From assembly GCA_905616385.1 (NCBI GenBank), contig CAJQSS010000034.1, positions 1 to 32,297 of the forward strand: DNA of 32,297 bases, read 5' to 3'. Each line of letters opens with the position of its first letter. The stretch's first letter is position 1. Below are positions 1 through 32,297 of this stretch, in pieces. The stretch is from an uncultured Candidatus Nitrosopumilus sp. (GTDB taxonomy: Archaea; Thermoproteota; Nitrososphaeria; Nitrososphaerales; Nitrosopumilaceae). The notes below the pieces were generated by a model. The model was not told where the DNA came from. It saw nothing but the letters and a program-made list of their open reading frames with translations, and ran no database searches. The position numbers and the translations under genes were made by a program.

Positions 1-2
1 AT

Positions 3-230
3 TCATTCTCACCATACATTGCAGATATGCAACGTGAAAATCCAATGTTTAAAGAAGTAGTAAAACTTGGTTTGACACCAATGCTATCATCATTGGCAAT
101 TATGGAAAATGCAGACTCTGAATCTGAAGTTCTAGGACTTGGATTATCAGTGATTGCACTAAACTTGGGAATGTATATTGGACTTCCAGCATTTGGAATC
201 ATTAAAGTAATTCAACTTAGAAGAAATTAA
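3..230 (+). CDS. C-terminal end of a CFI-box secreted/membrane protein (5' part outside window)
   Basis: The reading frame is open from the first bases and enters the window in mid-gene. The first Met at 27 is internal, because the codons before it (S-F-S-P-Y-I-A-D) match the same stretch of the 569-aa CFI-box protein at 7770-9479. The visible 75 residues end in a hydrophobic segment (LGLGLSVIALNLGMYIGLPA) and a short basic tail, so the C-terminus is probably membrane anchored. It is therefore the truncated end of a paralogue whose N-terminal signal peptide and CFI motif lie upstream of the window. An 83-bp stretch (78-160) is identical, in inverted orientation, to 7840-7922. The function of this thaumarchaeal family is not known to me. 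Confidence 0.75.
   Translation, partial: SFSPYIADMQRENPMFKEVVKLGLTPMLSSLAIMENADSESEVLGLGLSVIALNLGMYIGLPAFGIIKVIQLRRN
78..160. repeat. Left copy of an 83-bp perfect inverted repeat
   Basis: This stretch is identical base for base to the reverse complement of 7840-7922. It lies within the coding sequence for the CFI-box C-terminus. Similarity continues at lower identity on both sides, to about 3-215. Confidence 0.9.
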
Positions 231-238
231 TTTTTATT

Positions 239-622
239 TTAAAGTGCAACTAGTTTTACTGTATCCATGTTTTTATTTTTATGAAAATCTTTTGTCATTG
301 TTGTAACTTTTTCAGCATCCCCATCTATAACAAATAATTCCATACACTTTTCTTTGTCTATTTTACTATGAAGATGTGTTGTGATTAGATCTTCAAAATT
401 ATGAGTAATCCCTGAAACAATATGATCAAACTCATCATTATGTACAACTAAAAGAATAGCGTGAATATTTCCTGATAAATTTGAATTTTGTTTTTCTTCA
501 GAAACAAAAGTTCTGATTCCAGCTCTAATTGCTTCTGATCTTCCTGAAAATCCCATAGTTGATTGTAATTTGTCTAATTCTGATAGAATTTCATCATTTA
601 ATGAAATTGAAACTATTGGCAT
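239..622 (-). CDS. NikR/CopG-like ribbon-helix-helix metal-responsive regulator
   Basis: The protein is 127 aa. Residues 1-42 form a ribbon-helix-helix DNA-binding domain (strand VSISLNDEIL, then a helix with SGRSEAIRAGIRTFV). Residues 50-127 look like an ACT-fold metal-sensing domain of the NikR type. H74, H83, H85 and C93 resemble the NikR nickel ligands (E. coli H76, H87, H89, C95), but the spacings differ by two residues, so the metal may differ. It is divergent from the ABC importer starting at 713, and the 90-bp gap holds a repeated palindromic element. I infer that it controls the importer and itself according to Zn, Ni or Mn supply. The ATG at 622 has a TATA-like box about 25 bp upstream, which supports this start. 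Confidence 0.8.
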   Translation of the reverse strand: MPIVSISLNDEILSELDKLQSTMGFSGRSEAIRAGIRTFVSEEKQNSNLSGNIHAILLVVHNDEFDHIVSGITHNFEDLITTHLHSKIDKEKCMELFVIDGDAEKVTTMTKDFHKNKNMDTVKLVAL

Positions 623-628
623 GTGGTT

Positions 629-676
629 AATGTTATTAAATATCTTATAAGTTTAGCACTAAATGTTATTAACATT
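629..676. promoter_or_regulatory. Candidate operator: repeated AATGTTATTAA with a 15-bp palindrome
   Basis: In the 90-bp gap between the divergent regulator (start 622) and the importer (start 713), AATGTTATTAA occurs at 629-639 and again at 662-672. The second copy extends to a perfect odd palindrome, AATGTTATTAACATT (662-676). The palindrome lies just upstream of the importer's TATA-like box, and the first copy lies between the regulator's TATA box and its start codon. A dimeric ribbon-helix-helix repressor bound at both would affect both promoters. Confidence 0.55.
644..651 (-). promoter_or_regulatory. TATA-like box of the NikR-like regulator
   Basis: CTTATAAG lies about 25 bp upstream of the ATG at 622, the spacing expected for a leaderless archaeal transcript. 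Confidence 0.45.
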
Positions 677-682
677 TTATAG

Positions 683-694
683 ATTTATTAATAA
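683..694 (+). promoter_or_regulatory. TATA-like box of the metal ABC importer operon
   Basis: TTTATTAATAAT is centred about 25 bp upstream of the GTG at 713, consistent with a leaderless operon mRNA. It lies directly downstream of the palindrome at 662-676. Confidence 0.5.
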
Positions 695-712
695 TATTGA
701 TTAAATTGCTGC

Positions 713-1621
713 GTGAATACCCAAATTAAACTAGCTATAATTGCAATAGTAATTGTAATTCCATTATCCTCTTTTGCAGTTTCTCAAACTAATTCCAGTT
801 CACAGTTTTCATCTAATGATGATATAAAATTACAAGTAATTACTTCAGCGAATTTTCTTTATGAATTTTCACAAAATATAGGAAATGAAATGATTGATGT
901 GACTCTACTAGTTCCAATGGGAGTTGATCCCCATGATTGGGAACCTACTATCAAAGATACAGAAAGAATACACAGATCCGATTTGATAATTACTAATGGT
1001 ATTGGTTATGAACATTGGATTGATTCAATCCATACATCAAGTTATCAAGGAATTATAATTGATACAAGTGATGGAATTTTAATTGATCATGCTGATGATC
1101 GTGCTGATGATCATGGTTCTCTAGATCCACATATTTGGTTAAATCCTGTTTATGCACAATTACAAGTTAAAACTATTGCAAATGCTTTGTCTATTTCTGA
1201 TCCTACAAATAAAAATTATTATCAATCCAATGCTAAACTATACATTAAAGAATTAGATGTACTTGATTCAAAAATTAGAAATGATTTATCTAGTTGTAAA
1301 ACTGATTTTATAACTTTTCATAATGCTTTTTCATATTTTGCCAAAGAATATGGTTTAACTCAACATACAATTATTTCTTCAAATGATTCACATGGTGAGG
1401 TAACACCACAAACATTAGAAAATATAATTTCTACTGCAAAAAAATATGATATTAAAGTAATTTTTGCAGAAGAAAGTAGTTCAACAAAAACATCTCAAGT
1501 TATTGCAGATGAGATTGGTGGAAAAGTTCTTGTTTTATCTCCTTTAGAAATTACTTCAAATGAAAATTATATTTCTAAAATGACTCAAAACCTTAAAAAT
1601 CTAAAGGAGGCATTATGTTGA
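713..1621 (+). CDS. znuA: Zinc/manganese ABC transporter substrate-binding protein (ZnuA/TroA family)
   Basis: This 302-aa exported protein captures a divalent metal outside the membrane and delivers it to the permease encoded two genes downstream. Residues 1-25 form a signal peptide or N-terminal anchor. The cluster A-I ligands are visible: H74 in PHDWEP, H140 in DPHIWLNP, H203 in FHNAF, and an acidic ligand at E253/E254 in FAEESS. A short His/Asp-rich loop (about residues 125-140), typical of zinc-binding members, precedes the second ligand. The start is a GTG at 713 with a well-placed TATA-like box. Its 3' end overlaps the ATPase gene by 7 bp, so the three genes form a znuACB operon. Whether zinc or manganese is the true substrate cannot be settled by reading. 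Confidence 0.9.
   Translation: MNTQIKLAIIAIVIVIPLSSFAVSQTNSSSQFSSNDDIKLQVITSANFLYEFSQNIGNEMIDVTLLVPMGVDPHDWEPTIKDTERIHRSDLIITNGIGYEHWIDSIHTSSYQGIIIDTSDGILIDHADDRADDHGSLDPHIWLNPVYAQLQVKTIANALSISDPTNKNYYQSNAKLYIKELDVLDSKIRNDLSSCKTDFITFHNAFSYFAKEYGLTQHTIISSNDSHGEVTPQTLENIISTAKKYDIKVIFAEESSSTKTSQVIADEIGGKVLVLSPLEITSNENYISKMTQNLKNLKEALC
1603..1610 (+). promoter_or_regulatory. Shine-Dalgarno site for the metal-transport ATPase
   Basis: AAAGGAGG ends four bases before the ATG at 1615 and lies inside the end of the substrate-binding-protein gene. It sets the start of the overlapping downstream gene. Most genes here look leaderless, so a clear site within an operon is informative. Confidence 0.6.
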
Positions 1622-2337
1622 ATGCTGTAGAAATAACAAATCTTACGGTCAAATATCCAGATGTGAAGGCATTAGATGATGTAAGTTTTGTAGTCAAGGA
1701 AGGTGATTTTCTAGGCATAATTGGCCCTAATGGTGCAGGAAAATCTACTCTTTTTGATTCAATGTTGGGATTAAATACAAAATATGATGGAACAATCAAA
1801 TTTTTTGAGGAAGATATTAAAAAATCAAAAAAATATCATAAAGAAATTGGATATGTTCCACAAAAACCTGTATTTGAAAAAAATTTCCCTGCAACAGTTA
1901 GTGATGTTGTCAGAATGGGATTAAGAAATGAATCTGATGAAAATAAAATTGATGAAATTTTACAACAATTATGGATACATGAGCTTCGTAAAAGAAGAAT
2001 AGGTGAATTATCTGGTGGACAACTACAACGTGTATTTATCGCAAAAGCCTTAGTAAATAATCCAAAGATTCTGATATTAGATGAACCTGTAACAGGAATT
2101 GATCAACAAAGTATAGAGTTATTCTATAGTATTCTTAGAGAATTGAATTCCAAACAAAAAATTACAATTATTTGGTCTTCTCATGATTTAGATGCCGTAA
2201 ATCAATTAGCAAATCATGTTGCATGTTTAAATCGAACATTATTTTTCCATGGGGAGTCTGAAAAATTCTTTTCTGATGATGATCTTGTTAAACAGTATTC
2301 TGAAGCATCAATGCAGGAACATATGCATCATCATTAA
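1615..2337 (+). CDS. znuC: Zinc/manganese ABC transporter ATPase (ZnuC-like)
   Basis: This 240-aa cytoplasmic ATPase powers the metal importer. The full motif set is present: Walker A GPNGAGKST (37-45), Q-loop VPQKP (81-85), signature LSGGQLQR (132-139), Walker B ILILDEP (152-158) and the switch histidine H190 in SSHD. The C-terminus ends in a small His-rich tail (EHMHHH), which may bind the transported metal. The gene overlaps the substrate-binding-protein gene by 7 bp, and the permease start follows two bases after its stop, as expected for one translation-coupled operon. Its length and motifs fit the ZnuC/MntB/TroB group of manganese/zinc/iron chelate ATPases. Confidence 0.92.
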   Translation: MLNAVEITNLTVKYPDVKALDDVSFVVKEGDFLGIIGPNGAGKSTLFDSMLGLNTKYDGTIKFFEEDIKKSKKYHKEIGYVPQKPVFEKNFPATVSDVVRMGLRNESDENKIDEILQQLWIHELRKRRIGELSGGQLQRVFIAKALVNNPKILILDEPVTGIDQQSIELFYSILRELNSKQKITIIWSSHDLDAVNQLANHVACLNRTLFFHGESEKFFSDDDLVKQYSEASMQEHMHHH

Positions 2338-2339
2338 TC

Positions 2340-3158
2340 ATGTCTTTTGAAATTCTAACTTACAGTTTTATGCATAGAGCATTAATTTCTGGAATTGCAA
2401 TAGCAATTTTGTGTTCTATTGTTGGATTGTTTTTAGTTTTAAGACGTTATTCTTTATTTGGTGATGCAATTGCACATTCTTCGTTTGGTGGAATTGCATT
2501 AGGTTTGTTAGCTGGAGTCTATCCATTATGGACAGCCTATGGTGTCTCTATAATTAGTGCATTAATTATTACAAAAATTAAAGACAGATACAACATATCT
2601 GGTGATGCCTCAATTGCAGTACTTTTATCATCAGGCATAGCAGCTGGGCTTGTAATTATTAGTTTTTCAGGGGGATTTACGATTGATATCTTTAGTTTTC
2701 TATTTGGTAGTATTCTTCTAGTTAGTGTAGATGATACAATTCTAATTTTAGCTCTAACTGGGGCAATTTTAATTGTAATTTTATTACTGTATAGACAAAT
2801 TCTTTATTCTACATTTAATGAGGAACAAGCTAAAGTTAGTGGAATACCTGTAGAAAAAATTAATTATTTAATTATATTTATGGCAGGAATTACCGTAGTT
2901 ACCTCAATTCAACTTGTTGGTGTATTGTTAATTTCTGCTTTATTTGTAATTCCAAATGTTACAGCTATTATGTATGGTAGAGGTTTCAAACAAACTGCAA
3001 TAATTTCAATGAGCTTTTCTGTATTTTCAGTTGTTGTAGGAATTTTAATTTCATATATATTTGATATCACTCCTGCTGGAACTATAGTTTTGTTATCTAT
3101 TGGATTACTTGGAATAACTATGGGAATAAAATCTGCAGGATTATTATCTAAGAATTAA
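2340..3158 (+). CDS. znuB: Zinc/manganese ABC transporter permease (ABC-3 family)
   Basis: This 272-aa integral membrane protein has about eight hydrophobic segments and is the channel subunit of the ZnuABC-type importer. The ABC-3 family features are visible: LRRYSLFGDAIAHSSFGGIA near residues 33-52, the central stretch EEQAKVSGIPVEKINY, and a C-terminal half rich in transmembrane helices. It follows the ATPase gene by two bases. Its stop lies inside the convergent CopC-CopD gene end (11-bp overlap at 3148-3158), so there is no room for a conventional terminator between the two transcription units. Confidence 0.9.
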   Translation: MSFEILTYSFMHRALISGIAIAILCSIVGLFLVLRRYSLFGDAIAHSSFGGIALGLLAGVYPLWTAYGVSIISALIITKIKDRYNISGDASIAVLLSSGIAAGLVIISFSGGFTIDIFSFLFGSILLVSVDDTILILALTGAILIVILLLYRQILYSTFNEEQAKVSGIPVEKINYLIIFMAGITVVTSIQLVGVLLISALFVIPNVTAIMYGRGFKQTAIISMSFSVFSVVVGILISYIFDITPAGTIVLLSIGLLGITMGIKSAGLLSKN

Positions 3159-5931
3159 TTAAAGAATTTAATCTTCTTTTATCATGTATAGCTTTTACAT
3201 AAAATAACGCTGTTACAATAATTCCTAATGCAATTAGTGGTGATGCAATTTCAGTATATTTTATTTCAGTACTATCAATTGTTTTAACTTGTGAAACATT
3301 AACTGGAATTTCTATGATATTTACTGTTCCAATTCTATTTCCTTCTTGTTCAACAAACCAAATTTTTCCATTCTTATCAGATGTCATAAATTGAATAAAA
3401 GATCCTTCAGTTGAAATTGGAATTTCCTTTAAATCATCATTGTCTGGATCATAAACTCCAATACTATCTACAACATGCTGTGCAAACCAAATATTTCCAT
3501 ATCTATCAAAAGTCATACCAAATGGCAATGCTTCTTCATCTGGTACTGAAATCTTTTCAAATGTCTGTAGAACTGGATTGAATTTTGTAATTGCTGTGCC
3601 TGTATGTTCTGCAATCCAAACATTTTCATTTTTATCAAAAAGTAAGAATTCTGGGCCATCAAGTGGAATTTCCTTTGAATACTGAGTAATTTTACCCTCG
3701 TTTGGATCAATATATCCAATTTTACCTATACCTGTTGCAGTATACCAAATATTTCCATCACTATCTATTGATAATGCAAATGGTAGTGAATCTCTTTCAG
3801 GTAATTCTAGAACCTTAAAGACATCATCATCTGGAATATATTTCAAAATTTTATTTTTATTTACAATTGTAATCCAAATATTATCATCAAAATCTGCTTG
3901 AATGAATATTGGTTTGTTATCTGCTATAACTGGATCAAGTTTTGGAATTGTTTTTGTTGTAATTTCTTTTGTTTCTACATCAATATACCCAATTTGATTC
4001 CTTGGTGAGTCTGTAAACCAAATTTTTCCAGTATTGTCCATAGTTAGAAACATTGTAGATAATCCATTAAATGAGTAAGATGAAAATTCTTGTGTCTTAA
4101 GTGAGAATTCCCATAATCTTGGTGCAGATGGATCACTTATCCAGATAGAATTTTTTCCATCATACAATGGATAAAGTGGTTTTGCATTTTCTGGAAATTC
4201 ATATTCGACTATTTGAGTCTGAATATTTTCTAATCTTGGTTTAACTAATACATTAAGTATTTTTGATTCATTTGCATTTTCAGTTCTTTGAGATTCAATT
4301 TCTAATTGCCAGTCTCCAGAAAATCCAAATGTTAATTCACCTTGAAATTCTACTGGAACATTATTATCTTCTTTAGTTATTTCCATTGGAATTTCAATTG
4401 GAGCTATGTTTTTTGATGGATTTGCAATTTTTACTTTTAGTTGATTTGAATCATAAATTGGATTATTATTCGAATCACTGACTTTAACTAAAATTGTATT
4501 TATTCCACTTGAAAATGGTGAGATTTGAATCTCAAATTTTGCATTATCAGTAAATTCAATTGTTTTAAATCCATAGATAATTTCTTGTGCATCAGCATTT
4601 TGAATCTCACCTGCAGGGAGAGTTCCATTTGTCAATAATGCAACTACTCCTAATAGTATGACTCCTAATGCTGCATCAATTTTGAGTGATCTTTTTAGTT
4701 TTCTATGAACACTAAATTTTTGTGACTGGAAATTTTTTTCTGCATTTTTTTGTACTCTAAATTGGAAAAATCCACCTAAACTAATCATTACTGCAGCAAT
4801 TGCAATTTTTAACATAATTAATTGACCATAAACTGAATCTGTGATTAACCCTACATCACTTTCTAAAAACCACATCAATGTTGGACCTGTAATTATTACA
4901 ATTCCAATTGATATGATAAATGCAATTGAAAATCTTGGAATAAGTGCAAGACTCATTTTTTCTCTGTTTATTTCTTTTAATTTTGATAATGTAGGTAGTA
5001 ATGTAAAAACAAAATAAAATATTCCACCAATCCAAACTGCTGCAACTAAATTATGAATATAATCTAAAATTAGTGCTGGTGTTTCACCACTTGCTGCACC
5101 ATGACCAATTAAACTTGAAGTTCCAATTAATGCCAACATAGCAATTAACATTGGAATTTGAGTTTTCTTTGTTAGATTTTTCTTTCTATCTAATCCAAAC
5201 CAAATTCCAAGTAAAACTATTGTAATTGCCATTCGAATTAACCAAATACTTCCAAAGTTAGTTTGAATTGCTTCTATGGGTGATGTTTCCAATCTAACAG
5301 TTTGTACAGCAATCATCAAAATATTTGAAATAAAAATTAACATTAATCCTATTCCAGTAATAGACATGAATTTTTTATGATGAATAATTTCAATTTGTTC
5401 TAGCTCTTCTTTGATTAATTGTTTATTTTGAGTTCCCCAAATAATTAACGATGCAATGATAACTCCTAAAACAATTGTTTGACCCACAATTCCTGGAAAT
5501 CTTGCTCCAGCTTCAGGGAAAAATATTAGTTCTGCTGAACTTTGATTATCTAATAATTTTGGATCAATAACTACATCTCCAACTGCAAACAAAAATGCAC
5601 CTGGAACTAGATGACCATCAATTTTTGAGAGAACTTTAGTAGTAACTGTGTATACTCCATCTTCTAATGGACTAGTTGTAATAATTAGCGATTTTTCATC
5701 TTGATAATAATCTGTATCCTTGTTATCAATTTGATTTCCATTATTATCTAAAACTTTGAGTGTACTGAAATTCAATTCAACTGGTTCTGAAAAATAAATA
5801 ATTACTTCTGAGACTCCAGTTGGTGCATTTGATGATAAATTAGGAATTGTTTCCTCTGTAAATGGATGTGCTGATACAAATGGAATTGAAGTTAACGATA
5901 ATACTAGTAAAACTATGAGAATTTTCTTCAT
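3148..5931 (-). CDS. CopC-CopD copper protein fused to a C-terminal beta-propeller
   Basis: The protein is 927 aa. Residues 1-21 form a signal peptide ending in VSA, so the mature protein would begin with His22. Residues 22-118 form a CopC domain; His22 and the IDGH motif (H107) match CopC Cu(II) ligands. Residues about 147-435 form a multi-helix CopD-type membrane domain, including HNLVAAVWIGGIFYF near 293. A beta-rich exported segment follows (about 450-570). Residues about 590-870 hold repeated blades with IWFTD, IWYTA, VWIAE and IWFAQ cores, like the virginiamycin B lyase/SMP-30 propeller. A final transmembrane helix lies near 895-912. The role is probably copper uptake or resistance at the cell surface, which suits a copper-dependent ammonia oxidiser. 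CopC-CopD fusions are known; the added propeller is of unknown purpose, possibly protein binding. Confidence 0.82.
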   Translation of the reverse strand: MKKILIVLLVLSLTSIPFVSAHPFTEETIPNLSSNAPTGVSEVIIYFSEPVELNFSTLKVLDNNGNQIDNKDTDYYQDEKSLIITTSPLEDGVYTVTTKVLSKIDGHLVPGAFLFAVGDVVIDPKLLDNQSSAELIFFPEAGARFPGIVGQTIVLGVIIASLIIWGTQNKQLIKEELEQIEIIHHKKFMSITGIGLMLIFISNILMIAVQTVRLETSPIEAIQTNFGSIWLIRMAITIVLLGIWFGLDRKKNLTKKTQIPMLIAMLALIGTSSLIGHGAASGETPALILDYIHNLVAAVWIGGIFYFVFTLLPTLSKLKEINREKMSLALIPRFSIAFIISIGIVIITGPTLMWFLESDVGLITDSVYGQLIMLKIAIAAVMISLGGFFQFRVQKNAEKNFQSQKFSVHRKLKRSLKIDAALGVILLGVVALLTNGTLPAGEIQNADAQEIIYGFKTIEFTDNAKFEIQISPFSSGINTILVKVSDSNNNPIYDSNQLKVKIANPSKNIAPIEIPMEITKEDNNVPVEFQGELTFGFSGDWQLEIESQRTENANESKILNVLVKPRLENIQTQIVEYEFPENAKPLYPLYDGKNSIWISDPSAPRLWEFSLKTQEFSSYSFNGLSTMFLTMDNTGKIWFTDSPRNQIGYIDVETKEITTKTIPKLDPVIADNKPIFIQADFDDNIWITIVNKNKILKYIPDDDVFKVLELPERDSLPFALSIDSDGNIWYTATGIGKIGYIDPNEGKITQYSKEIPLDGPEFLLFDKNENVWIAEHTGTAITKFNPVLQTFEKISVPDEEALPFGMTFDRYGNIWFAQHVVDSIGVYDPDNDDLKEIPISTEGSFIQFMTSDKNGKIWFVEQEGNRIGTVNIIEIPVNVSQVKTIDSTEIKYTEIASPLIALGIIVTALFYVKAIHDKRRLNSLINS

Positions 5932-6010
5932 TTACTAATTTAGTCTTAATTGATAATTTAAACAGTTTTTAATTTATTCGAAATTTGTACCAATCCACGT
6001 AAAGATAATA

Positions 6011-6661
6011 ATGACTATTTCTTATATGATAGTCGTGAAGATAGCAACTTTTGGTTTTATTGCATTATTAATTTCCGTTGGAATGTTAACTCCATCTTAT
6101 GCTCACACAACTGTTGAAGTTGAACAATACAAAATTGAAGTAGGTTGGAGCATTGAACCTCCTGTTGTAGGAATCCGAAATGATATTGTTGTTAAAATTA
6201 CAGAATCTGGTGATTCTGAGGGTACTTACAGAGGAATTACTAGTGCATTTCAAAATCTAGAAGGTACTGTCATGTATGGTGGTGCAAGTAAAACAATTGA
6301 TATTAATGGTGATCCAAAACCTGGATATTATTTTTCATCTATAATTCCAACTAAAACTGGAAGTTATCTTATGGATTTGCAAGGAGAAATTCGTGGTGTT
6401 AAAGTCAGTATCCAAATTCCTATTGAAGATGTAGAAAGTACATCTGTTCTTGATTTTCCTCCTACAAGTAGTGAAGGTTCTGCAGATGTCTCTGCTTTAA
6501 AAAATGCAATTTCCTCTCTTCAACAAGATGTTTCCAAATTAAAATCCGGGGAAACTAGCACTTCTAATGGTGGTGCAGCATATGACTTTGCAATATTTGG
6601 ATTATCAATTGCTGCTGCTGCAATTATCTTAGCGATAATTGCTTTAATAAAAAGAAAATAG
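6011..6661 (+). CDS. Secreted protein with C-terminal membrane anchor, unknown function
   Basis: This 216-aa protein has a signal peptide ending PSYA, so the mature form would begin HTTVEV. A beta-rich domain of about 110 residues follows, including GWSIEPPVVGIRNDIVVKI, which resembles CopC- or YtkA-like exported beta-sandwiches. Then come a Ser/Gly-rich stalk with a short coiled-coil-like stretch (ALKNAISSLQQDVSKLKS) and one C-terminal helix with a basic RK tail, so the domain is held outside the membrane. ATG at 6026 is an alternative start that gives a more typical signal peptide. It is divergent from the CopC-CopD gene and convergent with the plastocyanin-like gene, so a role in surface copper handling is plausible but unproven. 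I do not recognise a named family. Confidence 0.7.
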   Translation: MTISYMIVVKIATFGFIALLISVGMLTPSYAHTTVEVEQYKIEVGWSIEPPVVGIRNDIVVKITESGDSEGTYRGITSAFQNLEGTVMYGGASKTIDINGDPKPGYYFSSIIPTKTGSYLMDLQGEIRGVKVSIQIPIEDVESTSVLDFPPTSSEGSADVSALKNAISSLQQDVSKLKSGETSTSNGGAAYDFAIFGLSIAAAAIILAIIALIKRK

Positions 6662-6675
6662 AAAAAGAGGAATTC

Positions 6676-7713
6676 CTAAAATCTTGGAACGACTCTAGAT
6701 TTTGCAGTTACTGCTACGATGCTGATGATTGCTACAGCTAGTACCATCATGGCAATTGTACCAAACTCTGGAACTACTTGTGCTGTTGTAACTTGACCTA
6801 CTGGTCCAGTCCAATCATCACTATTACCTGGTGCACCAATTCCTAAAGATTCTACTTTAACATTTATTGGATTATCATCAGAACCAACTGCATCTATTTG
6901 ATGAGTTGCAATGTTTTCCATAGAATGTAAACCAGTTTCTTCAAAAACTACTTCACCATTTTGTGTTGCAGTCATATCGTAGTTAACGTGTAATTCACTG
7001 AATTCAAGTTCAATTTGAGTTCCACCCATTACTTCTGAGTAGGAAATCATTACCATTAACTCTACATCTTCTGCTTCTGCTGCTGCTGCGTCTGCTAATG
7101 CTTGTTCAGCTGCTTCGGCATCTGCTAATGCTGCTGCGTCTGCTAATGCTTGTTCAGCTGCTTCTGCTTCTGCTAATGCTGCTGCGTCTGCTAATGCTTG
7201 TTCAGCTGCTTCGGCATCTGCTAATGCTTGTGCTGCTTCTGCATCTGCTGCTTCTGCATCTGCTAATGCTTGTGCTGCTTCTGCATCTGCTAATGCTTGT
7301 GCTGCTGCTTCTTCTGCATGTACATCTTGTACTATAATCACACCATACATGTATGGATGCAATGAACAATAGAATGGAACTTCACCTGTATTTGCTGGTG
7401 TCCATTCTCCAGATTCACCTGCGTTCAAAATACCAGTATCAAATACTTCAGTTGGATTTTGTACAAATCCGTCCATAGTTCCTGATGTAAATGAATGAAA
7501 TCCTACTGGGTTTGAGAATATTACTTTTGAACCAATTTCAACTATTGAAGTAGATTCAACATAACATTCTGGTTCACAAGCTGGATTCATAGCATCTTCT
7601 GATGTAGAGATTGTGACTTCTGGATGATCTGCAAAAGCAGCTGGTGCCATTGAGGCCATACCTGCTGCGATAGCAAATAATACAAAGATTGAGCTTATTG
7701 CTTTAGTCTTCAT
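6676..7713 (-). CDS. Plastocyanin-like blue copper protein with Ala-rich repeat linker and PEFG C-terminal signal
   Basis: The protein is 345 aa, with a signal peptide to about residue 28. Residues 30-130 form a cupredoxin domain with a type 1 copper set: H73 in GFHSF, then C116, H119 and M122 in YCSLHPYM. C46 and C50 could form a disulfide. Residues about 133-216 are a low-complexity repeat (QALADAEAA and longer EQALADAAALA units). A second beta-rich domain (about 217-310) follows, then the archaeal PEFG sorting signal (315-318), a hydrophobic helix and a basic tail. It is probably an electron carrier or copper store fixed to the cell surface by an archaeosortase-type reaction. Many such copper proteins serve ammonia-oxidising archaea in place of cytochromes. 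A TATA-like box (TTTTTATGG, minus strand, 7739-7747) lies upstream. Confidence 0.88.
   Translation of the reverse strand: MKTKAISSIFVLFAIAAGMASMAPAAFADHPEVTISTSEDAMNPACEPECYVESTSIVEIGSKVIFSNPVGFHSFTSGTMDGFVQNPTEVFDTGILNAGESGEWTPANTGEVPFYCSLHPYMYGVIIVQDVHAEEAAAQALADAEAAQALADAEAADAEAAQALADAEAAEQALADAAALAEAEAAEQALADAAALADAEAAEQALADAAAAEAEDVELMVMISYSEVMGGTQIELEFSELHVNYDMTATQNGEVVFEETGLHSMENIATHQIDAVGSDDNPINVKVESLGIGAPGNSDDWTGPVGQVTTAQVVPEFGTIAMMVLAVAIISIVAVTAKSRVVPRF
7066..7317 (-). repeat. In-frame repeats encoding the Ala/Glu/Asp-rich linker
   Basis: About 250 bp of imperfect tandem repeats encode residues 133-216 of the plastocyanin-like protein. The 3' half has units of 48 bp (16 residues) and the 5' half has units of about 27 bp (9 residues). 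Both share the QALADA core, so the array probably grew by slippage or unequal crossing over and may vary in length between strains. Confidence 0.8.
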
Positions 7714-7769
7714 TAATCCGATAGAAGTTTGTGATCCATAAAAATGTCACTAGAATTTAGAAAACTATT

Positions 7770-9479
7770 CTAATTCTTTCTAATTTGGTATAACTTTAAA
7801 ATTCCAAATGCTGGAAGTCCGATATACATTCCCAAATTAAGTGCAATCACTGATAATCCAAGTCCTAGAACTTCAGATTCAGAGTCTGCATTTTCCATAA
7901 TTGCCAATGATGATAGCATTGGAGTCAATCCAGCTTTTACAATTTCTTTAAACATTGGACTTTCACGTTCCATGTCTGCAATTGTTGGTGAGAATGAATA
8001 GTAAATGTCATTGAATGTATTCATGAAAGATTTTCCAGATTCTGTATTCATTAATTGGTTGTCACGAATTTCTCTAAGTAATTGAACTTGCGGAGATAAT
8101 TCTGAACCATAAGCTGCTGTTGCAATTAGACAACCGCCGCCTTCTTCAGTAGATTTATCTTCAGAGGATTCATCTACAGGAGTTAAAACTTTAGATCCAG
8201 GTACAACAACTAAAGCAAATTCAGTTTCTTGTCCAGTATTTCTAATATTTTCAAATTTAATTATTGTAGGTCCTGTTTGATCTTCAGCAAATGTAAATTT
8301 TTCAAAATCTCCTCCAACTGCGGCATTACCAGAAACACGATGAATTTCTTCATTATTTTGAATAATTACAAATGTATAATCAGAAAGTCTCATAGGTGAA
8401 TCAGTATAACTATCTCGAATAGTAAAAACAAAATTTGTTGGAACTCCAGATTCAATATCTTTAGGATCCCATGCAAGATTTAGTTTGAATTCTTCACTTG
8501 CAGTATAAGCAATTAATGGGAATTTAGCTTCTTCACTTGCAGATAATTTAAACACAATATTATCTGGTAGTGGTTCTTCTGATGCTCTCATTTCATTTTT
8601 TAAATATCTTAAATGATCTTGCAACAAAACAAAATGAACAGTACGTTCATCATCATAGGTATAATCATCAACGGTTACTGAAGATTTGAATAATTTGATT
8701 CCATTTACAGAACCAAGATAGCTAGGGCTCAAAAATTCAACAAAATCTTTTGGAAAATGTGTCTCAACATGTACAACAGATACGTGAGACATTTGACTCT
8801 CACTCCAATCAAATGGCATCTCAAATGTTACTTCTTTAGCCTCAGAATTATAGTAGAAATTAGATACTGAATCAAAATAGGATTTTGTACTAAATTCTAC
8901 ATCTTCATTATTTTGATCTTTTTGTGGATGTGATACAGTATCAACTATGGTTAAATCAGCATTGTACACACCAGAATTTTCTATAATATTCGTAGGTTCA
9001 TCAATCGTTCGTACCTCAATTTCAAAAGTATACAGTCCACCTGAATTAAACAAAGGACCAGTAATTTCTACAAGATTTGAATCAGTTCCATACCAAGCTC
9101 CAAGTAAAGAATCTTGTTCGCCATAAATTATAATTTCCTTATCATCTGTTGGTGTGACCATAATTGGTAAAACTCCATCTTCAGCAAAAAAGTAATTTCG
9201 TAAAATCATTTCGTTATTGTGAAATATACCAATGAGAAATGTAACATTCTTGGCAGTTTCATCAGTTTCAGTATCTGTTGCAGTGATTGTAATTTGTTCT
9301 TGATCATTTTCAAAATACATTGGCATTTCTACTGAAATGGATATTTGTTTTTCTTGAATACTAATTGAAGAAATTGTATCAATTCCTAAACCATGTCCAT
9401 AAACACTACTTGCTGGAAAAAGCAAGCAAAAAATTATTGAAAAAATTAAAAGTTTCTTTAAAGACAATGTTATTCTCAA
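7770..9479 (-). CDS. Secreted CFI-box C-terminal-domain protein
   Basis: This 569-aa protein has a signal peptide of about 28 residues, so the mature form begins near GHGLGID. A long beta-rich extracellular region (about 30-430) follows, and then an acidic Ser/Glu linker. At 450 the sequence CLIATAAYGSE matches the CFI-box motif (usually CFIATAAYG), followed by LREIRDNQL and a C-terminal hydrophobic helix with a basic end. The conserved Cys suggests lipid or other covalent processing, but this is inference. The C-terminal 75 residues are almost identical to the truncated protein at 3-230. It lies upstream of the plastocyanin-like gene on the same strand with a 56-bp gap. The extracellular part resembles nothing I recognise. 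Confidence 0.78.
   Translation of the reverse strand: MRITLSLKKLLIFSIIFCLLFPASSVYGHGLGIDTISSISIQEKQISISVEMPMYFENDQEQITITATDTETDETAKNVTFLIGIFHNNEMILRNYFFAEDGVLPIMVTPTDDKEIIIYGEQDSLLGAWYGTDSNLVEITGPLFNSGGLYTFEIEVRTIDEPTNIIENSGVYNADLTIVDTVSHPQKDQNNEDVEFSTKSYFDSVSNFYYNSEAKEVTFEMPFDWSESQMSHVSVVHVETHFPKDFVEFLSPSYLGSVNGIKLFKSSVTVDDYTYDDERTVHFVLLQDHLRYLKNEMRASEEPLPDNIVFKLSASEEAKFPLIAYTASEEFKLNLAWDPKDIESGVPTNFVFTIRDSYTDSPMRLSDYTFVIIQNNEEIHRVSGNAAVGGDFEKFTFAEDQTGPTIIKFENIRNTGQETEFALVVVPGSKVLTPVDESSEDKSTEEGGGCLIATAAYGSELSPQVQLLREIRDNQLMNTESGKSFMNTFNDIYYSFSPTIADMERESPMFKEIVKAGLTPMLSSLAIMENADSESEVLGLGLSVIALNLGMYIGLPAFGILKLYQIRKN
7840..7922. repeat. Right copy of an 83-bp perfect inverted repeat
   Basis: This is the reverse complement of 78-160, inside the 569-aa CFI-box gene. 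The two copies bracket the metal-handling region. Confidence 0.9.
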
Positions 9480-9491
9480 TATACATGTCTA

Positions 9492-10199
9492 TTATACTGT
9501 CAGTAATTCCTTAGTTTTTTCAATTAAATCGTCAATTGTGGGTGCCTCTAAAAGTGGTTGAAGTTCATTTGGATCTTTTGCACCAAGTGCAGCAAGGGAG
9601 TAAATATAATCAATTGTTGGTGTGTCACTGTTAAGATAGTATTGCTCTAAAACATGATCAAGTGCATGTGATTCAACAATTTGTGGTAATGCTTGATGAA
9701 TAATTTTCTTCTTCCACAATTTAATTAATCCCGTCCATTTTATCAAAGAAATATTTTCATCAATTTCAGGAATCATTTCCACTTCAGCTTGTATGTACAT
9801 TTTTTCTTGAGTTCCAATTTCCTCATGTATCTTAGAAACTTCGTGATGACCTTCAACTGAAAGTGGATCGTAGTTTGTAGGTTGAGAAATAACTGGCGGA
9901 ATAATTTTTTTTATTTTAAATGAATTTCTACCCATAGTTTCAATATGCAATTGTAATCCATCAAGTTCAACATCCTCACATTTACTTATTTTAGCAATAG
10001 TTCCTATCATTTTTGGGGAATTCCATCCATTTACAGAATTATGCTCATCAATCAAACAAACCCCAAATTGACCATCTCCAAGCATACAATCATCAACTAG
10101 TTGTTTGTAACGAGGTTCAAAAATTCGAAGTGGAAGTTCTTGTCTTGGAAATAAAACTAAATCTAAAGGAAAAATTGGAATAATTTTTGTTTCTGTCAT
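9492..10199 (-). CDS. Lon-protease N-terminal-domain protein (stand-alone)
   Basis: This 235-aa cytoplasmic protein opens with IPIFPLDLVLFPRQELPLRIFEPRY, split here as the beta-strand core IPIFPLDLVLFP and the LRIFEPRY motif (about residues 8-31). That is the hallmark of the Lon N-terminal substrate-binding (LAN/PUA-like) domain. No AAA+ or Ser-Lys protease domain follows, so it is the stand-alone form also common in bacteria. The C-terminal half is helical (about 150-235). The role is probably binding of unfolded or specific proteins, but the substrates of such stand-alone forms are not established. It is followed downstream on the same strand by the CFI-box gene, with a 12-bp gap. Confidence 0.82.
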   Translation of the reverse strand: MTETKIIPIFPLDLVLFPRQELPLRIFEPRYKQLVDDCMLGDGQFGVCLIDEHNSVNGWNSPKMIGTIAKISKCEDVELDGLQLHIETMGRNSFKIKKIIPPVISQPTNYDPLSVEGHHEVSKIHEEIGTQEKMYIQAEVEMIPEIDENISLIKWTGLIKLWKKKIIHQALPQIVESHALDHVLEQYYLNSDTPTIDYIYSLAALGAKDPNELQPLLEAPTIDDLIEKTKELLTV

Positions 10200-10244
10200 T
10201 TAATCATCTGTTATCGTTTCTAAATATATGGAATACGGAAATTA

Positions 10245-10319
10245 TTAAAATCCATTTTCGTTTAGTATCAAACCCAATAAAGCTGCACGAGTAAATTTTC
10301 CGTATTCAGCCTGTTGAAA
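10245..10319 (-). pseudogene. Relic 3' end of a second pyrB (aspartate carbamoyltransferase catalytic chain)
   Basis: On the minus strand this stretch translates as FQQAEYGKFTRAALLGLIL followed by NENGF and a stop. That is the C-terminus of an aspartate carbamoyltransferase catalytic chain, matching the intact pyrB end at 11441 (FQQAEYGKFTRAAILSLLLQ). The rest of the gene is absent: similarity ends near 10320. The three base differences in the 39 bp shared with the intact gene all look synonymous, so the piece was under coding constraint. It lies between the Lon-domain gene and carbamate kinase, in the same orientation as intact pyrB. Confidence 0.75.
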
Positions 10320-10320
10320 A
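10282..10320. repeat. 39-bp direct repeat, copy 1 (pyrB 3' end)
   Basis: This segment matches 11466-11504 at 36 of 39 bases in the same orientation, 1,184 bp away. The two copies flank the carbamate kinase gene. Confidence 0.75.
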
Positions 10321-10373
10321 AGATATTGAAGATATACTAGATAAAATTGATATGTGGGAATATCAAAAGATAG

Positions 10374-11375
10374 TTGAAATTCATGATAGATTTGAAATAC
10401 CAAAATGGTTCCAAGAAAAAGATAGTGATAGCAATTGGTGGAAATGCAATTTTACAAAAGGATCAAATTGGTACATATGAAGAACAGCAAGAAAATATTA
10501 GAAAAACGGCAAAAAATATAGCTTCTGTTGTTCTAGGCAAACACAGGTACAAGGTTTCAGCTATAACTCACGGTAATGGACCACAGGTAGGAAATTTACT
10601 CCTGCAACAGGAATTTGCAAAGAATATGCCTAATCTGCCGATGCACACAGTTATAGCTATGACGCAAGGCCAAATTGGATATATGCTACAACAAGCACTT
10701 CAAAACGAGTTTTTAAAATTAAAAAAAAATAAAAGGGTTGTAAGTTTGATTACTCAAACACTCGTATCTAAAAATGATCCAAAATTTGGTAAAACTTCTG
10801 CAAGTAAGCCTATAGGTCCTTTCTTAACAGAGATTGAAGCAAAAAAATTAAGGGATAAGACAGACTATATTATTAAAAAGGTAAAACCTACTGGGAAAAA
10901 AACGTGGAGAAGAGTAGTTGCGTCTCCAAAGCCACTAGAAATTGTTGAATTAGATATATTGAAAGAATTAATTGAGGATGATTCCTGTTTGCCGATTGCT
11001 GGTGGTGGCGGTGGAATACCTGTAATCAAGAATGGTTCTAGTTTTAAGGGAATAGACTGTGTGGTTGACAAGGATCATGTTGGAGCTTTGATTGCAAAAT
11101 CTATTGGAGCTTCGGTACTTTTGATTCTAACAGACGTAGACAAAGTAAAATTGAATTATGGTAAGCCGAATGAGAGTGACTTGGATACTATTACTGTAAA
11201 AACTGCAAAAAAACTCCTAAAGGAAGGACAATTTTTGGAAGGAAGCATGAAACCAAAGATACTGGCAATGATAGATTTCTTAGAATCTGGAGGAGATATG
11301 GGTATTATCACATCTTTAGACAATGCTCTAGCAGCATTAAATGGCAAAACTGGTACAATTATTTCAAAAAATTAA
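10374..11375 (+). CDS. arcC: Carbamate kinase
   Basis: This amino-acid-kinase-fold enzyme transfers phosphate between carbamoyl phosphate/ADP and carbamate/ATP. Motifs in order: IAIGGNAIL near residue 19, THGNGPQVGNLL near 65, ITQTLVS, SKPIGPF, WRRVVASPKPLEIVE, PIAGGGGGIPV near 208, DKDHVGALIAKSIG and LTDVDKV. The C-terminus has EGSMKPKI and the closing GKTGTII. The length of about 330 aa is slightly more than the usual 310. The start is uncertain: TTG at 10374 and ATG at 10383 are both in frame, and the conserved part begins only near K14. It sits beside the aspartate carbamoyltransferase genes and could supply or drain carbamoyl phosphate. It is flanked by a direct repeat derived from the pyrB 3' end, which suggests it was inserted here. 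Confidence 0.9.
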   Translation: MKFMIDLKYQNGSKKKIVIAIGGNAILQKDQIGTYEEQQENIRKTAKNIASVVLGKHRYKVSAITHGNGPQVGNLLLQQEFAKNMPNLPMHTVIAMTQGQIGYMLQQALQNEFLKLKKNKRVVSLITQTLVSKNDPKFGKTSASKPIGPFLTEIEAKKLRDKTDYIIKKVKPTGKKTWRRVVASPKPLEIVELDILKELIEDDSCLPIAGGGGGIPVIKNGSSFKGIDCVVDKDHVGALIAKSIGASVLLILTDVDKVKLNYGKPNESDLDTITVKTAKKLLKEGQFLEGSMKPKILAMIDFLESGGDMGIITSLDNALAALNGKTGTIISKN

Positions 11376-11440
11376 GTATTGCTAATATTAAATTTGGTTT
11401 ATTGTCTAAAAATAAAGTATGATGATTATCCCGTAATTTC

Positions 11441-12358
11441 TTATTGCAAAAGTAGGCTCAAAATCGCTGCACGTGTAAATTTTCCGTATTCAGCTTGCTG
11501 AAAATATCTTGCTTGTTTTGTAAAATCAACATCAGTAGAAATTTCATCTAGTCTTGGAAGGGGGTGAAGTAATATTGCATCTTTTTTCATTTTATTTACA
11601 ACATCCTGACCTATTATGTAACTGCCCTTAACTTTGAGATATTCCTCTTCATCAGGAAATCTTTCTTTTTGAATTCTTGTTACGTATAAGACATCTAAAT
11701 CTTCTATGTATTCATCCAAATCTTCAGATTCCGTATACGATAAATTCCCTTTGAGATTATATGTAAAATCAGTTCTAATTTTCAAAGATTCTGGAGATAT
11801 TAGATGAACGTTAACATCATAGTTGCTTAATCCGTACAACAAAGAATAAACTGTTCGTCCATACTTTAGATCACCAACAATTCCAATATTTTTTCCATCA
11901 ATTTTACCTAATTCTTTTTTTATTGTATACAAATCTAGAATTGCTTGTGTTGGATGTTCTGTTGTTCCACTACCTGCATTGATAACAGGTTTTGTAGATA
12001 TTTCTGCTGCAAATTTACTGGCACCATCTAGAGAATGACGTAAAACAATCACATCAGCATATCCAGACATGATTTTTACAGTGTCAGCTAAACTTTCACC
12101 TTTCTGAATAGATGATGATGTCGCATCTGCAATTCCAAATGATGTACCTCCAATCAAAGCCATTGCAGATTGGAAGCTAAGTGTTGTTCTAGTACTTGGT
12201 TCAAAGAAAAGATATCCCAAAGTTTTTCCTCTGGCCATCTCCTGTCTTTGTTCTGCCTTCATTTCCATGATTTCGTTTGTTTTAGAGTATATTTTTTCCA
12301 GATCATCCTTAGATAAATCACGTATGGAGATGATGCCATTTTGAGAAAAATTATTCAT
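11441..12358 (-). CDS. pyrB: Aspartate carbamoyltransferase, catalytic chain
   Basis: This 305-aa enzyme makes N-carbamoyl-aspartate from carbamoyl phosphate and aspartate, the committed step of pyrimidine synthesis. The carbamoyl-phosphate site STRT is at 55-58, the mobile-loop Lys at 86 (IQKGES), Arg at 107 (RHS), His at 135 and Gln at 138 (TEHPTQA), and HPLPRLDEI lies near the C-terminus. The length is normal. It is divergent from the regulatory chain gene, with only about 40 bp between the two ATG codons, unlike the usual pyrBI order. A relic of a second pyrB end lies about 1.2 kb downstream beyond arcC. Confidence 0.95.
   Translation of the reverse strand: MNNFSQNGIISIRDLSKDDLEKIYSKTNEIMEMKAEQRQEMARGKTLGYLFFEPSTRTTLSFQSAMALIGGTSFGIADATSSSIQKGESLADTVKIMSGYADVIVLRHSLDGASKFAAEISTKPVINAGSGTTEHPTQAILDLYTIKKELGKIDGKNIGIVGDLKYGRTVYSLLYGLSNYDVNVHLISPESLKIRTDFTYNLKGNLSYTESEDLDEYIEDLDVLYVTRIQKERFPDEEEYLKVKGSYIIGQDVVNKMKKDAILLHPLPRLDEISTDVDFTKQARYFQQAEYGKFTRAAILSLLLQ
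11466..11504. repeat. 39-bp direct repeat, copy 2 (within intact pyrB)
   Basis: This is the partner of 10282-10320 and encodes the FQQAEYGKFTRAA part of the intact pyrB. Confidence 0.75.
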
Positions 12359-12368
12359 TCTTTGATTG

Positions 12369-12376
12369 ATATATAG
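12369..12376 (+). promoter_or_regulatory. TATA-like box of pyrI
   Basis: ATATATAG is centred about 26 bp upstream of the ATG at 12399, the spacing of a leaderless archaeal transcript. This also supports 12399 over the TTG at 12366, because the box would lie within the longer reading frame. Confidence 0.5.
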
Positions 12377-12380
12377 TGGG

Positions 12381-12390
12381 AGTTATACAA
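12381..12390 (-). promoter_or_regulatory. TATA-like box of pyrB
   Basis: On the minus strand TTGTATAACT lies about 25-30 bp upstream of the pyrB ATG at 12358. It overlaps the pyrI promoter region, so the two promoters occupy the same 40 bp. Confidence 0.35.
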
Positions 12391-12398
12391 ACTATTCT

Positions 12399-12860
12399 AT
12401 GGAACAATCTGATTTGATAGTCAGACGTATCAAAGATGGCACAGTAATTGATCATATTAACGAGGGAAAAGGTCTCAAAGTACTAGAAGCACTAGATATT
12501 GATGGTAGCTGTGGAAGTGTTATAACAATTGCATTGAATATGCCCAGTGGAAAATTAAAGAAAAAAGACATGATAAAGGTAGAAGGTAGATTTTTGGAAG
12601 ATGATGATACAAACAAACTTGCAGTTATTGCTCCATCATCTACTGTGAATATTATCAAGGATTACAAATTAGTTGAAAAACGTCATCTTTCACTTCCAAA
12701 TGAAATAGATAGAATATTTCGTTGTTCAAACCCTGATTGTATTACAAACAGTACAGAGCATATTGAATCAATAATGGATTTAATTGATAAAGAAGCAATG
12801 ATACTCAAGTGTAGATATTGTGCAAGAATTTTAGATGTAAACGAAATAAGATATAATTAA
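12399..12860 (+). CDS. pyrI: Aspartate carbamoyltransferase, regulatory chain
   Basis: This 153-aa allosteric subunit binds nucleotides and pairs with the pyrB product in the dodecameric enzyme. Residues 1-100 form the nucleotide-binding domain (SDLIVRRIKDGTVIDHI at the start). Residues 101-153 form the zinc domain with C109, C114, C138 and C141. Counted from the ATG at 12399, these are exactly the positions of the four zinc cysteines in the E. coli chain, which supports this start over the upstream TTG at 12366. It is transcribed away from pyrB from a shared 40-bp promoter region. The stop is followed by an A/T-rich stretch leading to the convergent ATPase operon. Confidence 0.95.
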   Translation: MEQSDLIVRRIKDGTVIDHINEGKGLKVLEALDIDGSCGSVITIALNMPSGKLKKKDMIKVEGRFLEDDDTNKLAVIAPSSTVNIIKDYKLVEKRHLSLPNEIDRIFRCSNPDCITNSTEHIESIMDLIDKEAMILKCRYCARILDVNEIRYN

Positions 12861-12882
12861 AAAATAAAATTAAAAATTTTGT
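12857..12882 (-). terminator. T-rich terminator region after the ATPase operon
   Basis: On the minus strand, just past the atpK stop, the sequence is T-rich (runs of four to six T), as in intrinsic archaeal termination. It lies at the 3'-to-3' junction with pyrI. Confidence 0.4.
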
Positions 12883-12891
12883 AGTAAAGGA

Positions 12892-13206
12892 CTATTGTCC
12901 TAAGATGATAAACATCATAACTATACCGTAGATTGCAATTGATTCAACCATACCTACGAAGATGAATACCTTAGACTGCAAAGCAGGATTCTCACTAATT
13001 ACTGCAAGACCTGCAGCACCTACTTGGCCTAAACCTACACCAGCACCACCGGCTGCAACACCAAATGCAATGCCAGCACCAATTAATTTAGATCCATCAC
13101 TCATACCACTGGCAGCTCCTTCTTCTGCAGCATATGCTACATCAGTAAGACCTGCAGCAACAAAAGTAAATGCCGCTACTAATAATAATAAAACAACAGG
13201 TTTCAT
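12892..13206 (-). CDS. atpK: A-type ATP synthase proteolipid subunit K
   Basis: This 104-aa subunit forms the membrane rotor ring that carries protons (or sodium). An N-terminal signal-like helix (1-27, ending AYA) is followed by two transmembrane helices. The first is Gly/Ala-rich (LIGAGIAFGVAAGGAGVGLG). The second contains the ion-binding glutamate E88 in FVGMVESIAIYG. A single hairpin with one carboxylate is the simple c-subunit form. It is last in the minus-strand ATPase cluster, about 50 bp after the duplicated small ORFs, and it has its own TATA-like box. This could supply the extra copies the ring needs. Base composition is richer in G+C than its surroundings, which suggests high expression. 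Confidence 0.93.
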   Translation of the reverse strand: MKPVVLLLLVAAFTFVAAGLTDVAYAAEEGAASGMSDGSKLIGAGIAFGVAAGGAGVGLGQVGAAGLAVISENPALQSKVFIFVGMVESIAIYGIVMMFIILGQ

Positions 13207-13228
13207 TATTTTGATTCCTTAAAGTTCC

Positions 13229-13239
13229 TTATTTAAATC
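13229..13239 (-). promoter_or_regulatory. TATA-like box dedicated to atpK
   Basis: TTTAAATAAGG on the minus strand is centred about 27 bp upstream of the atpK ATG (13206), between the small ORFs and atpK. It would allow atpK to be transcribed separately. Confidence 0.45.
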
Positions 13240-13256
13240 ATGATGATATTATTGAA

Positions 13257-13388
13257 CTAAATTTTATCAAGTGTTTTCTTTTTAAATAATGTCAAATCAT
13301 TTTGAATTGACTTAATAAAATTATCAAGATCTTTATCTATTACGATCTTAGAATTTTCAACTAATTTTTTTATTTCTTCTTTTGCCAT
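13257..13388 (-). CDS. 43-aa small ORF, copy a, in the ATPase operon
   Basis: Reading from the ATG at 13388 this encodes 43 residues beginning MAKEEIKKLVENSKIVIDK and ending in KKKTLDKI. It is Lys/Asp/Glu-rich, and a single amphipathic helix or coiled-coil is likely. Its ATG follows directly on the TAG of copy b, and the two copies differ by one base (E5 here, K5 in copy b). Its position between subunits D and K suggests an ATPase-associated peptide, for example a short peripheral-stalk-like helix, but no family is recognised. The perfect coding-length duplication (132 bp each) supports it being a real gene. Confidence 0.65.
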   Translation of the reverse strand: MAKEEIKKLVENSKIVIDKDLDNFIKSIQNDLTLFKKKTLDKI

Positions 13389-13520
13389 CTAAATTTTATC
13401 AAGTGTTTTCTTTTTAAATAATGTCAAATCATTTTGAATTGACTTAATAAAATTATCAAGATCTTTATCTATTACGATCTTAGAATTTTCAACTAATTTT
13501 TTTATTTTTTCTTTTGCCAT
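13389..13520 (-). CDS. 43-aa small ORF, copy b, translationally coupled to subunit D
   Basis: The ATG at 13520 shares its A with the TAA stop of subunit D (TAATG), a classic coupling arrangement. The 43-residue product is the same as copy a except K5 replaces E5. It has a helix-forming, highly charged composition with hydrophobic residues at roughly heptad spacing. Copy a follows immediately after its stop. The function is unknown. Because the ancestral A-type ATPase needs a second peripheral-stalk subunit (H/G) and none is visible here, a shortened stalk helix is one idea, with little support beyond position. Confidence 0.65.
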   Translation of the reverse strand: MAKEKIKKLVENSKIVIDKDLDNFIKSIQNDLTLFKKKTLDKI

Positions 13521-14152
13521 TATTTTCTACTTTCCATTTTAGCTTTCACTTTTTTTAACTTTGCGAATTCTTCTCTTTCTCTTTCTTCAAGAGTAGATAG
13601 AATAAATCTAATTTTTTGTTGATATTGAGGAATAATTACATTTTCTAGTGCATTTAGAAGTTTTTGTGTTTTTTCTAGTGCTTTTGCAAGACTAAAAATA
13701 GAATTCTCATATTCTGCTGCTTTACAAATTTTAGGCATTAATTCTTTGATTTGTTTTGCTGCTCTATCAATTGAAGAATTTGTATCTGCAAATCCATAAG
13801 GCATTGATTTTGTATCTTTTTCAGTGACTGAAAGTGCTGGAATTTTAACATCAACCACTCTTCGTACATGTACATCTACTTCCATAACTGGAGGTGTGGA
13901 TTCAGCAACAGAATCAACAGTGTTAGTTCCTAATGCCAAATATGCCTCATTAACTGATTTGTAAATGTCTTGTAAAGGATCCCAAATTCCACCTCTTGCT
14001 TTTGAAGCTTCTTCAATCATCTCTTCAATATTTTTTAACAAAACTTTACGTTTATCATCTAAAATTCCTTGTACCATTGTAGCAACTTGACTTGATTTTT
14101 TATATTTGAAAAGTTCAATTTTTGTGGCAGCAACATTTTGTCCAAATGACAT
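13520..14152 (-). CDS. atpD: A-type ATP synthase subunit D
   Basis: This 210-aa subunit is the central rotor shaft that links the catalytic A3B3 head to the membrane ring. It is largely two long helices: an N-terminal one (ATKIELFKYKKSSQVATMVQ), and a C-terminal one (ENVIIPQYQQKIRFILSTLE) carrying the IPQ motif seen in the family. The middle is a beta/loop segment. The length is typical of 200-220 aa. It starts 4 bp after subunit B and its stop overlaps the start of the 43-aa ORF by one base, so translation is tightly coupled along the operon. Confidence 0.92.
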   Translation of the reverse strand: MSFGQNVAATKIELFKYKKSSQVATMVQGILDDKRKVLLKNIEEMIEEASKARGGIWDPLQDIYKSVNEAYLALGTNTVDSVAESTPPVMEVDVHVRRVVDVKIPALSVTEKDTKSMPYGFADTNSSIDRAAKQIKELMPKICKAAEYENSIFSLAKALEKTQKLLNALENVIIPQYQQKIRFILSTLEEREREEFAKLKKVKAKMESRK

Positions 14153-14156
14153 TCTG

Positions 14157-15542
14157 TTATTCTCCCTGATAATATTGATCTACGTACTTATCTTTAATTT
14201 TAGTAATTTCATTCTTTGGTAATTTTGAGACAATCTTCCATAAGATAGCAAGTGTTTCTTCAATTGTTCTATTCTCATCAGTTGCTTGTGTAAGGAATTC
14301 TTTTTCAAAGACATCACCAACATCCATGTATTTCAAATCAATTTCAGTTAATCCTGCTTTACCAACAATTCCTGCTAATGCTCTTACTTCTTGTGCTCTA
14401 GAATATGCATCATAAACTTGGTTAGCAACTTCAGCATGATCTTCTCTTGTACTGCCTTCACCAATTCCATCTTTCATCAATCTACTAAGACTCATCAAAA
14501 TATTGATTGGCGGATAAACTCCTTGTCTAAATAAATCTCTACCAACTACTATTTGACCTTCTGTAATGTAACCAGTAAGATCAGGGATTGGGTGAGTGAT
14601 ATCATCAGATGGCATTGATAAAATTGGAATTTGTGTAACACTTCCTTTTCTTCCATTAAGTTTGCCTGCTCTTTCATAAAGTGTTGAAAGGTCAGTGTAA
14701 AGATAACCAGGATATCCTTTTCTTCCAGGAACTTCCTCTCTTGCTGCACTAATTTCTCTTAGTGCTTCAGCATAGTTTGTCATATCAGTAAGAATAACTA
14801 AGACGTGCATTCCTAATTCAAATGCCAAATATTCAGCGACAGTTAATGCTACACGTGGGGTGATAATTCTTTCAATTGCAGGATCATCTGCTGTATTCAA
14901 AAATAGAACACTTCTTTTTAGTGCACCAGATTCTTCTAGACTTCTTCTGAAATATTCTGCTTCACTGTATTGAACACCAATTGCTGCAAAAACTACAGCA
15001 AAATCATCATTAGTGCCAACTACTGATGCTTGTCTTGCAATTTGTGCTGCAAGTAAATTATGAGACATACCAGAACCTGAAAAGATTGGAAGTTTTTGTC
15101 CTCTTACAAGAGTAATCAATCCATCAATTACAGATACGCCAGTTTGAATGAAATCTTTTGGATATTCACGTTGTTCTGGATTCATTGGTTCACCGTTAAT
15201 ATCAATAAATTTATCAGCAATTGGATCAGGTAATCCATCTTTTGGTCTTCCTAATCCATCAAAGACTCTACCAAGTACTTCTTTAGATACTGGCATTTCC
15301 ATAACTTTTCCAACAAATTTAGCGCTAGTTCCAGAGATAGATAATCCGGTAGTTCCTTCAAAGACTTGAACAATTGCTTTACCATTACCAACTTCGAGAA
15401 CTTTACCCAATCTTCTTTCACCCTCAGTAGTTTCAATTTCTACAAGTTCATCAAATGCTGCGTTATCAACATCATCAACAACAACTAGAGGTCCTTTAAT
15501 TTCAGCAATCTTGCTGTATTGAACTCCGCCTTTAGTGGTCAA
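14157..15542 (-). CDS. atpB: A-type ATP synthase subunit B (non-catalytic)
   Basis: This 461-aa subunit alternates with A in the head and holds a regulatory, non-catalytic nucleotide site. [19 protein letters not shown] replaces the P-loop, as expected for archaeal B subunits. [52 protein letters not shown] and [15 protein letters not shown] are family-typical blocks. The C-terminus is helical ([20 protein letters not shown]). Its start overlaps the end of subunit A by 4 bp (15539-15542) and its stop is 4 bp before subunit D. The length is normal. Confidence 0.96.
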
Positions 15543-17317
15543 TTTGTTACCTTCACTCCTGAAATATTTTTGAATTGTTCTTTCATATCGTTTTCTAATT
15601 TATCGAGTTTAGGCATTTCATCATCTTTGATATCCATTCTTGCTTTAAGTAATGATGTGACAACAGGTAATTCACGAATTGAAGCTAGTGGTGTGCCTTC
15701 CTTAAGTGATTGTTGACCTAGTTTATAGAAATCTACAACTAATTTCAATAATTTGAATTGTTTTTCTGGACTACAGTATGTATCAACATCATCAAATGAG
15801 TTTTGTTGGAGTAGACCAATTTTTACCATTCTTGCAATTTCTAAGATTAATTTTTCCTCATCAGGTAATGCATCAGGACCTAAGAGTTTTACAATTTCTT
15901 TTAGAGTATCTTCTCTTTGTAAAATTCCATAAGCTTCATTTCTAATACTAAACCAATCTTCACTAATATTTTCACCCCACCATTTTGCAATATCACCAAG
16001 ATAACCAGAATAACTGTTCATCCAGTTAATTGATGGGTAGTGTCTAGAGTAGGCAAGTTTTGCATCTAATGCCCAGAAAGTTTTGATAAATCTCATTGTG
16101 TGAGTTGTTACTGGTTCTGTAAAGTCACCACCTGATGGAGATACAGCACCAATCAAAGTAACTGAACCATCACGGTCTGGACTTCCAGCTGCTCTAACAC
16201 GACCTGCTCTTTCATAAAATTCTGCTAATCTTGATGCAAGATATGATGGATAACCTTCTTCTGCTGGCATCTCTTCTAATCTACCACTCATTTCTCTGAG
16301 TGCTTCAGCCCATCTACTTGTAGAATCTGCTACAAGAACAACGTCTTTACCCATATCTCTATAATATTCTGCAATTGTTACTCCAGTGTAGATACTTGCT
16401 TCCCTTGCTGCTACTGGCATGTTACTTGTATTTGCAACAAGTACAGTTCTATCCATAAGTGGTTTTCCACTACGTGGATCTTTAAGATGTGGAAATTCAA
16501 CTAATACCTCAGTCATTTCATTTCCTCTTTCACCACAACCAATGTAAACAACAACTTGTGAATCAGCCCATTTTGCAATTTGGTGCAATGTAACAGTTTT
16601 TCCTGTTCCAAATGCTCCAGGAATTGAACCAGTTCCACCTTTAGCAATTGGGAAGAATGTATCAATTACACGTTGTCCAGTAAGTAATGGAACTGTTGCA
16701 TCATATCTCTTAAGATATGGACGTGGTTTTCTTACAGGCCATCTATGATACATTTTGAGTGGAACGTTTTGTCCGTCTTTCTCAACTGTTGCTAATTCAG
16801 TTTCTAAATTATAATCTCCTTCTGAAACAAGATTTGAAATTTTTCCACCTGGATGATTTGGTGGAACCATGATAGAGTGTTCAATAAGATCTGTTTCTTG
16901 TACAGTTCCAATTACATTACCTGGTAAAACTTCATCACCATTACTTGCAGTTGGGACAAAGTGGTATTTCTTAACCATGTCAACTGGAGTAGTTGTAATA
17001 CCTCTACCGATAAAGGAACCAGATGCTTTTGATAATTCTTTTAGTGGTCTTTGAATTCCGTCATAAAGTTGTCCAATAATTCCTGGACCTAATAATACAC
17101 TGAGTGGGTTTCCAGTTCCAACTACAGGTTCACCTGGTTTTAATCCACTTGTAGACTCATAAACTTGAATAAATGCAACATCTCCAGTTAGTCGAATAAC
17201 TTCACCTACTAATTTTGAATTTCCAACTGAGACGGTTTCGTACATTTTAGCATCAGACATACCGTCTGCTCGAACTGCTGGACCGCTTACCCATACAATT
17301 CTGCCTTGTGCTGTCAT
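15539..17317 (-). CDS. atpA: A-type ATP synthase subunit A (catalytic)
   Basis: This 592-aa catalytic subunit makes ATP in the A1 head. The Walker A loop GAFGTGKT is at 234-241, the Walker B/arm is [20 protein letters not shown], and the family-specific non-homologous insert lies at about 115-195. [19 protein letters not shown] and [15 protein letters not shown] are also typical. No intein is seen near the P-loop, and the length is normal for archaea. It follows subunit E after one base and overlaps subunit B by 4 bp. Confidence 0.97.
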
Positions 17318-17318
17318 C

Positions 17319-17900
17319 TTATTCTTTTACTCCGAATTTTGATGCAATTTCTTTCCTAATTAAAGGCTTTAAACGCTCAATTTTGGCATCAATGGTATTA
17401 TCGAATTTCATAGCTCCCTCCTTTGATTCAATTTTAACACCGCCAATACAATCAATAATTTCAGAAGATAATTCAGATCCAGGAAAATTTGATAGAGATG
17501 ATTGAACTACATCTTTGTCTTTAGCATTTGTATATACTTTAACTTTAGTAGTTCCCAAAATTTTAGTTGATTCTTGCAAAAGAGAATTAATGAGATTTGA
17601 GTAATCATTATTGCGATCCGAATTTGTAATTTGTTCTAATGCTGTTGTGAACACCCGATTAACTGATGCTTCTAATGCTAAAAGTTGTTTATTTCTGGCT
17701 TCAATATCAGAACCGCCAATGATTTGTTTTTCAATTTTATCTGCCTCTTTTTTACCATCTGAGAGAATTTTATCATATTCAGATTCTAATGTAGCGATAG
17801 AATCATCAAGATTTTGTTTAAAGTTTAATCCGGCATCTTTGAGATCAGATAATACCTGTTTCTCAGATTTATTGAGAATTTTGTCAATAGTTTGCTCCAT
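17319..17900 (-). CDS. atpE: A-type ATP synthase subunit E
   Basis: This subunit of about 193 aa is the peripheral stalk that holds the head still. The N-terminal part is a long charged helix ([20 protein letters not shown] and on to about residue 80). The C-terminal globular domain includes the GGVKIES strand and the final [15 protein letters not shown] helix, as in V/A-type E subunits. An in-frame TTG at 17918 would add six residues; I prefer the ATG at 17900 because leaderless messages rarely begin with TTG. It is the first gene of the minus-strand ATPase operon and is divergent from subunit I. Confidence 0.9.
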
Positions 17901-17942
17901 TGTTGATTTTGATCCCAAGATATGTTGAAGCCAATAGAATGT

Positions 17943-17950
17943 AGATTTTA
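17943..17950 (-). promoter_or_regulatory. TATA-like box for the atpE-A-B-D operon
   Basis: TTAAAATC on the minus strand is about 29 bp upstream of the TTG at 17918 and about 47 bp upstream of the ATG at 17900. With the ATG start, this gives a short leader of about 20 nt. Confidence 0.35.
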
Positions 17951-18012
17951 ATGTTTGGGAAAAATATGACTAATTCTAAAAAAATAAAAAATAAATTAAA
18001 AACACGGAAAGA

Positions 18013-18020
18013 TATTATAA
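18013..18020 (+). promoter_or_regulatory. TATA-like box for atpI
   Basis: TATTATAA is centred about 26 bp upstream of the GTG at 18043, which supports the GTG as the start of a leaderless transcript. Confidence 0.45.
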
Positions 18021-18042
18021 TGTAATAACTGGCGTCTAAATT

Positions 18043-20145
18043 GTGGCTGTCGCAGATCTTTTAATGGGAAGTGTCATACTTCCAAGAACAGACTCACCAA
18101 GTCTCATATCACGTCTTACTGAGTTTGAATGGTTTCATAAAATGGAAATGAATAATGAAACAGTAACTCCTGAAATTGATGATCTCCTTTTACGCGCACA
18201 AAAATCATTCCAATTTATTGAAGATGTCATAAAAGGACTGAATATTCCTCTACGAGTTGGAATTATGGAGATACTTTTCAAAGGTACTGTGATTAAAAAG
18301 AAAAAATATAATGTTGATGAAATTGAAAATATGATCAGTGATCTGGAACAAGTTCCAGAATTTCTTACTAATGCAGCAAAGTCATTAGAAGAGAATGTAA
18401 AAATTAATCATTCTTTAGAAGAATTCAAAGCATTAAAAGAAACGTTAGAAGTTGCAAATAATCTTAAAATTGATTTAACTGGTTTTGGTTCTACAAAATA
18501 TTTTTATTCAAATCTATTTATCATTAATTCCTCTGATTATGGTGAAATTGAAAGAACATTAGAAGAAATACCAATTTTCAAATATGATTTAGAATCTAAA
18601 GAAAAATCAGCTATCATAATAATTTCTGACAATGATGATTCTGATAAAATTCTTAAAACTATGAGAGCCCTTAATTCTAATCCATTTATGATACCTAAAG
18701 AATTTCCTCAAATTCCAAATGAAGCCTATTCTCTGGCAGAATCAAAGATAAAAGAACTGACAAAAAAACAAAAAGCAATTTCAAAAGAATTATCTTCTAT
18801 TACAAAAAAAATTCGTGGCGATATTTTAACAATGCATGAAAATGCATTAGTAGCAAAAGAAGTTCTTGAAACATTACGTAAACCAGGTGGTACCAAAAAT
18901 TTTGCAGTTATTCAAGGATATATCCCAAAGAAAATGGAGAAAAAATTCAAAGAAGTAACAAGTCAATGGACATCAATAACTGAAGAAGTAAAAGATAAAG
19001 ATACACTTGCAGAACTTCCAGTTTATTTGGATAATCCAAGGTGGGTTAAAACTTTTGAAGTAATTACTAATAGTCAGGGAATTCCCAAAAAAGGAGAATT
19101 TGATCCAACTTGGATGGTAGCACTCATGTGGCCAATATTTTATGGATTAATGTTTGCAGACGTAGGTCATGGATTATTATTAATGGGATTAGGATTATTA
19201 TTCAAATTCAAAGGACAAGGAAATTTATCAAGATGGGGAATGTTACTTGCAATATCTGGTGGAGCAGGTGCGCTTGCTGGAGTATTCCAAGGAGAAGTAT
19301 TTGGTTTCCACATTCAACACTTTGTAGGCTTTGAAATGTTGTTACATGAAGGTGGTCCACTTCATTCAATTTCATGGTTGATAGGATCTATCAGTGTAGC
19401 AGAATTAACATTTGATCAAGTAATTATGATTCTAAAAGTTTCATTATTCATAGGAGTTATTCATCTAGGATGGGCTTTCCTTTTGCGAATTCGTAACTTT
19501 GCAAAAAAGAAAGACAAAGATGGTCTAATCTTTGAAGCTATTCCAAATATGCTCATGTGGTTAGGAGTTTTCGGAGTAATGATGGGAGCAATAGGTTCTG
19601 GATATGATGTAATGAATATGTATTCCAAAATCCACGCAGAGGCTGTTCCTTGGGTTTCAGTTCTTGTTGGAGAATGGGCAGTTGTATGGATAGTTGTTAG
19701 AGTTTCAGTAATTCTCATACTTGCATGTGTTGTATTGATGATTATAGGCGGAATAAAACATAACAAAAAACATCCAGAAGATGGTGGAGATATGGTAAGT
19801 GTAATTATGGAAGTTTTACTTGGAAAAACCATTGAATGTCTAGCGCATTCAATTAGTTATGCCCGAATAGGAATTATGCTTTTAGTACATGCAGCTTTAT
19901 TGCTTACAGTTAACCAGGCCTTTGAATCATTGGGAGGACTTAGTTCGCCAATGGCCATGGTACTCATTATTGGGGGACAGATAGGAATTATGATGATTGA
20001 AGGTTTGATTGTTTACATACAGTCTCTAAGGCTTCACCTTTACGAATTCTTTACAAAATGGTATGATGGAGGTTCTCAACCATTCAAACAATTAGTTCCT
20101 GAAACAGTTTACAACTCTTATTCTTGGAAGAGTAAGAGAAAATAG
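18043..20145 (+). CDS. atpI: A-type ATP synthase subunit I (a-subunit, membrane stator)
   Basis: This 700-aa subunit forms the proton half-channels against the K ring. The N-terminal half (about 1-355) is a soluble helical and coiled-coil arm with Lys/Glu-rich stretches. The C-terminal half begins at PTWMVALMWPIFYGLMFADV near 353 and has seven to eight transmembrane helices. The essential arginine is probably R608 in SISYARIGIMLL. The blocks GLMFADVGHGLLLMGLG and GGQIGIMMIEGLIVYIQSLR are family-typical. The start is a GTG; an ATG at 18064 is a less likely alternative. It is transcribed divergently from atpE, with a 28-codon membrane peptide 20 bp downstream. Confidence 0.95.
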   Translation: MAVADLLMGSVILPRTDSPSLISRLTEFEWFHKMEMNNETVTPEIDDLLLRAQKSFQFIEDVIKGLNIPLRVGIMEILFKGTVIKKKKYNVDEIENMISDLEQVPEFLTNAAKSLEENVKINHSLEEFKALKETLEVANNLKIDLTGFGSTKYFYSNLFIINSSDYGEIERTLEEIPIFKYDLESKEKSAIIIISDNDDSDKILKTMRALNSNPFMIPKEFPQIPNEAYSLAESKIKELTKKQKAISKELSSITKKIRGDILTMHENALVAKEVLETLRKPGGTKNFAVIQGYIPKKMEKKFKEVTSQWTSITEEVKDKDTLAELPVYLDNPRWVKTFEVITNSQGIPKKGEFDPTWMVALMWPIFYGLMFADVGHGLLLMGLGLLFKFKGQGNLSRWGMLLAISGGAGALAGVFQGEVFGFHIQHFVGFEMLLHEGGPLHSISWLIGSISVAELTFDQVIMILKVSLFIGVIHLGWAFLLRIRNFAKKKDKDGLIFEAIPNMLMWLGVFGVMMGAIGSGYDVMNMYSKIHAEAVPWVSVLVGEWAVVWIVVRVSVILILACVVLMIIGGIKHNKKHPEDGGDMVSVIMEVLLGKTIECLAHSISYARIGIMLLVHAALLLTVNQAFESLGGLSSPMAMVLIIGGQIGIMMIEGLIVYIQSLRLHLYEFFTKWYDGGSQPFKQLVPETVYNSYSWKSKRK

Positions 20146-20165
20146 AGGTATGAGATAGATAAAAC

Positions 20166-20252
20166 ATGTCAAAAGAAGCCATAATCACAACAATTCCTGC
20201 AGTCATTATGCTTAGCTTTGCTATTTTTGGAATATCTGTACTTAGTCCATAA
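20166..20252 (+). CDS. 28-aa single-helix membrane peptide downstream of atpI
   Basis: This is a short ORF beginning MSKEAIITTIPAVIMLSFA and ending GISVLSP, with one predicted transmembrane helix. It starts 20 bp after the atpI stop on the same strand with no visible terminator between them, so the two are probably co-transcribed. Very small single-helix subunits are known in rotary ATPases (for example V-ATPase e and c-ring accessory peptides). A role as an ATP synthase accessory peptide is therefore possible, but it is inferred from position only. Confidence 0.55.
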   Translation: MSKEAIITTIPAVIMLSFAIFGISVLSP

Positions 20253-20315
20253 GTTAGATTTTTTAATTCAAAATAATTAGTTTTAAAAAATAATTTTTTT
20301 GAAAAATGTGTAAGA

Positions 20316-21089
20316 TCATTCTATAGGAAGATGAATATCATTTCCCCATTCACCCCAAGACCCCAAATAGACCTTAACATTTTTGAATCCTAATTTTTTC
20401 AAAACTAAAAAGGAATTGGCAGCTCTGTATGCTCCTTGACAATAAGTAATAATTTCAGAGTCTTTTGGGATATCATATATTTTGGATAATTCTTCATCAC
20501 TTTTGAAAGTACCATCTTCATGAAGATTTTGATTCCAATCAATATTGATAGAAGTTGGAATATGACCAGTTTGAGCTGCACGAACTATAGTGCCATTATA
20601 TTCACCAATAGAACGAGCATCAATGATTTTTAAATTATCTAGATTATCTCTAATATATTCAAATCCGGATATTATTTCAGGATTAACTTTTCCTAAAAAT
20701 TCTGATGGTTTGAAATTATTTGCTTTTGTTTCAAGTGAGAGGTTTTCTTTTTTCCATTTTATAATTCCACCATCTAACATCAAGACATTTTGATGTGAAA
20801 AATACATCAACATCCAAACACCTCTTGCTGCAAGCATCCCAGATACGGAGTCATAAAAGATGACTTTTTTTTCAGATGTGACACCAAGAAATGAAAGTAG
20901 TTTCCTTGCTTGGTTGTTAAAATTTTCAATTCCTTGTTTTGTGGTATCAATCCAATGAAATGCAAATAGATCTAAATGAACAGATCCTGTGATATGTCCT
21001 TCAGAATATTCTTTGAAAGAACGAGTATCAGCTATAATGACATTAGGATCATTAAGAATTGAATTTAATTCAGATGTAGAAATTAGCAT
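20316..21089 (-). CDS. Two-domain rhodanese (thiosulfate/3-mercaptopyruvate sulfurtransferase)
   Basis: This 257-aa cytoplasmic protein has tandem rhodanese domains. The N-terminal one (about 5-115) lacks the active cysteine: FYDSVSGMLAARG occupies that place. The C-terminal one (about 140-250) carries the catalytic loop CQGAYRAAN with C217 and the downstream Arg. The CRSGNRS-like C-X4-R loop favours thiosulfate sulfurtransferase over 3-mercaptopyruvate sulfurtransferase, whose loop is CGSGVTA. It may provide sulfane sulfur for Fe-S or thiolation chemistry or for cyanide detoxification. It lies downstream of amt on the same strand, but a 143-bp gap with a T-rich terminator suggests its own promoter. 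Confidence 0.9.
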   Translation of the reverse strand: MLISTSELNSILNDPNVIIADTRSFKEYSEGHITGSVHLDLFAFHWIDTTKQGIENFNNQARKLLSFLGVTSEKKVIFYDSVSGMLAARGVWMLMYFSHQNVLMLDGGIIKWKKENLSLETKANNFKPSEFLGKVNPEIISGFEYIRDNLDNLKIIDARSIGEYNGTIVRAAQTGHIPTSINIDWNQNLHEDGTFKSDEELSKIYDIPKDSEIITYCQGAYRAANSFLVLKKLGFKNVKVYLGSWGEWGNDIHLPIE

Positions 21090-21177
21090 GAATTTAATAA
21101 AAAGTTCAAAGGTAAATTCATTTGGTTTTGATATAAAAAATTAATTTGAAATTATCTTAAGAGTATAAGAAAAACCA

Positions 21178-21232
21178 TTACACATAGTGTAAGGTGTAAT
21201 AAAATAAAAAGAGAAAAAAGGGTTGTTTTTTC
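21178..21232 (-). terminator. Terminator region after amt
   Basis: Past the amt stop the minus strand reads a short AAAAAAC...TTTTTT stem and then long T-rich runs to about 21200, as in archaeal intrinsic termination. A further small inverted repeat, TTACACATAGTGTAA (21178-21192, 6-bp arms), follows. Confidence 0.5.
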
Positions 21233-22801
21233 CTATTCGTTTACGTATGCTCTTTCGCCATGCTGTGCCAAATCGAGACCAATCTCCTCTTCTTTTGGAG
21301 TGACTCTGATTCCGCCCGGCCAAACGGCATCCATTACTTTTAGGATTATAATTGTAACACCAAAGGCATAGCCTACTGATATTGCAGCACCGATGATGCT
21401 GATTGCTTGCTGTTCCATTCCTTCTGCAGTACCAGTCCATGCTCCGATACCGTCTCCAGTATCCCAAACGTGTGGACTAGCTAATGTACCAGTCAAAATT
21501 GCACCTGTAAGACCACCTATTCCATGTACTCCCCATACATCTAATGCGTCGTCCCATTTGCGTGCGCTCTTGAATGCTATTGCTGCATAACAAAGTGTAC
21601 CAGCTGCAATACCGATTATAATCGCAGCCATTGGACCTACCCAACCTGAGGCTGGTGTGATTGCTACCAATCCTGCTACTGCTCCTGATGCAGCTCCTAC
21701 AACACTTGGTTTTCCTGTATGTGCCCAAGACATGAGCACCCAAGTGACTGCAGCCATACCAGTTGCTGTATTTGTAACAGTCCATGCGCTGACGGTAATG
21801 CCGTCTACCATAACTTCACTACCTGCGTTGAAGCCAAACCATCCAAACCAGAGTATTCCTGCTCCCAGGACTACCATTGGAATATTGTGTGGCTCCATTG
21901 GCACTTTGCCATATCCAAGACGTCTGCCAAGGACTAAGGCTCCGGCCAATGCCGCAAATCCTGAAGAAATGTGTACTACAGTACCACCTGCAAAGTCTAA
22001 TGCGTATGATGGCGATAGATCTGGATCGAGGTCAATTGAACCTCCTCCTATGTAACCACCTCCCCAAACCCAATGTGCTATTGGGTCATAAACGAAGGTT
22101 CCCCATAAGAGTACGAATATCATCAATGCGCTGAATTTGATTCTGTCAATCAAACCACCAATAATTAGTACTGGTGTAATGATTGCGAAGGTTGCTTGGA
22201 ACATTGCAAATAGTTGGTGAGGTACTGTACCTGGCCAACCTTGACTACAATAGTCTCCGTCCTTCATTTCATTCATTTGGTAAGCATTTGACCATGTATC
22301 TGCACAAGGACCAACCTCACCTAGAGGGGCCCATGCTGAGACCATATTAAAGCCTGCATAGTCTAGATTACCCATGAACATATTTGCTTCAGAATCAATT
22401 CCGCCAAATGCTAGTGAGTATCCCCATAGAACCCATTGTACTGACATAAGACCCATAACAATTAGGGTCATACCAAGTACGTTGACGATGTTCTTTGATC
22501 TGGCTAATCCGCCATAAAAGAAACCGACTCCGGGTGACATGAGTAGTACCATTGATGTGGCTGTGAGCATCCATGCTGTATCACCTGTGTCTATAAGACA
22601 AGGTAAATCTGGGACTCCGTCATCATCACTATCGTACCAACATTCGTTAGGATTTCCAGTGTAAATACCACTGGTTCCTGCGACGTATCCGTCCATACCG
22701 TCATCAACACTTTGTGCGAATGCTGTTGACATTGCACCAGTTGCTGTGATAGATACTGCGGCTACAAGTAATAGAGCATACTTGTAGTTTCTAGAATTCA
22801 T
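21233..22801 (-). CDS. amt: Ammonium transporter (Amt/AmtB/Rh family)
   Basis: This 522-aa polytopic membrane protein brings ammonium into the cell, feeding assimilation or ammonia oxidation. Residues 1-29 form a signal peptide (ending AFAQ), followed by an acidic extracellular segment. The pore twin histidines are H243 (PIAHWVWGG) and H426 (GVHGIGG). D/N-rich family blocks include GVGFFYGGL and GWFGFNAGS. Two cysteine pairs in predicted outside loops (C54/C68 and C166/C185) could form disulfides. The C-terminal tail (TPKEEEIGLDLAQHGERAY) is the regulatory GlnK-contact region. The gene is visibly richer in G+C than its neighbours. A TATA-like box precedes the ATG. No glnK-type gene is adjacent. 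Confidence 0.95.
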   Translation of the reverse strand: MNSRNYKYALLLVAAVSITATGAMSTAFAQSVDDGMDGYVAGTSGIYTGNPNECWYDSDDDGVPDLPCLIDTGDTAWMLTATSMVLLMSPGVGFFYGGLARSKNIVNVLGMTLIVMGLMSVQWVLWGYSLAFGGIDSEANMFMGNLDYAGFNMVSAWAPLGEVGPCADTWSNAYQMNEMKDGDYCSQGWPGTVPHQLFAMFQATFAIITPVLIIGGLIDRIKFSALMIFVLLWGTFVYDPIAHWVWGGGYIGGGSIDLDPDLSPSYALDFAGGTVVHISSGFAALAGALVLGRRLGYGKVPMEPHNIPMVVLGAGILWFGWFGFNAGSEVMVDGITVSAWTVTNTATGMAAVTWVLMSWAHTGKPSVVGAASGAVAGLVAITPASGWVGPMAAIIIGIAAGTLCYAAIAFKSARKWDDALDVWGVHGIGGLTGAILTGTLASPHVWDTGDGIGAWTGTAEGMEQQAISIIGAAISVGYAFGVTIIILKVMDAVWPGGIRVTPKEEEIGLDLAQHGERAYVNE

Positions 22802-22821
22802 TAAATTTTATCGAAATTGAA

Positions 22822-22830
22822 TATTATTAA
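22822..22830 (-). promoter_or_regulatory. TATA-like box of amt
   Basis: TTAATAATA on the minus strand is centred about 25 bp upstream of the amt ATG (22801), as for a leaderless transcript. Confidence 0.4.
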
Positions 22831-22929
22831 AGCATTGAAGAGTCTAAAATCTTTCAAAAAGTAAGTTATTATATTATACCATATTGTGATAGTAACATAG
22901 AATATGAAAATTATGTTAGGGATGAGTAA

Positions 22930-23598
22930 ATGAAGTCTAAACCAAAGGGAAAATTAGCAATTTTTGATACATTCAAGACTAAAAATCAAGAATTAACAGG
23001 AGAAGCAAAGAGACAAAGGGCAATCATTACAATTCTTGGAAGTAATGTTAATCCAGCTGAACGAACAAGAACTGGAATTTCTCAGAAGATAGCAAAAAAA
23101 CAAGAAATTAGCTGGAAGAATATCTATTCAGGGATTTTTAGAGATCTAGATGAGATCTTACTTCCAATGGGAATTGCAGAAGAAAATGGAAGATTGCCAC
23201 TAAAAAGAGGACCAAAAGCATTACAAGAAAAAGGAATACCATATTATCATTTAACAAAAAAAGGAGTTTTAGTAGGACTGTCAATTAGTGGGATTGAAAA
23301 TATGTCATCAGAATTTAAAAAATTTTTTTTAAAATCTGAACCAAAAGAAAAAGAATTTGCAAACATTTTAAGTAAATTTATGACTAATAGTCCAACTTTT
23401 ACATACTCAATTTTCCAGAAATATGTCAAGGCATTTTGTGAAAATAAAATTAAAGAATTACTCCCTTTTGATCTCTCAAAATTACAAGATATTTCAGATG
23501 AGAATTTAATTATTCAAAAGGAAATTGTTTTAGCCTTTGGAAAATTGTCAAGTAAAGAAAAAAAGGAAGCAATTGTATTTTTCGAGAAAATTACTTAA
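22930..23598 (+). CDS. Conserved-looking protein, possible winged-helix domain, unknown function
   Basis: This 222-aa soluble, Lys-rich protein is not one I can assign to a named family. Residues about 28-75 (RQRAIITILGS, then ISQKIAKKQEISWKNIYSGI) look like a helix-turn-helix, and about 80-115 (LLPMGIAEENGR, then YYHLTKKGVLVGLSI) look like the wing of a winged-helix fold. Together they read like an archaeal transcription-regulator-like domain. The C-terminal half is helical. It starts at the ATG at 22930, preceded by GGGA, and is divergent from amt with 128 bp between. The next gene on the strand is atpC, 61 bp further on, so it may share transcription with it. No metal or nucleotide motif is seen. 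Confidence 0.6.
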   Translation: MKSKPKGKLAIFDTFKTKNQELTGEAKRQRAIITILGSNVNPAERTRTGISQKIAKKQEISWKNIYSGIFRDLDEILLPMGIAEENGRLPLKRGPKALQEKGIPYYHLTKKGVLVGLSISGIENMSSEFKKFFLKSEPKEKEFANILSKFMTNSPTFTYSIFQKYVKAFCENKIKELLPFDLSKLQDISDENLIIQKEIVLAFGKLSSKEKKEAIVFFEKIT

Positions 23599-23659
23599 AA
23601 ATTGACTCCAATTTAGACCGCCAAACATTAAAATCAGTAAATCATCAAGATTGATCAAA

Positions 23660-24691
23660 ATGAGTGCTTCAAAAAATGTCTATGCATCTGTTAAATCATA
23701 TAGTAAAAGAGGGAAATTACTAAAAAAAGAGGATTTTCAAACTTTAGCAGAATCAAGAGATCTTGATGAATTAATGATTCGTATTAAAAATACAGTTTAC
23801 GCTGATGCAGTAGCTGAAGTAGAAAAACCATATACATCTCAAAACATTGAATCTGCCTTACGGAGTCATTTAGCTGATATTCATTATGAAATATCAAAAA
23901 CTGCTGGAGGTGGAATATTAGATGCTTATTATTTGAAATTTATCATATCCAATCTAAAACAAATTCTAAAAGGAAAAGTTTTAGGAAAAACTCAAGAAGA
24001 AATTGAAACTCACATTAATCTTCATGCGGAAGAATTAATTAAACAAAGAGATATTGTTATCAAAGCACTTGTTGCAAAAGACCTAGAAGAAACAGTTGCA
24101 AACTTGAGTCAAACAGAATTTGGTGAAGATATTGCAAAAGCTGCAGCGCTGTATGCAGATAAAAAAAGTCTCCAAATATTTGATACATATTTTGATAAAA
24201 TTTTGATGTCACGTCTTGTTAAGGCACTTAAATCTGGAGATATTGATGCCAGTAAATTAGTTAGTATGGATATTGATTTTTATAATATTTTAAGTGTAAT
24301 TAGAGGAAAATTTTGGGGACTAGATGAACAACAAATTCAAGATTTAATAATTATTCAATCTCCAGCTGCAAAAGAATTACTCCTAAGAATGATGTCAGTT
24401 GGTACAATTAGGGATGCATTTAATGAACTTTCTAACACAAAATATAGAGATTTAATTCCTCAATCTGAAAACGAATTAGATGCAATATCTGAATTTGAGA
24501 GATCTTTTGAATTAGCAATTTATCAGTCATCATTGAATTCATTTACCAAAATGTTTAGTTTAGCAACAACAGTAGGAATTACCAAATTAACTGCATTTGA
24601 AGTAAGAAATCTTGCAGCAATTGGATATGCAGTTGAACAAAAAATACCAACTGAAACTACAATGTCAAAATTAATCCTAGAAAAAGAATAG
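23660..24691 (+). CDS. atpC: A-type ATP synthase subunit C (d-like)
   Basis: This subunit of about 343 aa is the funnel-shaped socket that docks the central shaft on the K ring. It is almost entirely helical, with family-like stretches NVYASVKSYSKRGKLL at the start, DAYYLKFIISNLKQILKG near 95, and a C-terminal DAISEFERSFELAIYQS then GITKLTAFEVRNLAAIGYA, which resembles the conserved AE.NLR.I closing motif. The ATG at 23660 is preferred over the TTG at 23651. It is detached from the rest of the ATPase cluster by about 3.5 kb (rhodanese, amt and the possible winged-helix gene). A small membrane-protein gene follows 10 bp downstream. Confidence 0.9.
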   Translation: MSASKNVYASVKSYSKRGKLLKKEDFQTLAESRDLDELMIRIKNTVYADAVAEVEKPYTSQNIESALRSHLADIHYEISKTAGGGILDAYYLKFIISNLKQILKGKVLGKTQEEIETHINLHAEELIKQRDIVIKALVAKDLEETVANLSQTEFGEDIAKAAALYADKKSLQIFDTYFDKILMSRLVKALKSGDIDASKLVSMDIDFYNILSVIRGKFWGLDEQQIQDLIIIQSPAAKELLLRMMSVGTIRDAFNELSNTKYRDLIPQSENELDAISEFERSFELAIYQSSLNSFTKMFSLATTVGITKLTAFEVRNLAAIGYAVEQKIPTETTMSKLILEKE

Positions 24692-24701
24692 GAATTTTGA
24701 A

Positions 24702-24938
24702 ATGTTTAATTTTGGGAAGAAGAAAAATAATGTTTCTACGGAAGTTTTAATTAAATTAATCTGGGTAAGTTCATTTTTAGCAATGATTCTGACTTTACCC
24801 TCTTTAGGGTTATTTTTAGGAATTTATTATTTTACAGGAGAATTAATAGTTGGAGCAATAATTGGGTGCGTAGTACATTTTATTACTTTAGCATTTATAA
24901 GCAGAATCTCCAAATTTTTAACTAAAGTAATGAGTTAA
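24702..24938 (+). CDS. 78-aa membrane protein downstream of atpC
   Basis: The protein is 78 aa, with a basic N-terminus (FGKKKNN) and two transmembrane helices (about 18-45 and 47-68), and a basic C-terminal end. It starts 10 bp after atpC and is followed 33 bp later by the Cas4-like gene, so all three are probably one transcript. Size and topology are reminiscent of the bacterial AtpI/UncI helpers of c-ring assembly, but I see no sequence proof. It may equally be unrelated to the ATPase. Confidence 0.65.
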   Translation: MFNFGKKKNNVSTEVLIKLIWVSSFLAMILTLPSLGLFLGIYYFTGELIVGAIIGCVVHFITLAFISRISKFLTKVMS

Positions 24939-24971
24939 ACTATAAGAAGGTAAAATCTGAGGTAGTTCATC

Positions 24972-25628
24972 ATGATGGGAGATAGAGACTTTAGAACAAT
25001 AATTCAAAATGCACTAGGTTCGATAGGAAAAGAATTACAACTTGATATAGATCCAGAAAATATTCAAACTATTCATTTACAAGAGGTAGTTCAATGCTTA
25101 AGACGCTCATATTTTGATAGAATTGATCCTGTAGAAATTGAAAGAAGGGGATTTAATGAACTTCTTTCAGGATTATTAAGAAAACTAGAGTATGGAAGTG
25201 AACCAAAAGAATTTGAAGTTGACAATATCAAACTAAAAGGACAAACAGATATGATAGTAGATGATGCTATCATGTTATTTAGATCAGCGCAAACGGAATT
25301 AGAGAATCCTCTTGCAAATGATGTTCTATATCTTAATGCATGTTTGTGGATATATGATAAAACAGATGGAATTGTTGTTTACATTACTGGAGATAGAAAA
25401 GAAACAACATTTTCGTTAACACGAGATAAAAAAATGTTTGAAGAGGTTATCAGAAGAGTTAGAGTACTAAACAATCTCCTTAAAGAACAAAAAGTTCCAA
25501 TTTTAGAACCTTCAACAGAATGTTCTGAATGTCAATATTATGAAAAATGCTTTATGAAAAGGAAGAACAGTAAACAGCTCGACCTTGGAGAAATGTTAGG
25601 TGTGGGCAAAATTCTGAACAAAGATTAG
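24972..25628 (+). CDS. Cas4/RecB-like Fe-S nuclease-family protein
   Basis: The protein is 218 aa. C42 in QCLRRSYFDR and the C-terminal C184, C187 and C193 (ECSECQYYEKC) form the Cas4/AddB-type iron-sulfur cluster pattern. GQTDMIVDD (D93) is the acidic RecB motif, and DVLYLNACLWIY matches the helix after it. However, the E-x-K strand that should follow D93 is IMLFRSAQ here, so the catalytic lysine appears to be missing. The protein may be an inactive Cas4-like Fe-S scaffold or a divergent DNA-repair nuclease. No CRISPR array or cas gene is present in the window, so it is probably a stand-alone form. It lies downstream of atpC and the 78-aa membrane gene. Confidence 0.75.
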   Translation: MMGDRDFRTIIQNALGSIGKELQLDIDPENIQTIHLQEVVQCLRRSYFDRIDPVEIERRGFNELLSGLLRKLEYGSEPKEFEVDNIKLKGQTDMIVDDAIMLFRSAQTELENPLANDVLYLNACLWIYDKTDGIVVYITGDRKETTFSLTRDKKMFEEVIRRVRVLNNLLKEQKVPILEPSTECSECQYYEKCFMKRKNSKQLDLGEMLGVGKILNKD

Positions 25629-25649
25629 TAAAAGAAATTAAAAATATTG

Positions 25650-25667
25650 CAAAGGAAAATTCCTTTG
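25650..25667. terminator. Hairpin between convergent genes
   Basis: CAAAGGAAAATTCCTTTG is a near-perfect inverted repeat with 8-bp arms and a 2-bp loop. It lies between the 3' ends of the Cas4-like gene (plus) and the 36-aa gene (minus). No T-tract follows, so a terminator role is tentative. Confidence 0.4.
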
Positions 25668-25672
25668 ATTGG

Positions 25673-25783
25673 TTAATCTAGTGGTTCTGGGTGACCTTTA
25701 CCACGAAGTGCAAAAGTTACTACTGCTAATGCAATTAATACTCCTGCTGTTGCGCCAAATGCGGCTATTCCTGCTTCTGCCAT
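25673..25783 (-). CDS. 36-aa single-helix membrane peptide
   Basis: A short ORF from the ATG at 25783 encodes a peptide beginning MAEAGIAAFGATAGVLIALA and ending GKGHPEPLD. It has one transmembrane helix with a short positively charged tail. A very good TATA box (CTTATAAAAG, 25807-25816) lies at the leaderless distance upstream and a hairpin lies just beyond its stop, so it looks like an independent, well-expressed gene. Such peptides can be accessory subunits of respiratory or membrane complexes. No partner is identified here. Confidence 0.65.
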   Translation of the reverse strand: MAEAGIAAFGATAGVLIALAVVTFALRGKGHPEPLD

Positions 25784-25806
25784 TTGATAAAAAACAACCT
25801 TACGGG

Positions 25807-25816
25807 CTTTTATAAG
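25807..25816 (-). promoter_or_regulatory. TATA box of the 36-aa membrane peptide gene
   Basis: CTTATAAAAG is centred about 28 bp upstream of the ATG at 25783. It is the closest match to the archaeal TATA consensus in the window. Confidence 0.6.
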
Positions 25817-25884
25817 ATATGTCCATAATTTTTATCTAAAAACAAACTATCATAATTTTAATATTTTATGATACTATACAGATG

Positions 25885-26457
25885 TTATCTAAAGAATTCA
25901 AAAGGAACAGAATTTTCTTGTCCACTTGTCATTGAACTTAGATTAAAGTATACAGTACCAGTAACCCACCAACTTGCACTACCTGATTCACCATTATCAT
26001 ATTCAGATTCTAATGCGTCCCATAGTTCTCCAGTAGCAGTATTTGCTAAAGTTATTTTCTTTTTTAGAACAATTGAATTTTCACCCAATAATGTATAGTA
26101 ATTTGAACCAAATTCTATCATTCCTTCAGGTCTACTTCCAATAGTTCCACCAGCAAGCTGTTCATAACTAGAAAAACCAGTTTCAAACAAATTGAAATCC
26201 ATTGTTTGTATAATTACAGCACGTGGGTTTGGATTAGATATTTCAAATGCAATTTCAATTGTTGCTGAACGTGCCGATATTTTTAAAACAGAAATATCTG
26301 CTAATTCAACTGTAACTAATTTAATAGTTGAAGTATTTTCAACAGTATTATCACTTCCTGGAGTTGCAACTTCCATATCAGGACCAACAATAACAATTGC
26401 ACCTAATATTCCAACAATTCCTAAAACTGCAGCAAAAACAAAAATTTTAGTATTCAA
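25885..26457 (-). CDS. Membrane-anchored LEA14-like (LEA type 2) protein
   Basis: The protein is 190 aa. Residues 1-25 form an N-terminal membrane anchor, and a spacer follows. Residues about 45-185 have the beta-sandwich pattern of LEA type 2 proteins, with the signature-like ATIEIAFEISNPNP near 65 and alternating strands after it. It is probably exported and fixed by its N-terminal helix. Archaeal LEA14 homologues are linked to desiccation or membrane stress, but their activity is unknown. The start is a TTG at 26457: no in-frame ATG lies upstream, and a later start would remove the anchor. It lies alone between the 36-aa gene and the plus-strand gene at 26523. Confidence 0.72.
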   Translation of the reverse strand: MNTKIFVFAAVLGIVGILGAIVIVGPDMEVATPGSDNTVENTSTIKLVTVELADISVLKISARSATIEIAFEISNPNPRAVIIQTMDFNLFETGFSSYEQLAGGTIGSRPEGMIEFGSNYYTLLGENSIVLKKKITLANTATGELWDALESEYDNGESGSASWWVTGTVYFNLSSMTSGQENSVPFEFFR

Positions 26458-26522
26458 ACTTACTTAACCACAATTATATCAAATATTAGTTAGTTATTAT
26501 ACCATTCCAGAAGGGGAAAACT

Positions 26523-26873
26523 ATGCAATATTTTCAAGCCGTTCAACAAGGAAAGAAAAGAGCAAGTAAGTCACAAATGAAAATGTTTGAAGTAGCTGGA
26601 TTTGGAATGTTAACTTTAACAACTAAGAAAATTGATGGTAAATTCTTTCCAGTTGGGGAAGAAGAATTTACAGCTGTGATTAATTCAGAAGAGGGTCATG
26701 TAGCCGTAATTGTAGATAAAGATGGGTACACTAAAGCCCAGTCAAAAACAGTAGAAAAAGAAGAAGCCCTTTCAATCTTTAAGAAACTTAGAGATACAGG
26801 GATTTTGGAATATCCAAAAAATGAGATTCAAATTTGGTCTCAAACTAGACCGACAATTCAAAACAAAGTTTAA
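26523..26873 (+). CDS. 116-aa protein, unknown function
   Basis: A soluble 116-aa protein that I do not recognise. The visible features are a basic start (QQGKKRASKSQMKMF), a central beta-rich part (AGFGMLTLTTKKIDGKFFPV and EEGHVAVIVDKDG), and a C-terminal helix with EEALSIFKKLRDTGIL. It has a clear Shine-Dalgarno-like GAAGGGG seven bases before the ATG. Its stop abuts the pyrH stop on the opposite strand with no gap. The helical end and the small size resemble regulators that bind another protein, but this is guesswork. Confidence 0.6.
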   Translation: MQYFQAVQQGKKRASKSQMKMFEVAGFGMLTLTTKKIDGKFFPVGEEEFTAVINSEEGHVAVIVDKDGYTKAQSKTVEKEEALSIFKKLRDTGILEYPKNEIQIWSQTRPTIQNKV

Positions 26874-27560
26874 TTATTTTTTAGAAGGTAGAACTATTTC
26901 TGTCCCTACCTTACCACCTTTAATTGCTTTTTCAATTATTTTTGGATCTGCCTTTAAAATTCTAGTTTTAATTTTAGAGCGTTCTATAATTTTTAGAGCA
27001 ACAATATCCATTAAATCATAACCGCCAGCAACAGAATCCTCATGTACCAAAATATTTTTTAAATCTTTGAGTTTAATACTTTTGAATTTTTTGGCTTTTT
27101 TAAATTTATTTGGATCCATATCATAAACACCATCAACATCAGTTGCATTAAGAAATTGTTCAGCCTGAATTTTTTCAGCAATTAATGCAGCTGTTCCATT
27201 GGTACTTTGACCAGGATGTAGACCTCCAGCTACAACAATTAAGCCATCATCAACTGCATGTTTTACTTGTTGTAAAGTAGTCGGTGGATGTGAGTATGCT
27301 TTATTTTTTAAAGCATAAATCAATAATTTTGCATTAAGTCTGGAAATTTCAATTCCTAATTCATCTAAAGTTGATTCATCAGCATTAAAATTTCTAGCAT
27401 GGGAAATGTAATGTCTAGCAATTACCCCTCCTCCAGCAATAACAACTGGCTGACAAATCTTGCTAATTTTTATTAAAAAATCAGCATAATTTTGTATGAC
27501 TTTGGCATTATCCATACCAAAAACTTTTCCAGATAGTTTTATGACAATTTTTTTCTTCAT
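26874..27560 (-). CDS. pyrH: UMP kinase (archaeal type)
   Basis: This 228-aa amino-acid-kinase-fold enzyme phosphorylates UMP to UDP in pyrimidine synthesis. [11 protein letters not shown] (4-14) is the phosphate-binding start, [14 protein letters not shown] (about 39-52) the second glycine loop, [18 protein letters not shown] (near 121) the UMP-site block, and [13 protein letters not shown] the nucleotide loop. It is the short archaeal form, not the bacterial hexamer. The start overlaps the end of the HD-domain gene by 4 bp (ATGA), so it is the third gene of the tmk-HD-pyrH operon. Confidence 0.93.
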
Positions 27561-28792
27561 TTTAGATCACCTAGTATTGATTTTGCGGCAATTTCAACTT
27601 TTTTCCTATATTTTTGATGAGTATAGATTCTAAGTATGTTCATAAAGCCTGAAATTGCCGAAACCACAGGTATTTCAGAAATTGGCATCTCTTTTGCAGA
27701 GGATTTTCCACCCTCATTAGAAATCAAAACTATTGATTTTGATTCATTTTTTGATGGTGTAAGTGGGATAGATGGAGTAACTGAACTATCTACAAATATT
27801 TCATTTTCATCAATTTTAGATTTTTTAGAAATCTCAAGTCTGAGTTCATCAGTTCGAGTTTTTTTCAAATTTATTTGACTAGTAAGTATTCTTTCAAATA
27901 CACATTTGAGTAATTTTCTATTTTGATAATCTTCAGCTAATTGCCTAGCTTGTTTTAGTTTAGAAGATTTTGAAGAGATAAGAGAAGATAAGACAAATTC
28001 ATCTGTTAGTTTTACATATTCATTTAGATTAAAAGATGTAAAACCAAATTCATCATCAGATAATTTCAATGCTTGAATAATCATAACTTCTGCAGCACGT
28101 ACAGTTTTATGAAAATATACGGCTTTGAACATTTGATATCTAGAATGCATCATTGATTCAAATGAATATAATGCTGAACGTTCTAATGCAATTTTTTTCT
28201 TATGTATACTAAGTGATTGTGTTATTCTTTTATGATCAACTTTTGCATGTTCAGCTCCTGTAAAATAACCATCTCTAAGCAAATAATCCATCATATCTGC
28301 ACTCAAAGATCCTGAAACAATTTCATTTAGATATTGAAATTTTGATTCTCCAAATGCAATTTGTGTAACTAGTTTTTTGTTGAATCCAGTTTTTGATAGT
28401 ATATCACCAATTTCAGAATTTAAAATTATTTTTTTACCATAATCTTCGTGTGAAATTTTTTTCTCTTGAATTATTTCTTCAAACAAATGAGAAAAAGGCC
28501 CATGACCAATATCATGTAATAACCCTGCAAGACGTAAAATTTGAATATCATCAGAATTTAGAAATCCTTTCTCATTTAATGCAAAACCAGCCTCAGTAGC
28601 AATATGCATAACTCCAAGAGAATGCTCAAATCTACTATGTTGGGCTGAAGGATAAGTTAGATGTGCACCGGAGAGTTGTTTTATACGCCTTAATCTTTGA
28701 AATAGTGGATTATCTATAATTGGAAGTTCATAATCATAAACACGAATAAAATCATGAATTGGATCTATGATATCTAGATAGTTTTTTTTCAT
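27557..28792 (-). CDS. HD-domain phosphohydrolase (SAMHD1/dGTPase-like)
   Basis: The protein is 411 aa. The HD signature is complete: H57 ([12 protein letters not shown]), H93-D94 ([16 protein letters not shown]) and D166 ([11 protein letters not shown]), as in SAMHD1-like dNTP triphosphohydrolases. The allosteric and C-terminal parts extend to a helical end. It probably hydrolyses a dNTP and so sets deoxynucleotide supply. The neighbours, thymidylate kinase and UMP kinase, with 4-bp overlaps on both sides, fit that role. Residues after about 300 contain an insert rich in Ser/Thr/Lys ([18 protein letters not shown]) not typical of dGTPases. Substrate preference cannot be read from the sequence. 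Confidence 0.85.
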
Positions 28793-29391
28793 ATCCCAAG
28801 TTTCTTTGAAAATGCATTTAGAATTTCTTCATGAACTTCTAGTTTAGGTTTAGATGCATCAATAATTTTCCAATGTTTTTTCTTTGCGGTAGTACGATAG
28901 AGATTAGATATTTTCCTTGAAAAATTTTCATTTTTTTCAAACTTATCTCTTTTCATAATTTTTCCCTTTTCATTTCTTGGAGATCTTAAAAAAGATTCTT
29001 TTTGTGTGACATCAAGTAATATTACAAGATCAGCTTTTGGTAAACCATCATCAAGATTCTCAAGCCATTTTTGCTTCAAACCATTTGCTAATCCATAAAC
29101 TAAATTGGAATGATAATATCTATTCATAATTAAAATAGAATTTTTTTCTTCAGCTGCTAAAATTTGATCAAGTTTTTCCCAACGATTTGCTGCCAAAAGA
29201 CAATGAATTACTTGAGGAGAAAATTTTTGTTTTCCATCTAAAAATTTTCTAATTTCTTTACCTATTGGTGTATCATAGTCAGGAAAATGAAATAGTTTAG
29301 TTTTGATCTTTCGTTTTTTCAAGGATTTTTCTAGTAGAATTGATTGTGTTAGTTTTCCTGCTTGATCTCCTCCTTCAATTACAATAATCAT
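28789..29391 (-). CDS. tmk: Thymidylate kinase
   Basis: This 200-aa enzyme phosphorylates dTMP to dTDP. The P-loop is GGDQAGKLTQ (7-16), in which the residue after Lys is Leu in place of the usual Ser/Thr. FHFPDYDTPIGKEIRKFL (about 34-51) contains the dTMP-site block, and MNRYYHSNLVYG (near 90) is the DRYYHS-type motif with N in place of D. DLVILLDV and the Arg-rich lid region follow. These substitutions suggest altered kinetics, but the fold is clearly that of a TMP kinase. It is the first gene of the operon with the HD protein and pyrH, and overlaps the next gene by 4 bp. Confidence 0.88.
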   Translation of the reverse strand: MIIVIEGGDQAGKLTQSILLEKSLKKRKIKTKLFHFPDYDTPIGKEIRKFLDGKQKFSPQVIHCLLAANRWEKLDQILAAEEKNSILIMNRYYHSNLVYGLANGLKQKWLENLDDGLPKADLVILLDVTQKESFLRSPRNEKGKIMKRDKFEKNENFSRKISNLYRTTAKKKHWKIIDASKPKLEVHEEILNAFSKKLGI

Positions 29392-29524
29392 AAGTTATCA
29401 AAACAAAGAAGTTAATTGATTAAAAATCTATCAGGAGAATCAAAATAGGCACAAATAAGAACAAAAATAGAAAAAAATATGAGTAAATAAAAGACTTAAT
29501 CAGTATCAATTATTTCGTAATATT

Positions 29525-29659
29525 ATGGATAAAATTGTGAAATTTGTAATTGGATTTATTGTGATAGGAACGATAGTACATTTTGTAGTTAATGATGACC
29601 CGTTAAATTTTGATTGGGCATTTGAATGTAAAAAAACATTAGCAACTGTTGGTTGTTAA
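29525..29659 (+). CDS. 44-aa membrane peptide with C-terminal cysteines
   Basis: A 44-residue ORF with a basic start (MDKIVKFVIGF), one transmembrane helix and a polar tail with two Cys residues (AFECKK and VGC). It is too small for family assignment. A 133-bp gap separates it from tmk, which is transcribed the other way. It is the first of a cluster of very small genes. Confidence 0.5.
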   Translation: MDKIVKFVIGFIVIGTIVHFVVNDDPLNFDWAFECKKTLATVGC

Positions 29660-29672
29660 ATTAAAATAATTA

Positions 29673-29849
29673 CTAAGATTTTTTATTTTGTTCATTAAAT
29701 TCAGCAGTAGCTTCCATTTTTCCCTTTATGAAAGCAAGATCATATGTTCTAAGCAATACTTCTTCACCATCTTCCATGTGAGTTTGCAAGTGTTTTGCCA
29801 TGTTTTTAATAATTTCATCTTTAGTTGGTATTTGGGAATTATCAGTCAT
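29673..29849 (-). CDS. 58-aa helical protein, unknown
   Basis: A soluble 58-residue ORF beginning MTDNSQIPTKDEIIKNMAKH and ending EFNEQNKKS. It is strongly helical and charged, with an internal HLQTHMEDGEE stretch. Its codon pattern looks like real coding sequence. It is followed downstream on the opposite strand by the 44-aa gene. It has no recognisable domain; it may act through protein contacts. Confidence 0.55.
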   Translation of the reverse strand: MTDNSQIPTKDEIIKNMAKHLQTHMEDGEEVLLRTYDLAFIKGKMEATAEFNEQNKKS

Positions 29850-29861
29850 TGTAAATTCCTA

Positions 29862-29990
29862 TTAAAAATCATCCTCAGGATTTTCTCCATTTTCTAATGC
29901 CTGATTATATTTATCGACTTTACTATTGTATTCATCGATTTTTTTATTTTCTTCATCGATTTTTTTATTTTCTTCATCCTCAATTTCCAT
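29862..29990 (-). CDS. 42-aa acidic coiled-coil peptide with heptad repeat
   Basis: A 42-residue ORF with the heptad ENKKIDE tandemly repeated twice, then YNSKVDK, consistent with a coiled coil; the C-terminus is very acidic (NGENPEDDF). It ends 12 bp before the start of the 58-aa gene on the same strand, so the two may be transcribed together. Function unknown. The heptad tandem repeat is visible in the DNA as a 21-bp repeat. Confidence 0.5.
   Translation of the reverse strand: MEIEDEENKKIDEENKKIDEYNSKVDKYNQALENGENPEDDF
29931..29972. repeat. 21-bp tandem repeat (two units) encoding a coiled-coil heptad
   Basis: Units 29931-29951 and 29952-29972 are identical, with a partial third copy after them. 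Each unit encodes one seven-residue heptad of the 42-aa protein. Confidence 0.8.
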
Positions 29991-30035
29991 TATGACCTCA
30001 ATTAATCATAAAGTTATAAAAATTACCACATTGAT

Positions 30036-30128
30036 TTATTTTTTGAACATTATCCACAGTCTTGTTCCTATCATAATTCCTACTGCTAAAATAATTAAAA
30101 CTGGAATGATTATTTCCATTTGATCCAT
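30036..30128 (-). CDS. 30-aa single-helix membrane peptide
   Basis: A 30-residue ORF, MDQMEIIIPVLIILAVGIMI followed by a short TRLWIMFKK tail. It has one transmembrane helix with a basic inside end. It lies upstream of the 42-aa gene with a 45-bp gap on the same strand. It is very short, so confidence rests on its hydrophobic pattern and its position among similar genes. Confidence 0.4.
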   Translation of the reverse strand: MDQMEIIIPVLIILAVGIMIGTRLWIMFKK

Positions 30129-30170
30129 ACTATTTCTTTTGATTAAAAATTAGAATTTAAGATTTAATAC

Positions 30171-30368
30171 ATGTATACAAGAATTGTATGTATGACTTGT
30201 ACTCATACCTTCAAAGGGGAAGAAGGTCATATGAAATGTTCAAAATGTGGGCATGTACGAGAATTTCAAAAAACATCGATCAAACCAAAGATACTCGTAA
30301 TTGGATTAATCATATCTGTGATGGTAGTGGGAGCAGTATTGACTTTTTCATATTTTCCTAAAATTTAG
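30171..30368 (+). CDS. 65-aa zinc-ribbon protein with membrane anchor
   Basis: A 65-residue protein with an N-terminal zinc ribbon (CMTC at 7-10 and CSKC at 23-26) followed by one transmembrane helix (about 41-60) and a short tail. It probably holds a metal-binding domain at the inner face of the membrane. Its partner and role are unknown. The stop is followed by a T-rich run (30369-30378), a likely terminator. Confidence 0.7.
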   Translation: MYTRIVCMTCTHTFKGEEGHMKCSKCGHVREFQKTSIKPKILVIGLIISVMVVGAVLTFSYFPKI

Positions 30369-30482
30369 TTTTTTTTTATAATCAATCAAGCCGGAGGATT
30401 CCTACATTACGAATTTTTGAATTATAAGATAAGTTTCTTTATAATACAAGAAATTATAGAATCAAATTAGATAAGTGATAAA

Positions 30483-30647
30483 ATGGAATTTAGAGAAATT
30501 TATTGTACAAGTTGTAAAAAAGTAATTGGACGTTATAATATAAAATTTTTCAGTGAAGATAAAATTGCAGAATTAATGAAAACAAGTCATGTAACTCATG
30601 TTAGGAATGGGCATCAAGTAAACATTAGAAAGTTTGTAAAAAATTAA
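30483..30647 (+). CDS. 54-aa protein with CxxC/HxxH zinc-finger-like motif
   Basis: A 54-residue ORF from the ATG at 30483 (MEFREIYCTSCKKVIGRYNI at the start). C8 and C11 (CTSC) and H36/H39 (HVTH) could make a CCHH-type zinc site, with 24 residues between the pairs. A TATA-like box (TTATAGAAT, about 30453-30461) lies at the leaderless distance. The product is small, basic and probably nucleic-acid or protein binding, but no family is recognised. Its 3' end overlaps the HAD gene end by 4 bp. Confidence 0.55.
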   Translation: MEFREIYCTSCKKVIGRYNIKFFSEDKIAELMKTSHVTHVRNGHQVNIRKFVKN

Positions 30648-31183
30648 TATGATTTAATTTTTTCAATTGCTTCAGAGAGATTTGAAATTCTGAATAGTTC
30701 ATAATTAGAAATATGTTGATTCCAAGGTTGTGAATATAAAATCACTCTTTTATTATTTTCAAGAAATTTTATTGCATTCAAAGGTGAATCATCAATAAAT
30801 ACATCATAATCTAAATCAGCTTTCATCGGACCATCAATTACTGATACATAATTATCATATGAGATATCATGATAGTTTAACCAATTTTTTACAAAAGAAT
30901 CAGTAGAACGTTCTCTAGCAGTTACAATATCTACTTGACCAAGAGTTGAAAGATTTTTTGTTATATCTGATAAATTTTCTTGTGTAGTAGGAATAGATTG
31001 CCAATTTTTCCAACAAGAACTTAATTCTGAATAAAAATCAAAGGGGTTAATATCAAAATTTTTCCAAAATTCCCAATCAGTTACTTGATTTTTAGAAATA
31101 GAAGGTCTAATTGAATTACTATAATTAAGCCAAGATACTATTACGTCTGCGAGAACTCCATCAACATCTAATGCGATTTTCAT
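30644..31183 (-). CDS. HAD-superfamily nucleotidase-like protein
   Basis: A protein of about 179 aa with the HAD motif I DVDGVLADV (residues 6-14), motif II threonine in DIVTARER and motif IV FIDDSPLNA. This is the 5'(3')-deoxyribonucleotidase-like (NT5C) branch of small cytosolic phosphatases, so it probably dephosphorylates a nucleotide or similar monophosphate. The ATG at 31183 is preferred over the TTG at 31192 because MKIALDVDG is the usual start. It lies 9 bp after the dnaJ stop on the same strand. The substrate is inferred only from the family. Confidence 0.8.
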   Translation of the reverse strand: MKIALDVDGVLADVIVSWLNYSNSIRPSISKNQVTDWEFWKNFDINPFDFYSELSSCWKNWQSIPTTQENLSDITKNLSTLGQVDIVTARERSTDSFVKNWLNYHDISYDNYVSVIDGPMKADLDYDVFIDDSPLNAIKFLENNKRVILYSQPWNQHISNYELFRISNLSEAIEKIKSY

Positions 31184-31192
31184 TTTTATCAA

Positions 31193-32248
31193 CTAATCAG
31201 AAAGTTTTTGAAATTCACCTAAAAGATTTTTTTGATGTTTACTAAGTTTTTTAGGAACATTTACCACCATGCGAACATACTGATCTCCTGTTCCTCTTGA
31301 ATTAATATGAGAAACTCCTTTTCCTTTTAGTTTTATTATCGTATTTGGTTGACTTCCAGAATTAACTTTAATTTTTTCACTTCCTTGTAAAGTTGGAACA
31401 TTAATTTCACAACCTAATGCAGCATCGATCATAGAAATATCTTGATCATAGAAAATATCCTTGCCATCTCTATTAAAATATCTATGAGGCTGTACTTTAA
31501 CTCGAATTACTAGATCTCCATTTATTCCATCTGGAATTTCATTTCCCTCATTGGAAACAATATAATCACCTGAATCTATTCCAGGTGGAATTTCAAAGTC
31601 AACTTTTTTATTTCCTTTTACTCGTCCTTGTCCTTTACAATTACTACATGGTGTTTCTATCATAGAACCTTGACCCCTACAGGTAGGACATGGTGCAGCA
31701 GTTACAAATGAAGCAAATCCCATATTCCGAGTTTGTCTAACTTCTCCTTGACCATTACATGTTGTACATGTTTTTTTATTAGTACCAGGTTTACAACCAG
31801 AACCCTTACAATTATCACATTTAATTTGTTTTTGTAAATTAATTTCCATTTTTTTTCCATGTAACACATCTTCTAATGTTACTGTTGTTTGGTAAAGGAG
31901 ATCAGATCCACGTTGTTGTTGTTGAGTAAAACCTCCTCCTCCACGACCAAAAATTGATTCAAAAATATCATTAAATCCTCCACCGCCACGACCTTGGAAA
32001 ATATCATCACTACTGTATTTGCCATCTACTCCAGCATGTCCATGTTGGTCATAGGTTTGTTTTTTTTCAGAATCTGAAAGAATAGCATATGCCTCAGAAA
32101 TTTCTTTGAAATGTTCTCCAGCATCTGCTGATTGATTACGATCAGGATGAAATTTTAATGCTAATTTTCGATACTGGTTTTTTATTTCATCTAGAGAAGA
32201 AGTTTTTGTGACCCCTAAAACTTCATAATAATCACGTTTTGCACTCAT
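31193..32248 (-). CDS. dnaJ: Chaperone DnaJ (Hsp40)
   Basis: This 351-aa co-chaperone stimulates DnaK ATPase and presents unfolded proteins. It has a J domain (1-70) with HPD in KFHPDRN, and a Gly/Phe-rich linker (about 75-110, GRGGGGFNDIFESIFGRGG). The zinc-finger region has four CxxCxGxG repeats (CDNCKGSG, CTTCNGQG, CPTCRGQG, CSNCKGQG, about 135-215), and a C-terminal substrate-binding domain with a short end. It is a complete type I DnaJ, slightly shorter than the bacterial one. dnaK/grpE are often adjacent and could lie beyond the window edge. Confidence 0.95.
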   Translation of the reverse strand: MSAKRDYYEVLGVTKTSSLDEIKNQYRKLALKFHPDRNQSADAGEHFKEISEAYAILSDSEKKQTYDQHGHAGVDGKYSSDDIFQGRGGGGFNDIFESIFGRGGGGFTQQQQRGSDLLYQTTVTLEDVLHGKKMEINLQKQIKCDNCKGSGCKPGTNKKTCTTCNGQGEVRQTRNMGFASFVTAAPCPTCRGQGSMIETPCSNCKGQGRVKGNKKVDFEIPPGIDSGDYIVSNEGNEIPDGINGDLVIRVKVQPHRYFNRDGKDIFYDQDISMIDAALGCEINVPTLQGSEKIKVNSGSQPNTIIKLKGKGVSHINSRGTGDQYVRMVVNVPKKLSKHQKNLLGEFQKLSD

Positions 32249-32297
32249 GAGTTATTTCTTCATTATAATTACACTATAAATGATTGAATTTGAAAAA

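Follow-up and report, generated by a model that had tools for sequence, protein, structure and literature searches.

A small conserved gene between atpD and atpK in the A-type ATP synthase operon of ammonia-oxidising archaea, recently doubled in one Nitrosopumilus lineage

Small genes following atpD in archaea

In Sulfolobus, the ATP synthase operon was reportedly described by Denda and colleagues in 1990 with the order delta-alpha-beta-gamma-epsilon-proteolipid. This order agrees with the one read here in a Sulfolobaceae-like family (f35; genome G179), F-E-A-B-D-epsilon-K with a divergent I, which is nearly the order found in Nitrosopumilus. The ORF that follows D in this family encodes 52-59 aa and matches PF08112 ('ATP synthase epsilon subunit'). 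When the genomes were searched with PF08112, matches over the cut-off were found only in this family and in the named control, Sulfolobus acidocaldarius. In Methanosarcina, the small ORF that follows ahaD (subunit D) encodes a hydrophilic protein, AhaG. It resembles the product described below in being encoded by a small ORF after D, but it is euryarchaeal and nothing points to a relation between the two.

The slot after D is patchily filled outside ammonia oxidisers and Sulfolobaceae: no small ORF directly follows D in families f28 (L113, L114, L115), f39 (L118, L119) and f66 (L120).

Ammonia-oxidising archaea are among the most abundant marine ammonia oxidisers. Most of them carry either an A-type ATP synthase or a horizontally acquired V-type-like ATPase. 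For the A-type enzyme, eight of the nine expected subunits are listed; H/G is the missing one (PMC6863869). Described here are a small gene of the A-type ATP synthase operon, conserved and hitherto without a family model and called P below, and a lineage in which this gene was recently doubled. Together with a candidate for H/G, P makes the open subunit question testable on two specific short genes, which may encode missing or extra subunits of this enzyme. The doubling itself is a minor curiosity.

The doubled gene of the window

The window is the whole stretch of DNA analysed (32,297 nt, from an uncultured Candidatus Nitrosopumilus sp.). The order on its minus strand is E-A-B-D-P-P-K; I is divergent and C lies further away (Table 1). 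The D and K neighbours given for the P pair in an earlier note on this DNA are confirmed by Pfam. Its statement that no H/G or F subunit is visible nearby is borne out: neither is present in the window.

Table 1. ATP synthase genes of the window and the H/G candidate encoded elsewhere in the same genome. Positions refer to the window unless a contig is named.
Feature	Position	Strand	Match or other support	Other loci
P copy 1 (K5), 43-aa ORF	13389..13520	(-)	start overlaps atpD stop (TAATG); slot and ORF conserved in relatives	
P copy 2 (E5, ancestral residue), 43-aa ORF	13257..13388	(-)	ATG abuts TAG of copy 1; tandem junction also in G053	
atpD (rotor subunit D), upstream of P and coupled to it in translation	13520..14152	(-)	PF01813 E=6e-52	
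atpK (proteolipid / c-ring subunit), downstream of P	12892..13206	(-)	PF00137 E=5e-16	
atpB	14157..15542	(-)	PF00006 and PF22919	
atpA	15539..17317	(-)	PF00006, PF16886	
atpE (peripheral stalk subunit E)	17319..17918	(-)	PF01991 E=7e-16	
atpI (subunit a/I), divergent	18043..20145	(+)	NF004434 E=7e-68	
atpC	23651..24691	(+)	PF01992 E=1e-52	
H/G candidate, 111-aa ORF	G000:C29:4465-4797 (L131 1966-2301)			L132-L148, L141, L270-L277

The two P units (window 13257-13520, minus strand) are 132 bp each, head-to-tail and adjacent, and identical at 131 of 132 positions. The single difference is in codon 5: AAA (K) in the atpD-proximal copy, GAA (E) in the second. K5 is the derived state. The TAG of copy 1 is directly joined to the ATG of copy 2 (TAGATG, same frame). 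No microhomology is read at the ends of the repeat, so that its unit spans exactly ATG to TAG. The gene had been called exactly duplicated: two complete 43-codon ORFs with their own ATG are indeed present, but owing to codon 5 (E5K) 'exactly' is one base too strong. The proposed coupling of the first ORF to atpD holds, the atpD stop overlapping the ATG of P in TAATG. Read-through of the inter-copy TAG, giving an 87-aa double helix, was considered and rejected: there is no evidence for read-through, and this reading is unnecessary because the relatives are single-copy.

Both P copies are found in full only in the window's own genome, among 95 genomes of the genus. The nearest genome (G053) is 99.2% identical to it over 900 bp downstream. 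A contig of G053 has its edge in an upstream copy, 32 nt inside the tail, followed by TAG/ATG and a second copy; this junction makes an assembly artefact unlikely. The next nearest genome, Nitrosopumilus RIS_SAG_24 (G017, L153), has one copy, with E5, and P is single-copy in all 80 named Nitrosopumilaceae loci. The duplication is restricted to the window's lineage. Codon 14 is AAG in both window copies vs AAA in the second copy of G053 and in G017. The shared AAG implies that the window copies either have a very recent common origin or have been homogenised.

The simplest view of the duplication is that it is young and may be neutral. An exact tandem duplication from ATG to TAG has given this lineage two coupled copies, and the only likely effect of this young event would be more P per transcript; most simply, the doubling adds dosage or is neutral. 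A recent, expression-raising duplication had been proposed. Recency and limitation to one lineage are supported by G053, the 95 genomes and the 80 loci; raised expression is without support here.

Some other ORFs of the window were recorded. Just after atpC, a 78-aa predicted membrane protein (24702-24938, plus strand) has no Pfam or NCBIfam match. A 345-aa secreted protein (6676-7713, minus strand) has in its middle a long Ala/Glu/Asp-rich repeat run (AEQALADA...). The ORFs at 27-230 (plus strand) and 7770-9479 (minus strand) have a near-identical C-terminal stretch (MLSSLAIMENADSESEVLGLGLSVIALNLGMYIGLPAFGI), which suggests that they are paralogues within the window.

Conservation of P and its occurrence with the A-type enzyme

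An intact P ORF is found directly after D in 79 of 80 named Nitrosopumilaceae loci; the remaining locus is interrupted only by N's. The place between atpD and atpK is thus conserved, as is the ORF, whose absence from relatives or frameshifts in homologues had been named as signs of a non-coding duplication. Neither sign is seen: the homologues are intact. Random equivalent 21-nt slots contain the start of a 41-48 aa ATG ORF in 1.4% of cases; set against the 79 loci and the one with N's, this excludes a chance ORF. Measured from the end of the D stop, the P start in relatives falls between -8 and +2 nt (most frequently at -1), and the length of P among thaumarchaeal relatives is 37-48 aa. The median dN/dS at the Nitrosopumilaceae loci is ~0.22 for P vs 0.05 for D. 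P is a real protein-coding gene under purifying selection.

In L158 (SAG AH-541-I17), P has lost 18 nt (six codons) in frame, in the middle of the helix, and encodes 37 aa; this is the sole internal length change seen. In L096 (G048), and likewise in L193, a 113-aa ORF lies between P and atpK, the P-K gap being ~805 bp; by eye, its predicted product resembles a HicB-type antitoxin.

The reading of P as a spurious ORF, or of the repeat as an assembly artefact, draws on the very short length of P, its lack of any family match and the incomplete draft state of the window's genome (60%). Against it stand the conservation of P, the purifying selection and the tandem junction seen again in a second genome, G053. 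Its probability is negligible, and for the coding status of P spuriousness is already refuted.

P belongs to the A-type ATP synthase operon of ammonia-oxidising archaea. Across the order, the P profile is found in 9 of 9 A-type genomes vs 0 of 14 V-type-only genomes (Fisher p ~1e-6); eight of the nine positives supplied sequences to the search profile, so that the informative half is the absence from the V-type-only genomes, a class (n=14) defined by a weak sole D match (1e-14 to 1e-22) and whose operon was read only in G187. Seven genomes of the same genus without P are also without a complete A-type D, and the absence of P from them is therefore best read as an assembly gap. The V-type-like operon of G187 has the order K-E-C-F-A-B-D-H-I, with no P. 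The slot after D is occupied by H in the V-type operon and by P in the A-type operon. In G187, this H gene (L258 4295-4648) encodes 117 aa.

Form and possible roles of the product

The AlphaFold model of P is one helix that spans residues 2-42, with a mean pLDDT of 96. The hydrophobic residues of P recur every 96 degrees, which corresponds to 3.75 residues per turn and is the value of a quindecad. Peaks are at 96.5 degrees for Sulfolobus epsilon and at 97.5 degrees for both the H/G candidate and E (N-terminal helix); all four have little power at the heptad angle. Residues 6-68 of atpE have the periodicity of a right-handed coiled coil. Hendecad/quindecad right-handed coiled coils are a conserved feature of the peripheral stalks of rotary ATPases (PMC6131620), and from this feature and the 96-degree repeat of P its packing in the stator may be inferred. 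Values of 95-97.5 degrees are also found in 21% of the charged helices of a comparable kind at these loci (background control), so that the stator placement of P from its 96-degree repeat is only suggested. A search for a cryo-EM structure of a crenarchaeal ATP synthase gave nothing useful.

P and Sulfolobus epsilon share the slot between D and K, in (F-)E-A-B-D-x-K with I divergent in both. They are of a similar size class (52-59 aa vs 43), P being ~10 residues shorter. P is like epsilon in its charged, single-helix-like sequence and in its hydrophobic period of ~3.75 residues; in both, the start is near or overlaps the D stop. PF08112 gives no match to P, either with the window copies (E up to 1) or with 40 homologues (E up to 10). 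All other curated models also miss P, in keeping with the earlier view that it is unlike any nameable subunit. In hhalign, P and the epsilon profile align with a probability of 35% (E 4e-4); this score exceeds those of the reversed control and of 99 out of 100 column shuffles, but is weak, a window of D and the H/G candidate scoring similarly. Since PF08112 does not match and the profile score is near those of other coiled-coil profiles, it is claimed that P works like epsilon, not that it is a member of this family. Position and form argue for equivalence of P and epsilon; by sequence, the two may or may not be homologous. Homology of P to the ORFs following D in other Thermoproteota families (A3; hhalign E 7e-5) was rejected as evidence because the reversed alignment scored equally. 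When the profiles of P and epsilon were run against PDB sequences, only designed helices and other unrelated weak matches came up.

The preferred reading, with a probability of about 0.5, is that the A-type enzyme has P as a small subunit made of one helix, the positional counterpart of Sulfolobus epsilon, packed in the stator, and that the tandem copy of P is young. P is taken to be part of the A-type complex, and an extra stator helix is the leading candidate role on sequence grounds. P would be one basic helix of ~42 residues, translated by coupling from atpD. Its most likely place would be in the peripheral stalk, alongside the right-handed coiled coil made by E and an H/G-like partner, where it would stiffen the stalk or aid its assembly. 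Of the suggestion that P is a thaumarchaeal ATPase accessory or stalk component, the accessory part is supported by the conserved slot, the purifying selection and the occurrence only with the A-type enzyme; the stalk part is plausible from the helical periodicity.

Instead of being a stator helix, P could act on the rotor side, clamping or chaperoning D or linking it to the K ring. The products of neighbouring coupled genes are often in contact with each other; in each readable relative, the start of P either overlaps the atpD stop or abuts on it, K is next, and the profile score of the D window is near that of epsilon. However, the C-terminal helices of D peak at ~104-107 degrees and its N-terminal helices at 97-100 degrees, unlike P (96 degrees), and coupling by itself does not settle the binding partner; a rotor-side P is unlikely. 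It is likewise doubtful that P serves to regulate or assemble the A-type enzyme, in sub-stoichiometric or transient amounts, for instance as a helical inhibitor of ATP hydrolysis. Known ATPase inhibitors share the small, basic, single-helix form that is predicted for P, and P evolves faster than D (dN/dS 0.22 vs 0.05); obligate coupling to atpD and the strict one-to-one occurrence with the operon better fit a constitutive subunit.

P might also be a shortened form of the missing H/G subunit. Published comparisons report none among the A-type subunits of ammonia-oxidising archaea (PMC6863869), and the gene after D is that of H in the V-type-like operon of G187. P and the H/G subunits of A/V-type ATPases (TIGR02926, PRK08404, PF03179) are helical and charged; P may also share the right-handed, stalk-like coiled-coil periodicity of H/G, its 96-degree peak lying in the range of 21% of the background helices. 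P is 43 aa vs ~100-120 aa for H/G, and none of these three models matches it: searches of NCBIfam (E up to 0.1) and Pfam gave no match to P. The role would be better filled by a separate, conserved 111-aa coiled-coil ORF between the genes of NAC and a RuvC-like protein, traced by an H-model search; G068, G060 and G463 carry both this gene and P. The hint that P fills the missing role is weakened by this gene, and P is probably not H/G, an identity that now has a very small chance of being right.

The putative H/G gene

Matches of the 111-aa ORF to the H models are weak (up to 1.4e-7) and below the curated cut-offs. In several complete genomes of the genus, ~45-50 kb separate the ORF from the ATP synthase operon; G068 has the NAC cluster, the 111-aa ORF and F-E-A-B-D-P in one contiguous run. 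A search with its profile detects the ORF in A-type genomes and, except for one weak match (G089), in none of the V-type-only ones. In five V-type-only genomes, NAC and the RuvC-like gene have no such ORF between them. The NAC-linked protein is a better candidate than P for the unreported H/G.

P and the 111-aa gene are both absent where a V-type-like operon has replaced the A-type one. This natural experiment ties both genes to the A-type enzyme. The A-type enzyme may have two unlisted subunits, with P as an extra stator helix and the NAC-linked protein as H/G, although the odds are put at somewhat less than even. If true, the enzyme of the lineage with doubled P may hold two P variants or an altered dosage of P.

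In f69 (L121) and f66 (L120), two further families of Thermoproteota, a ~110-aa H-like coiled-coil ORF is found after K. An additional ORF following D (58 aa), lacking in f66, is present in f69.
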